NCBI RefSeq assembly: GCF_013374115.1
Contig: NZ_AP022673.1
Location: 834,501 to 898,500 of the forward strand
Direction: 5' to 3'
Source of the DNA: Sphingomonas sp. HMP9
Lineage (GTDB): Bacteria > Pseudomonadota > Alphaproteobacteria > Sphingomonadales > Sphingomonadaceae
Length of the DNA stretch: 64,000 bases
Shown here piece after piece: positions 1 through 64,000 of this stretch. Within the stretch, counting starts at the first letter, position 1, and each line of letters starts with the position of its first letter. The notes beneath the pieces are model-generated. The model saw nothing but the letters and a program-made list of their open reading frames with translations, did no database searches and was not told the DNA's origin. Both the position numbers and the translations under genes were made by a program.

Positions 1-1923
1 TTGCAGAACCTGAACCAGGCGCTCCGGTTCGTCGCGGGCGTGACCCCCGAGACGCGGGGATCGAGCGGCGAGGTCTATGACCAGTTCAAGCTGCGCGGCT
101 TCGATGCGCCGGTCTATCTGGACGGCCTGAAGCAGTTCGGCAGCCCGACCGGCTATGCCGTCCCGCAGGTCGACGTCTCGCGTCTCGACCGGATCGAGGT
201 CATCAAGGGACCAGCATCGGTATTGTACGGCCAGTCGAGCCCAGGCGGCCTCGTTGCGGAATCGAGCAAGCTTCCGCTCGACCAGGCGCTCTACGGCGCG
301 ATCAGTGGTACCTATGGCAATTACGATCTCTACCGCGTCGATGCCGACATCGGTGGCCGGGCGGGCGAAGGCGTCCTCTGGCGGATCAACGGGAGCGCGA
401 ATGGCGCCGACACACAGCAGAAGTTCGGCAAGCGCGAGCGCCAGACGATATCGGCCGCGGTGACTGCCGGCGCGGGCAGTTCCACCAGCTTCACGCTGCT
501 CGGCGCCTACTCGCATGATCCGTACAACGGTGACTACGGCGTGTTCCCGGCCAGCGGCACGCTGCTCAGCAACCCGAACGGCAAGTTGCCGACCAGCTTC
601 GACGGTGGCGAGGCGGGTAACCGCTTCAGCCGTGAACAGGCCGCGCTGACCTACATCTTCCGGCATGATTTCGGCGGCGGCTGGGCGTTCCGCTCGTCGG
701 GCCGCTATCAGTATGTGAAGTCGGCGCTCGGGCTGATCTATACCGCAGGCGGCCTCGACACGGCCGACCCGACGCAGCAGACTTTCAGCCGCGCGTCCTA
801 CGCAACCCGCGAGCAGCTCAACAACTGGACGTTCGACAACCAACTGACCGGCACCGTGCAGACCGGCCCGATCAAGCACACGCTGCTGTTCGGCGTGGAT
901 CGCCAGGTCGCCCATTCGAGGGAGCTTGCCGCGTTCGGGGTCGCACCGTCGCTCAACGGCTTTGCCCTGGTCTACGGCACGGTGACGGTTCCGACGACGC
1001 CGGAGCAGATCGGTGGCCAGTTTCAGACCAATGTGCAGCAGCGTCAGCAGGGCGTCTACGCGCAGGACCAGATGGCGCTCGGCGACTTACGCGTGGTCCT
1101 GAGCGGGCGGCAGGATTGGGCGCGTGCGCATCAGGACGGGCGTAGCGCCAAACACGACGAGAAATTCACCTATCGTGCGGCCGCACTCTACACGCTTCCG
1201 TTCGGTCTTGCGCCGTATGTGAGCTATTCGACGTCGTTCGAACAGCAAGCCAGTCCGATCACGCAGAGCGACGGCCGACCTGGGCTTGCCGACCCTTCGC
1301 TCGGCAAGCAGATCGAGGCCGGTGCGAAATTCTCGATTCCTGGAACGCAAATCCTGCTGTCCGGCGCGTGGTTCCGTATCGACCAGACCAACGTCTTGAC
1401 GTCCACGCCCAATTTCAGCGTGTCCCGGCAGACCGGCGGCGTTCGTTCGCAAGGCGTCGAGTTCGAAGGGAGCGCCCCCCTGCCCTACGGCTTCAACGCC
1501 CGTGTCGCGTTCAGCCGGCAGCGCGTCGAGGTTACCAGCGATGCCGATGCTCCGGCCCGGGTCGGTCGCGGACTTGAGACCGTTGGTCGTGGCGGCACGT
1601 CGGCCTATCTCGACTGGGCGCCTCGCGGCGGTGGTCTCGAAGGTCTGACCATTGGCGGCGCAGTGCGACATGTCGATCAGGTCTATGCAGGCGTCACGCC
1701 AGACGAGACCGTTGGCCGCAGCAGCCCGTCATACACCGTCTATGATGCGCTGATCCGCTATGACCTGGAGAAGTTCGCGCCTTCGCTGCGGGGTCTGAGC
1801 CTGGCGGTCAACGGTGCCAACATCTTCGACAAGAAGTATTTGACGTCGTGCTTCGCCAACTACAATTGGTGCTGGTACGGCAACCGCCGCACCGTCCAGG
1901 CGACGATCGGCTATCGTTTCTGA
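1..1923 (+). CDS. TonB-dependent siderophore receptor, 5' truncated by the window edge
   Basis: Outer-membrane receptor that would import a ferric siderophore with energy from TonB-ExbBD. The visible 640 residues begin inside the plug domain: LRGFDAPVYLDGL and RLDRIEVIKGPASVLYGQ are the plug motifs that precede the barrel in FhuA/FpvA-type receptors. The rest is barrel, ending in the aromatic-terminated strand TIGYRF. A paired-cysteine segment near the end (SCFANYNWCWYGNRR) is typical of ferrichrome/pyoverdine-type receptors. The signal peptide, TonB box and true start lie upstream of base 1, so the TTG at base 1 is only an open-frame boundary. Substrate is not determinable. The family call is firm. 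Confidence 0.9.
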   Translation: MQNLNQALRFVAGVTPETRGSSGEVYDQFKLRGFDAPVYLDGLKQFGSPTGYAVPQVDVSRLDRIEVIKGPASVLYGQSSPGGLVAESSKLPLDQALYGAISGTYGNYDLYRVDADIGGRAGEGVLWRINGSANGADTQQKFGKRERQTISAAVTAGAGSSTSFTLLGAYSHDPYNGDYGVFPASGTLLSNPNGKLPTSFDGGEAGNRFSREQAALTYIFRHDFGGGWAFRSSGRYQYVKSALGLIYTAGGLDTADPTQQTFSRASYATREQLNNWTFDNQLTGTVQTGPIKHTLLFGVDRQVAHSRELAAFGVAPSLNGFALVYGTVTVPTTPEQIGGQFQTNVQQRQQGVYAQDQMALGDLRVVLSGRQDWARAHQDGRSAKHDEKFTYRAAALYTLPFGLAPYVSYSTSFEQQASPITQSDGRPGLADPSLGKQIEAGAKFSIPGTQILLSGAWFRIDQTNVLTSTPNFSVSRQTGGVRSQGVEFEGSAPLPYGFNARVAFSRQRVEVTSDADAPARVGRGLETVGRGGTSAYLDWAPRGGGLEGLTIGGAVRHVDQVYAGVTPDETVGRSSPSYTVYDALIRYDLEKFAPSLRGLSLAVNGANIFDKKYLTSCFANYNWCWYGNRRTVQATIGYRF

Positions 1924-2033
1924 GCCGATGCGCTCGTCCGCGATCGAACCCTTGCTTGGATATCGATCGCGGCAGCGCGGACTGCCGCCAAGGATCGGGC
2001 GACCTGACCGTCCCTACGCGGTATGCGGGCGAG

Positions 2034-2669
2034 ATGGCACCGATACTCTACAGCTTCCGACGCTGCCCCTATGCGATGCGCGCGCGGCTCGCGATCGCGG
2101 CGAACGATCGTCGTGTTGCACTTCGCGAGATCGTCTTGCGCGAAAAGCCGGCGGCGATGCTCGACGCGTCGCCCAAGGGAACCGTGCCGGTGCTCGTGCT
2201 GCCGGACGGGACGGTGATCGACCAGAGCCTCGATATCATGCGCTGGGCGTGCGCAAACACGGGCGATGCCGCGTGGCCGACCGGTAACGACGCGGGGTTG
2301 ATCGCGGTGAACGACGGTGAGTTCAAACACCATCTCGACCGCTACAAATATGCCGACCGCTACGATGTCGATCCGATCGAGCACCGGGCCGCCGCAACGG
2401 GCTTGCTCCGCGACCTGGACGAAAGGCTCCGCGCTTCGGCCAGTCTCGGCAGCAGCGCGCAGTCGATGACCGATCTCGCGATCATGCCGTTCGTTCGTCA
2501 GTTCGCACAAACCGATCGATCCTATTTCGACGGCCTGCCTTTCGCGCGGCTACAGGCGTGGCTGGCGATGCACCTCGCATCGCCGCTGTTCGCGCGGGTC
2601 ATGATACGCCCGGCGGCGTGGCAGCCGGGCGATCCTCCGCTGTCGTTCCCGACGACGGACGCGCATTAG
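2034..2669 (+). CDS. Glutathione S-transferase family protein
   Basis: A 211-residue cytosolic GST-like protein. The N-terminus (PILYSFRRCPYAMRAR) is a thioredoxin-fold GST domain with a CPYA motif, Cys11 standing where glutaredoxins and omega-type GSTs have the catalytic cysteine. The cis-proline segment (KGTVPVLVLPDGTVIDQSL) binds glutathione in this fold. The C-terminal helical domain is less conserved but has the usual DLAIMPFVRQF stretch. The frame is open far upstream into the receptor gene, but the ATG at 2034 puts the domain at its normal position. It follows the receptor by about 110 bp on the same strand. Reaction and substrate are unknown. Confidence 0.85.
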   Translation: MAPILYSFRRCPYAMRARLAIAANDRRVALREIVLREKPAAMLDASPKGTVPVLVLPDGTVIDQSLDIMRWACANTGDAAWPTGNDAGLIAVNDGEFKHHLDRYKYADRYDVDPIEHRAAATGLLRDLDERLRASASLGSSAQSMTDLAIMPFVRQFAQTDRSYFDGLPFARLQAWLAMHLASPLFARVMIRPAAWQPGDPPLSFPTTDAH

Positions 2670-2693
2670 GGGCTCCGGCAAACCCGGAGCCCC
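2669..2693. terminator. Bidirectional hairpin terminator
   Basis: A perfect 10-bp stem, GGGGCTCCGG and CCGGAGCCCC, around a 5-base loop sits between the converging GST gene and TonB receptor gene. It begins at the last base of the GST stop codon. There is no strong T-tract, so efficiency is uncertain. Confidence 0.7.
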
Positions 2694-2702
2694 CTGCCCG
2701 CA

Positions 2703-5117
2703 TCAGAAGCCGACGCTGATCGTCCCGAACACCTGGCGCGGTGCAACCGGGAACTGGTTGAACGTCCCGCTCGCCGCACCGATGCTCAGCGTCGAAGCGG
2801 CGCGCTTGTTGGTGATGTTGGTGACGTTCAGGCTAACCGTCGCGGTGCGGACGATCTGGCCTTCCGACAGCGGCACGCGCGCGGCGATGCGGCCGGATAG
2901 CGTGAAGTAGGACGGCACCGACAGGTCGTTGGTATAGGTGGCGAACCGCTTGCCGATATAGTCGCCGACCAGTTGCGCGTCGAAGATTCCGTAGTTCGCG
3001 GACGCGGTGAACTTGTTGAGCCAGTCGGGGCTTCCCGGCACCTTCTTGCCTGCGGTCGCGACCGTGCTCGTCCCGCTGATGTAGTTCTCCTCGTAGCGCG
3101 AGTTGTTGTACGACAGCGCATCGTAGAACGAGAAGTGCGACCCGAACCGGAACGTACCGGCGACGTCGAACCCATCGGTCTTCACCGCACCGACGTTCTG
3201 CAGGATCGCTGCACCGCTGACGACCGCGGTCACCACCGGCGTCGGGCTGATCCCGAGCAGGCGGTTGCTGAAATCGACATGATAGACGCTGATCTGGCCA
3301 TCGAAACCCGTGAGCGGGCCAAGGTTCAGCGCGTGGTGCGAGCGAAGCCCGGCTTCATAGGTCCAGCTCGTCTCGGGCTCGACGTCCTGCTTGAACAGGT
3401 CGAACGCCGCCTGGCTGCCAAGCGCGAAGGGCGACAGGCCCGCCGCGGCGCTGGTCTGGAACTGGCGGATGTTCTTCTGGACGTTGACGAACACCTGTTC
3501 GTTGTCCGTGGCATCCCACAGCCCGCCAAGCTGTGGCAGGAAGTATTTGTGCGTGTCGATCTTGCCGACCGGCAGCGCGACCGAGCCGGTGAACGAGCCC
3601 GGGATCGGCTGCGTCGGCACGCGCTGCGACGCGTTCTGGAACGTGCTCTTGACGCCGCCCAGGATCGTGAGCGTGCGCAAGACCTTCCAGCTATCCTGGA
3701 TATGCGCCTGGTATTCGTCGACGCGGACTTCGCTGTGATATTGCGTGATCAGCGGCGTCAGCTCTTCGCGCGGACGCTGGTACGGCGTGCTCGGATCGTT
3801 GACCGGGAACGGATACCACCGGCGATAGGCGGATGAGCTCTGATGCTCGTACCAGGCACCGAACTCGACGTGATGCGCGCCGAGATCGAGCGCGACGGTC
3901 GAGACGAGGCCGCCGCGATCGATCCGGTATTCTGTGGTGCGCGTCGCAAGGCCGGAGCCGCCGAACACCGACGTCAGGTTCTGGCCGGGGTAGTAGAACG
4001 AGAACAGCTTGGGCAGGCCGGCGACGTCGATCGGGCCGCCGATGACGCCCACGCCGTCATTGTGGTGATAATAGGCCTGGTTCGAGAAGGTCACGCGGTC
4101 GCTGACGTTCCAGTCGTATTTGACGTAGCCGAGATAGTCGGTGCGGGCGGCGACGCCGTAGTAATTGCGGTAGTTCGCCCCGTCCGCCTTGTACGCACCG
4201 GAGTTGAGATACGTCAGCATCTCGTTGAAATTGGGGTAGACGAACGGGCGGACGTACGGCGCGGTCGCTTGCGTTGCCGTCGTGATGACGGTCGAATCCT
4301 CATTCGGCTCGGTCTTGTCCGAGAAGGCGCCGTACAGCGTCAGCTTGCCGTTCGAATCATCGTGGACGAACTTGGCATTGGCCTGATAGCCGCCCTGGAT
4401 ACCGTTGAAATCCCAGGCCTTCGCCTTCTGACGCGACCCCGAAATGTAGAACGCGTTGCCGTTGCCGAGATCGCCGCTGTCGATCCGCGCGAACAGCCGC
4501 GAGGTCGAGTGGCTGCCAAGCGTCTGGTCGATCTGAACCCCGAGATCCTTCCGCGGATCGCTCGAAAAGGTATCGATCGTGCCGCCGAGATTGCTGGTCG
4601 ACGCGGTCCCGAGATCGCCCGCACCACTGGCCAGCGTGACGCGCGAGACGTTCTCCGAGATGATCGCACGTTGCGGCGACAAGCCGTTGTAATTGCCGTA
4701 ATTCTGGTCGCCGAGCGGCAGGCCATCGAGCGTGTAGCCAAGCTGCTGCGCGTTGAAGCCGTGGACGAACAGCGAGATGTTCTGCTCGTTATTGCCCCAA
4801 GGATCAGCGGTCAGGAACGTGACACCCGGCAGCGTCTGGAGCGCCTTCAAGGGACTGACGCCGGGAAGGATCTTCTGCATATCGACGCCGCTGACCTGCG
4901 TCACAGACCGCGTGTTGGCGCCGGTGACGACGATCGTGTCGTCCTGCCCGGCGGGCGGGGTTGCCGGATCGGCGGGATCGACCACCGGTGCGGGCGACCC
5001 CGGCGCCGCGTCCTTGGCCACCAGCGACTGCGCCGTGGCGGCGACCGGTACGCCGTACGCGACCAGACCAACAGCGCCGCACAACAGCCGCGCGGCCGCA
5101 CGAGAAAACATCGTCAT
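2703..5117 (-). CDS. TonB-dependent receptor (candidate Pho-regulated)
   Basis: An 804-residue outer-membrane TonB-dependent receptor. It has an N-terminal signal peptide (hydrophobic stretch about residues 7-29, ending ATAQ), a TonB-box-like DDTIVVTG, a plug (FVHGFNAQQLGYTLDGLPLGD) and a C-terminal barrel ending GTISVGF. It is closely related to the receptor at 39185-41581: both share SPLKAL..LPGV, RAIISENV and GTASTSNLGG. The ATG at 5117 has a GGGG ribosome-binding stretch upstream. A three-repeat Pho-box-like array lies about 60 bp before the start, so the cargo may be a phosphorus compound; this is inference. It converges on the GST gene across a hairpin. Confidence 0.9.
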   Translation of the reverse strand: MTMFSRAAARLLCGAVGLVAYGVPVAATAQSLVAKDAAPGSPAPVVDPADPATPPAGQDDTIVVTGANTRSVTQVSGVDMQKILPGVSPLKALQTLPGVTFLTADPWGNNEQNISLFVHGFNAQQLGYTLDGLPLGDQNYGNYNGLSPQRAIISENVSRVTLASGAGDLGTASTSNLGGTIDTFSSDPRKDLGVQIDQTLGSHSTSRLFARIDSGDLGNGNAFYISGSRQKAKAWDFNGIQGGYQANAKFVHDDSNGKLTLYGAFSDKTEPNEDSTVITTATQATAPYVRPFVYPNFNEMLTYLNSGAYKADGANYRNYYGVAARTDYLGYVKYDWNVSDRVTFSNQAYYHHNDGVGVIGGPIDVAGLPKLFSFYYPGQNLTSVFGGSGLATRTTEYRIDRGGLVSTVALDLGAHHVEFGAWYEHQSSSAYRRWYPFPVNDPSTPYQRPREELTPLITQYHSEVRVDEYQAHIQDSWKVLRTLTILGGVKSTFQNASQRVPTQPIPGSFTGSVALPVGKIDTHKYFLPQLGGLWDATDNEQVFVNVQKNIRQFQTSAAAGLSPFALGSQAAFDLFKQDVEPETSWTYEAGLRSHHALNLGPLTGFDGQISVYHVDFSNRLLGISPTPVVTAVVSGAAILQNVGAVKTDGFDVAGTFRFGSHFSFYDALSYNNSRYEENYISGTSTVATAGKKVPGSPDWLNKFTASANYGIFDAQLVGDYIGKRFATYTNDLSVPSYFTLSGRIAARVPLSEGQIVRTATVSLNVTNITNKRAASTLSIGAASGTFNQFPVAPRQVFGTISVGF

Positions 5118-5180
5118 TCTTGAAAACCCCTAGCGAGATCGATCGATCGTCACTCCCGGGGCTGCGCCTATTGTCACTGC

Positions 5181-5209
5181 GAGACAGTCGGATGACCGTT
5201 ACGCGACAG
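5181..5209 (-). promoter_or_regulatory. Candidate tandem Pho box (PhoB site)
   Basis: Read on the minus strand there are three 7-base units at exact 11-base spacing: CTGTCGC, CGGTCAT and CTGTCTC. The PhoB consensus is two CTGTCAT-like repeats separated by 4 bases, and each unit differs from CTGTCAT or CTGTCAC at one position. A possible -10 (TGACAAT) follows 4 bases after the last unit. The array ends about 63 bp before the receptor ATG at 5117. Confidence 0.6.
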
Positions 5210-5262
5210 TTTTAATATGGTGCGGTGCGGCGAGCCAAATGACCGCCGCACCGCTGGCTGTG

Positions 5263-7398
5263 TTACTTGGCGCCCCCCGTCAGGCCGCGGTCTTCCAACA
5301 TCGGGCCGATATCGGGATCCTTGCCGTAGAACGCCTTGAACATGGGCGCATAGTCTTGCGTATGCCCCTTAGACAGGATCATGTCGCGGAAGCGCTGGCC
5401 GTTTGCGCGCGTGAGCCCGCCATGGGCCATGAACCAGGCGTATGCATCGTTGTCGAGCATCTGCGTCCACAGATACGCGTAATAGCCGGCCGCATAGCCA
5501 CCCGCCCAGATGTGCGCGAAATAGCTGGTGCGATAGCGCGGCGGCACGTCCTTCGTGTCGAGGCCCATCGAGTTCAGCGCCTTGGTCTCGAACGCGTCGA
5601 CATCCTGCGGCCCGGCCGACGCCGGCAGCGAATGCCAGTCCTGATCGAGTGTCGCGGCCGCAACCAGTTCGCCCAGTTCATAGCCCTGGTTGAACTTCGC
5701 CGCGTTCTTGATCTTCGTGACCAGCGCCTGCGGCATCACCGCACCGCTGCGATAATCCTTGGCATAGTTCGCGAACACCTTGGGATCGAGCGCCCAATGC
5801 TCGTTGAACTGCGACGGGAACTCGACCCAGTCGCGCGCGGTGTTGGTGCCCGACACCAAAGGATAGGTCTGGTTCGCGAACAGACCGTGCAGCGCATGGC
5901 CGAATTCGTGGAACATCGTCGTCACGTCGTCGAACGTGATCAGCGCGGGCTGGCCCGGCGCCGGCTTGGTGAAGTTACCCACGTTATAGACGACCGGCTT
6001 GGTCTTGAAGAGCTTCGACTGGCCGACGAAGTTCGACATCCACGCGCCGCCCGCCTTGTTGTCGCGCTTCCAATAGTCGAAATACATCAGCCCCAGTTCG
6101 GAACCGTCCTTGTCGTAGACAGTGAAGACGCGGATGTCCGGCTGATAGGTCGGGATGTCGCGGCGTTCCTTGAAGGTGACGCCGTAGAGCTGGTTGGCGG
6201 CGAAGAACACGCCGTCCTGCAACACGCGGCCGATCTCGAAATACGGCTTCAGCTCGTTCTGGTCGAGGTCGTACTTGGCTTTGCGCACCTTGTCCGAATA
6301 GAAATCCCAGTCGGACGGCGCGAGCGGGAACGAGGCGCCGGTCGCGTCGATCGTCTTCTGCAACTCGGCGGCCTCGCGGCGCTGCTCGGCGGCGGTGGCA
6401 GGAACGAGCTGCGTCATGAAACCCTTTGCCGCCGCCGGCGTCTTGGCCATCTGATCGTACAGCGAATAGGCGGCATAGTTCGGATAGCCGAGCAGCTGCG
6501 CCTTCTGCGCGCGCAACTGCGCGATCGTCCGGATCAGCGCACGCGTATCGTTCGCGTCGCCGCGTTGCGACCGGTTCCAGCTCTTCTCGAACAGCGCGGC
6601 GCGGGTCGCGCGGTCGGTCAGCGAGGCGAGCGCGGGCTGCTGCGTCGTGTTCTGCAGCGACAGGACGTATTTGCCGGGCATCCCGCGCTCCTTCGCGCCT
6701 TCCGCCGCCGCGGCGATCTCGGCCTCGCTCAGGCCGGCGAGCTTCGCCTTGTCGTTGACCACGAGCGCGCCCGCCTTGGTGCCCGCGAGCAGCTTCTGCT
6801 GAAAGTCGGTCGTCGCGGTCGAGATCTGCGTGTTGAGCAACCGTAGCTTGGCCTTGTCGGCGTCGTTCAACTGCGCGCCGGCGTGGAGGAAGTCGCTGTG
6901 GTAGATCTCCAGCACCTGGCGCTGCTCGGCATCGAGACCGAGCGAGTCCTTCTTTGCATAAAGCGCCTGGACGCGTGCGAAGAGCTTGGGATCGAGATAG
7001 ATCGCGTCGCTATGCTGCGCGAGCTTGGGCGCCTCCGCGGACCGCACTGCGTCGAGTGCGTCATTGGTGTTCGCCTGCGATACGCCGAAGAACGCCTGGC
7101 TCGCGCGATCGAGCGTCCGGCCGGAGCGTTCCATCGCCTCGATCGTGTTGGCGAAGGTTGGCGCGGCGGGGTTGTTAGCTATCGCCTTCATCTCGACGAT
7201 CTGCTCGGCCATGCCCTGCTCGAGCGCAGGCTGATAGTCGGCATCGGTGATCTGGTCGAAGCGCGGCGCTTGGAACGGCAGCGTGCTGGGCACGGTCAGC
7301 GGGTTGACGCGGGAGGGTTTGGCGGGGGTTTGCGCGGACGCGGCGCTGGCGATGCAGCAGAGAATGGCGGCGGAACGAAGCAGGCTGGAACGCGACAT
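5263..7398 (-). CDS. M3 family oligopeptidase (peptidyl-dipeptidase Dcp-like), exported
   Basis: Zinc metallopeptidase that cleaves short peptides, of the M3/thimet family; length (711 residues) and architecture match peptidyl-dipeptidase Dcp. The catalytic zinc motif HEFGH is at residues 497-501 in the context TMFHEFGHALHGLF. A cleavable signal peptide (LLRSAAILCCIASAASA) marks it as periplasmic, unlike the cytosolic E. coli Dcp. C-terminal signature stretches such as FAHIWAGGYAAGYYAYLW are intact. The gene stands alone: its upstream region of about 140 bp is shared with the divergent small acidic gene, and the TonB receptor promoter lies downstream. The choice between Dcp and oligopeptidase A is from overall resemblance. 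Confidence 0.88.
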   Translation of the reverse strand: MSRSSLLRSAAILCCIASAASAQTPAKPSRVNPLTVPSTLPFQAPRFDQITDADYQPALEQGMAEQIVEMKAIANNPAAPTFANTIEAMERSGRTLDRASQAFFGVSQANTNDALDAVRSAEAPKLAQHSDAIYLDPKLFARVQALYAKKDSLGLDAEQRQVLEIYHSDFLHAGAQLNDADKAKLRLLNTQISTATTDFQQKLLAGTKAGALVVNDKAKLAGLSEAEIAAAAEGAKERGMPGKYVLSLQNTTQQPALASLTDRATRAALFEKSWNRSQRGDANDTRALIRTIAQLRAQKAQLLGYPNYAAYSLYDQMAKTPAAAKGFMTQLVPATAAEQRREAAELQKTIDATGASFPLAPSDWDFYSDKVRKAKYDLDQNELKPYFEIGRVLQDGVFFAANQLYGVTFKERRDIPTYQPDIRVFTVYDKDGSELGLMYFDYWKRDNKAGGAWMSNFVGQSKLFKTKPVVYNVGNFTKPAPGQPALITFDDVTTMFHEFGHALHGLFANQTYPLVSGTNTARDWVEFPSQFNEHWALDPKVFANYAKDYRSGAVMPQALVTKIKNAAKFNQGYELGELVAAATLDQDWHSLPASAGPQDVDAFETKALNSMGLDTKDVPPRYRTSYFAHIWAGGYAAGYYAYLWTQMLDNDAYAWFMAHGGLTRANGQRFRDMILSKGHTQDYAPMFKAFYGKDPDIGPMLEDRGLTGGAK

Positions 7399-7542
7399 TG
7401 ACGACTCACAATGGCAGGAGTGATGCCCCTCTCATTGCCCTGCCCCAGCCCTTGTTACAATCGGTTAGCAAACCACCGGGTTGAGCGCTTGCGCTGTCGC
7501 GCGTGCGCAGGCAGTAGGCGGTCAAACCCCAGGAGTTCGGAC

Positions 7543-7812
7543 ATGGCAAATACCCTCGAAATCGATCAGGCGAGCGTCGTCGACAACGACATCCAGAAGC
7601 AGATCGAATTTTCCGGCGAGTTCGACGGCGACGAATATGAGTTCGCGGTCAAGTACGCGGTTCTGAAGGAACTGAGCGGCGACGAGCCCGAGGACGACGG
7701 CATCGAGCTGTTCAATCGCTTCAACGACGATATCGTCGATGCGTGCCTCGCGGCCATCGAGCGCAAGCCGAATGCGTCGACGATCATCGTCGACGAAGAC
7801 GACCTTGAATAA
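7543..7812 (+). CDS. Small acidic protein, DUF1488-like
   Basis: An 89-residue, strongly acidic protein beginning MANTLEIDQASV and ending IIVDEDDLE. The layout, a short beta-rich N-terminal half (IEFSGEFDGDEYEFAVKY) followed by a helical FNRFNDDIVDACLAAIER and a terminal strand, resembles DUF1488 proteins, whose function is unknown. The resemblance is from memory of the family pattern and is not secure. The ATG at 7543 is preceded by AGGAG with 6 bases between. It has no signal peptide or membrane segment. It is transcribed divergently from the M3 peptidase gene and converges on cobF. Confidence 0.65.
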   Translation: MANTLEIDQASVVDNDIQKQIEFSGEFDGDEYEFAVKYAVLKELSGDEPEDDGIELFNRFNDDIVDACLAAIERKPNASTIIVDEDDLE

Positions 7813-7827
7813 GCAACGATAAGGCGG

Positions 7828-7857
7828 CGATCGGCGACGTCTCGGACGCGCCGATCG
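7828..7857. terminator. Hairpin terminator between the small acidic gene and cobF
   Basis: A 9-bp stem, CGATCGGCG and CGCCGATCG, with a 12-base loop is followed on the plus strand by TTCCTTTC. It lies between two converging genes and could end both transcripts. Confidence 0.55.
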
Positions 7858-7884
7858 TTCCTTTCGCGTGACGTCTACCTTCGG

Positions 7885-8679
7885 TCATAAACCGAGCGAT
7901 ACGGGTCCAGTAGAGACGGCCGACCAGCCGGTGGCGCGGCGTAGAAGATAGATGTCCATGATCCAGCCATGCCGCTTGCGAAGCGCAGCACGTGTCTGGA
8001 TGATTTCGGCAGCGACGTCGTCCAGCGAGCCGGCGATCAGCGCCTGATGCGCCATCCCCAGATACGCACCCCACCATATCGAGATACCGGGCGGGTCCAG
8101 CGTCTGGAACGCGCAATCGCCGTCGAGCATGACTGCGATCGTATCGGCGTTCGCAGGCCACCCCCCTGCTCTCAACCTTCGCCCCGTCGTGATGACCACC
8201 GGCGCGCCGACAGTGTTCAACGGTATCGCATGTGCAGCGGTCAGGGCCTGCAGACTGGTGATCCCGGGTTCGACTTTCATGGTCATCGCCGAGCCATCCG
8301 CGCGCAGCCGATCGGCGATCCGAAGCGTGCTGTCGTACAGCGACGGATCGCCCCATACGAGCAGCGCAAGGCGGCCGCCGTTCGGCAGATGTCGTGCGAT
8401 CTCGTCTTTCCAGGCGACCGCGATCGCGTCGTGCCATTGGTCGACCGCACGCAGATACGGCGCGGCCGGGTCGCGGTCCGGCAGGTCGAACTCGACGACG
8501 CGCGTGGCACCGCTCAGAACGTCTGCGCAGATCGTGCGGCGTAGATCGATCAGGTCGGACTTCGCATCGCCCTTGCGCGGCAGCAGGATCAGGTCGGCGG
8601 CATTCATCGCGGCGATCGCGGCGCGGGTGAGGTGATCGGGGTTGCCGGTGCCAATGCCGATCAAGTGGAGGTCAATCAT
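7885..8679 (-). CDS. cobF: Precorrin-6A synthase (deacetylating) CobF
   Basis: Catalyses C1 methylation of precorrin-5 with release of acetate to give precorrin-6A, an aerobic-pathway-specific step using S-adenosylmethionine. The 264-residue protein has the tetrapyrrole methylase fold: N-terminal IDLHLIGIGTGNPDHLT, the SAM loop LLVWGDPSLYDST, and VEPGITSLQALTA in the middle. The start at 8679 overlaps the cobA stop by ATGA, so it is the last gene of the minus-strand run cobL-E-M-B-A-F. The presence of cobF together with cobG shows the oxygen-dependent pathway. Nothing unusual is seen in length or motifs. Confidence 0.95.
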   Translation of the reverse strand: MIDLHLIGIGTGNPDHLTRAAIAAMNAADLILLPRKGDAKSDLIDLRRTICADVLSGATRVVEFDLPDRDPAAPYLRAVDQWHDAIAVAWKDEIARHLPNGGRLALLVWGDPSLYDSTLRIADRLRADGSAMTMKVEPGITSLQALTAAHAIPLNTVGAPVVITTGRRLRAGGWPANADTIAVMLDGDCAFQTLDPPGISIWWGAYLGMAHQALIAGSLDDVAAEIIQTRAALRKRHGWIMDIYLLRRATGWSAVSTGPVSLGL

Positions 8680-9407
8680 TCCTCGGTCTCGTCTTCCATC
8701 AGCGGACCGTAGAGGATCAGCGCAGGCTTGCCGGAGAAGCCGGCCTCCAGTTGGGCCGCGAGGCTTGCAATCGTCGAGCGCGTCAGCGACTGGTCGGGGT
8801 GGCCGACATTCTCGGCGATCAGCGCTGGCGTATCCGGGGAAAGCCCATGCTCGATCAGCGATGCGGCCAGCGCCGGGAAGGTTCGCTTCGGCATGAACAC
8901 GACCGTCGTCGCCTCGGCGTCGGCAAGCGCGGCCATGTTGCGCTGTTCGGGCAGGTCGCCGGTCACGTCGTGCCCCGTCACGAACTGGACGCGGCGGGCG
9001 CTGAGCCGGCGGGTGAGCGGGATCTGCGCGGCGGCGGCAGCGGCGCTGGCGGCACTGATGCCGGGGATGATCTCAAACGGTACCCCTGCAGCCCTGAGCG
9101 CGACGATCTCTTCTTCGAGGCGGCCGAACATGCCCGCGTCACCGGACTTGAGCCGGACGACACGGATACCGGTTTGGGCGTACTCGACGAGCAGTTGCGA
9201 AACATGCGCCTGGCTGGGCGAGGGGCGACCGGCACGCTTGCCGACCGCGACGAGGTCGGCACCGGGGCGGGCATGACCCAGAACCGCGCCGGACGACAGG
9301 TCGTCGAACAGCACCGCGTCCGCGGCCTGCAAGCGCGAGACCGCCTTCAACGTCAGGAGTTCGGGGTCGCCAGGTCCGGAGCCGACAAACGAGACAAAAC
9401 CGGTCAT
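8676..9407 (-). CDS. cobA: Uroporphyrinogen-III C-methyltransferase CobA
   Basis: Methylates uroporphyrinogen III at C2 and C7 with S-adenosylmethionine to make precorrin-2, the branch point for cobalamin and siroheme. The 243-residue protein has the family motifs VSFVGSGPGDPELLTLKA at the N-terminus, VRLKSGDAGMFGR for SAM binding and the loop IIPGISAASAAAA. It is a stand-alone CobA without a fused CysG dehydrogenase/ferrochelatase domain. It overlaps cobB upstream and cobF downstream by four bases each, which indicates translational coupling. Confidence 0.95.
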   Translation of the reverse strand: MTGFVSFVGSGPGDPELLTLKAVSRLQAADAVLFDDLSSGAVLGHARPGADLVAVGKRAGRPSPSQAHVSQLLVEYAQTGIRVVRLKSGDAGMFGRLEEEIVALRAAGVPFEIIPGISAASAAAAAAQIPLTRRLSARRVQFVTGHDVTGDLPEQRNMAALADAEATTVVFMPKRTFPALAASLIEHGLSPDTPALIAENVGHPDQSLTRSTIASLAAQLEAGFSGKPALILYGPLMEDETEE

Positions 9408-10711
9408 GGATTGGTTGCGATCATGTGGAAGAAACTGCCCGATACGGGGCCACGATACGAGCCGGTTTCCGCGACCGCATTACCCTCGGCATCGCAGACG
9501 TGCGCGAGCGGGATGTCGGGCTGGTCGATGATCGTGGAGTAATGGAACTCGTGGCCAGTCAGCGACGCCCCGGTCGCGACACCGCCCATCGGCGCAAGCA
9601 ACGTGGCACGGCGGTAGCCTAGGTGCATCTTGCGCTGAGCATAGCTGGTGACGAGGCCGAGCAAACCAGCCATCCGGTGGCGAACGCCGTCCGCGTCGAT
9701 CAGTGCTTCGCCTAGCGCCATATAGCCGCCGCACTCGCCGTGGACCGGGCGGGTCTTCGCGAAGTCGGCCAGGCCGGCCTGGAATTGCCGTGCTTCGGCG
9801 AGCTTGCCGGCGTGGAGTTCGGGATAGCCGCCGGGGAGCCAGACGAGGTCGGCGTCCGCAGCTGGCGACTCGTCGGCAAGCGGGGAAAAAGGCAGGATTT
9901 CCGCGCCTGCACGCCGCCAGCCTTCGAGGACGTGTGCATAGGTGAACGAGAAGGCGGCGTCCTGTGCGAGTGCGATGCGCTGCGCCGGAGGACGTATCCA
10001 GCTTGGCGCGCTTGCCGGTCGGGCGCTCGCGCTAGCCGCGTCGCGGAGCGCGGGGATATCGACATGCGCGCGGAGGAAGCTGGCATATTCGACGATCCGA
10101 GCGTCGAGGTCGGGATGCTCGACCGCCTGTACCAGCCCCAGGTGGCGTTCGGGCAGCTTCAGGTCGCCGCGCCGTGGCAACGCGCCGAATACGCGGATCC
10201 CGACCGCGTCCATGCCGCTTCGGGCGAGGCGTTCGTGACGGGGACTGGCAACGCGGTTGAGGATTACCCCGGCGATCCGCACGCTGGGGTCGTAACGGCC
10301 AAAGCCGAGTGCGGTGGCGGCGGCGGACTGCGCCTGTCCGGAGACGTCGATCACCAGCACGACCGGCCAACCCATCCGGCGGGCGATATCGGCGCTCGCA
10401 CCGTTGCCGGTCGCGCCTGGTTTCGCGACGCCGTCGAACAGACCCATCGAGCCTTCCGCCAGTGCGAAGTCCGCGTCGTCGGCCTTGGTAACGAGGGTGT
10501 CGAGCATCGTCGCGGGCATCGACCAGCTATCGAGGTTGAACGACGCACGGCCGCTGGCGGCGCGGTGGAAGGCCGGGTCGATATAATCGGGTCCGCTCTT
10601 GAACGGCTGAACCGCGAGGCCGTCGTCGCGAAGTGCGCGCAGGAGGCCGAGCATTACGGTGGTCTTGCCAGTGCCCGATGCGGGCGCTGCGATCATCAGG
10701 CCGGGCGTCAT
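9404..10711 (-). CDS. cobB: Cobyrinic acid a,c-diamide synthase CobB
   Basis: ATP- and glutamine-dependent amidation of the a and c side chains; in the aerobic pathway the substrate is hydrogenobyrinic acid. The 435 residues begin with the dethiobiotin-synthetase-like P-loop [19 protein letters not shown] and end with a class I glutamine amidotransferase domain, where [15 protein letters not shown] carries the nucleophilic cysteine and GHEFHYSTI the histidine. An aspartate-rich [12 protein letters not shown] segment lies between. It overlaps cobM and cobA by ATGA. Its product is the substrate of the CobNST cobaltochelatase, of which only cobN is in this window. Confidence 0.95.
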
Positions 10712-11493
10712 GCTTCGCCTCCTGCAAATTTCGAGTCCGCCGATTGCGGGCGGAAGCGGCGGTCATAGCCTGGTGCGTAGAGACTGCTGTCCGCAAAATC
10801 CCGCGCGCCGAGCGCCTGGCCGACGAGGATCAACGCGGTCCGGTCGGGTTTGCCCGCCACGGCATCCGCGATCGTCGCGAGTGTCGCCCGCGCGATCTGC
10901 TGGTCGGGCCAACTTGCGCGCCAGACGATCGCAACCGGGCAGTCTGCGCCGTAGTAAGGCGTGAGGTCCGCGATCACTCGTGCGAGATTGTGGACCGAGA
11001 GATGGATGGCGAGCGTCGCGCCGGTCGCGGCAAAGGCGGGCAGCGTCTCGGCAGGCGGCATCGTACTGGCGCGGCCGGGCGTACGGGTCAGCACCACCGA
11101 CTGCGCAAGTTCGGGCAGCGTGAGTTCGACCTCCAGCGCCGCGGCGGCAGCGGCGAAGGCGGGCACGCCGGGGGTGATCGTGAACGGGATGCCGAGCGCG
11201 CGAAGACGGCGGAGTTGCTCGCCCATCGCCGACCAGATCGAGAGATCGCCGGAATGGAGACGCGCGACGTCCTGGCCGGCATCGTGCGCGGCCTGGATCT
11301 CGGCGATGATCGCGTCGAGCGACAAAGGCGCTGTGTTGACGATCCGCGCGCCGGGCGGACAATGAGCGAGCATCGTCGCAGGGATTAGCGAGCCTGCGTA
11401 GAGGCAGACGGGCGATCCGGCGATCCGGTCCCGACCTCTGAGCGTGAGGAGGTCGGGCGCGCCGGGGCCTGCGCCGATGAAATGGACGGTCAT
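10708..11493 (-). CDS. cobM: Precorrin-4 C11-methyltransferase CobM
   Basis: Methylates precorrin-4 at C11 to give precorrin-5. The 261-residue protein opens [20 protein letters not shown], the glycine-rich N-terminal signature of tetrapyrrole methylases, and has [18 protein letters not shown] and [24 protein letters not shown], which are diagnostic of CobM/CbiF. The frame is open further upstream, but the ATG at 11493 gives the normal N-terminus and overlaps the cobE stop by ATGA. Downstream it overlaps cobB. The C-terminal tail ([10 protein letters not shown]) is standard for the family. Confidence 0.95.
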
Positions 11494-11867
11494 GCGGCAG
11501 ATCCTTGAGTGCCCGATCGAGCAAGCGCGCAGGTCGCCATCCGGTCGGGGGAGATGTGGCGAGTGGCGAGGAGTCGCGCGCCGGGTCCGGCGGCGGCAAG
11601 AGCGCACGCTTCGGCGACGCTGCCGGTATGGCGGGCACCGATGCTCGCGCACGATTGCGTCGGCGTTTGTACCCCGCGGACCACGTCGGGAGCTATGGCG
11701 ACCAGTGGGAGGTTCAGCAATTCCGCCAAACGTTCGACCAGAATCGTCTTATCGTCCGGGGTGGCGAGCAGCGTGACCTGTGGCTGGCCGTGCTGCGCGC
11801 TGGCAAGCGCCTCTTGCAGGGCGGACAGCGTTGCCGCCGCGCGGAACCCGAAGCCGGCGACGATCAC
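11490..11867 (-). CDS. cobE: Cobalamin biosynthesis protein CobE (CbiG C-terminal type)
   Basis: A 125-residue protein starting [21 protein letters not shown], matching the CobE/CbiG C-terminal domain; the exact role of CobE in the aerobic pathway is not settled. The conserved core VALAPD-like [17 protein letters not shown] and [12 protein letters not shown] are present. The GTG at 11867 is the supported start because it overlaps the cobL stop in a GTGA junction, and residues encoded further upstream do not resemble the family. It lies between cobL and cobM, the order commonly seen in alphaproteobacteria. Confidence 0.87.
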
Positions 11868-13063
11868 AGCGTGACGCTCCACTGGACGACCGGATAGCGG
11901 GCGCGCCAGCCGCGGCGGGTGCCGAGCGGCAGGGCGTCGGACAGTTCGATCCGCATTAGGGTGCCACCTTTGACACCGTGCCAGCGCGCCAACACTGCCT
12001 CGGATTCGAGCGTCACGGCGTTGGCGACCAGCCGCGTGCCGGCCGGCAATCTCGCCCATAATGCGTCGAGCAGCGCGTCGGATAGTCCCCCTCCAACAAA
12101 GACGGCGTCCGGTGTTGCATGGTCTTCAAGAGCGGCGGGTGCGCAGCCTTGAACCACCCGGATGCGCTCGACACCCAGGGCTGCGGCATTGCTCTCGGTT
12201 CGGGCGGCGCGGACGGGGTCCGCTTCGAAGGCAATGGCCTGCGTAGAGGGATGGGCGAGCAGCCATTCGATGCCGATCGAGCCCGACCCCGCGCCGATAT
12301 CCCACAGCGTCTCGCCGGGCTCGGGCGCGAGCGCAGATAGCGTCAGCGCACGGATCGGGCGCTTGGTCAGTTGACCGTCATGCTCGAACCAGGCGTCTGG
12401 CAGGCCGGATGTACGCGGCAGGACAGCGCCTGCGCCCGCGAAGACGACCCCGATCGCGACGGGATGCGCGATGTCGTCGAAATCCAGCGTAGCGGCCGTC
12501 GTTTTGCGGATACGCTCGCGTGGTCCGCCTAGCGCTTCGAGGACGTGCAGACGGGATCTCCCGAACCCGAGATCGCAGAGATACCGGGCGAGCGCGGCGG
12601 CCGCGGACCCGTCGCGGACCAACACGATCGCGCGGCGGTCCGGCGCGATATGTCGGCTGAGGCGCGCGAGGGGAGCGGCGTGGAGGCCAAGGCAGGCGGT
12701 GTCCTCGACCGGCCAGCCGAGCCGGGACGCGGCAAGGCCAAAGGTGGAGGGTGCGGGGTGCGCGACCCATTCGCCCGGCGCAAGGTGGCGGGTGATCGAC
12801 GTCCCCGCGCCGAACCAGAACGGATCGCCGGACACGAGCATCGCGACACGCTTTCCGCGGTGCGTCAGCAAGCGCGGTATCCCGTCGTCGAACGGGACTG
12901 GCCAGGGTTCGACCGCGCTCTTAAGGTCGGGGAGCAACGCGAGGTGGCGGATCGCGCCGGTGACGAATTCGGCATCCGCCAGCGCGGCTTTCGCTGAGGC
13001 GGACAGGCCATCCGCGCCGTCTTCACCCAGTCCGATGATCGTCAGCCAGGGAATGTCAGCCAT
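11864..13063 (-). CDS. cobL: Precorrin-6Y C5,15-methyltransferase (decarboxylating) CobL
   Basis: Bifunctional enzyme that methylates C5 and C15 of precorrin-6B and decarboxylates the C12 acetate to give precorrin-8X. The 399 residues carry a tetrapyrrole methylase domain (about 1-195; LTIIGLGEDGADGLS, MLVSGDPFWFGAG) and a CbiT-like class I methyltransferase domain (about 215-380; ETLWDIGAGSGSIGIEW is the SAM-binding glycine loop). The ATG at 13063 has AGGA 8 bases upstream, and that site lies inside the divergent cobK gene. The start codons of cobL and cobK share two bases. It heads the cobL-E-M-B-A-F run, whose promoter must lie in or beyond cobK. Confidence 0.95.
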   Translation of the reverse strand: MADIPWLTIIGLGEDGADGLSASAKAALADAEFVTGAIRHLALLPDLKSAVEPWPVPFDDGIPRLLTHRGKRVAMLVSGDPFWFGAGTSITRHLAPGEWVAHPAPSTFGLAASRLGWPVEDTACLGLHAAPLARLSRHIAPDRRAIVLVRDGSAAAALARYLCDLGFGRSRLHVLEALGGPRERIRKTTAATLDFDDIAHPVAIGVVFAGAGAVLPRTSGLPDAWFEHDGQLTKRPIRALTLSALAPEPGETLWDIGAGSGSIGIEWLLAHPSTQAIAFEADPVRAARTESNAAALGVERIRVVQGCAPAALEDHATPDAVFVGGGLSDALLDALWARLPAGTRLVANAVTLESEAVLARWHGVKGGTLMRIELSDALPLGTRRGWRARYPVVQWSVTL

Positions 13064-13811
13064 GTCGAACATCCTGGTGCTGGGCGGCACGACCGAGGCT
13101 AGCGCGCTGGCCGCCACGCTGTCTGCGCGCGGCGATGATGCGGTGCTGAGCTATGCCGGACGTGTCACGACTCTGAAAGCCCAGCCGATCCCGGTACGCG
13201 TGGGCGGTTTTGGCGGTGTCGAGGGGTTGGAAGCGTATCTGCGCGCGCACGGCGTAACCCATCTGGTCGACGCGACGCACCCGTTCGCGGCGCGGATGAG
13301 CGCCAACGCCGTCGCTGCCGCGAAGCGTGCGGGTATTGCGCATATTGCCCTGACGCGGCCAGCCTGGACTCCGGTTGCCGGCGATCGCTGGACGCGGGTG
13401 GCGGATATCGACGCCGCCGTCGCTGCATTGGCTGGGCCGTCGCGGCGCGTGATGCTGGCGCTCGGGCGAATGCATGTCGATGCGTTCGCGGTGCAGCCTC
13501 AGCACGACTATCTGCTGCGGTTCGTCGATAGGCCCGATCGTCCGCCAGGGTTGCCGCGCCATCATCTCGTCGTCGATCGCGGGCCGTTCGATGTCGAGGA
13601 CGACCGGCGGCTGATGGAGGCGCATGCGACGCAGGTCGTGGTCTGCAAGAACGCAGGCGGCACGGGGGCATCGGCAAAATTGCATGCGGCGCGCTTGCTC
13701 TCGCTGTCCGTGATCATGATCGATCGCCCTACCCTGCCCGCTCGCCAAGAGGTGCATGCGGTGGCGGATGTGGTGCGCTGGCTCGATCATGGCGCGGACC
13801 GCGGGGTGTAG
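13062..13811 (+). CDS. cobK: Precorrin-6A reductase CobK
   Basis: NADPH-dependent reduction of precorrin-6A to precorrin-6B. The 249-residue protein opens MSNILVLGGTTEASALAATL, the nucleotide-binding start of CobK/CbiJ, and carries VDATHPFAARMSANA and the C-terminal VVCKNAGGTGASAKLHAAR, both signatures of the family. The ATG at 13062 is preceded by AGGGAA at 8 bases; an in-frame ATG at 13053 is possible but has no ribosome-binding site. It is the only cob gene on the plus strand. Its start codon overlaps that of cobL and its 3' end overlaps that of cobJ by 25 bp, so it is locked antisense within the cob operon. Confidence 0.95.
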   Translation: MSNILVLGGTTEASALAATLSARGDDAVLSYAGRVTTLKAQPIPVRVGGFGGVEGLEAYLRAHGVTHLVDATHPFAARMSANAVAAAKRAGIAHIALTRPAWTPVAGDRWTRVADIDAAVAALAGPSRRVMLALGRMHVDAFAVQPQHDYLLRFVDRPDRPPGLPRHHLVVDRGPFDVEDDRRLMEAHATQVVVCKNAGGTGASAKLHAARLLSLSVIMIDRPTLPARQEVHAVADVVRWLDHGADRGV

Positions 13812-14536
13812 AGGATCGGGCCGGCCGGGCGTTCGATGATCCGCGTCAGGCTGGAGCCGACGATGATCATCGTCCGCATGTCGGCCATGTCCGCTCTGGC
13901 TTCGGTGAGGGGGACGATGCGAAGCGTTTCCTCCGGGGTGGAAACCGCGCGGGCGAACAGGACGGGCCGGTCGTCACGGCAGGTCTCGCGAAGGATGTCG
14001 AGGATCCGGATCAGGCCGTCCGGGCGCGCCTTCGATCGGGGGTTGTAGAAGGCTATTGCGAAGTCAGCTTCCGCGGCCAAGCGCACGCGGCGTTCGATCA
14101 CGCTCCACGGTTTCAGATTGTCCGACAGGTTGATCGCGCAGAAATCATGACCGAGCGGCGCGCCGGCGCGTGCGCTCGCGGCGAGCATCGCGGTTATACC
14201 GGGGAGTACGCGGATATCGAGGTCGCGCCATTCGAGAGGGCCGGCTTCGAGCGCTTCGAACACTGCGGCGGCCATCGCGAACACGCCGGGATCGCCGGAC
14301 GATACGACTACGACGCGGTGGCCCTTTGCCGCGAGGTGGAGTGCGTGCGCGGCGCGGCTCAGTTCGACGCGGTTGTCGGTCGCATGCAGCGTCAGGCCGA
14401 CACGCGGCGTAACGCGCGCGACATAGGGAATGTAGCCGATAACGTCGGTCGCCTCAGCGAGCGCCGCGGTGACTTCGGGGGTCACGAGCGCTTCGTCTCC
14501 AGGGCCGAGGCCGGCGATTGCGAGCCAGCCGGTCAT
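13787..14536 (-). CDS. cobJ: Precorrin-3B C17-methyltransferase CobJ
   Basis: Methylates precorrin-3B at C17 with ring contraction to precorrin-4. The 249-residue protein begins MTGWLAIAGLGPGDEALVTP and contains VVVVSSGDPGVFAMAAAVFEAL and VLPGITAMLAASARAGAPLGHDFCAINLSD (here split into its usual two blocks), which are hallmark CobJ segments. The ATG at 14536 overlaps the cobI stop by ATGA; the longer open frame upstream is not family-like. It is the last gene of the cobW-N-G-H-I-J run and its 3' end overlaps the converging cobK gene by 25 bp. Confidence 0.95.
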   Translation of the reverse strand: MTGWLAIAGLGPGDEALVTPEVTAALAEATDVIGYIPYVARVTPRVGLTLHATDNRVELSRAAHALHLAAKGHRVVVVSSGDPGVFAMAAAVFEALEAGPLEWRDLDIRVLPGITAMLAASARAGAPLGHDFCAINLSDNLKPWSVIERRVRLAAEADFAIAFYNPRSKARPDGLIRILDILRETCRDDRPVLFARAVSTPEETLRIVPLTEARADMADMRTMIIVGSSLTRIIERPAGPILYTPRSAP

Positions 14537-15258
14537 GGCCGCCGCCCCTGCCCATGGATCAGCAGGATCGAGAAATAGGGGGTGATAGCGTCCGCCTCGC
14601 ACAGCTTCGTCACGCGCTGATCCGCCATTGCCGCATATTCGACCAGCCATGCTTCGTCCGCACGACCCGCCGCGGCGACGGCACGGCGAATCTTGGCGAG
14701 ATGACGACCGATCTTCATCACGACCAGCGCGTCGGTATCGCGGATGCGGCGGACCAGATCCTCTTCGGGAAGCGTGCCCATCAGGACCGTGAGGACGTCG
14801 TCCCCCCAAGTGATGGGCGCGCCGCTTGCGGTCCAGGCGCCGGACATGCCGGTGATCCCGGGCACGACCTGCACCGGCGCGATCGTCTGCAGGCGCGTGT
14901 AGAGGTGCATGAACGAACCGTAGAAGAAGGGGTCGCCTTCACACAGGACGACGACGTCTTCGCCGGTGCGGGCCAGCGTGGCGAGATGATCGATGCAGCG
15001 CTCGTAGAACGACGACAAACATTCCGTGTAGCGCGGGTCGGAAACCGGGATCTCCGTGGTGACCGGGTATTCCATCGCGAACTCGTCCACGTCGGCACGA
15101 AGCATGCCGTCGACGATTTTCCGCGCTTGCCCAGGGCGGCCGGCCTTGCGGAAATACGCGACGTGGCGCGCGCCGCGGACCAGGCGGTCGGAACGGACGC
15201 TCATCAGGTCTTGCGCGCCCGGCCCCAGGCCCACGCCGTGGATCGTCCCGATTCTCAT
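14533..15258 (-). CDS. cobI: Precorrin-2 C20-methyltransferase CobI
   Basis: Methylates precorrin-2 at C20 to precorrin-3A, the first committed corrin step. The 241-residue protein starts MRIGTIHGVGLGPGAQDLMS and has VVLCEGDPFFYGSFMHLYTRL and VVPGITGMSGAW, typical of CobI/CbiL. The start at 15258 is chosen because ATGA overlaps the cobH stop. It sits between cobH and cobJ, both overlapping. SAM is the methyl donor. Nothing is truncated relative to the usual length of about 240 residues. Confidence 0.95.
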   Translation of the reverse strand: MRIGTIHGVGLGPGAQDLMSVRSDRLVRGARHVAYFRKAGRPGQARKIVDGMLRADVDEFAMEYPVTTEIPVSDPRYTECLSSFYERCIDHLATLARTGEDVVVLCEGDPFFYGSFMHLYTRLQTIAPVQVVPGITGMSGAWTASGAPITWGDDVLTVLMGTLPEEDLVRRIRDTDALVVMKIGRHLAKIRRAVAAAGRADEAWLVEYAAMADQRVTKLCEADAITPYFSILLIHGQGRRP

Positions 15259-15884
15259 TCGGTGCCGCTCGCAAGCGCGTTGATCGCGGCGACGGTGATC
15301 GCGCTGCCACCCATCCGGCCCTCGACGACGACGCAAGGTACCGGCTGGTCAACCCAGAGCGCCGCCTTCGACTCCACTGCGCCGACGAAGCCAACCGGGC
15401 AGCCGATGATCGCCGCCGGGCGCGGGCAATGGGGGTCTTCGAGCATGTTGAGCAGGCGGAACAACGCGGTCGGCGCGTTGCCGATCGCGACGACGGCGCC
15501 AGCGAGATGCGGACGCCAGAGCTCGAGCGCCGCGGCCGATCGCGTGTTGCCCATCGAACGGGCCAGATCCAGTGTCTCGGGCGCATGGAGCGTGCAGATG
15601 ATAGCGTTGTCGGCGGGCAATCTGGCGCGCGTGATGCCTTCGGTGACCATGCGTGCGTCGCACAATATCGGCGCACCGGCCTGGAGCGCCTTGCGGGCTG
15701 CAACGGCGAACGTTGGCGAGAAACGTATGTGCTGCGCGAGCCCGACCAGTCCGGCGGCATGGATCATACGGACGGCGACCGGCTCTTCCGCGGACGAGAA
15801 GCGGGCAAGGTCGGCTTCCGCGCGGATCATCGCGAAGGACTGACGGTAGATCGCCGCGCCGTCGGTTTCATAGGCGTACGGCAT
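15255..15884 (-). CDS. cobH: Precorrin-8X methylmutase CobH
   Basis: Moves the methyl group from C11 to C12 of precorrin-8X, giving hydrogenobyrinic acid. The 209 residues match CobH/CbiC: YETDGAAIYRQSFAMIRAEADL at the N-terminus (here in part), IICTLHAPETLDLARSMGNT, and the C-terminal PVGFVGAVESKAALW. The start follows directly after the cobG stop with no spacer, and the stop overlaps cobI. The active-site histidine of the family falls in a conserved N-terminal stretch corresponding to VRMIHAAGLV. Confidence 0.95.
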   Translation of the reverse strand: MPYAYETDGAAIYRQSFAMIRAEADLARFSSAEEPVAVRMIHAAGLVGLAQHIRFSPTFAVAARKALQAGAPILCDARMVTEGITRARLPADNAIICTLHAPETLDLARSMGNTRSAAALELWRPHLAGAVVAIGNAPTALFRLLNMLEDPHCPRPAAIIGCPVGFVGAVESKAALWVDQPVPCVVVEGRMGGSAITVAAINALASGTE

Positions 15885-17030
15885 TCAGGCGGCTCCGAAA
15901 TGAGCGAGGATCTGCGCGGCGTCGAGGCCAGCGCGGGAGGGTGGTGCGCCGGCTCGCGCGCCGAACGCGAGGTCGTAGCGGCCTTCGCGCCCGGTCAGCG
16001 TCACGTCGGCGGGGGCGGCGCGCGCGCATCCCTTCGCGCATCCGGAGACGTGCAGTCGACCGGCGACGTGCGGCGCAAGACGGTGTGCAAGGCCGCGCGT
16101 TTCGACGGTGGCTTGCGGACAGGCCGGCGCACCGACGCAGGCATCTGTGCGCAGGAGCGATGACGATGGATCGGTAATGAAGTCGGCAGGGTCGGGTTGG
16201 TTCGCGACCAGCGCATCCGTTTCGCAGATCATGACGCGCCAGGGCGTGAGGCGGATCGCATCGATCGCGGGCTCGGCGCGGAGGAAGCGGGCAAGCGCGG
16301 CCGCTACGACCCGACCGAATGGCAAGCCGAACGCGATGCCACGTGCATGCATGCCGGGTTGGACGTAAGCCGTGGATGCCGCCGGGGGCGTCGTGCCGGC
16401 CGCCCATTCAGGAAGCGGAACATGGTGGCGCGCCATGCGACCGCTGACGACACCGCCGCTTTCTACGAACCACCCCGCCAGCGCGATCAGGTGGTCGACT
16501 TCGGTCCCGGGCGACAGCGGTTTGCCAGTCACGCGGCCGTCTGCGCGCAGGATCAACTGTCCGGATACGGCACGTTCGATACGGAAGTCGGCCGGGGCGT
16601 CTTGGAGCGTCGGCGTAGAGCCGGCGTCGATCGCGAAGCCGATCTTGCCAGGAAGATGAGGTAATTCGGACAAGCGGCCGCGCACCTCTTCGGCGATGCG
16701 ATGCGTATCGTCGCCTGCCCGCCATTCGGGTGCGACGAGGATGTTGGCGCGGGCTTCTCGCGTCGGATTCGGGTCGATCAGGCCGAGCGCGAGAAGCGCG
16801 TCGATCAGCGGGCGCCAGCTATCCTCTCGGACTCCGCGGATCTGGAGGTTAGCGCGGGTGGTGGCGTCGATCTGACCGTTGCCGTGCCGCGTTGTAGCCT
16901 CGCACAGGCCGAGCACCTGCGTGCGTGTCAGGCGGCCAAGCGGGGGGCGGACGCGCACCAGCAGGCCGTCACCGGCCATCATTGGGCGCCACGCGTCGGG
17001 GCACCAGCCTTTGACCTCGAATGCGCTCAT
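15885..17030 (-). CDS. cobG: Precorrin-3B synthase CobG
   Basis: Oxygen-dependent monooxygenase that converts precorrin-3A to precorrin-3B, the reaction that defines the aerobic pathway. The 381-residue protein belongs to the nitrite/sulfite reductase ferredoxin-like family: LGLCEATTRHGNGQIDATTRANLQIRG in the first half, and cysteine ligands for a 4Fe-4S cluster in CVGAPACPQATVETR and SGCAKGCARA. Its presence, with no CobZ, indicates the CobG route. It overlaps cobN upstream by ATGA and abuts cobH downstream. The start MSAFEVKGWCPDAWRPM is as expected for CobG. Confidence 0.93.
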   Translation of the reverse strand: MSAFEVKGWCPDAWRPMMAGDGLLVRVRPPLGRLTRTQVLGLCEATTRHGNGQIDATTRANLQIRGVREDSWRPLIDALLALGLIDPNPTREARANILVAPEWRAGDDTHRIAEEVRGRLSELPHLPGKIGFAIDAGSTPTLQDAPADFRIERAVSGQLILRADGRVTGKPLSPGTEVDHLIALAGWFVESGGVVSGRMARHHVPLPEWAAGTTPPAASTAYVQPGMHARGIAFGLPFGRVVAAALARFLRAEPAIDAIRLTPWRVMICETDALVANQPDPADFITDPSSSLLRTDACVGAPACPQATVETRGLAHRLAPHVAGRLHVSGCAKGCARAAPADVTLTGREGRYDLAFGARAGAPPSRAGLDAAQILAHFGAA

Positions 17031-20000
17031 GCCGGCAGGTCGAGACGTGCGAGGATCGAGTTTCGGCGCGTCGGCCAGAGGTCGGCGTCGTGTAGGGCGG
17101 CGAAGCGCGCCTGCATCGCCGCGAGCGCGCTGGGGTTGGCTTCGGCGAGGAAGGCGTGGACGTCGTCTCGGCCCAAGGTGGCGTCGTAGTAAAGGTCGAT
17201 CAGTTCGGGGCTGACGACGCTGGCGAGGTGCGCGAAGGCCCCGAGGTGGTCGAGCGTGGCGGCGATCTCTGCGCCGCCGCGGAAGCCGTGGCGCATCATG
17301 CCGTCTACCCAGCTTGGGTTTGCAGCGCGGGCGTGTACGACGCGGGCTATCTCCTCGCCCAGCGGGCGCGCTTTCGCGTGATCCGGATTCCGCGCGTCCA
17401 GATGGTAGAGCGAGGCGCGTCCCCCTGCGACCGATTGCGCGGCGGCGAAGCCGGCCTCGTGCGCGGCATAGTCCGCGGCCAGCAGGAGATCGGTTTCGGG
17501 CAAGTCCTGGACGTGGACGAAGGCATCGGCCGCAGCGACACGGTTGCGGATGCCGGTCGGGTCAAAGCTGTCTTGGCCGTCGTCGAGCGCATGGCTGGAG
17601 GCGGATAGCCACGCTTCGCCGGCCGCCAGCCGCGCCTCTGGCGTGTAGGTTCCGGCGGCGCTGCCCATGTTCAGGCCGTAACGGCCTGGTTCAGGGCCAT
17701 AGACGCGGGCGCTGACCGCCTTGCCGACGAAGGGATTCCAGTCGGCCGGTTCGTCGCGGGCGCCGAGCGCCCGGACCGCTTGGCCGAACATCGTGCAAAG
17801 CGTCGGGAAGGCGTCGCGAAACAGACCGGATACACGCAAAGTGACGTCGATGCGGGGGCGGTCAAAATTGGCCAGCGGCAGGATTTCGATACCCGTCACG
17901 CGGTCGGACTGAATGTCCCACACCGGCTCTGCGCCCAGCAGGTGAAGCGCCATCGCGAATTCCTCGCCCGCCGTGCGCATCGTCGCGGAGGCCCAGAGGT
18001 CGACGACCAGATTGCGGGGATAGTCGCCATGATCCTGCAGGTGGCGACGGATCAGTTCGTCGGCGAGCTTCACACCCTGGGTATGCGCAGCGCGCGACGG
18101 CACCGCGCGAGGGTCAGTGGTGTAGAGATTGCGGCCGGTTGGAAGAACGTCGGCGCGGCCCCGCCACGGGGAACCGGAGGGGCCGGGTGCGACGCGTTTG
18201 CCTTGGAGGGCCGTCAGCAATCCCGTACGTTCGGCAGCGCCGTGCTCGCCGCGGCCGTAGATGTGGAGGCCGTCGCCGTACTGGCTCTCCTTCACGTCAC
18301 ACACGAAGGTATCGATACGCGTGATCGCTTCGGCTTGGGACTGCGCGTGAACAAGCCCCAGCGTGGCGGCGAGGCCCGTGGCGGTGGCTTCTTCGCGGAT
18401 GTCGCGTTGCAGGCGATCGCGGCGCGCCGGGTCGAGGCCGTCGGCGTTGGAGAATTCGTCGAGCAGCGCTTCAAGGCGGCCGAGGCCAGCGCCGGTACGG
18501 CTGCGTTCGAGCGGTGGCGGGACGTGACCGAGCGTGACCGCGCCGATCCGGCGCTTGGCTTGGGCGGCTTCGCCGGGGTCGTTGACGATGAACGGGTAGA
18601 TGACGGGAATCGCCGCCGTGAGCGCTTCGGGCCAGCAGGCGTCGGACAGCGCGACCGACTTGCCGGGCAACCATTCGAGCGTGCCGTGCGCACCGACATG
18701 GACGAGCGCATCGGTGCCGCGCACGCGAAGCCAGAGATAGAAAGCGACATAGGCGTGGCACGGGCATCGCGACAGATCGTGATACTCGTCCGCGCGGTGC
18801 TCGCTACGGCCGCGTTCGGGTTGCAGCGCGATTAGTGCTCCGCCGCGATCGACCGCGGTGAAGGTGAAGTCTTCGGTGGGGACGCCCCAGCTTTGCCGGA
18901 GGTCGTTCCGCAGCGCTTCGGGGAGGTGCGCAAGCGCCGCCTGATACTCGGCGAGCGGCCAGTGGATGCGGGACGTAGCTAGGTCGCTGACTTCGGGAGT
19001 GATCGCGTAGCCGGCTTCGGCAAGGTCGGCGAGAATGGCGTGCGTCGAGGCGAGCGCGTCGAGGCCGACGGCGTGCGCCATCTGGTACGCCTTGCCGGGG
19101 TAGGTCGAGAGGACGAGCACGATCCGGTGGTCGGCGACGGGTTTGCTGGCGAGCTTGATCCAGGATTCGATGCGCGCGGCGATGGCGGTAACGCGTGCAG
19201 CGTCGGCGCGGTGTTCGCGGCGGGTGTATTCCAGGTCGCCGTCCCGCGTTGCGGCTTCCTTGAAGCTAGCGACGCCGGCGAACAGGCGGCCGTCCACCTC
19301 TGGCAGGACGACGTGCATGGCGAGATCAGCGGGCGACAAGCCGCGCGTCGCGCCCGCCCAGGCGGCGCGGTCGGAGGTGGCGAGCGCGATCTGGAACACG
19401 GGCACGTCGGCGCCGTCGAGGGGTGTGGTGTCGGTGGCGCCGCGTGCCGAAAAGGCGGTGGCATTGACGATCGCGGCGGGCTCCAGGGTTTCAACCCAGC
19501 GGGTCAGCCAGCCGGCTGCGTCGGGCGCTTTCAAAGACGGCGCGAACAGGCCGATGGCGTCGAAGCCCCGCGCGGTCAGTTCGGCGTGAAGAGCTTCGAT
19601 CGGGTGCAGGTCGGCGGCGGTGAGGTAGGAGCGGTAGAAGACGATCAGGATGCGGGGGCGGTCCGCGTTGAGCGCGAACGCGGCGGGACAGGTCACGCCG
19701 TCATGCGGTTGCCAGCCGCCGACGTCGGCGATCGCGCGGACGCCGGTCACGGGGCCGGCATAGCAACCGGCAGCCAGCGCGAACTGCGCGAGGGCCGCTT
19801 GCGCCGCAACCGCGCCACCTGTGTCGCAGAGGTGCGCCAGCCGGCGGAGCGTCGAAAGCAAGATCGTCGAGGCGGCATCGAGGCGCGCGTCGATCCGACC
19901 ATCGGCGGCAAGGACTGCAAGCGCAATGCCCTTCTCGCGCGCGAGAGTCTCGACCTGTTGCAGGCCGTAGCTCCAATAGGAGCGCCCGCCGATCAGTCGG

Positions 20001-20260
20001 ATCAGGATGCCCTTCGCACCGGCCAGCGTCTGCTCGACATAGGTGTCGACCGAGAGCGGGTGCTGAAGCGCGGTCAGGTTTGCCAGGCGCAGCGAGGGCA
20101 ACCGGCCTCCGGCCGCGGCCGCACGTCTCCAGCCTGCAGCGAATGCGCCGAGGTCGCCGTCGGAAAAGGATAGGACGACGAGGTCTGCGGCAGATTGGGC
20201 GAGGTCCTGTGGGACCGCGCTTTCCTCCAGCCCGTGGGTCTCGCGGAAGACGACGTGCAT
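17027..20260 (-). CDS. cobN: Cobaltochelatase large subunit CobN
   Basis: Large subunit of the ATP-dependent CobNST complex that inserts cobalt into hydrogenobyrinic acid a,c-diamide. The 1077 residues match the CobN/magnesium-chelatase H family along their length, for example YMKVGAHGTLEWLPGK-like VHVGAHGTLEWLPGKSVALSD, NPFVGKAVSARVYGPEPGRYG and DLYYDATLGRDDVHAFL. It is shorter than the roughly 1250 residues of Pseudomonas denitrificans CobN but shows no obvious missing block. It follows cobW by 8 bp and overlaps cobG. The partner AAA+ subunits CobS and CobT are not encoded in this window. Confidence 0.95.
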   Translation of the reverse strand: MHVVFRETHGLEESAVPQDLAQSAADLVVLSFSDGDLGAFAAGWRRAAAAGGRLPSLRLANLTALQHPLSVDTYVEQTLAGAKGILIRLIGGRSYWSYGLQQVETLAREKGIALAVLAADGRIDARLDAASTILLSTLRRLAHLCDTGGAVAAQAALAQFALAAGCYAGPVTGVRAIADVGGWQPHDGVTCPAAFALNADRPRILIVFYRSYLTAADLHPIEALHAELTARGFDAIGLFAPSLKAPDAAGWLTRWVETLEPAAIVNATAFSARGATDTTPLDGADVPVFQIALATSDRAAWAGATRGLSPADLAMHVVLPEVDGRLFAGVASFKEAATRDGDLEYTRREHRADAARVTAIAARIESWIKLASKPVADHRIVLVLSTYPGKAYQMAHAVGLDALASTHAILADLAEAGYAITPEVSDLATSRIHWPLAEYQAALAHLPEALRNDLRQSWGVPTEDFTFTAVDRGGALIALQPERGRSEHRADEYHDLSRCPCHAYVAFYLWLRVRGTDALVHVGAHGTLEWLPGKSVALSDACWPEALTAAIPVIYPFIVNDPGEAAQAKRRIGAVTLGHVPPPLERSRTGAGLGRLEALLDEFSNADGLDPARRDRLQRDIREEATATGLAATLGLVHAQSQAEAITRIDTFVCDVKESQYGDGLHIYGRGEHGAAERTGLLTALQGKRVAPGPSGSPWRGRADVLPTGRNLYTTDPRAVPSRAAHTQGVKLADELIRRHLQDHGDYPRNLVVDLWASATMRTAGEEFAMALHLLGAEPVWDIQSDRVTGIEILPLANFDRPRIDVTLRVSGLFRDAFPTLCTMFGQAVRALGARDEPADWNPFVGKAVSARVYGPEPGRYGLNMGSAAGTYTPEARLAAGEAWLSASSHALDDGQDSFDPTGIRNRVAAADAFVHVQDLPETDLLLAADYAAHEAGFAAAQSVAGGRASLYHLDARNPDHAKARPLGEEIARVVHARAANPSWVDGMMRHGFRGGAEIAATLDHLGAFAHLASVVSPELIDLYYDATLGRDDVHAFLAEANPSALAAMQARFAALHDADLWPTRRNSILARLDLPA

Positions 20261-20268
20261 CGCGGGCC

Positions 20269-21318
20269 TCAGGCGTCCAGCGCGGCCTTAATTCGGGCCT
20301 CGTCGATGCGGTCATGCTCGGCGATGATCACCAGCTGCGTGCGGCGGGGTTCGTCGGCGCGCCACGGGCGGTCATACTGCGTCCGGACCCGCGCGCCGAC
20401 CGCCTGGACGAGCAGGCGCATCGGCTTGCCGGCGACCGCGGCGTATCCCTTCACGCGCAGGATGTCGGCGCTGCGGGCGAGCGCTTCGATCCTGGCGGCA
20501 AGTTCGGCAGGATGGGCGATCTCGCCGAGCGCGACGACGACGCTGTCGAAATCGTCATGCTCGTGATCGTCTTCGCCGTCGTGATGTGATGGGCGACTGG
20601 CGATGTCGTCCTCGGCGGCGGCGTTCAGGCCCAGGATCACGCGCGGGTCGATGATGCCGTCGGTCAGGTCGATCACCGGGAGCGGGCGGGCGGACTCGGC
20701 GGCGATGACCGCGCGCGCCTTGGCGACGCCCTCGGGACCGGCGAGATCGACCTTAGTGAGCAGGACGAGATCGGCGCACGCGAGCTGGTCCTCGAACACT
20801 TCGGACAGAGGCGTCTCGTGATCGACGCTCGGATCGGCGGCGCGCTGCGCATCGAGCGCGGCGACGTCGGGCGCGAACCGTCCGGCGGCGACCGCCTCCG
20901 CATCGGCAAGCGCGATGACGCCGTCGACGGTGATGCGCGAGCGGATCGCCGGCCAATCGAACGCTTTCAGCAGCGGCTTGGGGAGCGCGAGGCCGGACGT
21001 TTCGATCAGGATGTGATCGGGGCGCGGGTCGAGCGCGAGCAGAGTCTCGACGGTCGGAATGAAGTCGTCAGCTACCGTGCAGCAGATACAGCCGTTCGCC
21101 AGCTCGACCACGTTCTCGGCCGGGCAATCGGGGATTGCGCAGCCCTTGAGAATGTCGCCGTCGATGCCGAGCGTTCCGAATTCGTTGACGACGACCGCGA
21201 GACGGCGACCGTTCGCGTTGCGGATCAGGTGGCTGATCAGCGTGGTCTTGCCGGCGCCCAGGAAGCCGGTAACGATGGTGACGGGGACTTTTGCCAGGGT
21301 TGGCGAACGGTCCGACAT
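20269..21318 (-). CDS. cobW: CobW-type metal-trafficking GTPase
   Basis: G3E-family GTPase thought to deliver cobalt to the CobNST chelatase. In 349 residues it has the P-loop GFLGAGKTT (18-26), the metal-binding CxCC motif in NGCICCTV, ETSGLALP switch region and a histidine/aspartate-rich loop (SHHDGEDDHEHDD) before the C-terminal CobW_C domain. The ATG at 21318 has AGGAG with 7 bases between, so the extra upstream open frame is excluded. It is the first gene of the cob operon, and a cobalamin riboswitch lies 117 bp upstream of the start, so B12 should repress cobW and the genes behind it. Confidence 0.95.
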   Translation of the reverse strand: MSDRSPTLAKVPVTIVTGFLGAGKTTLISHLIRNANGRRLAVVVNEFGTLGIDGDILKGCAIPDCPAENVVELANGCICCTVADDFIPTVETLLALDPRPDHILIETSGLALPKPLLKAFDWPAIRSRITVDGVIALADAEAVAAGRFAPDVAALDAQRAADPSVDHETPLSEVFEDQLACADLVLLTKVDLAGPEGVAKARAVIAAESARPLPVIDLTDGIIDPRVILGLNAAAEDDIASRPSHHDGEDDHEHDDFDSVVVALGEIAHPAELAARIEALARSADILRVKGYAAVAGKPMRLLVQAVGARVRTQYDRPWRADEPRRTQLVIIAEHDRIDEARIKAALDA

Positions 21319-21374
21319 TGTTGTTCTCCTTCGAGCATACGCGGGCACGCACGACCTTTCGGCCGCACGCGTTC

Positions 21375-21430
21375 GTCGCTCAGACGGAGTACCGTGCCGC
21401 GACCATCCCCTGGATCAAGGCAAGAGCGAC
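21375..21430 (-). promoter_or_regulatory. Conserved hairpin after the cobW riboswitch (putative expression platform)
   Basis: GTCGCTC at 21375-21381 and GAGCGAC at 21424-21430 can pair, enclosing a segment with CCGTGCC and CCCCTGG. The same arrangement, with nearly the same spacing from the aptamer, follows the second riboswitch (22982-23039). There is no U-tract after it, so it is not a plain intrinsic terminator. Confidence 0.45.
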
Positions 21431-21434
21431 CGTT

Positions 21435-21623
21435 GCGCTGGCAGGTCTCCTGGCTCACGGGTCAAAGCTCGACATACGCCTTCCCAGGTTTGCACCCAGT
21501 GGCTGCCCCCTCGCGAAGGGCTTGTGCGTCTCGCTCACCGCTTACAGTTGCAGGGACAGCCGCGGCATTGGGAGGATACCTCCCGCACCGCATTCCCATT
21601 CAAGCCCCGAAGGGCACCGGCGC
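21435..21623 (-). ncRNA. Cobalamin riboswitch upstream of cobW
   Basis: On the minus strand the aptamer core GCCGCGGCTGTCCCTGCAAC followed by TGTAAGCGG is the conserved B12 box. Upstream of it is GGTGCCC..GGGCTTGA..GGGAATGCGGTG, downstream GCAGCCACTGG and CTGGGAAGGCG, then GAGCCAGGAGACCTGCC. The ends GCGCCGG and CCAGCGC can form P1. Adenosylcobalamin binding is expected to lower expression of cobW and the genes after it. A second copy precedes the NiCoT gene. Confidence 0.95.
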
Positions 21624-21704
21624 GATCTGTCGAGGTTCGGTGAAACCGAGCCTCGAGGGTGGGTTAGAGGAATATCTTTGGCGTGCCAACTCGCTCGGTC
21701 CCCT

Positions 21705-21787
21705 CATCCTGATGAAAGTCAGGATCCAGATTGACGGACGCTGTCGCCTGTGGCTCTGGATCCTGGGTCAAGCCCATGATGACGGGG
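21705..21787. repeat. REP-like inverted intergenic repeat
   Basis: CATCCTGATGAAAGTCAGGA at the left and CTGGATCCTGGGTC..ATGATGACGGGG at the right resemble the repeat pair at 29158-29238. It lies between the cobW riboswitch leader and the 3' end of the NiCoT gene and may act as the NiCoT transcript end. Common dispersed element type in sphingomonads. Confidence 0.5.
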
Positions 21788-21795
21788 TGCACTCG

Positions 21796-22863
21796 TCATC
21801 CGTGCACGACCTCGATCTCGTCGAAGCGTTTCCAGCGGTAGATCGCGAAGCTCAGCACCCAGCACAGCACGAACAGGCCGATGATCGCAAAGCCAAGGCC
21901 GTTGAAGTTCTCGCCGAGCGCGGTCGCCACGTCCCAGGTGCCGCCGGTCAAGCCAAGCTTCGCGCCCAGCAGTGCCAGCGTCTCGATCCCGCCGATCGCG
22001 ATCGCGACGATCGCCGAGATCAGCGTGATCGTGATGTTGTAGTAGAGCTTGCGGATCGGCTTCACGAACGCCCATTCATACGCGCCGAGCATGACGACGC
22101 CGTCCGCCGTGTCGACCAGTGCCATGCCCGTCGCGAAGAGAATCGGGAGCACGAGGATGGTGCCGATCGACAGACCGTCCGCCGCCTGGCTCGCGGACAG
22201 GCCGAGGATCGCGACCTCGGTTGCGGTGTCGAAGCCTAGCCCGAACAGGAACCCGAGCGGGGCCATATGCCAGCTGCGCGTGACGAGCCGGAACATCGGC
22301 CGGAACAGGCGCGCGAGCAGCCCGCGGTTGCCGAGCAGCAGATCGAGGTCTTCCTCGACATAGACGCCGCCGCCGCGGACATGGCCGAACGTCCGCCACA
22401 CGGAGCGCAGGATGACGAGGTTCATCGCCGCGATCGTGAACAGGAACACCGCCGAAATGACGGTGGCGACCACGCCGCCGACTTGCTTGAACGCCTCGAA
22501 CTGCGCCAGCGCGCTGGCGGTGAGCGCGATCGCGACCGCGGCGATCAGCACGATCCCCGAATGGCCGATCGCGAACCAGAAGCCGACCGCGATCGGGCGC
22601 TGGCCGTCCTGCATCAGCTTGCGCGTCACGTTGTCGATCGCGGCGATGTGATCCGCATCGACTGCGTGGCGCAAACCCAGCCCCCAAGCGAGCAACGCGG
22701 TGCCGAGCATCAGCGGCTGCGCATTAAAAAGTGAGAACGCCCAGCCCCAGGCGGCGATGTTGGCCACGACAAGGGCTGCGAACATCCAGCCGATGCGTTT
22801 GCGCGTCGACAGTCGCCTGGGTTTATCGAGCGTCGCCGGTTTCTCGATCGTGACAGTCGTCAT
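21796..22863 (-). CDS. NiCoT-family nickel/cobalt transporter (HoxN/NixA type)
   Basis: Inner-membrane permease for Ni2+/Co2+; under B12 riboswitch control the likely cargo is cobalt for corrin synthesis. The 355-residue protein has about eight hydrophobic segments and the defining motif RHAVDADHI (65-73), whose histidines and aspartates bind metal. The second family signature is GLGFDTATEVAILG. The ATG at 22863 has GGGGAG at 6 bases; the longer frame upstream runs into non-family sequence. The operon with a cobalamin riboswitch 180 bp upstream and the neighbouring cobW cluster support cobalt rather than nickel uptake, but selectivity cannot be read from sequence. Confidence 0.93.
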   Translation of the reverse strand: MTTVTIEKPATLDKPRRLSTRKRIGWMFAALVVANIAAWGWAFSLFNAQPLMLGTALLAWGLGLRHAVDADHIAAIDNVTRKLMQDGQRPIAVGFWFAIGHSGIVLIAAVAIALTASALAQFEAFKQVGGVVATVISAVFLFTIAAMNLVILRSVWRTFGHVRGGGVYVEEDLDLLLGNRGLLARLFRPMFRLVTRSWHMAPLGFLFGLGFDTATEVAILGLSASQAADGLSIGTILVLPILFATGMALVDTADGVVMLGAYEWAFVKPIRKLYYNITITLISAIVAIAIGGIETLALLGAKLGLTGGTWDVATALGENFNGLGFAIIGLFVLCWVLSFAIYRWKRFDEIEVVHG

Positions 22864-22981
22864 GCAGAACTCCCCGGCGTCCGACGAGGACCGGGGCCTG
22901 CCGCGAACGGCCGGGCCGTGCGACGACCGGACGCCATGAGCGACCGACGCACGACGCCGATGCGGCCCCCGCCACAAGGTC

Positions 22982-23039
22982 GTCGCTCAGACGGCGTTCA
23001 CCGTGCCTCGGCCACCCCCTGGACCGGGACAAGAGCGAC
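22982..23039 (-). promoter_or_regulatory. Conserved hairpin after the NiCoT riboswitch (putative expression platform)
   Basis: GTCGCTC (22982-22988) and GAGCGAC (23033-23039) flank a segment with CCGTGCC and CCCCTGGA that is also present after riboswitch 1. It ends 3 bases from the aptamer. Role inferred from conservation only. Confidence 0.45.
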
Positions 23040-23042
23040 CAG

Positions 23043-23236
23043 ACGCCGGCAGGTCTCCTGGCTCGCGGGTCAACGCTCGGCACCCACGCCTTCCCAGGCT
23101 CTTCGGCCCAGTGGCTGCCCTCGCGAAAAGGGCTCGTGCGCTTCGCTCGCCGCTTACAGTTGCAGGGACAGCCGCGGCATAGGACGGCGAACCGTCCGCA
23201 CCGCATTCCCAATCAAGCCCTTCCGGGCACCGACGC
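23043..23236 (-). ncRNA. Cobalamin riboswitch upstream of the NiCoT transporter
   Basis: Second B12 aptamer on the minus strand, with the same core (GCCGCGGCTGTCCCTGCAAC, then TGTAAGCGG), GGTGCCC..GGGCTTGA..GGGAATGCGGTG before it, and GCAGCCACTGGG, CCTGGGAAGGCG, GAGCCAGGAGACCTGCC after it. Ends GCGTCGG and CCGGCGT pair as P1. It is expected to turn down cobalt uptake when B12 is sufficient. A hairpin like that after riboswitch 1 follows at 22982-23039. Confidence 0.95.
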
Positions 23237-23310
23237 GATCACGGGAAACGGCTCGAAGCCGCGTCCCGCGCGATCGGTACCCTGCTTTCGATCGCGTGCC
23301 AACGGGCGTG

Positions 23311-25419
23311 CTATTTCGTCAGGCCAAGTTGTTGCAGCATGAACGCCTGCCATTCGGCATTCTGGCGATAGCGTTCGAAGCGGCCCGACTTTCCGCCATG
23401 CCCAGCCTCCATGTTGACCCGGAACAGCAGCGGGTTCGTGTCGGTCTTCAGTTCGCGCAGCTTCGCCACCCATTTGGTCGGCTCGTAATATTGCACCTGG
23501 CTGTCCCACAGCCCGGTGCCGACATAGAGCGCCGGATACGCCTTCGCAGCGACGTTGTCGTAGGGCGAATAGCTCAGTATGTAATCGTACGACGCCTTCT
23601 GCGCGGGGTTGCCCCATTCGTCGTACTCGAACGTCGTCAGCGGGATCGACGCGTCGAGCATCGTCGTAACGACATCGACGAACGGCACCTGTGCGATGAT
23701 CAGCTTGTAGTCCGCCGGCGCCATGTTCGCGACGCCGCCCATCAGCAGTCCGCCCGCGCTGCCGCCCATCGCGGCCACACGGTTCTTGGCGGCATATTTC
23801 TGCGCGACGAGATAGCGGGTGACATCGATGAAGTCGGTGAAGCTGTTCTTCTTGTTGAGCAGATGCCCGTCGTCATACCAGCCGCGCCCCATCTCCTGCC
23901 CGCCGCGGATGTGCGCGATCGCGTAGACGACGCTGCGATCGAGCAGGCCGATCCGGCCCGGATCGACCGCCGGATCGCTCGAAATGCCGTAGCTGCCATA
24001 GGCGTATTGGAAGAGCGGCGCGGTGCCGTCGCGCTTCACACCCTTGGCATAGACCAGCGAGACCGGGATCCGCGTACCGTCGCGAGCGGGTGCCCAGACG
24101 CGTTCGGTTACGTACTTCGCGGGATCATAGCCCGGCACCGGTGCGACCTTCAGCACGCGCCGCTCGCCGGTCTGCGCGTTGACCTCGTAGGTCGTCGTCG
24201 GGGTCACGAGCGAGCCATAGGTGTACCGAACCCACGGCGTCGCGGTTTCCTCGTTGACGTCGAGCGACATGCGATAGGCGGGTTCGTCGGCGGTGACGGG
24301 GGTCGACTTGCCCGCGTCGCTCAGCACGCGGATCATGCGATTGCCACCCTCGCGCTGGTCGATTGCGACGAACCCATCGAACGGCTTGAAGCTCTCGATG
24401 AAGACCCTGTCGCTGGCAACGGTCAGGTCATGCCAAGCAGGCCTTCCTTTGCCAAGATCGGCGTCGGCGACGGTGACGAGCTTGTAGTTCTCGGCATCCT
24501 TGTTGGTGCGGATAATCCAGCGTTTGCCGAGATGATCCGACCTGTAGCGGAACTCTCGCGCCCGCGGCGCGACGATCGTGAAATTCGTTGGCGTAGCGGC
24601 GGGAGCGCAACGCTGCTCGTCGCTGACCGTGCTGCTCACGCCGATGCACACGAACCTGTCGTCCGACGTACGCGAGACGTCGATCGAGAAGCTGTCGTCT
24701 TTCTCCTCATATAGCAGCCGGTCGCTCGCGACCGGGGTGCCGAGGACATGCGCCTTCACGCGGTAGCCGCGCAGCGTCACCGGGTCCTTCTCGACGTACA
24801 GGATCGTCTTGTTGTCGTCCGCCCAGACGACGTTGGGCTCGATGTTCGAGAGGGTGTCGGCGAGGAGCGCGCCGGTCGCGAGATCCTTCACCTTCAGCAC
24901 ATATTGGCGGCGCCCCACCGTATCCTCGGCCCAGGCGACGCGGCGGTTGTCGGGGCTCACCGCCCAATCGCTCAGCGCGAAGAAGCTGTGGCCCTTGGCC
25001 ATTGCCGGCTGGTCGAACAGCATTTCGGGCGGCGCGGTGCGGCTGCCCTTGCGGCGCTCTAGGATCGGATAATCCGCGCCCGTCTGGAACCGGGAGCCGT
25101 AATAATAGCCGTTCTTGGCATAGGGGACCGAGCTGTCGTCCTGCTTGATATGCGCGACGGTGTCTTCGTAGAGCTTGGCCTCGAGCGGTTTCAGCGACGC
25201 GAGCTGCGCATCGGCATAGGCGTTCTCCGCGGCGAGATAGGCGAGCATCTGCGGGTTCTTGCGCGTGTCGTCGCGCAGCCAGTAATAATCGTCCTCGCGC
25301 GCGCCGTTGGGCGACGTCACCTGGAACGGCTTCTTCGCAACGCGCGGTGGCTGGACCTGCGCCACCGCGGCCGTCGCGAGCAGCGCCACACCGGCCAGCA
25401 TCATGTAGCGCATCGTCAT
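23311..25419 (-). CDS. S9 family prolyl oligopeptidase / oligopeptidase B-like, exported
   Basis: Serine peptidase of the prolyl oligopeptidase family, closest in layout to oligopeptidase B (PtrB), which cleaves after basic residues in small peptides. The 702 residues comprise a signal peptide (MLAGVALLATAAVAQ), a beta-propeller (about 30-430) that begins with the REDDYYWLRDD signature, and a C-terminal alpha/beta-hydrolase with nucleophile Ser554 in GGSAGG and the catalytic His in NMEAGHGGKSGR. The ATG at 25419 (MTMRYMM) or 25413 could start it; both give the same signal peptide. Location would be periplasmic. It stands alone downstream of the split P450 gene. Confidence 0.9.
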   Translation of the reverse strand: MTMRYMMLAGVALLATAAVAQVQPPRVAKKPFQVTSPNGAREDDYYWLRDDTRKNPQMLAYLAAENAYADAQLASLKPLEAKLYEDTVAHIKQDDSSVPYAKNGYYYGSRFQTGADYPILERRKGSRTAPPEMLFDQPAMAKGHSFFALSDWAVSPDNRRVAWAEDTVGRRQYVLKVKDLATGALLADTLSNIEPNVVWADDNKTILYVEKDPVTLRGYRVKAHVLGTPVASDRLLYEEKDDSFSIDVSRTSDDRFVCIGVSSTVSDEQRCAPAATPTNFTIVAPRAREFRYRSDHLGKRWIIRTNKDAENYKLVTVADADLGKGRPAWHDLTVASDRVFIESFKPFDGFVAIDQREGGNRMIRVLSDAGKSTPVTADEPAYRMSLDVNEETATPWVRYTYGSLVTPTTTYEVNAQTGERRVLKVAPVPGYDPAKYVTERVWAPARDGTRIPVSLVYAKGVKRDGTAPLFQYAYGSYGISSDPAVDPGRIGLLDRSVVYAIAHIRGGQEMGRGWYDDGHLLNKKNSFTDFIDVTRYLVAQKYAAKNRVAAMGGSAGGLLMGGVANMAPADYKLIIAQVPFVDVVTTMLDASIPLTTFEYDEWGNPAQKASYDYILSYSPYDNVAAKAYPALYVGTGLWDSQVQYYEPTKWVAKLRELKTDTNPLLFRVNMEAGHGGKSGRFERYRQNAEWQAFMLQQLGLTK

Positions 25420-25462
25420 ATCTTGCCCCGCCCAGTTGGTCGGCTGCGAAGATGACGAATTG

Positions 25463-26195
25463 TTACGGCGAAGCAAGCGGAACGAACGTCACCGGCAGAC
25501 CGTCCTTCGGGCGTGGGATCGGGAACACCTGCCACGCATCACCGCTGCCCGGCGCCGCCTCGATCCGGTAGCGCGTCAGCAGATGCGCGATGAGCAGTCG
25601 CATCTGCATCGTCGCGAAGTGCAGCCCGATGCACATATGCGCGCCGCCGCCGAACGGCACCCACGCGAACCGGTGGCGGCCCTTCGACGCCTCGGGTGTG
25701 AAGCGCAGCGGATCGAACCGCTCGGGATCAGGCCAATATTCCGCCATGTGATGCGTATAGGTGATGCCGACGCCGACGCTGGTCCCCGCCGGAATGTCGA
25801 ACCCGCCGAAGCGGAACGGCTTCAGCGCCCGCCGCGGGATCGACGGGACCGGCGGCATCATCCGCAGCGATTCCTTGAACGCATATTCGGTGAGGACGAG
25901 GCGATCGAGCTGCTCGGTCAGCGGCAGCGCCGTATCCAGCGCCGCGACCTCGCCACGCAACCGCTCCTGCCAGTCCGGGTTGCGCGCGAGCAGCATGACG
26001 AGGCTGGTCGCGGACGAGGTGATCGTGTCGTGCGCGGCCATCATCAGGAAGTTCATGTGGTCGGCGATCGCCAGCGCGGTCAGCGGTGCGCCGTCGTCAT
26101 CGGTCGCACGGCAGAATTGCGAGAAGAAATCCTGTCCATCGCCGCTACGTCGCGCGGGGATCTCGCGCTCGAAAAAGTCGACGAGGTAGGCGCGC
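25463..26195 (-). pseudogene. Cytochrome P450, 3' part, separated by an insertion sequence
   Basis: C-terminal half of a P450 monooxygenase. It holds the I-helix segment AAHDTITSS, the ExxR motif in FKESLRMMP, and the haem-binding loop PFGGGAHMCIG with the axial cysteine. The frame can be read back across residues such as YLVDFFEREIPARRSGDGQ to the insertion point at 26195. It has no start of its own; an internal ATG at 26056 begins in the middle of the I-helix and would not give a folded enzyme. Joining it with 27602-28239 restores one frame of 456 residues. The gene lies 43 bp upstream of the S9 peptidase start on the same strand. Confidence 0.92.
26187..26195. repeat. Target-site duplication, left copy
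   Basis: The 9 bases TAGGCGCGC directly before the left inverted repeat are repeated directly after the right one at 27593-27601. This is the signature of a transposition event, and 8-9 bp is normal for IS256-family elements. Confidence 0.93.
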
Positions 26196-27592
26196 GAGCT
26201 ATGTTGGAAAATGGGTGACGGTGGAGGATTGAAGGCGGCGTATCGAGGCGGGTGATGAGCCTGCCGGAACCTCTCAAGGAGAGCGATACGCCATGACCGA
26301 TACTACCAACGTCGTTCAATTTCGCCAGCCCGATGATGTCGACGATCCGTTGACCGAGGTGCTGCGTGCCGGAGCTCGCCGGCTGCTTGCGCAGGCGGTG
26401 GAACTGGAGGCCGAGGCGTTCCTGGCGGCGCGAGACGACCTGCGACTACCCGATGGACGGTCGCGCCTGGTGCGCCACGGGCACGGGCCAGAGCGTCAGG
26501 TCCAGACCGGGATTGGCCCGGTGCCGGTGTCGCGCGTGAAGATCCGTGATCGCGGGGGGGCCGAGGAAGGGGAGCGTGTGCGCTTCTCGTCGGCAATCCT
26601 GCCGCGCTGGGCACGGCGGACCAAGAGCCTGGATGCGCTGCTGCCGGTGCTGTATCTGCGCGGGGTTTCGACCGGCGATTTTCAGGAGGCGCTCACGGCG
26701 CTCCTTGGCAAGGACGCGCCCAACCTTTCGCCGGCGGTGGTCGGTCGGCTCACCGCTGAATGGCAGGTCGAATACGAGCACTGGCAGGCGCGCGACCTAT
26801 CGGCCCGCCGCTACGTGTATGTGTGGGCGGACGGCGTCTACCTGCAGGCGCGGATGGAGGATCATTCCGAGTGCATGCTGGTGCTGATCGGCGCCACGCC
26901 TGAGGGCAGGAAGGAACTGGTCGGCTTCCAGGTGGGCGTCCGTGAAAGCGCTCAGAGCTGGCGCGAGCTGCTCGTCGAGGTGAAACGGCGCGGCCTCGCA
27001 ATCGCACCCGAGATCGCGGTGGGCGATGGCGCACTCGGCTTCTGGAAAGCGCTCGACGAAGTCTGGCCCAGCACGCGCCACCAGCGCTGCTGGGTGCACA
27101 AGATCGCCAACGTACTGAACAAGGTGCCCAAGTCGGTGCAGCCTGCAATAAAAGCTGACCTGCGCGAGATATATAGCGCGCCTGAGCGCGCAGCGGCGGA
27201 GAAGGCGATCGCCGTCTTTGTCGAGAAATATAGCGCGAAATACACCAAGGCCGTCGAATGCCTGACCAAGGATCGCGAGAGGCTGCTCACCTTCTTCGAC
27301 TTCCCCGCCGAGCACTGGGACCATCTGCGGACGTCGAACCCGATCGAGAGCGTGTTCGCGACCGTGCGCCACAGGACGGTGCGTACCAAGGGCGCGCTGT
27401 CACCAAAGACGGCACGCCTCATGGTCTTCAAACTCGTCATCGCCGCGTCCAGGAAATGGCGCCGGCTGAAGGGCGAGAACCAGTTGCCCAAAGTCGTCGC
27501 TGGTGTCACATTCCGTGACGGCACCGAAGTCGTCGACGGCCAATCAACCCGCGCCGCCTGATCGCCTCGTCACCCAAATTCCGGCATAGCTC
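26196..27592 (+). mobile_element. IS256-family insertion sequence, complete
   Basis: A 1397-bp element with 25-bp terminal inverted repeats that differ at four positions. Both ends start GAGCTATG and have TGGGTGACG internally (left 26196-26220, right 27568-27592). It is flanked by a 9-bp duplication and holds a single intact transposase gene. It sits inside a cytochrome P450 gene. Intact ends and an uninterrupted transposase suggest a recent and possibly still mobile copy. Confidence 0.95.
26293..27561 (+). CDS. IS256-family transposase
   Basis: A 422-residue mutator-type DDE transposase. The catalytic triad is visible as Asp180 (VWADGVYLQAR), Asp245 (VGDGALGFWKAL) and Glu352 (NPIESVFATVRHRT), with the family C(2)H-like segment HQRCWVHKIANVLNKVPK between the second Asp and the Glu. 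The N-terminal DNA-binding part is complete. The ATG at 26293 follows TCAAGGAG with a spacing of about 10 bases. It lies 97 bp inside the left end and 31 bp from the right end, and it is transcribed against the P450 gene it interrupts. Confidence 0.96.
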   Translation: MTDTTNVVQFRQPDDVDDPLTEVLRAGARRLLAQAVELEAEAFLAARDDLRLPDGRSRLVRHGHGPERQVQTGIGPVPVSRVKIRDRGGAEEGERVRFSSAILPRWARRTKSLDALLPVLYLRGVSTGDFQEALTALLGKDAPNLSPAVVGRLTAEWQVEYEHWQARDLSARRYVYVWADGVYLQARMEDHSECMLVLIGATPEGRKELVGFQVGVRESAQSWRELLVEVKRRGLAIAPEIAVGDGALGFWKALDEVWPSTRHQRCWVHKIANVLNKVPKSVQPAIKADLREIYSAPERAAAEKAIAVFVEKYSAKYTKAVECLTKDRERLLTFFDFPAEHWDHLRTSNPIESVFATVRHRTVRTKGALSPKTARLMVFKLVIAASRKWRRLKGENQLPKVVAGVTFRDGTEVVDGQSTRAA

Positions 27593-27601
27593 TAGGCGCG
27601 C
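27593..27601. repeat. Target-site duplication, right copy
   Basis: Second copy of TAGGCGCGC (see 26187-26195). On the minus strand its TA with the last base of the element creates the TAG stop that ends the 5' P450 fragment. Confidence 0.93.
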
Positions 27602-28239
27602 GCCTTCACGCCCTTGCGCATCTGCGTGCCGGGCCAGGGTTTGCGGATCGGCGAGACGCTCGCCTGCACCTCGTCGACGAATGCCTGGTTGATCCGGTCC
27701 GCCTCCGCACCGAGCGGCACGCCGAGGAAGCTGGTCGCGGCGAGATCGAGCGTGAGTTTCTTCACGACGTCGTAGAAGCGCACCGTCTGGCCAGCCCAGC
27801 CGCCGATCGCGGCCGCGATTCCCGTGTCGAGTTCGGTCGTGTAGTGCCGCATCGGCTCGGGCTTGAACGCCACCGACAGCGTTTTCCGGTCGGCGCGGTG
27901 CTGTTCGAAATCCATCAGCATCAGGCCGCGCGGGAACAGCAGGTTGAGGAGCGGGCCCCATCCCTGCTCGGACGAGAAAGTCTTGTCGCGATCGAACAGG
28001 ATCAGCTCGTTCGCGTCGGGCCCGAGCAGCATGATGCTGGTCCCGCCAAGCGCTGTATTGCGATAGACCGGCCCGTACCGCGCGACCATGCGCTGCGCAA
28101 AGCCGGTGGGGTCGGCGAGCAGGCGGAACGTGTTGCCGACGATCGGCCAGCCGTCGTTGCCGGGAATGTGATCGAGCGCGCGCTTGGGCTGGCGGGGCAG
28201 CCAATGCGGGCTGGCATTGTCCAGGACGGCTTCAGTCAT
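27593..28239 (-). pseudogene. Cytochrome P450, 5' part, truncated by an insertion sequence
   Basis: N-terminal half of the P450 split by the IS256 element. It begins MTEAVLDNASPHWLPRQ and has the proline-rich hinge HIPGNDGWPIVGNTF and the C-helix WxxxR-like segment FEQHRADRKTLSVAF. The translated part runs to GVKARA and ends at a TAG formed at the IS junction, so it lacks the I-helix, ExxR and haem cysteine and cannot be an enzyme. The ATG at 28239 has AGGA at 8 bases. It is divergent from the SDR gene at 28345. A hydroxylase for a terpenoid, steroid or fatty-acid-like substrate would fit the neighbours, but the substrate is not known. Confidence 0.92.
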
Positions 28240-28287
28240 CGTCGGATTCCTGTTCGACATGGCGGCTTGGCAAGCCTCGAATACGGG

Positions 28288-28300
28288 CATAACTAATGTT
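28288..28300. promoter_or_regulatory. Candidate TetR operator between the P450 and SDR genes
   Basis: CATAACTAATGTT lies midway between the divergent P450 and SDR genes. It differs by one base from CATAACGAATGTT at the tetR/thiolase divergent region (31669-31681), which suggests that one regulator acts at both places. Confidence 0.4.
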
Positions 28301-28344
28301 CTGCAACCGGGACGCGGATCTCGGGGCTTTGACAGGAGAGATGC

Positions 28345-29124
28345 ATGGACCTCGAACACAGCGCTGCCGTCGTGACGGGCGGCGCATCGGGCCTCGGCGC
28401 GGCGACCGCGCGCGCGTTGGCGGCAAAGGGGGTAAAGGTAGCGATCTTCGATCTCCAAGCGGACAAGGGCGAGGCGCTGGCCGAAGAGATTGGCGGTGTG
28501 TTCTGCAAGGTCGATGTGACGTCGGACGACAGTGTCGATGCGGGGTTTGCGGCGGCGCGCGCGGCGCATGGGCAGGAGCGGATCCTCGTCAATTGCGCGG
28601 GCACCGGCAATGCGGCGAAGACCGCGGGGCGATCGAAGCAGGACGGCTCGATCAAGCATTTCCCGCTCGATGCGTTCGACCGGATCATCCAGATCAACCT
28701 GGTGGGGACGTTCCGCTGCATCGCCAAGTCGGCGGCGGGGATGCTGACGCTGGAGCCCGGCGCGGACGGCGAGCGCGGCGCGATCGTCAATACCGCGAGC
28801 GCGGCGGCAGAGGACGGCCAGATGGGCCAGGCCGCCTATTCCGCGTCAAAGGCCGGCGTGGTCGGCATGACCCTGCCGATCGCGCGCGACCTGATGAGCG
28901 AGGGGATTCGCGTGAACACGATCCTGCCGGGGATCTTCGACACGCCACTGCTGGCCGCCGCGCCGCAACCGGTGCGCGATGCGCTGGCGGCGTCGGTGCC
29001 GTTTCCCAAGCGGCTAGGGCGGCCGGAGGAGTTCGCGGCGCTCGCGCTGACGATGATCGAATGCGGGTATTTCAATGGCGAGGACGTGCGGCTTGATGGC
29101 GCGATCCGGATGGCGCCGCGGTAA
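28345..29124 (+). CDS. Short-chain dehydrogenase/reductase (3-hydroxyacyl-CoA dehydrogenase type 2-like)
   Basis: NAD-dependent SDR, 259 residues, similar in layout to the HSD10 / 3-hydroxyacyl-CoA dehydrogenase type 2 group. The Rossmann motif TGGASGLG is at 11-18, NCAG near 83-86, and the catalytic set is Ser152, Tyr165 and Lys169 (YSASK). The ATG at 28345 follows CAGGAGAG; another in-frame possibility is excluded by spacing. It is divergent from the disrupted P450 gene and shares a candidate TetR operator with it. It probably oxidises a hydroxylated intermediate within the same catabolic route as the thiolase operon at 31.8 kb. Confidence 0.9.
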   Translation: MDLEHSAAVVTGGASGLGAATARALAAKGVKVAIFDLQADKGEALAEEIGGVFCKVDVTSDDSVDAGFAAARAAHGQERILVNCAGTGNAAKTAGRSKQDGSIKHFPLDAFDRIIQINLVGTFRCIAKSAAGMLTLEPGADGERGAIVNTASAAAEDGQMGQAAYSASKAGVVGMTLPIARDLMSEGIRVNTILPGIFDTPLLAAAPQPVRDALAASVPFPKRLGRPEEFAALALTMIECGYFNGEDVRLDGAIRMAPR

Positions 29125-29157
29125 CGGCGGGCCGAGCCGCCCATTCCGCCCCACCGC

Positions 29158-29238
29158 CATCCTGACGAAAGTCAGGAACCAGGATCACAAGCGATATCGT
29201 TCGTGGCTCTGGGTCCTGACTTTCGTCAGAATGACGGG
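29158..29238. repeat. REP-like inverted repeat
   Basis: CCTGACGAAAGTCAGGA on the left is answered by TCCTGACTTTCGTCAGAATG on the right, so the pair can form a long stem. It is the first of two inverted repeats in the 285-bp gap between the converging SDR and GMC genes. A relative lies at 21705-21787. Confidence 0.7.
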
Positions 29239-29283
29239 ACGGTATGGGGGATGGCGGAGGCCCCCATCGTGCGTCCAACAATC

Positions 29284-29393
29284 CCACCACCCCGGCGGAG
29301 GCCGGGGCCCAAGTGGGGGACGGTACTGACTGAGGATCGCGCGCCGTTACCGTGACCTTCCCAATTGGGCCCCGGCCTCCGCCGGGGTGGTGT
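29284..29393. repeat. GC-rich inverted intergenic repeat
   Basis: CCACCCCGGCGGAGGCCGGG near the left end and CCCCGGCCTCCGCCGGGGTG near the right end are inverted copies that flank about 40 bp. Each arm is itself a hairpin (CCCCGGC, GCCGGGG). The same unit recurs at 60210-60318. Likely a dispersed sphingomonad repeat acting as a transcript end between converging genes. Confidence 0.7.
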
Positions 29394-29409
29394 TGGGGGG
29401 AAGCGGTTC

Positions 29410-31029
29410 CTAAGCCGCCCGCGCCAACTGCCGTCCCCGGATCATGTCCGCCGCCTTCTCCGCGATCATGATCGTCGGTGCGTTGGTGTTCGAGCCGATC
29501 AGCGTCGGCATCACCGACGCATCGATCACGCGCAGTCCGTCGAGCCCACGCACCGCGAGCGTCGCGTCGACCACCGCCATCGTGTCGTCCGCGGTGCCCA
29601 TCTTGCACGTCCCCACCGGGTGATAGATCGTCTCCGCGGTCCGCCGCACCCACGCGTCGATCTCGTCGTCGCTCCGAACGTCCCCGCCCGGCGACAACTC
29701 CCCCGCCCGATACGGATCGAGCGCCGCCTGCCGCGCGACATCGCGGCCGATGCCGACGCATGCGCGCATCACCCGGCGGTCCTCCGCGGTCGCCAGATAG
29801 TTCGCGGTGATCACCGGATCCGCGAACGGGTCCGCCGAAGCGACCCCGATCCGCCCCCGGCTTTCCGGGCGCAACTGGCAGAGATGCAGCGTGAAGCCGT
29901 CCGCGGTCGCCTTGACCTTGCCGTGATCCTGCATGATCGCGAGCACCGCGTGGATCTGCACGTCGGGGCGCGACAGCCCCTCGCGCGACGACACGAACGC
30001 GCCCGCCTCGAGGAATTGCTGCCGCCCCGCGCCCTTGCCGCGGAGCAGGTAATTGAGCCCCACGCCGAGCATCCCGACACCCTTGGTCATCGCATAGCCG
30101 GTGCGCAGCCCGCGCGACGTCCAGTTCATCACGACGTCGAGATGATCCTGCAGATTCTCGCCCACGCCGGGCAGTGCGTGGAGCACGCCGATCCCCGCCG
30201 CGGTCAGCCGGTCGGGATCACCGATCCCCGACCGCTGGAGGATGTGCGGCGACTGCACCGCGCCCGCGCACAGTAGCACTTCGCGGGTAGCCGTCACCGA
30301 CTGCGGCTTCGCACCCTTGTCGAGCACATAGTCGACGCCAGTCGCACGCCCCTGGTCGATCCGGATCCGAGTCGTCCGCGCGCCGGTGACGCAGGTGAGG
30401 TTGCGCCGCGCCAGCACCGGCCGTAGATACGCCGCCGCCGTGCTCCATCGCCTGCCGTCCGCAACGGTCAGGTCGTAGCGCCCGAACCCCTCCTGGCTCG
30501 CGCCGTTGAAGTCCTCGGTGACGGGATAGCCCGCCTGCCGCCCCGCCTCGACCAGCGCGTCGTAGAACGGGCTGTCGGATTCGCCGCCGGAGATCGTCAA
30601 CGGGCCGCCGCCGCCGTGCAGGTCACAGTCCCCGCGATGATGCCCTTCGAGCCGCTTGAAATAGGGCAGCACGTCGTCGAACGACCATCCCGGCAGCCCC
30701 ATCTGGCGCCACTCGTCATAATCCTGCGGATGCCCCCGCGTGTAGATCATGCCGTTGATCGACGAGCTGCCCCCCAGCCCCTTGCCGCGCGGCCACCACA
30801 GGCGGCGGTTGTCGAGATGCGGCTCGGGCTCGGTCGAAAAGCCCCAGTTGCTCGCATTCTTGCTCTTGATCAGCTCGCCGACCCCCGCCGGCATCCGCAC
30901 AAGCACGCCGTCGTTGCGCCCGCCCGCCTCGAGCAGGAGCACGGTTACAGCGGGGTCCTCGGTCAGCCGCGCGGCGAGCACGCAGCCGGCCGAACCCGCG
31001 CCGATGATCACATAGTCATACGTCTGCAT
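29410..31029 (-). CDS. GMC-family FAD-dependent oxidoreductase
   Basis: Flavoprotein oxidising an alcohol to the aldehyde or ketone, like choline dehydrogenase and alkan-1-ol dehydrogenase (AlkJ). The 539-residue protein has the FAD-binding DYVIIGAGSAGCVLAARL at 4-21, the GMC signature 1 GKGLGGSSSINGMIYTRGH and signature 2 GAVQSPHILQRSGIG, and the C-terminal catalytic HPVGTCKMG with the second FAD contact GSNTNAPTIMIAEKAA. The ATG at 31029 has AGGAGG at 8 bases. It lies downstream of the tetR gene on the same strand with a 57-bp gap and close to a fatty-acid/side-chain oxidation operon, so a medium- or long-chain alcohol substrate is plausible. Confidence 0.9.
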   Translation of the reverse strand: MQTYDYVIIGAGSAGCVLAARLTEDPAVTVLLLEAGGRNDGVLVRMPAGVGELIKSKNASNWGFSTEPEPHLDNRRLWWPRGKGLGGSSSINGMIYTRGHPQDYDEWRQMGLPGWSFDDVLPYFKRLEGHHRGDCDLHGGGGPLTISGGESDSPFYDALVEAGRQAGYPVTEDFNGASQEGFGRYDLTVADGRRWSTAAAYLRPVLARRNLTCVTGARTTRIRIDQGRATGVDYVLDKGAKPQSVTATREVLLCAGAVQSPHILQRSGIGDPDRLTAAGIGVLHALPGVGENLQDHLDVVMNWTSRGLRTGYAMTKGVGMLGVGLNYLLRGKGAGRQQFLEAGAFVSSREGLSRPDVQIHAVLAIMQDHGKVKATADGFTLHLCQLRPESRGRIGVASADPFADPVITANYLATAEDRRVMRACVGIGRDVARQAALDPYRAGELSPGGDVRSDDEIDAWVRRTAETIYHPVGTCKMGTADDTMAVVDATLAVRGLDGLRVIDASVMPTLIGSNTNAPTIMIAEKAADMIRGRQLARAA

Positions 31030-31086
31030 GCCCGCATCCTCCTGTTCGCGCTCCACTTTTTTACGGAGTCGCGGTCTGGTGTCAGG

Positions 31087-31671
31087 CTAGCGCTCGCATA
31101 GTAGCGTTAGCAACCCGCGGCGCAGCACGTCGCGGTCGATCGCCTCGTCCGGGTGCAGTTCGCTGAGACCGATCGCGAGCAGCGCATAGGCACGGATTCC
31201 GGCTTCGACCGAGTCGAACCCATGCGCCGTCAACTGCTCCACGAGAAATGCCATCACCTTGTCGTCATGTTCGCGGATCGCTGCCGCCGCGCGCGCGTCG
31301 CTTCTCGCCCAGGCGCGCATTGCCAGCGCCAGATGCGCCATGTCGTGATCGCGGACATGATCGGCGAAAGCGCGGATCCGTTCGACCGGCGGCAAATCCG
31401 ACGCGGTAAGCTTGGCTACCAACGGATCGATATGCGCCTCGACGAAATACCCCGCGAGCGCCGCGTGATAGCCGTCGAAATCCTTGAAGTGATGGTAGAA
31501 GCTACCGGTCGATGCGCCCAGCGCCAGCGCCAGGCTGCGCAATTTCAGCGCGCGCAGCCCGCCGGTCTTGAGCGACGACAGCCCGATCTCGAGCCAGTCG
31601 CGCGGCGCCAGATCGCCCCGCGGCGCTGCCGTCTCTTCCACCAATACCGTGCTTGACAAGCCAATCCCCAT
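31087..31671 (-). CDS. TetR-family transcriptional regulator
   Basis: A 194-residue repressor-type protein. The helix-turn-helix is at about 20-70, with the recognition segment ALKLRSLALALGASTGSFYHHFKDFDGY, the usual TetR pattern. The ligand-binding C-terminal domain is all-helical. The start is not certain: ATG at 31671 is adopted, but it has no clear ribosome-binding site, and a TTG at about 31659 behind GGGGAT is an alternative. It is divergent from the thiolase operon, and a 13-bp perfect palindrome lies between them, so it probably represses that operon and itself. The inducer may be an acyl-CoA intermediate; this is inference. Confidence 0.85.
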   Translation of the reverse strand: MGIGLSSTVLVEETAAPRGDLAPRDWLEIGLSSLKTGGLRALKLRSLALALGASTGSFYHHFKDFDGYHAALAGYFVEAHIDPLVAKLTASDLPPVERIRAFADHVRDHDMAHLALAMRAWARSDARAAAAIREHDDKVMAFLVEQLTAHGFDSVEAGIRAYALLAIGLSELHPDEAIDRDVLRRGLLTLLCER

Positions 31672-31691
31672 AACGAATGTTACGTCGTAAC
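31669..31691. promoter_or_regulatory. Candidate TetR operator in the tetR/thiolase divergent region
   Basis: GTTACGTCGTAAC at 31679-31691 is an inverted repeat (arms GTTACG and CGTAAC around one base). It overlaps CATAACGAATGTT, which has a near copy upstream of the SDR gene. Position next to the regulator start suggests autoregulation. Confidence 0.5.
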
Positions 31692-31760
31692 GAAGCCGGA
31701 CGCAATCCGGCAACAGGCACTACGATCGGAGCAGACCGGCGGGTGCAACAGGAGAGCGAT

Positions 31761-33014
31761 GTGGCCGAGGCACTGATCATCGACGCCGTCCGTACCCCAC
31801 GCGGGATCGGCAAGACGGGTAAGGGCGCGCTAGCCCATATGCACCCGCAGCATCTCGCGGCAACCGTCCTGAAGGCGATTGCCGAGCGAAACAAGCTGGA
31901 TACCGCAGATATCGACGATATCATCTGGTCGACCTCGGCTCAGCGTGGCGAACAGAGCGGCGATCTCGGGCGGATGGCGGCGCTCGACGCGGGGTATGAC
32001 GTCAAGGCGAGCGGGACGACGCTCGACCGGTTCTGCGGCGGCGGGATCACCGCGGTGAACTTCGCGGCGGCGCAGATCATGAGCGGGATGGAAAACCTCG
32101 TCATCGCCGGCGGTACCGAGATGATGTCGCTGGCGGCGACGATGATGCAGGACGACATGGCGGCGGGGAAGCGGCCGCTCGGGATCGGCTCGGGCAATGC
32201 CAGGCTCGACGCGGCGCACCCGCAATCCAACCAGGGCATCTGCGCCGACGCGATCGCCAGCATCGAGGGGATCGACCGCGCAACGCTTGAAGCACTGGGA
32301 CTGGAAAGCCAGCGCCGGGCGGCGGTGGCGATCGCCGAAGGGCGGTTCGATCGCAGCCTCGTCCCCGTCACCGACGCGACCGGCGCGCTGGTCCTGGAAA
32401 AGGACGAATATCCGCGGCCGGACACGACCGCCGAGGGCCTCGCCGCGCTCCGCCCCTCGTTCGCCGGGATCGCCGACATCCCGCTTGACGACAAGGGCAC
32501 GACGTTCCGCAAGCAGATCAATCGACGTTATCCCGACGTCGATATCAAGCACGTCCATCATGCCGGCAATTCCTCCGGTGTGGTGGATGGCGCGGCGGCC
32601 GTGCTGCTCGCCAGTGCCGACTATGCCGCCAAGCACGGGCTGAAGCCGCGCGCGCGAATCGTCGCGATGGCGAACATGGGCGACGACCCGACGTTGATGC
32701 TCAACGCCCCCGTTCCCGCGGCGCGGAAGGTGCTGGCGAAGGCCGGGCTGACGGTGGACGACATCGACCTGTGGGAGATCAACGAGGCGTTCGCGGTGGT
32801 CGCCGAGAAGTTCATCCGCGACCTGAAACTCGACCGCGACAAGGTGAACGTCAACGGCGGCTCGATCGCGCTGGGCCATCCGATCGGCGCGACCGGCGCG
32901 ATCCTGATCGGCACGATATTGGACGAACTCGAACGCCGCGACCTGAAGCGCGGGCTCGTGACGATGTGCGCGGGCGGCGGGATGGCGCCGGCGATCATCA
33001 TCGAGCGCGTCTGA
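31761..33014 (+). CDS. Acetyl-CoA C-acyltransferase (thiolase)
   Basis: Thiolase that cleaves a 3-ketoacyl-CoA with CoA, or condenses acetyl-CoA. The 417-residue protein has the acylated Cys92 (LDRFCGGGITAVN), the NEAF motif, NGGSIALGHPIGATGA with the catalytic histidine, and the second cysteine in TMCAGGGMAPA. A GTG at 31761 is the start, with CAGGAG at 6 bases; the overlapping ATG is out of frame. It is the first gene of an operon with the acyl-CoA ligase (stop and start share one base) and two acyl-CoA dehydrogenases. This makes beta-oxidation of a fatty acid or a side chain the likely job. Confidence 0.92.
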   Translation: MAEALIIDAVRTPRGIGKTGKGALAHMHPQHLAATVLKAIAERNKLDTADIDDIIWSTSAQRGEQSGDLGRMAALDAGYDVKASGTTLDRFCGGGITAVNFAAAQIMSGMENLVIAGGTEMMSLAATMMQDDMAAGKRPLGIGSGNARLDAAHPQSNQGICADAIASIEGIDRATLEALGLESQRRAAVAIAEGRFDRSLVPVTDATGALVLEKDEYPRPDTTAEGLAALRPSFAGIADIPLDDKGTTFRKQINRRYPDVDIKHVHHAGNSSGVVDGAAAVLLASADYAAKHGLKPRARIVAMANMGDDPTLMLNAPVPAARKVLAKAGLTVDDIDLWEINEAFAVVAEKFIRDLKLDRDKVNVNGGSIALGHPIGATGAILIGTILDELERRDLKRGLVTMCAGGGMAPAIIIERV

Positions 33015-34552
33015 TGCACCCCGTCGCGCATGCGCAGACGACGCCCGACAAGCCCGCCTACATCATGGCGGCGACGGGCGAGACGGTGACGTATCGCGAC
33101 CTTGACGCGCGGGCGAACCAGGGCGCGCATCTGCTCCGGTCGCTCGGGCTGAAACGCGGCGACGGCATCGCGGTGCTGATGGACAATTCGCCACGCTATC
33201 TCGAGGTGATGTGGGCGGCGGAGCGCACCGGCGTGTATTGCACGTGCCTGTCGTCGAAGCTCACCGCGGGCGAGGCCGCGTATATCGTCGACGACGGCGA
33301 TTGCCGCGTGCTGATCGCGAGCCAGGGATGCGCCGGGGTCGCCGCGGGTCTCGTATCCCTGCTGCCCGACGTCCAACGCTACATGGTCGACGGCGCGATC
33401 GAGGGCTATGACGCGTACGAGGTCGCGCGAGACGCGATGCCGGTCACACCGATCGCCGACCCCTCGCCCGGCGGCATCCTGCTCTATTCGTCGGGCACCA
33501 CCGGCAAGCCCAAAGGCGTCAAGCACGCGCTGTCGGACGAGCCGTTCGGGACCAACGTCTCGCCGCTCGTGATGCTCGGCAAGGGGCTGTACGGGTTCAC
33601 GCCCGACATGGTCTATCTGTCGCCCGCGCCGCTCTATCACGCGGCGCCGTTGCGCTGGTCGATGGCGGTGCAGCAGGTCGGCGGCACCGTCGTCGTGATG
33701 GAGCATTTCGACCCCGAAACCGCGCTCGCCGCGATCGAGCGGTTCCACGTCACGCACGCGCAATGGGTGCCGACTCACTTCATCCGGTTGCTCAAACTCC
33801 CGCCCGAGGTCCGCGCGCGCTACGACATGTCGTCGCTGAAGGCGGTCTGGCATGCCGCGGCCCCCTGCCCGATCTCGGTCAAGCAGGCGATGATCGAGTG
33901 GTGGGGGCCGATCATCGGCGAATATTATGCCGGCACCGAAGGCAACGGGTTCTGCGCGATCTCCAGCGCGGAATGGCTGGCGCATCCGGGCTCGGTCGGC
34001 CGCAACCTGACCGCGCAGACGATGATCTGCGACGATGAGGGCAATGTCCTCCCGCCGCGCGCGGAGGGTGACGTGTATTTCGCGGGCGGCGGCGCGTTCG
34101 AATATCACAATGATCCCGCCAAGACCGCGGAGGCCGCCAACGCGCACGGCTGGACCACGCTCGGCGACGTCGGCTGGCTCGACGAGGATGGCTATCTCTA
34201 CCTCACCGACCGCAAGAGCTTCATGATCATCTCGGGCGGGGTGAACATCTACCCCGCCGAGATAGAGAATTTGCTCGTCACCCACCCGAAGGTCGCCGAC
34301 GTCGCGGTGATCGGCGCGCCGGACGACGAGATGGGCGAACAGGTCGTCGCGATCGTCTGCCCCGCCGATCCGTCCGAGGATCGCGCGCACCTCGCCGCCG
34401 AACTCAGCGCGTTCGCCCGCGCGAACCTCAGCCACGTCAAGGCGCCGCGCCGGATCGACTTCCGCGAGACGCTGCCCCGGCACGAGACGGGGAAACTCTA
34501 CAAGCGCCTGCTCCGCGACGAATATTGGGCGCATTCGAAGGAGTCCGCATGA
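33014..34552 (+). CDS. Acyl-CoA synthetase (AMP-forming)
   Basis: Adenylate-forming ligase that activates a carboxylic acid to its CoA thioester. In 512 residues it has the P-loop-like LLYSSGTTGKPKGVKH, the A5 motif YYAGTEGNG, the A7 motif TLGDVGWLDEDGYLYLTDR and the A10 lysine in RHETGKLYKRLL. The ATG at 33014 overlaps the thiolase stop in TGATG and the end overlaps the first acyl-CoA dehydrogenase in ATGA, so the three are translationally coupled. The protein is of the FadD-like group without membrane segments. The chain length or ring structure of the substrate cannot be read from the sequence. Confidence 0.92.
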   Translation: MHPVAHAQTTPDKPAYIMAATGETVTYRDLDARANQGAHLLRSLGLKRGDGIAVLMDNSPRYLEVMWAAERTGVYCTCLSSKLTAGEAAYIVDDGDCRVLIASQGCAGVAAGLVSLLPDVQRYMVDGAIEGYDAYEVARDAMPVTPIADPSPGGILLYSSGTTGKPKGVKHALSDEPFGTNVSPLVMLGKGLYGFTPDMVYLSPAPLYHAAPLRWSMAVQQVGGTVVVMEHFDPETALAAIERFHVTHAQWVPTHFIRLLKLPPEVRARYDMSSLKAVWHAAAPCPISVKQAMIEWWGPIIGEYYAGTEGNGFCAISSAEWLAHPGSVGRNLTAQTMICDDEGNVLPPRAEGDVYFAGGGAFEYHNDPAKTAEAANAHGWTTLGDVGWLDEDGYLYLTDRKSFMIISGGVNIYPAEIENLLVTHPKVADVAVIGAPDDEMGEQVVAIVCPADPSEDRAHLAAELSAFARANLSHVKAPRRIDFRETLPRHETGKLYKRLLRDEYWAHSKESA

Positions 34553-35646
34553 ACTTCGATTATTCCGACGACCAGAAATTCCTGAAGGACGAGGCGCGCA
34601 AGTTTCTCGCGGCGCAGTGTGGCAGCGATCGGGTCCGCGCCGTGCTCGACGACGCCGCCACCGCCTATGACGCCGGCTTGTGGAAAGCGGTGGCCGCGCA
34701 GGGCTGGCTCGGCGCGGCGATCCCCGAGGCGTTTGGCGGGCTCGGTCTGGGCCACATCGAACTCTGCGCGATCGCCGAGGAGCTGGGCCGCGCCTGCGCC
34801 CCGATCCCGTTCGCCTCGACCGTGTATTTCGTCGCCGAAGCCTTGATGCTCTACGGCAGCGAGACGCAGAAAATCCGGTGGCTACGCCGGATCGCGGCGG
34901 GCGACGTCATCGGTGCGTTTGCCACATCCGAAGGCGCCGGCCCCATTACGGCACGCTCGGTCCGCTCCACCGTTTCCGGCGGCACGCTGACCGGTGAGAA
35001 GATCCCGGTTACCGACGGCGACGTCGCCGACCTGATCGTCGTCCTCGCCCGCGACGGCCTCTACCTCGTCGAGAAGGGCGCAGGCGTCACCGCCGAAGTC
35101 CTCGAAACGCTCGACCCGACCCGCAGCGCCGCCCGCCTCACCTTCACCGACGCGCCGTGCGAGAAGCTCGGCACCGAAAACGGCATCGCCGCGATGCAGG
35201 CGGTGTTCGATCGGGCGGCGGTGCTGCTCGCGTTCGAACAGCTTGGCGGCGCGGATCGGTGCCTCGAGATGGCGAAGGGCTATGCGCTCGATCGCTACGC
35301 GTTCGGGCGGCAGATCGGCGGCTATCAGGCGATCAAGCACAAGCTCGCCGACATGTATGTGAAGAACGAACTCGCACGCTCGAACGCCTATTACGGCGCG
35401 TGGGCGCTGAACGTCGGCGCCGCAGAATTGCCGCTCGCCGCCGCCACCGCGCGCGTCGCCGCGTCCGACGCCTATTGGTTCGCGTCGAAGGAGAACATCC
35501 AGACGCATGGTGGGATGGGCTTCACGTGGGAGTCCGACTGCCATCTCTATTACCGCCGCTCGCGCCAGCTCGCGCTCGTCGCCGGCAGCCCCGCGGCGTG
35601 GCGCGAACGCCTCGTCGGCCAACTCGAAATGCGTAACGCCGCCTGA
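34549..35646 (+). CDS. Acyl-CoA dehydrogenase, subunit 1 of a likely pair
   Basis: FAD-dependent acyl-CoA dehydrogenase, 365 residues, starting MNFDYSDDQKFLKDEARKF. The N-terminal helical domain, the beta domain (IGAFATSEGAG) and the C-terminal FAD-binding segment (RYAFGRQIGGYQAIKHKLADM, HGGMGFTWE) are present. The C-terminus lacks the YEGT motif that carries the catalytic glutamate in medium-chain enzymes. It overlaps the ligase by ATGA and is 10 bp upstream of a second dehydrogenase. Adjacent pairs like this (for example FadE28/FadE29 of actinobacterial steroid degradation) form heterotetramers. Heteromer formation here is inferred. Confidence 0.9.
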   Translation: MNFDYSDDQKFLKDEARKFLAAQCGSDRVRAVLDDAATAYDAGLWKAVAAQGWLGAAIPEAFGGLGLGHIELCAIAEELGRACAPIPFASTVYFVAEALMLYGSETQKIRWLRRIAAGDVIGAFATSEGAGPITARSVRSTVSGGTLTGEKIPVTDGDVADLIVVLARDGLYLVEKGAGVTAEVLETLDPTRSAARLTFTDAPCEKLGTENGIAAMQAVFDRAAVLLAFEQLGGADRCLEMAKGYALDRYAFGRQIGGYQAIKHKLADMYVKNELARSNAYYGAWALNVGAAELPLAAATARVAASDAYWFASKENIQTHGGMGFTWESDCHLYYRRSRQLALVAGSPAAWRERLVGQLEMRNAA

Positions 35647-35656
35647 AAGGACGAAT

Positions 35657-36862
35657 ATGGACTTCAAGGACAGCGACGCCGAAGCTACGTATCGCGCCGC
35701 CGCGCGCGCGTGGCTCGACGCGACCATCGCCGAGCACGACGCCGGCCATTACCCCGACGACATGGCCAAGGCGAAGGCGTGGCAGGCGCGCAAGGCGGCG
35801 GGCGGCTATGCGTGCATCACCTGGCCGCAGGAATGGGGTGGCGGCGGCGGCACACCGATCGAGAGCGTGATCTTCGGCCAGGAAGAGGCGCGCCACGCGG
35901 TCGACGGCAGCTATTTCACGATCGGGCTCGGCATGTGCGTGCCGACCGTGATGGCCTATGCCGACGACGCGACCAAGCGGCGCTTCGTCGGCCCGGCCGT
36001 GCGCGGCGACGAGATCTGGTCGCAACTGTTCTCCGAACCCGCCGGCGGCTCGGACGTCGCCGCGATCCGCACGCGTGCTGTCCGGGACGGCGACGACTGG
36101 GTGATCAACGGCCAGAAGGTCTGGACCTCGGGCGCCCATTACAGCGACTATGGCATCGTCCTGGTCCGCACCAATCCGGACGTGCCGAAGCACCAGGGCC
36201 TGACCATGTTCTGGCTCGACCTGAAGGCGCCGGGGATCGAGATCCGGCCGATCCACCAGATGTCGGGCGGGTCGAGTTTCAACGAGGTCTGGTTCGAGGA
36301 CGTCCGGATCTCCGACGCACAGCGGCTCGGGCCGGTCGACGGCGGCTGGAAGGTCGCGCTGTTCACGCTGATGAACGAGCGCCTCGCGATCGGCACGAGC
36401 GGCGGGGTCGGGCCGGAGGACATCCTCGCCTTTGCAGCCCAAGCCGATGGCGCCGACGGGCCGCTGCTGAAGGACGCGGCATTCCGCCAGCGGCTCGCCG
36501 ACTGGTGGGTGCAGGCGGAGGGCCTCCGCAACACCCGGATGCGGACGATCACGGCGTTGTCGAAGGGACAGGTGCCCGGCCCAGAAAGCTCGATCGGCAA
36601 GATCGTCGCCGCCAACCAGTTGCAGGACATCGGCAACACCGCGGTCGAGGCGGGCGATCAATACGGCATCATCGCCGACCCCGCGCTGACCCCGCTGAAG
36701 GGCGCCTTCCACGCCGCTACGATGTGGGCGCCCGGCCTGCGCATCGCCGGCGGCACCGACGAGATCCTCAAGAACATCATCGCAGAACGTGTCCTCGATC
36801 TTCCTGGCGAAATCCGTGTCGACAAGGACCAGGCGTTCCGGGACTTGCCGGTGGGAGCATGA
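35657..36862 (+). CDS. Acyl-CoA dehydrogenase, subunit 2 of a likely pair
   Basis: A 401-residue acyl-CoA dehydrogenase with the substrate/FAD motif QLFSEPAGGSDVAAIRTRAVRDGDDWVINGQKVWTSGA (in its parts LFSEPAGGSD and GQKVWTSGA) and the C-terminal GGTDEILKNIIAERVLDLP. The usual glutamate of the IYEGT motif is a glycine (IAGGTDE), so the catalytic base must be at another position, as in the paired steroid-type dehydrogenases. The ATG at 35657 has AAAGG upstream. It closes the thiolase-ligase-dehydrogenase operon; about 140 bp without a convincing gene follows. Confidence 0.9.
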   Translation: MDFKDSDAEATYRAAARAWLDATIAEHDAGHYPDDMAKAKAWQARKAAGGYACITWPQEWGGGGGTPIESVIFGQEEARHAVDGSYFTIGLGMCVPTVMAYADDATKRRFVGPAVRGDEIWSQLFSEPAGGSDVAAIRTRAVRDGDDWVINGQKVWTSGAHYSDYGIVLVRTNPDVPKHQGLTMFWLDLKAPGIEIRPIHQMSGGSSFNEVWFEDVRISDAQRLGPVDGGWKVALFTLMNERLAIGTSGGVGPEDILAFAAQADGADGPLLKDAAFRQRLADWWVQAEGLRNTRMRTITALSKGQVPGPESSIGKIVAANQLQDIGNTAVEAGDQYGIIADPALTPLKGAFHAATMWAPGLRIAGGTDEILKNIIAERVLDLPGEIRVDKDQAFRDLPVGA

Positions 36863-37005
36863 TGAGGGGTATCGTGCAATGAGCGAAACCCGTGAAAACG
36901 TAATCCGCGCGACCCGATTGATTACAGGTATTCATTGAGCAATGCTGTCATCGATGGTCTGTAGCGCTTTCGATAGCGCACAGTGGTAAGCAAGGGGTGA
37001 CGACG

Positions 37006-37365
37006 ATGTTACAAGCGGTTTTGACATTCGCCCTGCTGGCCTCCGCTGGGAAAGCGACGTCGGCGCAGTTGATTTCCGTCCAGCTGGATTACCCGCCGAC
37101 CGCGCTGCGCGCCCGTTCGGAAGGGGTAGTCGCTTTCGAGGTAAAACTGGCGAAGAATGGCAAGGTCATTGGATGCCGGGTCACTCAAACCAGCGACCAT
37201 GCCGATCTCGACCAGCAAACCTGCAGCCAGTTACGAAAGACCGCGCAGTTCAAACCAGCTTTGGACCTGATGGGCAAGCCTGTCTCAACGACATATGCTG
37301 GCAGATTGCGCTGGCAACTGCCACGCTCGGCGCCGGAAACAGTACCGGTGACCGTTCCGCAATAA
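37006..37365 (+). CDS. Exported single-domain TonB C-terminal protein
   Basis: A 119-residue protein with a signal peptide (MLQAVLTFALLASAGKATSA) followed only by a TonB C-terminal domain: LDYPPTALRARSEGVVAFEVKLAKNGKV (split here at the turn), an SDHADLDQQTC helix start, and KPVSTTYAGRLRWQLP as the last strand. Full TonB proteins have a membrane anchor and a proline-rich spacer, which are absent, so it would be a free periplasmic domain rather than a complete energy transducer. The ATG at 37006 has AGGGG at 8 bases; a GTG 9 bases upstream is less likely. It stands alone between the dehydrogenase operon and the aldehyde dehydrogenase. Confidence 0.75.
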   Translation: MLQAVLTFALLASAGKATSAQLISVQLDYPPTALRARSEGVVAFEVKLAKNGKVIGCRVTQTSDHADLDQQTCSQLRKTAQFKPALDLMGKPVSTTYAGRLRWQLPRSAPETVPVTVPQ

Positions 37366-37537
37366 ACTTCGATCATAGCATCAGAAAACCTCAATGGCCG
37401 CTGCATCACCAATCAAGGACAGCGTTCCGAATCTGGCGCGGCTAACTAAACATATCGCCTGCCGCAGACATTGCCGTTGAGTTGACTGACGTCTCGCATA
37501 CGTATTCGTGTTTTTGTTTCCCGTTCGAGGATGCCCG

Positions 37538-38956
37538 ATGACCGATATGAAGACCATTCTCGTCGCGCAGCGCAACGCGTTTATGGCGGAGTTGCCTGTT
37601 ACTAAGGCCGTCCGCCTCGATCGGCTGAAGCGAGCGGCGGCGATGGTGAAGGACAACGCCGCGCGGTTCTGCGATGCGGTGTCGGAGGATTTCGGGCATC
37701 GCAGCCGTGAGCAGACGATGATGACCGATATTGGCGCATCGCTCGCGCCGATCGCGCATGCCGCCAAGCATCTCGAACGCTGGATGAAGCGCGACCGTCG
37801 TCCGGTCCAGTTCCCGCTCGGGCTGCTCGGCGCGAGGGCGTGGGTCGAATATCAGCCCAAGGGCGTGATCGGCATCATCGCGCCGTGGAATTTCCCCGTG
37901 AACCTGCTGATGGCGCCGCTCGCAGGCGTGCTCGCCGCGGGCAATCGCGCAATGGCGAAGACGAGCGAATACACGCCCGCCACCGCCGCGCTGTTCGAAG
38001 AGATCGTCGGCCGCTATTTCGCGCCGGAGGAAGTCGCGATCGTCTCAGGCGGGCCGGACGTCGGCAAGGCGTTCGCCGCGCTGCCGTTCGATCATCTCAT
38101 CTTCACCGGCGCGACCGCGGTCGGCCGCCACATCCTTCACGCCGCGGCGGACAATCTGACGCCCGTCACCCTCGAACTTGGCGGCAAGTCGCCCGTCATC
38201 CTCGGCGCCTCGGCGGATATCGCGCGCGCGACCGAACGCGTGACGTTGGGCAAGATGATGAACGCGGGCCAGATCTGCCTCGCACCCGACTATATGCTCG
38301 TCTCCGCGGCGGACGAGGCCAAGGTCGTCGACAGCATCAAGGCGGCGGCCAGCGCGATGTATCCGACGTTGCTTGCGAACGCCGACTACACCTCGGTCGT
38401 GAACGATCGGCACCACCAGCGGCTCACCGACTGGATCGCCGACGCGCGGGCGAAGGGCGCGACGGTCGAGGTCGTGAACCCGGCGAACGAGGATTTCGGC
38501 AGCGCGAACTCGCGGAAAATGCCGCTGCACATCGTCCGCGACGCGACCGACGACATGATCGTGATGCAGGAGGAGATCTTCGGCCCCGTCCTGCCGATCC
38601 GTCGCTATGACGGGATCGACGACGCGATCGCGCAGGTAAACCGCCGCGACCGGCCGCTCGGCCTCTATTATTTCGGCAACGACGAGGCGGAGCGTCGTCG
38701 CGTCCTCGACCGGACGATCTCGGGCGGGGTGACGCTCGACGACGTGATCTTCCACATCTCGATGGAGGATCTCCCCTTCGGCGGCAGCGGCCCATCGGGC
38801 ATGGGCGCGTATCACGGCATCGACGGCTTCCGCACGTTCAGCCACGGGCGTGCCGTCTTCAAGCAGTCGAAGCTCGACGTCGCCAAGCTCGCCGGGCTGA
38901 AGCCGCCTTATGGTGCGGCAGCAGGGAAAACGATTGCGCGAATGATGCGGGGGTAG
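37538..38956 (+). CDS. Aldehyde dehydrogenase, coniferyl-aldehyde type
   Basis: NAD(P)-dependent oxidation of an aldehyde to the acid. At 472 residues the protein resembles coniferyl aldehyde dehydrogenase (CalB) and class 3-type enzymes: GVIGIIAPWNFPVNLLMAPL, the glutamate in TLELGGKSPVI and the catalytic cysteine in MMNAGQICLAPDYMLV, with EEIFGPVLPI after it. There is no signal peptide. The ATG at 37538 has GAGG at 7 bases. It could take the product of the GMC dehydrogenase or an aromatic aldehyde from lignin; substrate range in this family is wide. It is a single-gene unit upstream of a TonB receptor. Confidence 0.9.
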   Translation: MTDMKTILVAQRNAFMAELPVTKAVRLDRLKRAAAMVKDNAARFCDAVSEDFGHRSREQTMMTDIGASLAPIAHAAKHLERWMKRDRRPVQFPLGLLGARAWVEYQPKGVIGIIAPWNFPVNLLMAPLAGVLAAGNRAMAKTSEYTPATAALFEEIVGRYFAPEEVAIVSGGPDVGKAFAALPFDHLIFTGATAVGRHILHAAADNLTPVTLELGGKSPVILGASADIARATERVTLGKMMNAGQICLAPDYMLVSAADEAKVVDSIKAAASAMYPTLLANADYTSVVNDRHHQRLTDWIADARAKGATVEVVNPANEDFGSANSRKMPLHIVRDATDDMIVMQEEIFGPVLPIRRYDGIDDAIAQVNRRDRPLGLYYFGNDEAERRRVLDRTISGGVTLDDVIFHISMEDLPFGGSGPSGMGAYHGIDGFRTFSHGRAVFKQSKLDVAKLAGLKPPYGAAAGKTIARMMRG

Positions 38957-39096
38957 CGACACGCGTTCCTCGCATCCTGCTCGCCCCCTTTCCCCGGTCG
39001 GAATCGCTGCCGGCTTCTTGCCTCTCTCGGCGAGAGAGCGGAGCCTGTCGTCACGGTAGGCGAGGCGTTCGGGCCACTACCGTAACAATATCGCCA

Positions 39097-39136
39097 TCGT
39101 CTCGAAATCGTCTTCGATCTGTCGTCGGCGCGTCAC
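39097..39136 (+). promoter_or_regulatory. Weak candidate Pho-box array upstream of TonB receptor
   Basis: Four 7-base units at 11-base spacing, TCGTCTC, TCGTCTT, CTGTCGT and GCGTCAC, share a GTC core at the position of CTGTCAT. The best unit has one mismatch and the others two or three. It ends about 48 bp before the receptor start. Supported mainly by analogy with the better array before the paralogous receptor. Confidence 0.35.
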
Positions 39137-39184
39137 GCCGATCGGCAATGGGCCGCTGAGCGCCGTCGCGCTTCAGGGGACATC

Positions 39185-41581
39185 ATGCAGACCATATCGT
39201 CGCTTTTCGCCGGTGTCGCTCTCGCGGCGCTCGCTATGCCTTCCGCATTCGCCCAGGCCGGTCCGGAAACCCCGACCGCCATGCCGACGGACGCCCAAGT
39301 CGAGCCCGCACCCGAAACGTCGGCGGACATCGTCGTGCTCGGCTTCGGTCAGAGCCGCCAGGTGCAGAGCGTCAGCGCGGTCGATCTCGCGCGCCTCACC
39401 CCCGGGTCGAGCCCGCTCAAGGCGATCGAGAAGCTTCCCGGCGTCAATTTCCAGGCGTCCGATCCGTTCGGCGCGTATGAATGGGCCGTCCGCATCTCGT
39501 TGCGCGGGTTTAACCAGAACCAGCTCGGCTTCACGCTCGACGGCGTTCCGCTCGGCGACATGAGCTATGGCAACGTCAACGGCCTGCACATCAGCCGCGC
39601 GATCATCTCCGAGAACGTCGCCCGTACCGAAGTCGCGCAGGGCGCCGGCGCGCTCGGCACCGCGTCGACCAGCAACCTCGGCGGCACCATCCAGTTCTTC
39701 AGCGACATACCGCGCGATACGGCCAACGTCACCGGTGGCGGCACCTATGGCTCGGACAGCACGTATCGCGGCTATGCCCGGCTCGATACCGGCGATCTTG
39801 GCGGCGGCCTAAAGGGCTATCTCAGCTATGGCTACCTCACCACCGACAAGTGGAAGGGCGACGGCGTCCAGCGTCAGCACCAGGCGAACGGCAAGATCGT
39901 CAAGGATCTGGGCAGCCTCGGCAGCCTGTCCGCGTTCCTGAACTTCTCCGATCGCCGCGAGCAGGATTATCAGGACCTGAGCTACGACATCATCCGCCGT
40001 CGCGGCCTGCGCAACGACAACATCGCCGATAACTATCCACTCGCGCTGCAGATCGCGAAAACCTACCAGAACCAGGGTGCGCTGGCGACCTACACCAGGG
40101 CGAACAACGGCTCGTCGGTCGGCTTCGTCGCGCCATGGGCCGGCACCGGCACGACCTTCCCGACCGGGTTTGGCACCGTCGACGACGCCTATTTCGATGC
40201 CGGTGGCGTGCGCCGCGACTATCTTGGCGGCGTAACGCTGAATGCCAACCTGACACCCGAACTGACGATGACCACCACCGGCTATTACCACAATAACAAA
40301 GGGCAAGGATCGTGGATCACGCCCTATTCGCCGACCCCGGCAGGGGCACTGAACCAGGATGGCAGCGCGATCACTGCGGCGAGCCCACTCGGCTTCCGGA
40401 CGACCGAATACAGCATCAAGCGCGGCGGTGCGCTCAGCAACATCGCCTATGAAACGGGTGCGAACACCTTCGAGATCGGCGGCTGGCTCGAGACCAACAC
40501 CTTCACGCAGGCACGGCGTTTCTACGGAATGACCGACAGCGCAGAGCCCAACCGCGACGTGCTGAAGTTCCAGAAGAATGCGTATGCGACGCAGTGGGAC
40601 GGTAAATACGGCACCGACACGATGCAGTATCATGTCGAGGATACGCTGAAGCTCGTCAACGACCGGCTGATCGTCAACGCCGGGTGGAAAGGCGCCTATG
40701 TCGTCAACAGCGCGACGATGCTGCCCGATACGACGTCGCCGCTGTCGGTCGGCCGCATCTCTGCCAAGGACTGGTTCCAGCCCCAGGCCGGTATCCTGTT
40801 CAAGCTGACCCCGGCGGCGGAAGTCTTCGCCGACTATACCGAGAACATGCGCGCGTTCGTATCCTCGGCGACGACCGGGCCGTTCGCGGCGACGCAGGCC
40901 GGGTTCAACGCGGTTCGCGGGCGCCTCAAGCCCGAGCGATCGAAGACGGCGGAAGGCGGCGTTCGCGTCCATAGCGGTCCGTTCCAGGCCTCGGCGGTCG
41001 GCTATTATGTCGACTTCTCGAACCGCCTGCTCGCGTTCGCCAATGGTGTCGGCATCCTCGGCAACGCACCGACGCTGAACAATGCCGGCAGCGTGCGCAC
41101 GTACGGCGCCGAAGTCTCCGCCAACTACCGCGTGTTCCGCCCGCTCTCGCTGTTCGCGAGCTACTCTTACACCAACGCGGAATATCAGGACACGGTTACC
41201 GACGCGTCCGGATCGGTCCAGGTCCGCAAGGGTGACACCGTCGTCGATACGCCCAAGCACATGGTAAAGGGCGAGATCGTGCTCGAGCAGTCGGGTTTCA
41301 CCGGCCGGGTCGGCGCGGACTATATGAGCAAGCGCTACTTCACCTATCTCAATGACCAGTCGGTGCCGAGCCGTGTGCTGGTCGATGCGAGCATCGGCTA
41401 TCGGTTCGACGGCGAAGGCGCGCTGCACGGCGTCGCGATCGAAGGCAGCGTCACCAACCTGACCAACAAGACGTACATCGCGACGATCGGGTCGAACGGC
41501 TACACTGCTAGCGGCGACAACCAGACCTTGCTGGCCGGGGCACCGCGGCAGTTCCTCGTTTCGCTAAAGAAGGGCTTCTGA
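39185..41581 (+). CDS. TonB-dependent receptor, paralogue of the 2.7-5.1 kb receptor
   Basis: A 798-residue outer-membrane TonB-dependent receptor with a signal peptide (LFAGVALAALAMPSAFAQ), TonB-box-like ADIVVLGFG, a plug domain (ISLRGFNQNQLGFTLDGVPL, SENVARTEVAQGAGAL) and a barrel that ends FLVSLKKGF. It shares long blocks with the receptor at 2703-5117, including GTASTSNLGGTI and the barrel segments VDFSNRLL and YTNAEYQDT-like positions. The two are paralogues. The gene starts at an ATG behind GGGGACATC. A weak repeat array resembling Pho boxes precedes it. A strong hairpin separates it from the converging sensor kinase gene. Substrate unknown. Confidence 0.9.
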   Translation: MQTISSLFAGVALAALAMPSAFAQAGPETPTAMPTDAQVEPAPETSADIVVLGFGQSRQVQSVSAVDLARLTPGSSPLKAIEKLPGVNFQASDPFGAYEWAVRISLRGFNQNQLGFTLDGVPLGDMSYGNVNGLHISRAIISENVARTEVAQGAGALGTASTSNLGGTIQFFSDIPRDTANVTGGGTYGSDSTYRGYARLDTGDLGGGLKGYLSYGYLTTDKWKGDGVQRQHQANGKIVKDLGSLGSLSAFLNFSDRREQDYQDLSYDIIRRRGLRNDNIADNYPLALQIAKTYQNQGALATYTRANNGSSVGFVAPWAGTGTTFPTGFGTVDDAYFDAGGVRRDYLGGVTLNANLTPELTMTTTGYYHNNKGQGSWITPYSPTPAGALNQDGSAITAASPLGFRTTEYSIKRGGALSNIAYETGANTFEIGGWLETNTFTQARRFYGMTDSAEPNRDVLKFQKNAYATQWDGKYGTDTMQYHVEDTLKLVNDRLIVNAGWKGAYVVNSATMLPDTTSPLSVGRISAKDWFQPQAGILFKLTPAAEVFADYTENMRAFVSSATTGPFAATQAGFNAVRGRLKPERSKTAEGGVRVHSGPFQASAVGYYVDFSNRLLAFANGVGILGNAPTLNNAGSVRTYGAEVSANYRVFRPLSLFASYSYTNAEYQDTVTDASGSVQVRKGDTVVDTPKHMVKGEIVLEQSGFTGRVGADYMSKRYFTYLNDQSVPSRVLVDASIGYRFDGEGALHGVAIEGSVTNLTNKTYIATIGSNGYTASGDNQTLLAGAPRQFLVSLKKGF

Positions 41582-41594
41582 CGTAGCAACGCTG

Positions 41595-41627
41595 CATCGG
41601 ACCGGGCGAAGGTCGCCCGGTCCGATG
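41595..41627. terminator. Strong bidirectional terminator hairpin
   Basis: A perfect 15-bp stem, CATCGGACCGGGCGA and TCGCCCGGTCCGATG, with a 3-base loop, lies exactly between the converging TonB receptor and sensor kinase genes. Confidence 0.8.
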
Positions 41628-43607
41628 TCATTCCACCGCGCGCAGCTTGGGCCGCCCCGGTGGTGACTGGCGCAGCAGTTCGTCGACCCGGGCAGCGATA
41701 TCGGTCTGGCGGAACGGCTTCGACAGACGAATGACGCCGTCGGGGACATCCTCGCCCGCTGCTGCATAGCCCGTAACGAGCAAAGCCGGGATACGATTGC
41801 CTGACGACCATAATTCGCTGATGAGCTGCCCGCCGGTCATCCCCGGCATCAGATAATCGCTGACCAATATGTCCGCATCGACGCCCGATCGGATCGCCGA
41901 CAGCGCCTGGCTTGCGGAGGACACCTCGACGACGACATAGCCGATGTCGCGCAGCATGTCCGCAGTCGCCGCGCGCACCAGATCCTCGTCGTCGACCAGC
42001 AGCACCTTGGCAGCGCGCCGTGCGATGACGGGCTCGGCGGTATTCTCGGCGGTATCGGCCGCCGCTTCCTCGGTCGCTGGAAGCCACAGTTCGACCGTGG
42101 TGCCCGATCCGGGTTCGCTGGTCAGGCGGAGCGTGCCGCCCGATTGCGCAGCTAGGCCGTGGACCATCGACAGCCCCAGCCCGGTGCCCTTGCCGACCCC
42201 CTTGGTGGAGAAGAACGGCTCGGTCGCGCGCGCGAGCGTCGCGCGGTCCATGCCGACGCCGGTGTCGATCGCAGCGATCCGGACGTAGCGGTCGGGTGCG
42301 AGCCCGACGGTGTTGCGATCATCGACGACGACCTCGCTGACGGTCAGGGTAAGCTTGCCGCCACCGGGCATGGCGTCACGCGCGTTGATGGCGAGATTGA
42401 GCAGCGCGAGTTCGAGCTGGTTGGGGTCCACTCGTGCCGACGACAAATGCCGCGGGATCTCTAGCGTCACGGCAATGGACGGCCCCAGCGACCGGCGCAT
42501 CAGGTCGACAAGACCGTCAATCAACGCGCCGATATCGACCGCCCGTGGTTGCAACGCCTGCCGCCGAGCAAAGGCGAGCAGCCGTTGCGTCAACGTCGCC
42601 GCCCGCTCCGCCGCCTGCAACGCGCCGCCGATCATCCGCTGCGTGCGCTCGTCGTCCTTGTGGCGTCGTCGCAGGAGGTCGAGGCTGCCGACGATCGGAG
42701 TCAGCAAATTGTTGAAGTCATGCGCAACGCCGCCGGTCAGCTGGCCGATCGCATCCATCTTCTGTGCCTGCGCCAGTTGCGCGTCGGCTTCCTTGCGATC
42801 GGTGACGTCGGACACCACCCCGGTCATCCGCGCGGCCCTGCCAGAATCGTCATACTGGACCCGCCCCTTGGCGACGAGCCAGCGCGAGTGGCCGTCCGCC
42901 GCGTCGATGCGGTATTCGACGTCGATCACGCCCGTCCGCGAAGCCTCGGTCATCGCGCGCGTGACGGTGCCGCGCTGCTTGATGTCGACATGGTTCAGGA
43001 ACGTCTCCAGGTTCCAGTCCGGGCGTCCCTCGGGATACCCGTAGATCGCATCATGGCGCAGCGTCCGACGCGACTCTCCCGTAGTCAGGTCGATGTCCCA
43101 GCTGCCCATGCCGGCGGCCTCGAGCGCAATCTCCAGGCTTTCACGCGCGGTCCGCAACTCGCTGGTCCGATCCAGCACGGCGCGTTCGAGCGTTACCGCG
43201 ACGTCACGCAACTCATATTGCCGCCGCCGTGCGGTCAGTGCCGACCGGATCGCGCCCAGCATCGCCTCGGCATGCAGCGGCCGTTCGAGCAGCAGGACGT
43301 TGCCGAGATCGGCGAGCCGCTGGGTGGCGCGCGCGGTGCGGGGCGCCCGTGTCCCGTTCGCTAACACGACGAACTGGATATCGGCCCAATTGGGTTGCGC
43401 CGCCACCCATTCCGCCAGGAGCGCAACCTCCTCAGCGATCAGCGCTTCCTCGGTCAGCATCACTGCACCGGCACCCTTTGCCAGTTCGACAAGCAACTCC
43501 GACTGGTCGCGACACACGAACGCGATGATGTCGTTGCGGCCGAGCAGATCCGATGCGATCGCGGCATCGCGCCCGCGCGGCGCCAGGATCAGGACGCGAT
43601 CGTCCAT
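41628..43607 (-). CDS. Hybrid sensor histidine kinase with N-terminal receiver-like domain, PAS, kinase and receiver
   Basis: A soluble 659-residue hybrid kinase without membrane segments. Order: a receiver-like N-terminal domain (about 1-125) whose phospho-acceptor region is degenerate, a coiled coil (125-160), a PAS/PAC domain (about 160-275, GVVSDVTDRKEAD), HisKA with His296 in GGVAHDFNNLL, HATPase with the N box at Asn408, DTGVGM and GKGTGLGLS, and a C-terminal receiver with Asp584 in VSDYLMPGMTGG. The start lies 1 bp after the KaiC-like gene stop, so both are one operon. The pairing suggests that the kinase passes KaiC state to phosphotransfer output. No separate DNA-binding output gene is adjacent. 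Confidence 0.93.
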   Translation of the reverse strand: MDDRVLILAPRGRDAAIASDLLGRNDIIAFVCRDQSELLVELAKGAGAVMLTEEALIAEEVALLAEWVAAQPNWADIQFVVLANGTRAPRTARATQRLADLGNVLLLERPLHAEAMLGAIRSALTARRRQYELRDVAVTLERAVLDRTSELRTARESLEIALEAAGMGSWDIDLTTGESRRTLRHDAIYGYPEGRPDWNLETFLNHVDIKQRGTVTRAMTEASRTGVIDVEYRIDAADGHSRWLVAKGRVQYDDSGRAARMTGVVSDVTDRKEADAQLAQAQKMDAIGQLTGGVAHDFNNLLTPIVGSLDLLRRRHKDDERTQRMIGGALQAAERAATLTQRLLAFARRQALQPRAVDIGALIDGLVDLMRRSLGPSIAVTLEIPRHLSSARVDPNQLELALLNLAINARDAMPGGGKLTLTVSEVVVDDRNTVGLAPDRYVRIAAIDTGVGMDRATLARATEPFFSTKGVGKGTGLGLSMVHGLAAQSGGTLRLTSEPGSGTTVELWLPATEEAAADTAENTAEPVIARRAAKVLLVDDEDLVRAATADMLRDIGYVVVEVSSASQALSAIRSGVDADILVSDYLMPGMTGGQLISELWSSGNRIPALLVTGYAAAGEDVPDGVIRLSKPFRQTDIAARVDELLRQSPPGRPKLRAVE

Positions 43608-43608
43608 G

Positions 43609-45120
43609 TCAGCCGCGAACGTCCCGAAATCCCATCCGACTGGCCATCAACGTCTTTCCTTCGCCGGAGAATGTCGGGACACCGGTCAGCACCCCCTGGA
43701 ATTCGCGAAGGGGCTCGCCGACCAGCAATCCGTTGCTACCGATCTGAAACTCCCGGATCGTCCGTTCGTGCCGTGCAGTCCGGGTCTTGATCACAGAAAT
43801 CGCCTGTCGCACCTCGCCATGCGCCTCGAAATAACGGAGCTGGACGATCGTGTCGGACAGATAGCTCAGGTCGACGTCGGAACGGACGTCGCCGGTGATA
43901 CCGTGCAGGCCGAGGATCAACAGGCTGACGATCCCCTTCTGGCCCAGATACGTCAGCATCTCGTGCATCTGCAGGATGAGGAACTGCTCGTTGGGCATCG
44001 CCTGGAGATAGGCATTCAGGCTGTCGATCACGACGATCTTCGCGCCGTGCTGTTCGACCGCGGCCCGCACCGCGCCGGAGAACTCGCCCGGCGACATCTC
44101 GGCCGGATCGATCGCGCGCAGTTCGAGCTGCCCGTTCTCGACGAACGGCAACAAGTCCATGCCGAGCGACGCGCTCCGCTTCAACAACGTCGGCAACCGC
44201 TCGTCGAACAGGAAGTACGCCGCCCGATCCCCCCGTTTGAGCGCGGCGATCATCGACTGGACCGATGCGGTGGTCTTGCCGACGCCCGCCGGCCCCGTCA
44301 GCAACGTCGCGGTGCCGGGAATCAGCCCGCCCCCGAGCAACGCGTCGAGCTCGACGGATCCGGTCGACACGGCGTCGTCCGAATATTTCATGACGTGCTC
44401 GGACGCGATTAGCCGCGGATACACGCACAACCCGCCACGTTCGATCTCAAAGTCGTGATAGCCGCCGCGATACCGCACGCCGCGCATCTTCACGACATGC
44501 ATGCGACGACGCTGTGCACCGAACCCGGACAAGGTCTGCTCCAGCGAGATGACGCCGTGTGCGATGCTGTGCAGCTGGAGATCGCTGCCCGATCCGCTCT
44601 TGTCGTCGAGGAACAGCACGGTGCAGGCGCGCGTCGAGAAGAAGTGCTTGAGCGCAAGGATCTGGCGGCGATAGCGGATCGGGCTCTGTGCCAGCAGGCG
44701 AAGCTCGGACAGGCTGTCGATCACTACGCGCTTCGGGCGAAGTTCGTCGACCTTTGCCATCACGTCGCGGATGGTTTCGCCAAGCTCGACCTCGCTCGGG
44801 TGCAGCAACGTCTGCTCGTGATCCTCGCCGAGACCGTCGGCGGGCACCATCTCGAACAGCGACAGCGAGTCCAGCGACCAGCCGTGAGTCTGCGCCACCG
44901 CGCGAAGCTCGACCTCGGTCTCGGCAAGCGTGATGTACAGCCCCGCCTCGCCAACGGCAGCGCCGGTCAGCAGGAAGCCGAGACCCAGCGTGGTCTTGCC
45001 CGTACCCGGCGTTCCTTCCACCAGATACATCCGGTCCGGCGTCAGTCCGCCGTTCAGAATATCGTCAAGTCCGTCGATACCGGTCTGCGCGAGTGCCGGT
45101 AGATGTCCGTTCAGTGCCAA
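43609..45120 (-). CDS. KaiC-like double-domain RecA-family ATPase
   Basis: A 503-residue protein with two tandem KaiC domains. Walker A motifs are GTPGTGKTT (36-44) and GPAGVGKTT (276-284). Walker B segments are RVVIDSLSEL (131-140) and KIVVIDSLNA (361-370). The C-terminal IKTRTARHERTIREFQI is the usual KaiC tail. KaiB and KaiA are absent nearby, so this is a KaiC homologue of the non-cyanobacterial sort and not evidence of a clock. The TTG at 45120 is taken as start, with AAGGA at 8 bases; the residues upstream do not match the family. It is followed by the hybrid kinase gene and is divergent from the DNA glycosylase gene. Confidence 0.9.
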   Translation of the reverse strand: MALNGHLPALAQTGIDGLDDILNGGLTPDRMYLVEGTPGTGKTTLGLGFLLTGAAVGEAGLYITLAETEVELRAVAQTHGWSLDSLSLFEMVPADGLGEDHEQTLLHPSEVELGETIRDVMAKVDELRPKRVVIDSLSELRLLAQSPIRYRRQILALKHFFSTRACTVLFLDDKSGSGSDLQLHSIAHGVISLEQTLSGFGAQRRRMHVVKMRGVRYRGGYHDFEIERGGLCVYPRLIASEHVMKYSDDAVSTGSVELDALLGGGLIPGTATLLTGPAGVGKTTASVQSMIAALKRGDRAAYFLFDERLPTLLKRSASLGMDLLPFVENGQLELRAIDPAEMSPGEFSGAVRAAVEQHGAKIVVIDSLNAYLQAMPNEQFLILQMHEMLTYLGQKGIVSLLILGLHGITGDVRSDVDLSYLSDTIVQLRYFEAHGEVRQAISVIKTRTARHERTIREFQIGSNGLLVGEPLREFQGVLTGVPTFSGEGKTLMASRMGFRDVRG

Positions 45121-45231
45121 GTCGGCAGTCCTTCCCCTGATCGCACCGCGCGTGGCGCCACCATTTTGCCGGTGGTAGGTTATAATCGTCCTATCGCATA
45201 CCCTTGCGCTCCTTCGCCCCTGAGGAACTTG

Positions 45232-45735
45232 ATGTCGCTCAAGCATTCGTTTCCGCCAATCGTCGCGCCCGATGCGCGCATTTTGGTGCTGGGCAGCTTG
45301 CCGGGCGATCGCTCGCTCGCGGCACAGCGTTACTATGCGCATCCGCAGAACCAGTTCTGGCGGCTGATGTCGCCGGTCGTCGGACTCAATCTAGCCGCAC
45401 TCGATTATGACGACCGGTTGGCCGCATTGGGGGCAAGCGGCGTGGCGTTGTGGGACGTTATAGGGTCGGCGCGGCGGGCGGGGAGCAGCGATGCTGCGAT
45501 CCTCGACGTCGAAGGCAACAACATAGCCGCACTCGTCGCGCGATTGCCGAATCTTCGCGCGGTCGCCTTCAACGGCGGCACTGCACTCAAGCAGGGGGTG
45601 AAGCTACTCGGACCGAATTTTGCGGGGCCGACCATCGTCGCGCTTCCGTCCAGCAGCCCTCTGCACACCGTCGGTATCGCGGCAAAGCAGCCCGCCTGGA
45701 ACCAGCTCGCCGCGTTCCTCGTCGAACAGGCCTGA
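45232..45735 (+). CDS. Uracil-DNA glycosylase superfamily, hypoxanthine-DNA glycosylase type (family 6)
   Basis: A 167-residue base-excision enzyme that would remove deaminated bases. It has the family A motif LVLGSLPGDRSLAAQRYY followed by HPQNQFWRLM, and the B motif LPSSSPLHT, characteristic of the UDG superfamily branch described as hypoxanthine-DNA glycosylase. The ATG at 45232 has GAGG at 6 bases. It is divergent from the KaiC-like gene across about 110 bp, which must hold both promoters. It appears to be monocistronic. Activity on inosine rather than uracil is taken from the family and not from residues here. Confidence 0.87.
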   Translation: MSLKHSFPPIVAPDARILVLGSLPGDRSLAAQRYYAHPQNQFWRLMSPVVGLNLAALDYDDRLAALGASGVALWDVIGSARRAGSSDAAILDVEGNNIAALVARLPNLRAVAFNGGTALKQGVKLLGPNFAGPTIVALPSSSPLHTVGIAAKQPAWNQLAAFLVEQA

Positions 45736-45757
45736 TTGCGCGCCTCCGCTTGCGCAC

Positions 45758-45817
45758 ATGACCGGTCTCTACGATCTCACCGTCCCCGCGTTCCGCCGCC
45801 GTTTCGCGAGACTTTTA
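45758..45817 (+). pseudogene. Possible N-terminal remnant of a DUF1993-like gene
   Basis: An ATG followed by 19 codons reading TGLYDLTVPAFRRRFARLL resembles the N-terminus of DUF1993 proteins (M.LYDLTVP.F.R). After that the frame runs into unrelated arginine- and serine-rich sequence with no family match. It lies in the 218-bp gap between the glycosylase and DedA genes. Weak: a match of this length could be chance. Confidence 0.3.
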
Positions 45818-45953
45818 ACTTCCGACGGCATGTCGCGCGGTGTCACCGTTGGATCATCCAGGTCGCTAGAACGCCGAAATTTGGTCGTAAGCGCCTGTAG
45901 CCAAGGGGATAATGCTACTGGCGGAGAACTCCGCGCCGCGGCAAGGGCGGGCG

Positions 45954-46565
45954 ATGTCGATCGAAACGCTTATCGCCCAATATGGACTCGCTGCGATATT
46001 CCTGGGTGCGGGGATCGAGGGCGAGACCGCGGTCGTGACCGGCGGCGTGTTGGCGCATCAGCAACTGCTGCCGCTGTGGGGCAGTGCCGCGGCGGCGGTC
46101 GCCGGGTCGTTCGTTGCGGACCAGCTCTTCTTCCTCGCCGGCCGCCGCTACCGCGATACCGCGCGAGTCCGCAGGATCGCCGCCAAGCCGGCCTTCGCCA
46201 AGGCGCTCGACGCGCTGGAACGGCATCCGACGGTCTTCATCCTCGGCTTCCGCTTTCTCTATGGCCTGCGCACGATCAGCCCGATCGCGATCGGCACGTC
46301 GCACGTCCCGGCCCGCACGTTCATGATCCTCAACGCAGTCTCGGCGGCAGCCTGGGGCGTGATATTTACCGGCATCGGCTATCTGTTCGGCGACACGCTG
46401 CTCGACGCAGTCCACAGCATTATGCCGAAGCACAAGCTGGCCGGCGTCGCGATCCTCGCTATCGTCGTTGCCGTGGTCATGGCCGCGATCCGCTACTGGC
46501 GCGGACGAAGCGGGCATGCCAACCCCAAACCGCTGTCCTCGCCGCAAAAGCCGTCGTCTTCCTGA
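45954..46565 (+). CDS. DedA-family (VTT domain) membrane protein
   Basis: A 203-residue inner-membrane protein of the DedA/SNARE-associated family. Members are lipid-transport proteins thought to flip undecaprenyl phosphate or phospholipids. It has GIEGETAVVTGGVLAHQ near the N-terminus, FLGFRFLYGLRTISPIAIG-like GFRFLYGLRTISPIAIGT with the conserved basic residues, and about five hydrophobic segments. The ATG at 45954 has AAGGG at 6 bases; a start further upstream in the same frame adds 14 uncharacteristic residues. It has no same-strand partner: a lower-GC stretch follows. Confidence 0.88.
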   Translation: MSIETLIAQYGLAAIFLGAGIEGETAVVTGGVLAHQQLLPLWGSAAAAVAGSFVADQLFFLAGRRYRDTARVRRIAAKPAFAKALDALERHPTVFILGFRFLYGLRTISPIAIGTSHVPARTFMILNAVSAAAWGVIFTGIGYLFGDTLLDAVHSIMPKHKLAGVAILAIVVAVVMAAIRYWRGRSGHANPKPLSSPQKPSSS

Positions 46566-47126
46566 CGAAGGAGAGCAGTGGCGGATCGGGTGACGAACCC
46601 CAACCTATCGAGGGCCCAATGCCGTACGAATACGCGCTGACGGCCAATAGATATTCGGGACCGCGTGGCGCGCACAGTATCGAAGCGCGACTGACTCTTT
46701 CGGCCGTAACCATAAAATAGTGGCCCAGCAGAGAGGCTCCACTGGACCACGAGGTTCCGCCTAGGGAGCTTCACTTCGCCTCGACGTTGCCCCGTTGTAA
46801 TGCCCACTCGAGAATGGGAATATAGATAGTCGCGTTGCTCGATGAATAGAGTGTAAATCACGCCAAAGTGCGTCAGCTCAGAAGCTTACTAAGATCGAAC
46901 AGAATGCAAAAGGCAACGACTTCCATCAAATGGAAGTACGTTACCTTTCTAAGGTGCTGCCGAGGGTGCGCGATCTGATGGACCGCACCATCTATTGCAA
47001 ATTTAAGTCGCCTATCAGAGCGCGTGCCGCTTGAATTCGCGCCAACCTCGTTTCGGAATCGGTCGAGTTACCTCTTTCGATATCATCGACAGCGGAGAGA
47101 TTCACTTCGGTGCAACCACGATTTGA
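46566..47126. other. Intergenic stretch with lower GC and no supported gene
   Basis: About 560 bp between the DedA gene and the converging 3' end of a TonB receptor gene. From about 46800 to 47100 the base composition is plainly more AT-rich than the rest of the window. It contains one perfect 8-bp stem, ACTTCCAT and ATGGAAGT around CAA, near 46919-46937. Open frames across it show no recognisable family and no ribosome-binding site. It may be decayed foreign DNA. Confidence 0.5.
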
Positions 47127-49607
47127 TCACCAGCTCAGGCCGGCGCGTGCGTAGACGTACCGGCCGTTGAACCCGAACGGCGAGTAATAGGGATAGCCGA
47201 TCACCCCGGTCGGGTTGTTCGCGATGCTCGTCGCGTCGGGATAGACGTCGAACAGGTTGCTGACGCCGAGCCCGATCTGCGCGCCCTTCTTCGCCTGGTA
47301 GCGGAGTTCGAGATCGGTGATCAGGTGCTTGCCGCTATGGACGTCGCCAGCCGCCGTCGTGCCGGGCTGAGTCACGTCGCCATAATAGGTGACGCGGGCC
47401 AGTGCACCGAGCTGCTCGAGCGACCAGTCTATGGAGCCGGTCACCTTCTCGCCCGGCGTACCATTCTCCAGCGACTCGACGCGGTTGCGGGCGAACAACG
47501 TCGGTGCCGGGCTGAGGGTCGAGGTCGAGGTCGGCACGCGCGTGACGTTCACGTCGTTGACGTTGCCGGCGATCGTGAGGTCGAACGTCCCGGCAGCATC
47601 GGTCGGGAGGCGGTAATGCGCGACCGCGTCGATGCCCTTGGTGGTCGACGCGATCCCGTTGATGAAGAAGCGTGCCGCACTGACGTTGAACGGCGTCAGC
47701 AGCGCCGCGACCTGCGGATTGCCCGCCGCGGCAAGATTCTCCGACAGGCCGATCTGGTTGCGGATGCGGATACGGTAGGCGTCGACGGTCAACTCGAACC
47801 CGCCGGCGCGGATCACGGTGCCCACCGAGAGGTTGGTCGACTTTTCAGGCTCGAGCGGCAGGCCACCGAGCGCGACAGCGACGCGGTTTACCGAGGGATA
47901 CGTGCCCGTCAGGATCGGAATGCCATCCTGCACGACGCTGGCGACCGACGTGAAATACTGCTGTTGCAGCGCCGGCGCGCGGAAGCCGGTCGAAGCGGTG
48001 CCACGCAGCGCGAACCAGCGCGCGAAGTCGTAGCGTGCGGAGACCTTGCCCGTGCCGGTCGAGCCGAAATCGGAATAATCCTCCCCGCGCCCGGCAAGGC
48101 CGAGCAGCAACTTGTCCGTCACCTGCGCTTCGACATCGAGGTAGACGCTGCCGTTCCGGCGGCTCCGCTCGATCGCATTGTCCGGCGAGAACCCGCCAAA
48201 GCCCTGCGCCCCCGGCGGCGCGGTCAGCAGCGCGCCGCCGGTAACCGTGCCAGCGGTCGGATAGCCGTAGGAGGCCTGTTCACCCGGCTCGATCTTGAAC
48301 CCTTCGCGGCGTCCTTCCAGTCCGAAGGCGACGTTCACGCCTTGCAGAAGGTCGAATTTGCGATCGATGTCGAGCCCGAGGATGTACTGGTCGTAGATGA
48401 GTGCACCGTCGGAAAAATCCCTCGGCGTCGCGCTGCCATAGGCGTAGTTGGCGGAGTCCAGCGTGCGGAAACCGATCTTGTTGCGACCATAGCTGGCGTT
48501 CAGATCGACGGTCCAGTCGGCGACCTCGCCCTTGATACCGACCGCCGAGTTGATGTCGCGCGACTTGGTGTTGATCAGCGGGAGGAACCCGTCCTTCGTG
48601 CCGGCGAGCGTCAACCGCGTCGCCGAGGTCGCATCCAGCGGCAGGCGCGGGAACGCGGCACTGCGCGTGTCGCGGTCCTGATACCCTAGCCAGCCGTACA
48701 GCTTCCACGTACCCGTCAACGTCGTACCGGCATTGGCGAAGATGCTGTACTGTTCGACCTTGGGATCGCCGAACTGGCCCGTCACGCGCTTCGGCGTCGC
48801 GGGCGCGTTGAGCAGCGGGCGCGTATCGAAGTCGGCGCGGTTGGTCGCCTGCCGATCCAGATACTCACCCGAAACGGTCAGGAAGCCGTCCTCGCCAAAG
48901 CCGATGCCCTGCCAGCCGGATACGGTCAGCGCATGCTCGCCATTCGTGCTGCGGCTGCCGCGGGCAGTGTCTATATCGGTATTGTAGAAGCCGTAATTGA
49001 CCGTCATGCCGCCGCCCGAGCGTGCCTCGCGCAGCCGCAGGTTGACCACGCCGGCGATCGCATCCGAGCCATATTGTGCGGACGCGCCGTCTCGCAGCAC
49101 TTCGATGCGGTCGAGCGCAACCGTCGGGATCGTGTTCAGATCGACCGCAGCCGAGCCACGCCCGACCGACCCGCCGACGTTGAGCAGCGCCGCGGTATGG
49201 CCGCGTACGCCGTTGACCAGCACGAGCGTCTGGTCGGGCGAAAGGCCGCGCAACGTCGCCGGGCGGATCGCGTCGGTGCCGTCGACCGCGGATGGCCGCG
49301 GGAAGTCGATCGACGGCGCGATCGCCGACAGCGCCGCACCCAGTTCGGTCGTCCCCTGACGCTGGATCGCAGCCGAGCTCAGCACGTCGACCGGCGACGC
49401 GCTGTCGAGCCGCGACCGACCAACGGCGCGCGTACCCGTGACAATGATGTCGTCCTGCGTATCGGGTGCCGCAGCGGGGTCTGCGGCAGGCTCGGCAGCG
49501 GCTGGGGTCGCCGATTGAGCGGGCGCGCCCTGCGCATGGACGGCCTGCACGCTGGCGAAGGCGAGAGTCGAGGCAGCGAGCGTCAACGCGGTACGATAAG
49601 CGGTCAT
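47127..49607 (-). CDS. TonB-dependent receptor at the end of the desaturase operon
   Basis: An 826-residue outer-membrane receptor with a signal peptide (TLAASTLAFASVQAVHAQ), a TonB-box-like DDIIVTGT, a plug (ATLRGLSPDQTLVLVNGVRG, ALDRIEVLRDGASAQYGSDA) and a C-terminal barrel ending YVYARAGLSW. It belongs to the group of large Caulobacter/sphingomonad receptors whose substrates are mostly unknown. The ATG at 49607 has AGGGA at 7 bases. It lies 65 bp after the true reading end of the amidotransferase gene on the same strand, so it is likely co-transcribed with it or has its own promoter there. Substrate not determinable. Confidence 0.9.
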   Translation of the reverse strand: MTAYRTALTLAASTLAFASVQAVHAQGAPAQSATPAAAEPAADPAAAPDTQDDIIVTGTRAVGRSRLDSASPVDVLSSAAIQRQGTTELGAALSAIAPSIDFPRPSAVDGTDAIRPATLRGLSPDQTLVLVNGVRGHTAALLNVGGSVGRGSAAVDLNTIPTVALDRIEVLRDGASAQYGSDAIAGVVNLRLREARSGGGMTVNYGFYNTDIDTARGSRSTNGEHALTVSGWQGIGFGEDGFLTVSGEYLDRQATNRADFDTRPLLNAPATPKRVTGQFGDPKVEQYSIFANAGTTLTGTWKLYGWLGYQDRDTRSAAFPRLPLDATSATRLTLAGTKDGFLPLINTKSRDINSAVGIKGEVADWTVDLNASYGRNKIGFRTLDSANYAYGSATPRDFSDGALIYDQYILGLDIDRKFDLLQGVNVAFGLEGRREGFKIEPGEQASYGYPTAGTVTGGALLTAPPGAQGFGGFSPDNAIERSRRNGSVYLDVEAQVTDKLLLGLAGRGEDYSDFGSTGTGKVSARYDFARWFALRGTASTGFRAPALQQQYFTSVASVVQDGIPILTGTYPSVNRVAVALGGLPLEPEKSTNLSVGTVIRAGGFELTVDAYRIRIRNQIGLSENLAAAGNPQVAALLTPFNVSAARFFINGIASTTKGIDAVAHYRLPTDAAGTFDLTIAGNVNDVNVTRVPTSTSTLSPAPTLFARNRVESLENGTPGEKVTGSIDWSLEQLGALARVTYYGDVTQPGTTAAGDVHSGKHLITDLELRYQAKKGAQIGLGVSNLFDVYPDATSIANNPTGVIGYPYYSPFGFNGRYVYARAGLSW

Positions 49608-49672
49608 GATAGAGTCCCTGTCAGTGGATCGTTCTGCGACGATCTGCGTGCATGCCAAACGAGCGGATGCAG

Positions 49673-50443
49673 TCATCGGTCCCGATAGGTCCCAAGCGAC
49701 TGGCCGATAAGTGAAAAGATTGCGCGGCTGGATGCGCTGGCTGCAACGTCCCATTCGGGATGTCACTGCACCGCCAGCACATCGCCGCCGCACGGACGCG
49801 CCGAGAACGCCTCGACCAGCCCATCCGACACCGCGTGCGCCTCGACGCTGAGCCCCTCCCCCAGCCGGTCGATCCCCTGGCGGTGAACCGACGTGACCAA
49901 GATGGTCGACTCGGCGATCGCAGCCGCGAGCATCCCTCCCGACAGCAGGCTCACATCGTGGACATGGTCGAACAGCGTTTCGTACGCGGTCGTGTCCTCG
50001 GTCGATCGGTGATGGCCGTCGTCCAGCGCATCGGTCAGCGTGCCGCCGAACAGCACGTTCAGCTCCTGCAACCCGCGACAGATGCCGAACACCGGCCGCC
50101 CCGCCTCGATCATCCGCCCCGCGAGTTCGAGCGCCACCGCATCGCGTTCGAGATCAAGTGCATCGTCGACCGCGTCGGACTTGCCATAACGGGCGCCTGC
50201 GACGTTCGACCGCGATCCGGTGAGCAACAGCCCGTCGAGTCGCGCCGCCAGCGCCCGCGTGTCCATCGCATCCGCCACCGCCGGTACCAGCAACACGGTC
50301 GCGCCCGCATACCGGACCAGCGGCTCGACGAAGCGCGTGGCGACCGCCTGGATCGGACGATCGACGACCTCGTTGCAGCACAGCACGCCAATCACCGGCT
50401 TCGGCGGTCCATCCTCTCGCCGACAACAGGCAAAGCGCATCAT
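49673..50443 (-). pseudogene. Class I glutamine amidotransferase (peptidase C26, PuuD-like) with an in-frame TGA
   Basis: Resembles gamma-glutamyl-gamma-aminobutyrate hydrolase, which splits gamma-glutamyl amides with a Cys-His-Glu triad. The nucleophile Cys122 is in VFGICRGLQELNV. Codon 227 is TGA (49763-49765), where the family has Trp in VQWHPEW. Immediately after it the same frame reads HPEWDVAAS and on through RAIFSLIGQ to a second stop at 49673, so the catalytic His and Glu lie past the TGA. The product ending at 49763 would be 226 residues and inactive. One base change (TGG to TGA) or a sequencing error explains it. The start overlaps the serine acetyltransferase stop by ATGA. Confidence 0.85.
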
Positions 50444-51384
50444 GCGGCGCGTCCCCGCAGCGTCTCGTGCAGTTGACCGGCGGCCTCCCCCGCCAGGATC
50501 ACCGCCGTCGGCTGCGCGACGACGCTACCCGCGGGCACGTCCTCCAGCAGCCAGACATTGCCGCCGATCGTCGCGCCGCGCCCGATCGTGATCCGACCGA
50601 GGATCGTCGCGCCGGCGTAGATGACGACGTCGTCCTCGACGATCGGATGCCGGGCAAGCCGCTCGCGCGCCGATACGTCGGTCACCCCGAGCGGGCTGCG
50701 CGCTCCGAGCGTGACATGCTGGTAGATTTGGACGCGGTCGCCGACGATCGCGGTTTCGCCGATCACGACGCCGGTGCCGTGATCGATGAAGAAGCTGCGA
50801 CCGATCGTCGCGCCCGGATGGATGTCGATCCCGGTGCGATTGTTCGCGAGTTCGGAGATGATCCGCGCGACGATCGGTGCGCCCAGCCCGTACAAGGCGT
50901 GCGCGATCCGGTGGTACAGGATCGCGACGACGCCGGGATAGCAGATCAGGATCTCGTCGGCACTGCGCGCAGCCGGATCGCCGAGAAACGCAGCGCGCAC
51001 GTCATCGTCGACCAAAGCGCGGATCGGCCCGAGTTCGGCGATGAACAGCCCGGTGATCATCGCCGCATGGCTGACGTCGAACGCCAGCACCGCCTCTTCC
51101 TGCCAATAGCTAAACTCGCATTCGACCTGCCGTTGCAGCCGCGCCAGAGCCTGCCGAAGCCGGGTTTCGACGAACGCATCCTCGCGCTCGACCGGTCCGG
51201 TGAACATGCCCAGCCGACCAGGAAACAGCGCGGCGACAAGATCGTCGACCGCCTGCCCGGTCTCGGCCAGCGACGGGAACCGGTCGAGCCGATGGCGACC
51301 ATCCGCCGCCCGCCACGCAGACCGCGCGGTGCGCAGTTCCTCGATCGTCGCCGAAAGGTCGAGCGCTTCTGTGGCATGCGCCAT
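50440..51384 (-). CDS. Serine O-acetyltransferase (CysE/EpsC type)
   Basis: Makes O-acetylserine from serine and acetyl-CoA, the precursor for cysteine. The 314-residue protein has the N-terminal helical domain (VETRLRQALARLQ) and the hexapeptide-repeat left-handed beta helix: IHPGATIGRSFFIDHGTGVVIGETAIVGD, in its parts, with the catalytic His in the segment DIHPGATIG and the second in DHGTGVVIGE. The ATG at 51384 has AAGGA at 7 bases. It follows the PhnD-like gene by 19 bp and overlaps the amidotransferase gene. A cysteine-synthesis role would be expected of a housekeeping copy; here the neighbours suggest that O-acetylserine may feed a special pathway. Confidence 0.9.
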   Translation of the reverse strand: MAHATEALDLSATIEELRTARSAWRAADGRHRLDRFPSLAETGQAVDDLVAALFPGRLGMFTGPVEREDAFVETRLRQALARLQRQVECEFSYWQEEAVLAFDVSHAAMITGLFIAELGPIRALVDDDVRAAFLGDPAARSADEILICYPGVVAILYHRIAHALYGLGAPIVARIISELANNRTGIDIHPGATIGRSFFIDHGTGVVIGETAIVGDRVQIYQHVTLGARSPLGVTDVSARERLARHPIVEDDVVIYAGATILGRITIGRGATIGGNVWLLEDVPAGSVVAQPTAVILAGEAAGQLHETLRGRAA

Positions 51385-51403
51385 GAGATCATCCTTCGAC
51401 ACG

Positions 51404-52198
51404 TCAGCGGAGTTCGGGATAGCCGGCACGAACCGCGTCCGCGTCCAGTCGTGATATCGGCAACAGCGACGTCGGATCCGCAGGCACGATACCGGTGAGG
51501 AACAGCGCGTCACGCACTGCGGCGAGGTCGGGATCGGCCATGACACGGTCGAGCGCGATCCGCAGCGCTGCCACGGTCACGGCGTCGGTCGATGCCGCGG
51601 TCACGAACGGCAGGCTCGGGGACGGCGAAGTGCGCGCGACGATCTTCACCCCGGCGGTGAGTTCGGGCTCGAACCGGTCGACCGCCGCGAAGGTGACGCA
51701 GTCGATCACCGCGAGGTCCACCGCACCGCTACCCACCGCAGCGAGGCTGGAGCGATGGGCTCCGCTGTCCACGACCTTGGCAAAGAACGCCCCCTGCCCC
51801 GCATACGGCGCGACCGCCGCGCGGAACAGGTTCATGCCGGTGTTGGATCGGCGATCGTTGATGCCAGCGCGACTGCCCCGGAAGTCCTCGACCGCGTCTC
51901 GCGCATCGTCCGCACGCGCGACCAGGACGCTGCCCGGCATTGCATCATAGACCGGGAACGCGACGATCTGGAGCGCCAGCGTCGGATCGACGACCAGCGG
52001 ATATCCGCACGCCTGCCCGAACACCAAGGTCGGATCGCGCCAGATCGCATGGACGTCTCGCGTCCGGTCGAGCCTGTTTGGTACGTCCGCCACGCCTTGA
52101 TCGCGCAAGGCCGCGGCGAGCGCCGACCAGAGGCGGTCGTTCGCACTATGTTGCGCAGGGTGATCGTGCATGCCCAGCGAGGCGATCCGGCCGGTCAA
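51404..52198 (-). CDS. PhnD-like periplasmic-binding-fold protein without a signal peptide
   Basis: A 264-residue protein of the phosphate/phosphonate ABC-transporter substrate-binding family (PhnD-like; PF12974 type). It opens MTGRIASLGMHDHPAQHSA, a pattern seen in family members, and has SRAGINDRRSNTGMNLFR and VGSGAVDLAVIDCVTF. It has no signal peptide or lipobox, so it should stay in the cytoplasm, and no ABC permease or ATPase gene is near. The TTG at 52198 overlaps the desaturase stop in TTGA; an ATG at 52171 is possible but loses conserved residues. It may have become a ligand sensor or enzyme; function unknown. Confidence 0.8.
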   Translation of the reverse strand: MTGRIASLGMHDHPAQHSANDRLWSALAAALRDQGVADVPNRLDRTRDVHAIWRDPTLVFGQACGYPLVVDPTLALQIVAFPVYDAMPGSVLVARADDARDAVEDFRGSRAGINDRRSNTGMNLFRAAVAPYAGQGAFFAKVVDSGAHRSSLAAVGSGAVDLAVIDCVTFAAVDRFEPELTAGVKIVARTSPSPSLPFVTAASTDAVTVAALRIALDRVMADPDLAAVRDALFLTGIVPADPTSLLPISRLDADAVRAGYPELR

Positions 52199-53088
52199 AC
52201 GGTACCGCCCCGGTGCAGCGGATGCACCATGTCGTCGTGCGCGCTGAATGCAAACCGACGGACGACCTTACCATAGCCGCGATAGATCGGTGCACCGGCA
52301 TCCACGAACCGCTGCCGGTTCAGCGCGTGATAGGTAGGCAGGTCGTACCAGGCGAGCGACGGCCGCTCATGATGCGCTGCATGAAGATTGTTGTTTAGGA
52401 ACACCAGCCCGAGAAGGCCGCCATGCTCGACACTCGCCGCACGACCTGGGCTGTCGAGGTCAGCGCGGTGCTCGACATAGGAGCGCACCATCGTCAACGC
52501 GATGCCAGGATATACGAAGCACAGCGCATAGCGCACCAGGCCGAGCCCGACATGGTCGAGCCGGAGGACTACTAGTATGACGGCGATCGCATGGGGCAGC
52601 CAGTGGCGCGCCACCGTCACCGGCGCGCGCACCATCCGCCGAGTCTCTTGAAGCAAGGACCGCACGACGCAGATCGGCGGGCCGAAGATGATCTGACCCA
52701 GCAGTGTCGACTGAAGCTGCGCCAGCGCCTGCTGGAGGCCGCGCGAAACCGTGCGATAGCGGGACTCAGGGTCGTATCGCGGATCGGTGATGATCGTCGC
52801 GCAGTGATGCGCGATGTGGCTCCGGCGATAGAGGCGATAGGGCAGCCAGAGCGACAAGGGGACGAACCCGATCGCATCGTTGATCCAGCGATGGCCGGTC
52901 GGATGCCCGTGGATCGTCTCGTGTTGCAACGATCCCTGCCAGGCGAGCAGCCCCCCGCCGAGCAGGATCAACACGGGTGTCGGCAACAGCGCGTGCCACG
53001 CTGTCACGGCCAGCCACCCGCCGTAGATGACAGCTGCCAGGATGACGGTAGGCCATCCGACCCGCGATCTCGAAGACTCCCGCTGCAT
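52195..53088 (-). CDS. Fatty-acid-desaturase-family membrane di-iron protein
   Basis: A 297-residue membrane protein with the three histidine boxes of the desaturase/hydroxylase superfamily: HETIHGH, HIAHH and NLHAAHHERP. These bind two iron atoms and oxidise a C-H bond using O2. Hydrophobic segments flank the boxes. The superfamily includes acyl desaturases, carotenoid ketolases and hydroxylases of other substrates, so acyl chain is not assured. The ATG at 53088 has GGAGGTGAGG directly before it, a strong ribosome-binding site. It is the first gene of the operon and overlaps the PhnD-like gene by TTGA. Confidence 0.87.
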   Translation of the reverse strand: MQRESSRSRVGWPTVILAAVIYGGWLAVTAWHALLPTPVLILLGGGLLAWQGSLQHETIHGHPTGHRWINDAIGFVPLSLWLPYRLYRRSHIAHHCATIITDPRYDPESRYRTVSRGLQQALAQLQSTLLGQIIFGPPICVVRSLLQETRRMVRAPVTVARHWLPHAIAVILVVLRLDHVGLGLVRYALCFVYPGIALTMVRSYVEHRADLDSPGRAASVEHGGLLGLVFLNNNLHAAHHERPSLAWYDLPTYHALNRQRFVDAGAPIYRGYGKVVRRFAFSAHDDMVHPLHRGGTV

Positions 53089-53203
53089 CCTCACCTCCGT
53101 TCGGTGAGGTAAATATCCCCGTACCCGGTAGGAATTGACAGTCGATTGAACTTTCCGCTGGCAAAGTTTCACCGCCACCACGCGGATCGAGTCGGAACGC
53201 GCT

Positions 53204-53236
53204 ATGCCCGGAGCCGCCACAGGGCGATCCGGGCAT
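53204..53236. terminator. Hairpin terminator between phoD and the desaturase operon
   Basis: ATGCCCGG (53204-53211) and CCGGGCAT (53229-53236) pair with a 17-base loop, directly after the phoD stop and before the desaturase promoter. It is the likely end of the phoD transcript. Confidence 0.55.
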
Positions 53237-53256
53237 GACGACAGCAGGTTCCAGGA

Positions 53257-54936
53257 TCAGGCGATACGGTCCAGCGGGCTATCCGGCTGGCCCGCCGTCG
53301 CCCGGAACCGCGCTGCGACCGCCTGCGTGTAGGGCTTGGTCATCACGGTCGACACCGTGACCGAGTCCGCCGTCGCGTGCTCCGGGGTCAGCGTCAGCAA
53401 CGTGAACCCTTTCCCGACCTGGTCGCAGAACCGGACCTCGCCCTTGTTCGCATCCGCGATCAGCGCACCGATCCCCGGCAGCAACGAGCCATAGGACAGG
53501 CTCGTGATCGCAGTGCAGCCGAACTCGACCGCGACCTGCTTGCCCGAGGCATCGTGCAGGTCGTTCGCCCACGCTGCATGGCTGTCACCCGACAGCACGA
53601 TCGGGCGCGACTTGGCACGCTGGAACGCGGCATACAGGCGCTCGCGGGCCGCCGGATAACCGTCCCAGCTATCGAGCCCGAACGGCATCCCCGCACGGTA
53701 CGATGCGATGCTTGCCACCAGTCGTTCCCGCCACATTGCCGGCAGCTTCGCCATCGCTTCGGCGAATTTGACGGGTCCGAGTTGCCGCTCCATGTCGGGC
53801 CCCGCAACCTTCGCCATCACCACCTGGTTGCCGAGCACCTGCCACGGCTTCCCCGCCGCGACCGAATTCGCCATCGTCTTCTCGACCCACGCCAGTTGCG
53901 TCGCCCCGAGAAGTTCGCGGTCGGCGCGCGCGCGTTCCGCCAGCATCGGCGCATATTCAGCGGGCGTGATCTCCTCGCCCTTCGACACGACCTGATGACT
54001 ACGCGCCAGCAGCCGCGTCTCGACCATCACGAGCGTCGCAAGGTCGCCGAAATCGAAGCTCCGGTTGATCGCCGCCCAGGGCTGGCCGGGCTTGGGATCG
54101 CGGATCGGCATCCATTCGAAATACGCCTGCATCGCGGCCGCCTTACGCGCGTCCCAATCGCCTTCGGTCTTGGGGTCGTGGTTCTCGGCACCGTGCATCC
54201 AGTCGTCGTTGGCGACCTCATGATCGTCCCAGACGCAGATGAACGCGGCGCGAGCGTGCGCGGCCTGCATGTCGACGTCGCGCTTCACCTGCGCGTGCCG
54301 CATCCGGTAGTCGGCAAGGCTGACGATCTCGTGGCGCGGCTCGACGAAGCGGCCGATCTTCTTGGCGATGTCCGCGCCGTACCCGTCGACGCCGTATTCG
54401 TAGATATAGTCGCCCAGATGGAGCACGGTATCGACCCGGTCGAGCTTGGCGATCGCATCATACGCGTTGAACAGACCGCCCGCGTAGAGCTGGCAGGAGA
54501 CGACCGCCATGACGACGTCGGCGACCTTGCCCTTCGGCAGCGTCCGGAACCGACCGACGGGCGAGCGCGTGCCGTCCGCGGCATCGAACCAATAGCGATA
54601 TTCGCGACCCGGCTGGAGCCCGGTCGCCTCCACCTTGGCCGTGAAGTCGCGCGACGCGCGGGCCTTGACGGTGCCCGAGCGGATCGGCTTGCCGTCCTCC
54701 GTCTCCGCGACATGCCAAGTGAGCGCGATATCCCCAGCCTGCGCTGTTTCGACCGGGGTGGCGCGGGTCCACAAGATGGCACCATCGACCGAGGGATCGC
54801 CGCTCGCTACGCCGTGATCGAAACGGGATTTCGCAGCGCCCGCTGCTTGTGACGCGACCGTGGGGAGCGCGAGCGTCGCGCCCGAGCCGGCGAGTTTAAG
54901 GGCGTTTTTCAAGGCATCGCGGCGGTTGATCGTCAT
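53257..54936 (-). CDS. phoD: Alkaline phosphatase PhoD (Tat-exported)
   Basis: Secreted calcium/iron-dependent phosphomono- and diesterase. The 559-residue protein opens with a twin-arginine signal (TINRRDALKNALKLAG, then a hydrophobic stretch to about residue 33). It has the PhoD N-terminal Ig-like domain, the metal-site segments VSCQLYAGG, VLHLGDYIYEYG and FICVWDDHEVANDDW, and VLSGDSHAAWANDL near the C-terminus. The start at 54936 is the one that gives the Tat signal. It is divergent from a TonB receptor and PhoX-family phosphatase, with Pho-box candidates in between, so it is probably induced by phosphate limitation. Confidence 0.94.
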   Translation of the reverse strand: MTINRRDALKNALKLAGSGATLALPTVASQAAGAAKSRFDHGVASGDPSVDGAILWTRATPVETAQAGDIALTWHVAETEDGKPIRSGTVKARASRDFTAKVEATGLQPGREYRYWFDAADGTRSPVGRFRTLPKGKVADVVMAVVSCQLYAGGLFNAYDAIAKLDRVDTVLHLGDYIYEYGVDGYGADIAKKIGRFVEPRHEIVSLADYRMRHAQVKRDVDMQAAHARAAFICVWDDHEVANDDWMHGAENHDPKTEGDWDARKAAAMQAYFEWMPIRDPKPGQPWAAINRSFDFGDLATLVMVETRLLARSHQVVSKGEEITPAEYAPMLAERARADRELLGATQLAWVEKTMANSVAAGKPWQVLGNQVVMAKVAGPDMERQLGPVKFAEAMAKLPAMWRERLVASIASYRAGMPFGLDSWDGYPAARERLYAAFQRAKSRPIVLSGDSHAAWANDLHDASGKQVAVEFGCTAITSLSYGSLLPGIGALIADANKGEVRFCDQVGKGFTLLTLTPEHATADSVTVSTVMTKPYTQAVAARFRATAGQPDSPLDRIA

Positions 54937-55006
54937 CGTCTCGGGCTTTCGTAACGGGTGTCGCCCGCCTGCTAGCCACGATCGAAGACAAGCCGGCGGC
55001 AACGAT

Positions 55007-55024
55007 GTGACAGCGCCGTTACGG
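55007..55024 (-). promoter_or_regulatory. Candidate Pho box driving phoD
   Basis: Read on the minus strand: CCGTAAC, 4 bases, CTGTCAC. The second unit is a perfect PhoB half-site and the first matches at four of seven positions. It lies about 70 bp before the phoD start. Confidence 0.5.
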
Positions 55025-55044
55025 AATAGTCATTTTGCTTTCAT
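55016..55044 (+). promoter_or_regulatory. Candidate Pho box driving the TonB receptor and phoX
   Basis: Three 7-base units at 11-base spacing on the plus strand, CCGTTAC, TAGTCAT and CTTTCAT, match CTGTCAT at 4, 5 and 6 of 7 positions (the first matches the CTGTCAC form at 5). They end about 62 bp before the receptor ATG, the same distance as in the receptor at 5117. Confidence 0.5.
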
Positions 55045-55106
55045 GGAGACGCCATCGAAACGTCACCTCCCCCCCGTAGTGCGACGGCAACGAAACGGGG
55101 GACTTA

Positions 55107-57506
55107 ATGACACGTATCTTCACGCGGCTCGCGCTTGCGACGCTCGCCACGACCTGTTCGACCATGGCGCTTGCACAAGCCGGCACCCCCGACACTGCCC
55201 AAGCCGAAACCCAGGCCGCCACGTCGGACGACGAGATCGTCGTCACCGCGCAGAAGCGTGAGCAGCGCATCGAAGATGTTCCCGTCACCGTCACCGCGCT
55301 GACCGGCGCGCGCATGGCGTCGATCGGCGTCAACTCGCTGAGCGAAGTTGCTGCCTATATTCCCGGTCTCCAGATCCAGGAGCAGAGCGCGAACAATCCG
55401 GGCTTCGTGATCCGCGGCATCACTTCGGACAATGGTTCATCGCAGCAGGGCGCGCGCGTCACGCTCTATTACAACGGCATCGATATCAGCCGTTCGCGCG
55501 GCGCCTATCAGGACTTGTTCGACCTCTCGCGGATCGAAGTCGTGAAGGGCCCGCAGGCGACCCTGTTCGGCACCGCAGCGGCAGTCGGCGCGATCAGCCT
55601 CGTCTCAGCCAGGCCGGAGGCTGGCGTATCGGGCGCCATCAACGGCACATACGGCAGTTTCGACCGCACCCAGGTGTCGGGTTTCCTGAACGCCGGCAAC
55701 GACGTCCTCGCCGGCCGCATCGCCTTCGCGTATAAATATCGCAAGGGGTACGTCCGCAACATCGCCGGCGACGCGAACGTGCCGAACCAGAACCGGGGCG
55801 GCGTCGACCAGGACGATCTGAACGGACAGGACCAGCGCGGCATTCGCGGCTCGCTCCGCTATCGTCCGAGCGACAGCATCACCGCCGACCTCGTCCTGAC
55901 CTATGACGGGCAGCGCAACCCCGGCACCGCGTTCAAGAGCCGCGCACACGCCCCGACCGGTGGCCAGACCGGCGACTATGGCTATGCGGAGCTCTCGGGC
56001 TCGCCGTACAGCGAGGCCGCGCTCGGCGCCCGCAAGCTTGGTCTCGACCGCAGCGTCTACGACGCGAACCTGACGATCACCGCGGACCTGTCGCCGGGCG
56101 TCACCTTCACGACCGTGAACGGCTATCGCCGGTTCGACGCGCTCGAAATCTTCGACGCCGATGGCGGCCCCGCTGCGTATCTCGAGTTCGCCGAAGACGC
56201 GAAGGGCGACCAGTGGAGCCATGAGAGCCGCTTCGCCTTCGAAGGGCCGAAATACCGCGCCTCGGTCGGCTGGAACGCGTTCTTCGAGAACGGCTTCCAG
56301 CGCGTGCCGTTCGCGACGGAAGAAGGCACGTATCTCGCCTGTTCCGTAACTTCGGCCTATCAGCCAATTCGCACTGCGCTGAACCGCGCGGGCATCCCGA
56401 CAGAGACGGGTTGCGTCGCGGCCAACGGGACCATTCCAGCAACGCGTGCCACCGCCGCGCTGACGGGTGGCCGAGCAACTGCAATCCCTTACGCAGCAGA
56501 ATTCACAAACTACGGCAACAACGACACTTACTCGGTGTTCGCCGACGTGACCTATATTCCGGTACCCGCGCTTGAGTTGACTGCCGGCGCGCGTATCCTG
56601 ATCGAGGATCGACAGTCAGGCTACTCGTCGGTCCAACCGAATTCGGTGATCCTCGCGAGCCTTAATATCCAGACGAGCCTGCTGGGTACCGTCAGCACCA
56701 ACGGCAATAAGTTCGTCGCTGAGAAGAGCTTCACGGCTATCCTGCCGCGCCTGAACGCGCTGTTGAAAATTACCGATGACGTCAATGTCTATGGAACCAT
56801 AAGCAAGGGCCGCCGCTCGACAGTGGTCCAGCTTGCCGCACAGCGGACTGCATTCGGCGTCGGTCCGAACCTCCAGATCATACCCGAGGAAAAGGTCTGG
56901 AATTACGAAGGCGGCATCAAGGGTCAGCTAGGCCCGTTCAGCGGGGCGGCGTCGGTTTTCTATCAGACCTATGATGGCTTCCAGTTCTCGGTAACTAGCA
57001 ACGGCGTGACGACGGTCCGCAGTGCGGACTCGGCGAACAGCGTCGGTGTCGAGCTTGAGGGTAATCTGCGCCTCGCGCCGTATCTCTCGATCTTCGGGAC
57101 CTTCGCCTATATCGACGGCGGTATCGGCGACGACGTGGCGAACGGCCCCTACGCCGGAAACCAGTTCCGCCTGCAGCCCAAGACGACGGCATCGGGCGGC
57201 ATGATCCTGCGCGCTCCGGTGGGCGGCGTGACCGTCTACGCCACGCCAAGCGTCACCTATAAGTCGAAGGTATTCTTCGAGTTGCCGAACACTGATGCGA
57301 TCAGTCAGCGCGGCTATACGCTGGTCAACGTCCGTGCCGGGCTGGAGTTCGCGCAAGGCCGCTACAGCGTCGGCGGGTTCGTCCGGAACGCGACCAACAA
57401 GCGCTATCTGATCGATGCAGGCAATACCGGCGGCGGCTTCGGCATCCCGACCTACATCGCGGGCGAGCCGCGCTTCTACGGCGTCGAGCTCGGCGCGAAA
57501 TTCTAA
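55107..57506 (+). CDS. TonB-dependent receptor upstream of phoX
   Basis: A 799-residue outer-membrane receptor with a signal peptide (RLALATLATTCSTMALAQ), a TonB-box-like DEIVVTAQKREQ, a plug (FVIRGITSDNGSSQQGARV, LSRIEVVKGPQATLFG) and a barrel ending FYGVELGAKF. The IVVTAQKREQ..DVP start is typical of the large sphingomonad receptor class. It is 50 bp upstream of phoX on the same strand and divergent from phoD, with a Pho-box candidate before it. A phosphorylated organic compound is a reasonable substrate guess. Within 56.3-56.8 kb the codon use is slightly less GC-biased than in the rest of the gene. Confidence 0.92.
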   Translation: MTRIFTRLALATLATTCSTMALAQAGTPDTAQAETQAATSDDEIVVTAQKREQRIEDVPVTVTALTGARMASIGVNSLSEVAAYIPGLQIQEQSANNPGFVIRGITSDNGSSQQGARVTLYYNGIDISRSRGAYQDLFDLSRIEVVKGPQATLFGTAAAVGAISLVSARPEAGVSGAINGTYGSFDRTQVSGFLNAGNDVLAGRIAFAYKYRKGYVRNIAGDANVPNQNRGGVDQDDLNGQDQRGIRGSLRYRPSDSITADLVLTYDGQRNPGTAFKSRAHAPTGGQTGDYGYAELSGSPYSEAALGARKLGLDRSVYDANLTITADLSPGVTFTTVNGYRRFDALEIFDADGGPAAYLEFAEDAKGDQWSHESRFAFEGPKYRASVGWNAFFENGFQRVPFATEEGTYLACSVTSAYQPIRTALNRAGIPTETGCVAANGTIPATRATAALTGGRATAIPYAAEFTNYGNNDTYSVFADVTYIPVPALELTAGARILIEDRQSGYSSVQPNSVILASLNIQTSLLGTVSTNGNKFVAEKSFTAILPRLNALLKITDDVNVYGTISKGRRSTVVQLAAQRTAFGVGPNLQIIPEEKVWNYEGGIKGQLGPFSGAASVFYQTYDGFQFSVTSNGVTTVRSADSANSVGVELEGNLRLAPYLSIFGTFAYIDGGIGDDVANGPYAGNQFRLQPKTTASGGMILRAPVGGVTVYATPSVTYKSKVFFELPNTDAISQRGYTLVNVRAGLEFAQGRYSVGGFVRNATNKRYLIDAGNTGGGFGIPTYIAGEPRFYGVELGAKF

Positions 57507-57556
57507 ATCTCACGTATCGTTACACACCGCGCAACCATTCCTTGGGGGGACCAAGC

Positions 57557-60031
57557 ATGACGTTCGAGACCATCTATACCGACGGCGACATCGATACCAA
57601 TCCGACCGCCAACCCGCATATCAACGACCTGATCGAGTCGCGCTATTCGCGCCGCCAGACGTTGATGGGCGGCATGTCCGCAACCGCTGCGGCGGTCTTT
57701 GGCGGGATGCTGCTGACCGGCTGCGACGACGACAATGACGGTAACGGATCGAGCCCCGTCACGGTAACCGCGACGGCCGGCGGCAGCGCGACCGCGGGTC
57801 GCGTCGCGACGCTGACCGGCGCGGCGATCGGCCAGGTCGACAGCGTGACCTGGACCCAGACTGCCGGCCCCGCCGTGACGCTCGCGGGTGCCACGACCGC
57901 CACCGCGACCTTCGTCGTGCCGGGTGCGGCCGCCGGAACGGTCCTTAGCTTCCAGTTCACCGCCGTGTCTGCGGGCGGATCGGCCAGCGCGACCACCAGC
58001 GTCACGGTCGGCGCAGCCTCGCTCGGCTTCACGGCGGTGGCAAAGAGCCTCGCGGATGTCGTTGCGGTGCCATCGGGCTATGTGGTGACGGTATTGTACC
58101 GGCTCGGCGATCCGATCGGCAGCGGTGTCGGCGCCTATGTCAATGACGGGACCGACGCGACCTTCTCGAAGCGCGCGGGCGATCACCATGACGGCATGAG
58201 CTATTTCGGCATGTCCGCCACCGGCACGCCCGACGCCAACGGCAACACGCGCGGCCTGCTCGTGCTCAATCATGAGAACATCACGCAAGCCTATCTGCAT
58301 CCGAACGGCCCGACCACTACCGCCGGCGTCCGCCCCGAAGCCGAAGCGCTCAAAGAGATGGAGTGCCACGGCGTGTCGGTGATCGAGGTCAACCGCGCTG
58401 CCGCCTGGAGCTATACGACCGCGTCGTCGTTCAATCGCCGCATCACGCCGCTGACGCCGATGAGCTTCTCGGGGCCGGTGCGCGGCGCCGACAGCCTCAA
58501 GACGCGCTACTCGCCCGATGCCACCACGGGCCGCGGCACGATCAACAATTGTGCCAATGGTACAATGCCTTGGAACACGTATCTGACCAACGAAGAGAAC
58601 TGGGTCGGCTATTTCAAGCGTGAAGTCGGCGATGCCGCGCGGCGTGCGGCGACCGGCGCGGTTGGCGTCAAGGCCAACACGTCGCTGACACGATACGGCA
58701 AGTCGGAGAGCAACACCGGCGGCAATTACGGGTGGTCGACGGTCACGCCAGCGGACACGACCAGCACGCTCTATGCGCGCTGGAACATCACCGCGCAGGC
58801 CAGCGCGCCGGCCGATGGCACGGGCGATTTCCGCAACGAGATCTTCCAGTATGGCTGGGTGGTCGAGATCGATCCGTTCGATGCCAACTCGACCCCGCGC
58901 AAGCGGACCGCGCTGGGCCGGATGAACCATGAGGGCTGCCAGATCGGCCGGACCATCGCAGGCGTGAAGCCGGCCTTCTACATGGGTGACGATGCGCAGA
59001 ACGAATATATCTACAAGTTCGTTTCGGCCACGCCGTGGTCTGCGGCCGATGCAACCGCAGCGAACCGTCTCGCGATCGGTGACAAGTATCTCGATACGGG
59101 AACGCTTTACGTGGCGAAGCTTGCAGCGGACGGCAGCGGCCAGTGGCTGCCGCTGGTGTTCGGCCAGGGGCCCCTCACCTCGGCCAATGCGGCATATCCG
59201 TTCTCGAGCCAGGTGGATGTATTGATCAATACGCGTCTGGCGGCCGATGCGTTGGGTGCGACGAAGATGGACCGGCCGGAGTGGACCGCGGTCAACCCCG
59301 CGACCGGCGAAATGTATTGCACGCTCACCAACAACTCGTCGCGGACCGTCGCGACCGCGGACGCACCCAACCCGCGCGCTTATGTCGATCCGAAGACGAC
59401 CGGCGGCCAGACCACCGGCAACGCCAACGGGCACATCATCCGTCTTCGCGAGACGGGCGACACGTCCGAAGCGCTCACCTTCGCGTGGGACATCTATGCG
59501 TTCGGTGCGGGTTCCGATCTGGACGCGACCAACATCAACCTGTCGGGTCTCGATGCGACCAACGACTTCTCGTCGCCCGATGGCCTGTGGTTCGGTCTGC
59601 CGAGCAACGCATCGGGGACGATCGCGCCGGTGATGTGGATCGAGACCGATGACGGTGCCTTTACCGACGTCACCAACTGCATGCTGCTCGCCTCGGTGCC
59701 GGGGATCGTCAACGATGGCGGTACGCGGACCGTGACGAACACGATCGGTGCGGCAACCGGCTCGGTGACGACGCGGATCGGCAAGGCACCGGGGGCTGCA
59801 CTGCGTCGCTTCCTGGTCGGGCCTAAGGAGTGCGAGATCACGGGCATCCATACGACTCCGGACGGCCGCTCGCTGTTCGTCAACATCCAGCATCCGGGCG
59901 AGAATGGCGGACCGACCAACATCACCAGCAGCTGGCCGGCGAACCAGGCGGGTACCGTGACGACGCCCTCGCGGCCGCGGTCGGCGACGATCGTGATCAC
60001 GAAGAATGACGGGGGTGTGGTGGGGCTTTAA
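57557..60031 (+). CDS. phoX: PhoX-family phosphatase, Tat lipoprotein with an added Ig-like domain
   Basis: Calcium-dependent alkaline phosphatase of the PhoX/DUF839 family, 824 residues. A twin-arginine motif (SRRQTLMGG, Arg32-Arg33) precedes a hydrophobic stretch ending in a lipobox MLLTGC with Cys56, followed by Asp residues. After the linker comes an Ig/PKD-like domain (about 65-155, GQVDSVTWTQTAGPAVTL) before the catalytic beta-propeller (DHHDGMSYFGM, VLNHENITQAYL, MECHGVSVIEVN, NCANGTMPWNTYLTNEENW). Typical PhoX proteins are shorter and lack this domain. The ATG at 57557 has GGGGGA at 6 bases. It likely forms an operon with the receptor. Confidence 0.92.
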   Translation: MTFETIYTDGDIDTNPTANPHINDLIESRYSRRQTLMGGMSATAAAVFGGMLLTGCDDDNDGNGSSPVTVTATAGGSATAGRVATLTGAAIGQVDSVTWTQTAGPAVTLAGATTATATFVVPGAAAGTVLSFQFTAVSAGGSASATTSVTVGAASLGFTAVAKSLADVVAVPSGYVVTVLYRLGDPIGSGVGAYVNDGTDATFSKRAGDHHDGMSYFGMSATGTPDANGNTRGLLVLNHENITQAYLHPNGPTTTAGVRPEAEALKEMECHGVSVIEVNRAAAWSYTTASSFNRRITPLTPMSFSGPVRGADSLKTRYSPDATTGRGTINNCANGTMPWNTYLTNEENWVGYFKREVGDAARRAATGAVGVKANTSLTRYGKSESNTGGNYGWSTVTPADTTSTLYARWNITAQASAPADGTGDFRNEIFQYGWVVEIDPFDANSTPRKRTALGRMNHEGCQIGRTIAGVKPAFYMGDDAQNEYIYKFVSATPWSAADATAANRLAIGDKYLDTGTLYVAKLAADGSGQWLPLVFGQGPLTSANAAYPFSSQVDVLINTRLAADALGATKMDRPEWTAVNPATGEMYCTLTNNSSRTVATADAPNPRAYVDPKTTGGQTTGNANGHIIRLRETGDTSEALTFAWDIYAFGAGSDLDATNINLSGLDATNDFSSPDGLWFGLPSNASGTIAPVMWIETDDGAFTDVTNCMLLASVPGIVNDGGTRTVTNTIGAATGSVTTRIGKAPGAALRRFLVGPKECEITGIHTTPDGRSLFVNIQHPGENGGPTNITSSWPANQAGTVTTPSRPRSATIVITKNDGGVVGL

Positions 60032-60055
60032 GCGGCCCATCAGCAGGACTTACTA

Positions 60056-60180
60056 ATCCTCCCCCGCAAGGGGGAGGTGGCGCCGAAGGCGACGGAGGGG
60101 GAGGACACGGAACAGCGGCCTACGCTAACCTCCCCCTCCGTCTGGCAAGGGCCAGCCACCTCCCCCTGCCGGGGGAGGAT
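60056..60180. repeat. Long inverted intergenic repeat (CTCCCCC-rich)
   Basis: ATCCTCCCCCGCAAGGGGGA near the left end and CTCCCCCTGCCGGGGGAGGAT near the right end (shown in part) are inverted copies about 125 bp across. Inner GACGGAGGGGGAGG and CCTCCCCCTCCGTC also pair. It follows phoX directly and may end its transcript. A dispersed repeat family is likely. Confidence 0.7.
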
Positions 60181-60209
60181 TGAGCAATTCAGCACGCCCG
60201 CATTGCACC

Positions 60210-60318
60210 CGCACCGCCCCGGCGGAGGCCGGGGTCCAAGTGGGGGACGTCGCTAATCGGCGGTGCGCGTCATTACCTCTGTCTTGCCACCTGGGCCCCG
60301 GCCTTCGCCGGGGCGGTA
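60210..60318. repeat. GC-rich inverted intergenic repeat, second copy
   Basis: CACCGCCCCGGCGGAGGCCG on the left and CCCCGGCCTTCGCCGGGGCG on the right are inverted and match the element at 29284-29393, including the CCAAGTGGGGGACG extension. About 65 bp separate it from the merR stop. The two elements together fill the 354-bp gap between phoX and merR. Confidence 0.7.
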
Positions 60319-60385
60319 GTTTCTTCGCGGAGGCGGTAGTGGTTTCTTGCCGTTGCGGCTCTGATCTCTCGACCGATCCCAGGTA

Positions 60386-60778
60386 TCAGACCGCCCCGTC
60401 CGGGATCCGCGCTAGCGCTTCCTGCTCGATCTTCTCCAATTCGTCGCGCGTTTGGACGATCGCCTCGCGTTGCGCATCGAGCAGGTCGATGCGCTGGCGG
60501 CAGCGTTCGGCCAGTGCACGCATCTGTTCGACGTGTTGCGGATCGGCGTCGTACAGGTCGAGGAACTCCTCGACGTCGCGGAGCGTGAAGCCCAGCCTTT
60601 TGCCGCGCAGGATCAACTGCATCCGGGCGACTTCGCGCCGCGTGTAGACCCGCGTCGTGCCGATCCGGCACGGCTCGATCAGCCCCTTGTCCTCGTAGAA
60701 TCTGAGCGTGCGCGCGCTCACGCCGAGCATGCGCGAGACCTCCTGTATGCCGGTAAGATCGTCCTGTCGGTCGTTCAC
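60386..60778 (-). CDS. MerR-family transcriptional regulator (fatty-acid-type)
   Basis: A 130-residue MerR protein. The helix-turn-helix is IQEVSRMLGVSARTLRFYEDKGLI and the wing GTTRVYTRREVARM, followed by a dimerisation helix rich in charged residues. No metal-binding cysteines are present, unlike MerR, CueR and SoxR, so the ligand is organic. It overlaps the acyl-CoA ligase stop by ATGA. A fatty-acid or branched-chain regulator role (LiuR-like) fits the neighbours, and a 20-bp palindrome lies in the divergent promoter of the ligase and thiolase genes. Confidence 0.9.
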   Translation of the reverse strand: MNDRQDDLTGIQEVSRMLGVSARTLRFYEDKGLIEPCRIGTTRVYTRREVARMQLILRGKRLGFTLRDVEEFLDLYDADPQHVEQMRALAERCRQRIDLLDAQREAIVQTRDELEKIEQEALARIPDGAV

Positions 60779-62460
60779 GCGTCCACTCCCCTCGCCTCCG
60801 ACGCTGCTGCCTTGGCGGCCTCTTCTGCGACAAGTTCCTTTTTGGATAGCTTGCCGATCAGCGTCTTGGGCAGAGTGTCGCGGATTTCGACCTCGCGGGG
60901 AAGCTCGATCTTGCTGATCTTGTCACGCAGAAAATCACGCAGTTCGAGCGGGGTAGCCACCGCTCCTTCGGCCAGCACAACAAAGGCCTTGGGCGATTGG
61001 CCGCGGTATTTGTCGGGCACGCCGATGACCACCGCCTCGAGCACGGCGGGGTGTTCGTACAGCGCCTCCTCGATCACGCGCGGATAGACGTTGTAGCCGC
61101 CAGCGAGGATCAGGTCCTTGATCCGGTCGACGATGAACAGATAGCCGTCCGCATCGAGATGGCCGACGTCGCCGGTGCGCAACGCGCCGTCGACGAACAG
61201 GTCGGCGGTCGCGGCGGGCTTGTGCCAATAGCCTTGCGTGATCTGGGGACCGCGGGCGCAGATCTCGCCATTCTCGCCGATCGGCAGCAGCCGGGACGGG
61301 TCCTCGCGGTCGCGGATCTCGATAGTCGTGCCGGGGAATGGCAGGCCCGCCGAGCCCGGCTTGTTGATTCCCCCGATCGGATTGCAGGTGATGATCGGCG
61401 AGGCCTCAGACAGCCCGTAGCCCTCGACGAGCTTGGCGCCGGTCGCCGCCTCGAACGCGGTGCGGACCTCGGCGGGCAGCGGCGCACCACCCGAGATGCA
61501 CGCATGAATCGAGGACAGGTCGACCGTCTGCGTATCCGCCGCGGTGGTGATCGCGGCGTAGATCGTCGGCACCGCGGGGAAATAGCTCGGCTTGGTCCGC
61601 GCGATCGTCTTGAGCAGCTGCTGCAATTCGAAGCGCGGCAGCAGGATCATCTCCGCGCCGGTACGGATCGAATAGGTCAGCACGGTGGTCAGTGCGAAGA
61701 CGTGGAACAGCGGCAGTGCGCCCATCACGCGGTCCTGATGCGGCTGTTCGCCCCCGACGAACACCACCATCGCATCGGCGTTCGCGACCAGGTTCGCATG
61801 ACTGAGCATGGCCGCCTTGGGCTCGCCGGTCGTGCCGCCGGTATATTGCAGCACCGCGACCTCGTTCGGAGCGACGTCGACCGGCGCTGGCGCGCCCTTC
61901 GCCTTCAACAGCGTATCAAACGTCAGATGACGCGCGTCGTTCGGCGCTCGAGCGATCTCGGCGCGCTTGAAGATCCGATAGGCGATCGACTTCACCGTCG
62001 GCAGCGCACCCGCGATCGGGCAGGTGATGACGTGCTTCACGCCCATCTGCCCGGCCACCTTGAGCACCCGCGCATAGATTTCGGTAATGTCGCAGGTGGC
62101 GATGATCGTCGCGCCCGAATCCTCGAGCAGATGCGCCAGCTCGCGCTCGACATAGAGTGGGTTCACATTGACGACGACGCCGCCCGCCTTGAGGATCGCG
62201 AAGAACAGGATCGGATAATAAGGCGTGTTCGGCAGGCAGAGCGCGACGCGCGTGCCCTTCACGACGCCGAGATCCTGGAGGCCCCGCGCGGCGCAGTCGA
62301 CGGACTCGCCGAGCTCTGCATAGGTCAGCGTGCGCCCCATGAAATCGAGCACGTTGCGCGACCCGAACCGGCGGACCGACGTGTCGAGCATGTCGCCCAG
62401 CAACCGCGGTTCGCCCAGCAATGGCGCGCCGATCGCTGTGCCCCCGGAAGTGTCCTGCAT
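60775..62460 (-). CDS. Long-chain acyl-CoA ligase (FadD-like)
   Basis: AMP-forming ligase that activates fatty acids for beta-oxidation, 561 residues from the adopted start. It has YTGGTTGEPKAAMLSHANL, EGYGLSEASPIITCNPIGG, RTGDVGHLDADGYLFIVDRIKDLI and the C-terminal lysine in PKTLIGKLSKKEL. The frame starts earlier with ATGs at 62493 and 62472, but the ATG at 62460 alone has GGAG close upstream. It is followed by merR with an overlap of four bases and is divergent from the thiolase and 3-hydroxyacyl-CoA dehydrogenase genes. A strong palindrome lies upstream. Confidence 0.92.
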   Translation of the reverse strand: MQDTSGGTAIGAPLLGEPRLLGDMLDTSVRRFGSRNVLDFMGRTLTYAELGESVDCAARGLQDLGVVKGTRVALCLPNTPYYPILFFAILKAGGVVVNVNPLYVERELAHLLEDSGATIIATCDITEIYARVLKVAGQMGVKHVITCPIAGALPTVKSIAYRIFKRAEIARAPNDARHLTFDTLLKAKGAPAPVDVAPNEVAVLQYTGGTTGEPKAAMLSHANLVANADAMVVFVGGEQPHQDRVMGALPLFHVFALTTVLTYSIRTGAEMILLPRFELQQLLKTIARTKPSYFPAVPTIYAAITTAADTQTVDLSSIHACISGGAPLPAEVRTAFEAATGAKLVEGYGLSEASPIITCNPIGGINKPGSAGLPFPGTTIEIRDREDPSRLLPIGENGEICARGPQITQGYWHKPAATADLFVDGALRTGDVGHLDADGYLFIVDRIKDLILAGGYNVYPRVIEEALYEHPAVLEAVVIGVPDKYRGQSPKAFVVLAEGAVATPLELRDFLRDKISKIELPREVEIRDTLPKTLIGKLSKKELVAEEAAKAAASEARGVDA

Positions 62461-62506
62461 CTCGCTCTCCATAACTCGATGTGCGTAAGCCATATTGTCG
62501 GCCGCT

Positions 62507-62526
62507 TCACCTTGACGTAAAGGTGA
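62507..62526. promoter_or_regulatory. Candidate MerR-family operator
   Basis: A 20-bp near-perfect inverted repeat, TCACCTT and AAGGTGA around GACGTA, with one mismatched pair. It is 46 bp before the ligase start and 65 bp before the thiolase start, in their shared promoter region. MerR operators are typically 18-20 bp palindromes between the -35 and -10 elements. Confidence 0.6.
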
Positions 62527-62591
62527 GGTATCGCACCTTAAGGGTAACCCGCAAGCGTTAACCGGGTCGACCGCAATATGAGAGGATCATC

Positions 62592-63728
62592 GTGACCAAC
62601 GTCGTCATCGCCGGGTACGCCCGTTCGCCGTTCCACCTCGCAGGCAAGGGCGAGCTCGCCCGCGTCCGTCCCGACGACCTCGCCGCGCAGACGATTCGCG
62701 GGTTGCTCGACAAGACCGGCGTCGATCCCGCCGAGATCGAGGACATCATCCTCGGCTGCGCGTTCCCCGAGGGCGAGCAGGGTCTCAACGTCGCCAAGCT
62801 GATCGCGCAGATCGCCGACCTGCCGATCTCGGTCGGTGGCATGACGGTCAACCGGTTCTGCGGATCGTCGATGAGCGCGATCCACATCGCGTTCGGACAG
62901 ATCGCAGTCGGGGCCGGCGAGGCGTTCATCTGCGCCGGGCTCGAGTCGATGAGCCGCGTGCCGATGGGCGGCTACAACCCCCTCCCCAACCCCGCGCTCG
63001 CGAAGAAGAGCGCCGGCGCATACATGGGCATGGGCGAGACCGCCGAGAACGTCGCGCGCCAATACCAGATCACGCGCGCCGAGCAGGACGCGTTCGCGGT
63101 GAAGAGCCAGGACAAGGCCGCCGCGGCGCGCACCGATGGCCGACTGGCTGACGAGATCGTGACGATCCAGACCAAGGCTGGCCCGGTCAGCCAGGACGGC
63201 ACGATCCGCGCCGGAACCACCACCGAAGCGCTCGCCGGCCTGAAGCCTGCGTTCAGCAGCGACGGTTCGGTGACCGCCGGCACGTCCTCGCCGCTGACCG
63301 ATGGCGCGTCCGCGGTGCTGGTCACCTCGGAGGAGTTCGCCAAGAAGCATGGCCTCACGATCCTCGCACGGATCAAGTCGATCGGCGTGTCGGGTTGCGC
63401 GCCCGAGACGATGGGCCTCGGCCCGATCGGTGCGTCGAAAAAGGCGCTCGAGCGTGCCGGGATCACCGTCGCCGACCTCGATGTGGTCGAGATCAACGAG
63501 GCGTTCGCGAGCCAGGCGATCGCCTGCATCCGCGATCTCGGACTGAAGGACGAGACGATCAACCTCGATGGCGGCGCGATCGCGATCGGCCATCCGCTCG
63601 GCGCGACCGGCGCGCGGATCGTCGGCAAGGCGGCTTCGCTGCTGTCGCGCGAGGGCGGCCGTTATGCGCTCGCCACCCAGTGCATCGGTGGCGGTCAGGG
63701 CATCGCAACGGTGCTGGAGCGCGCATGA
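62592..63728 (+). CDS. Acetyl-CoA acyltransferase (FadA-type thiolase)
   Basis: Final beta-oxidation step, cleaving 3-ketoacyl-CoA with CoA. The 378-residue protein has the acylated cysteine Cys90 in VNRFCGSSMSAIH, NEAFASQAIACI, GGAIAIGHPLGATGARI with the catalytic histidine, and the second cysteine in ATQCIGGGQGIA. The GTG at 62592 follows GAGAGGATCATC, a fair ribosome-binding site. Its end overlaps the next gene, a 3-hydroxyacyl-CoA dehydrogenase, in an ATGA junction, so the two form the fadA-fadB-like pair. Confidence 0.93.
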   Translation: MTNVVIAGYARSPFHLAGKGELARVRPDDLAAQTIRGLLDKTGVDPAEIEDIILGCAFPEGEQGLNVAKLIAQIADLPISVGGMTVNRFCGSSMSAIHIAFGQIAVGAGEAFICAGLESMSRVPMGGYNPLPNPALAKKSAGAYMGMGETAENVARQYQITRAEQDAFAVKSQDKAAAARTDGRLADEIVTIQTKAGPVSQDGTIRAGTTTEALAGLKPAFSSDGSVTAGTSSPLTDGASAVLVTSEEFAKKHGLTILARIKSIGVSGCAPETMGLGPIGASKKALERAGITVADLDVVEINEAFASQAIACIRDLGLKDETINLDGGAIAIGHPLGATGARIVGKAASLLSREGGRYALATQCIGGGQGIATVLERA

Positions 63729-64000
63729 TGGTCGATCAGGTGAAAAAGGTCTGCGTCATCGGCGCAGGCGTGATGGGCGCGGGCATTGCGGCGCAAATCG
63801 CGAACGCCGGCATTCCTGTGCTGCTGCTCGACATCGTACCCCGTGAGGGCGACGATCGCGACGCCGTGGCGAAGGGCGCCGTCGCCAAGATGCTCAAGAC
63901 CGACCCCGCGCCTTTCATGTCGAAGCGTGCGGCCAAGCTGGTCGAGACGGGCAATATCGACGACCATCTGGACCGGGTCGCCGAGTGCGACTGGATCGTC
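63725..64000 (+). CDS. 3-hydroxyacyl-CoA dehydrogenase (FadB-type), 3' truncated by the window edge
   Basis: The first 92 residues are visible: MMVDQVKKVCVIGAGVMGAG, the NAD-binding GxGxxG start of the 3-hydroxyacyl-CoA dehydrogenase domain, then AAQIANAGIPVLLLDI. The start overlaps the thiolase stop; the second ATG at 63728 is also possible. The visible start places the dehydrogenase domain first, so it could be a dehydrogenase-hydratase fusion in the order opposite to E. coli FadB or a stand-alone dehydrogenase; the rest of the gene is needed. Role: NAD-dependent oxidation of 3-hydroxyacyl-CoA in the same operon as the thiolase. Confidence 0.9.
   Translation, partial: MMVDQVKKVCVIGAGVMGAGIAAQIANAGIPVLLLDIVPREGDDRDAVAKGAVAKMLKTDPAPFMSKRAAKLVETGNIDDHLDRVAECDWIV

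Follow-up and report, generated by a model that had tools for sequence, protein, structure and literature searches.

A stop codon at the catalytic-motif tryptophan of a Peptidase_C26 gene in Sphingomonas sp. HMP9: a probable recent gene loss

The chemistry of class-I amidotransferases is established, and loss of activity follows when their catalytic residues are removed. The Peptidase_C26 family (PF07722) comprises the gamma-glutamyl hydrolase-like enzymes of this class, and solved relatives include 7d4r, a probable glutamine amidotransferase, and 6vtv, the gamma-glutamyl-GABA hydrolase PuuD. For bacterial genes interrupted by an in-frame stop, Belinky et al. (2021) used dN/dS and double substitutions to argue that many such stops leave the gene functional (PMC7918605). 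Leakage at UGA varies widely among bacteria; one reporter study gives 12% for E. coli, 0.08% for P. putida, and 0.04% for P. aeruginosa (PMC9481147). Furthermore, an anticodon stem of four pairs in tRNA-Trp has been tied to UGA readthrough (PMC13092985).

The locus described here lies in a 64,000-nucleotide stretch of the Sphingomonas sp. HMP9 genome, referred to as the window. A Peptidase_C26 gene occupies positions 49673-50443 on the minus strand, and its codon 227 (49763-49765) is TGA. The open reading frame of the truncated, class-I glutamine-amidotransferase-like product (49763-50443, minus strand) encodes 226 amino acids and ends with Gln226. Beyond the stop, 29 further sense codons (49676-49762, HPEWDVAASASSRAIFSLIGQSLGTYRDR) follow in frame before a terminal TGA (49673-49675); the closest sister proteins, 256 aa long, end at that very residue too. 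The read-through protein is 94-96% identical to these proteins over 256 residues, C-terminus included, and the continuation after the stop is therefore not due to chance. An earlier note, made from the letters of the sequence, had placed a TGA exactly at the Trp of the VQWHPEW motif, with an unbroken frame to a second stop 29 codons later and the catalytic His and Glu outside the predicted protein. Translation confirmed the coordinates, the strand, and the frame, and homology placed His228 and Glu230 after the stop.

The PF07722 profile scored 159.4 bits with the truncated product (E = 1.4e-46) and 176.1 bits with the stop read through (E = 1.1e-51), both above the cut-off of 20.5. In an alignment of 18 sequences Cys122, Trp227, His228, Pro229, Glu230, and Trp231 were invariant; the window's own entry was read through, so that its Trp227 is present by construction. 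Cys122, His228, and Glu230 correspond to the established catalytic triad of the C26 family. By homology, the triad is incomplete in the predicted product, with Cys122 before the stop and both His228 and Glu230 after it. A model of the read-through protein, calculated with an 18-sequence alignment as input, reached a mean pLDDT of 79.9 and a pTM of 0.82. It shows a strand at residues 222-225, the HPE loop immediately thereafter, and a helix of 20 residues at 237-256. According to this model, truncation would remove the final helix along with two of the three catalytic residues. Taken together, homology and the model indicate a product that should be inactive and is probably unstable. Alignment with the solved relatives 7d4r, 7d50, and 7d53 extends through the motif; in 7d50 and 7d53 an Asn replaces the His, and these two would appear to be deliberate active-site mutants. 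No strong second C26 match was found in the window's genome. The other five profile matches were weak (20-44 bits), and thus no backup copy is evident.

The gene is embedded in a series of genes on the minus strand. Upstream lies an EpsC/CysE-type serine O-acetyltransferase gene (50440-51387, start chosen in this analysis; the longest open reading frame starts at 51546), the TGA of which overlaps the ATG of the C26 gene as ATGA at 50440-50443, which suggests translational coupling of the two. It is preceded by genes for a PhnD-like periplasmic binding protein (PF12974; 51404-52174, longest frame to 52198), a fatty-acid-desaturase-like or hydroxylase-like protein (PF00487; 52195-53088, longest frame to 53220), and a PhoD-like phosphatase (53257-54939, longest frame to 55002). 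A TonB-dependent receptor gene (47127-49607, start chosen in this analysis; longest frame from 49793) follows downstream. All five frames are open in the window, in agreement with the earlier description of the rest of the operon as intact, and the relatives G024 and G186 match these five genes over all but a few residues. Among the best 80 of 347 related loci, a similar acetyltransferase gene was found near the C26 gene in 73, directly upstream and on the same strand in 69. The other neighbors were far less frequent (receptor 25, PhnD-like 16, desaturase-like 16, PhoD 7, within 4-kb flanks, some of which end early). The conserved unit is therefore the acetyltransferase together with the C26 gene. 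A search of the open-licence literature returned no paper on a joint function of this pair.

The PhnD-like and desaturase-like genes (51404-53088) differ from their surroundings, being 64-76% identical to the sister proteins, as compared to 88-95% for the neighbors. In the 80-kb stretch compared, the genome G018 has no match to either gene. This cassette may have undergone exchange or fast evolution.

The state of codon 227 was followed in three sets of relatives. Among 250 congeneric genomes, 116 (the window's own included) yielded a total of 121 matches, and every match spans the Trp position. Only the window's own match carries a stop there; the other 120 do not. An in-frame stop at any position was seen in seven of the 121 matches. 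Besides the window's own, these are six with an intact Trp, whose stops represent the normal terminus or, in G164, a TGA ahead of the start codon. Thirty loci from this search were fetched, and the 29 from relatives all have TGG. Likewise, TGG was present in all 80 loci kept from a GTDB scan (the best 80 of 347 relatives), a set that is biased towards TGG because it was selected partly by the word VQWHPEWD and that shares many genomes with the congeneric set, so that the two are not independent. The congeneric genome search and a protein search did not depend on this word alone. In the latter, 692 proteins passed, and a W precedes HPE in 118 of the best 120. The two exceptions are P0023, a single entry with a 210-residue product ending at the stop, which is the sole form of the window's gene in that search, and P0064. 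The latter belongs to the same family, is a metagenome entry with one member, and has substitutions at both the Trp of the motif and the catalytic Glu. The expectation that most orthologues would have TGG was thus borne out, and none of the relatives examined ends at the same point, the outcome that would have spoken against a lesion. These sequences show the stop to be private to the window's genome among the genomes examined, and recent.

The seven sister species, among them Sphingomonas faeni MA-olki and Sphingomonas sp. Leaf230, are 89.5-91.7% identical to the window over the gene at the DNA level, and nine further relatives 76-82%. All seven sisters have TGG, and the stop is therefore younger than the split from them. 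Leaving out the stop itself, the private changes on the branch leading to the window comprise eight replacements and 19 silent codons, a ratio that departs from neutrality (P = 3e-5). Purifying selection acted on most of this branch. Neutral drift over its whole length is excluded, and therefore the gene had a use during most of this period. The seven sisters together show 14 replacements and 80 silent changes. Compared to them, the excess of replacements in the window is weak and marginal (Fisher P = 0.094; one-sided binomial P = 0.038), and the relaxed fraction of the branch was estimated at 0.12 (range 0-0.37). Codons 226 and 242 carry changes in the window that are absent from all seven sisters. 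The latter change, F242I, lies after the stop at a position occupied by F in 117 and by Y in one of 118 homologues (from the best 120 of 692). The excess of replacements, F242I included, is compatible with recent relaxation or inactivation, without proving it, and could also be lineage noise. Neither a frameshift nor a deletion nor any other second lesion was found in the window's C26 gene.

We read the locus, with a probability of about 0.7, as a young nonsense null, specific to this strain or species, in a recurring pair of serine-acetyltransferase and C26 genes. As the sequence reads, a private truncating stop removes essential residues, which is what characterizes a nonsense pseudogene. 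In the course of events that we propose, a recent nonsense substitution would have converted the Trp codon of VQWHPEW to TGA in one Sphingomonas lineage or strain. Ribosomes would terminate at Gln226 via RF2, and the product would keep the nucleophile Cys122 but would lack His228 and Glu230 of the triad as well as the C-terminal helix of 20 residues. Little effect is to be expected on the acetyltransferase or on the downstream receptor, because the C26 gene lies 3' of the acetyltransferase gene, which it overlaps by ATGA. The result would be a young pseudogene from which at most traces of full-length enzyme leak via near-cognate tRNA-Trp. The earlier note had listed a fresh null mutation, a base error, and readthrough, and this list proved to be the right one; given a private, recent stop and an ordinary decoding machinery, the null ranks first, ahead of the base error, with readthrough far behind both.

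In line with this reading, the same window contains another recent gene loss. A Mutator/IS256-type insertion element (26196-27592) with a transposase gene at 26293-27561 (PF00872), 25-bp inverted ends (26196-26220 and 27568-27592), and an apparent target duplication of about nine bases interrupts a cytochrome P450 gene; in the relative G186 this gene is unbroken. Separately, at 25419-25446 of the window, G186 has about 2.1 kb with an ORF of 692 amino acids that has no match in the window.

The alternative, an intact gene in which one base was miscalled in sequencing or assembly to give the TGA, is less likely than a real mutation, and we consider it unlikely, if worth weighing seriously. Such an error would produce what is seen here, a conserved gene with one private stop and no second lesion, and in neither of the sister genomes G186 and G018 was a comparable lesion confirmed in the same stretch. 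However, the assembly comprises 4.0 Mb in two contigs and is 100% complete and 0.16% contaminated, and the 43-base context of the stop contains neither a homopolymer of four or more nor a GATC, GANTC, or CCWGG motif. The private changes at codons 226 and 242 also suggest real divergence. Furthermore, 400-kb stretches were compared by their ORFs, of which 78 of 92 were kept in one direction and 85 of 94 in the reverse comparison, with about 120 kb aligned. Among the 78 kept ORFs of this comparison with G186, the C26 stop was the only one in the window's genome with strong identity on both sides; three stops were flagged there in total, the two others having low identity downstream. One further flagged stop in G186 and one in G018 likewise showed low identity downstream.

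The two best-looking candidates in the sister genomes were rejected as nonsense lesions. A stop with strong flanks in G018 and a Trp-to-TGA case in G186 both fall in frames without a Pfam match, the former antisense to other genes, which look like a nucleoside-diphosphate kinase and an acetyltransferase from their sequence, and the latter antisense to longer genes that look cobalamin-type by the same kind of reading.

A systematically broken assembly is not supported by the comparison of G186 ORFs with the window. Of 46 reference ORFs matched there, 13 were flagged for a stop. Seven ORFs were flagged as short, from which the P450 case was followed up. Seven of the 13 stop-flagged frames were examined, the remaining six being short (82-167 aa). 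One of the seven is the C26 gene, two look non-coding, and four are of high identity with stops in a poorly supported N-terminal part, where they probably precede the true starts.

A third reading holds that the TGA is decoded as Trp often enough to give a working enzyme, from an allele of low or regulated expression; we regard this as improbable. When a Trp codon has become TGA, decoding by the near-cognate tRNA-Trp puts the original residue back. The gene also retains the selection-like pattern of 8:19, and Belinky et al. argue that many bacterial in-frame stops do not mark pseudogenes (PMC7918605). Against this, the allele was present in none of the relatives examined, F242I lies after the stop, and UGA readthrough in the reporter study was 0.08% and 0.04% in the two Pseudomonas species versus 12% in E. 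coli (PMC9481147). The decoding machinery examined also looks ordinary. By pattern search, one tRNA-Trp was found in the window's genome; it has the anticodon CCA, is identical in eight of eight genomes, and has an anticodon stem of five Watson-Crick pairs (read by eye), not the four-pair form. RF2 is present and has no private residue in the window's genome over the 350 residues compared in seven of the eight genomes; G161, with a prfB divided between two frames, was not part of this comparison.

Specific routes to decoding the TGA were considered and rejected. A genome-wide recoding of UGA to Trp disagrees with the use of TGA as the terminal stop in nine of 13 window genes checked, with the CCA tRNA-Trp and its 5-bp stem, and with the presence of RF2; in the comparison of 400-kb stretches TGA was terminal in 60 of 85 kept ORFs, a count that includes frames that are not genes. 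For a suppressor tRNA, 21 UCA-like pattern matches (10 + 11) contained no tRNA, in a search by two patterns that could miss tRNAs differing in a loop or in the variable arm, and the sole tRNA-Trp found was the ordinary CCA form. An altered RF2 was dismissed on the comparison given above, and selenocysteine insertion because no selB match exceeded the cut-off (best profile match in the genome 184.2 bits, cut-off 242.25). Maintained or programmed readthrough gains nothing from conservation, the stop being absent from all relatives examined and F242I following it.

Two observations on individual genomes were made in these comparisons. G024 (L040) carries a second, different tRNA-Trp(CCA) gene that the same pattern did not find in the other seven genomes. 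In G161 (L169), an assembly of 80% completeness, the PhnD-like and desaturase-like genes match in part only; this and the split prfB are probably frameshift errors in that assembly.

A narrower variant of the readthrough reading is that a leaky UGA at the Trp adjoining the catalytic His acts as a dimmer. Through misreading by tRNA-Trp, small amounts of an enzyme identical to the ancestral one would be made, varying with growth state, and the allele would have been selected in this lineage; we hold this to be very doubtful. A selected truncation, with the 226-residue protein serving a new non-catalytic role as a binding or regulatory domain, is scarcely credible: the frame before the stop is intact, bears the marks of past constraint, and keeps Cys122, but no relative in the sets examined ends there, and the loss of the C-terminal helix of the fold predicts instability in the model.

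If the nonsense null is real, it adds one more young bacterial pseudogene, mainly of use as a natural knockout, in which the C26 partner is broken in a serine-acetyltransferase/C26 pair that recurs across Sphingomonas. It also calls for caution with annotation, as the protein search lists this gene solely as the 210-residue P0023.

In comparison with the described systems, the gene shares with the Peptidase_C26 family its profile, the Cys122 region and, when read through, the VQWHPEW motif; it differs in that its product terminates ahead of the catalytic His and Glu. With PuuD it is homologous over most of its length, and the earlier term PuuD-like holds in this loose sense. Strictly taken, it falls outside PuuD, because even with the stop read through it scored 127.9 bits against the PuuD equivalog NF008471 (cut-off 266), and its usual neighbor is a serine acetyltransferase. 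The genes with a single in-frame stop treated by Belinky et al. (2021) likewise combine one nonsense codon with an otherwise constrained gene (PMC7918605). Unlike those cases, the stop in the window was seen in one genome only, and therefore no evolutionary persistence argues for function. The event looks like one of a known kind, an ordinary recent gene loss or a single-base error, and not like a new decoding mechanism.
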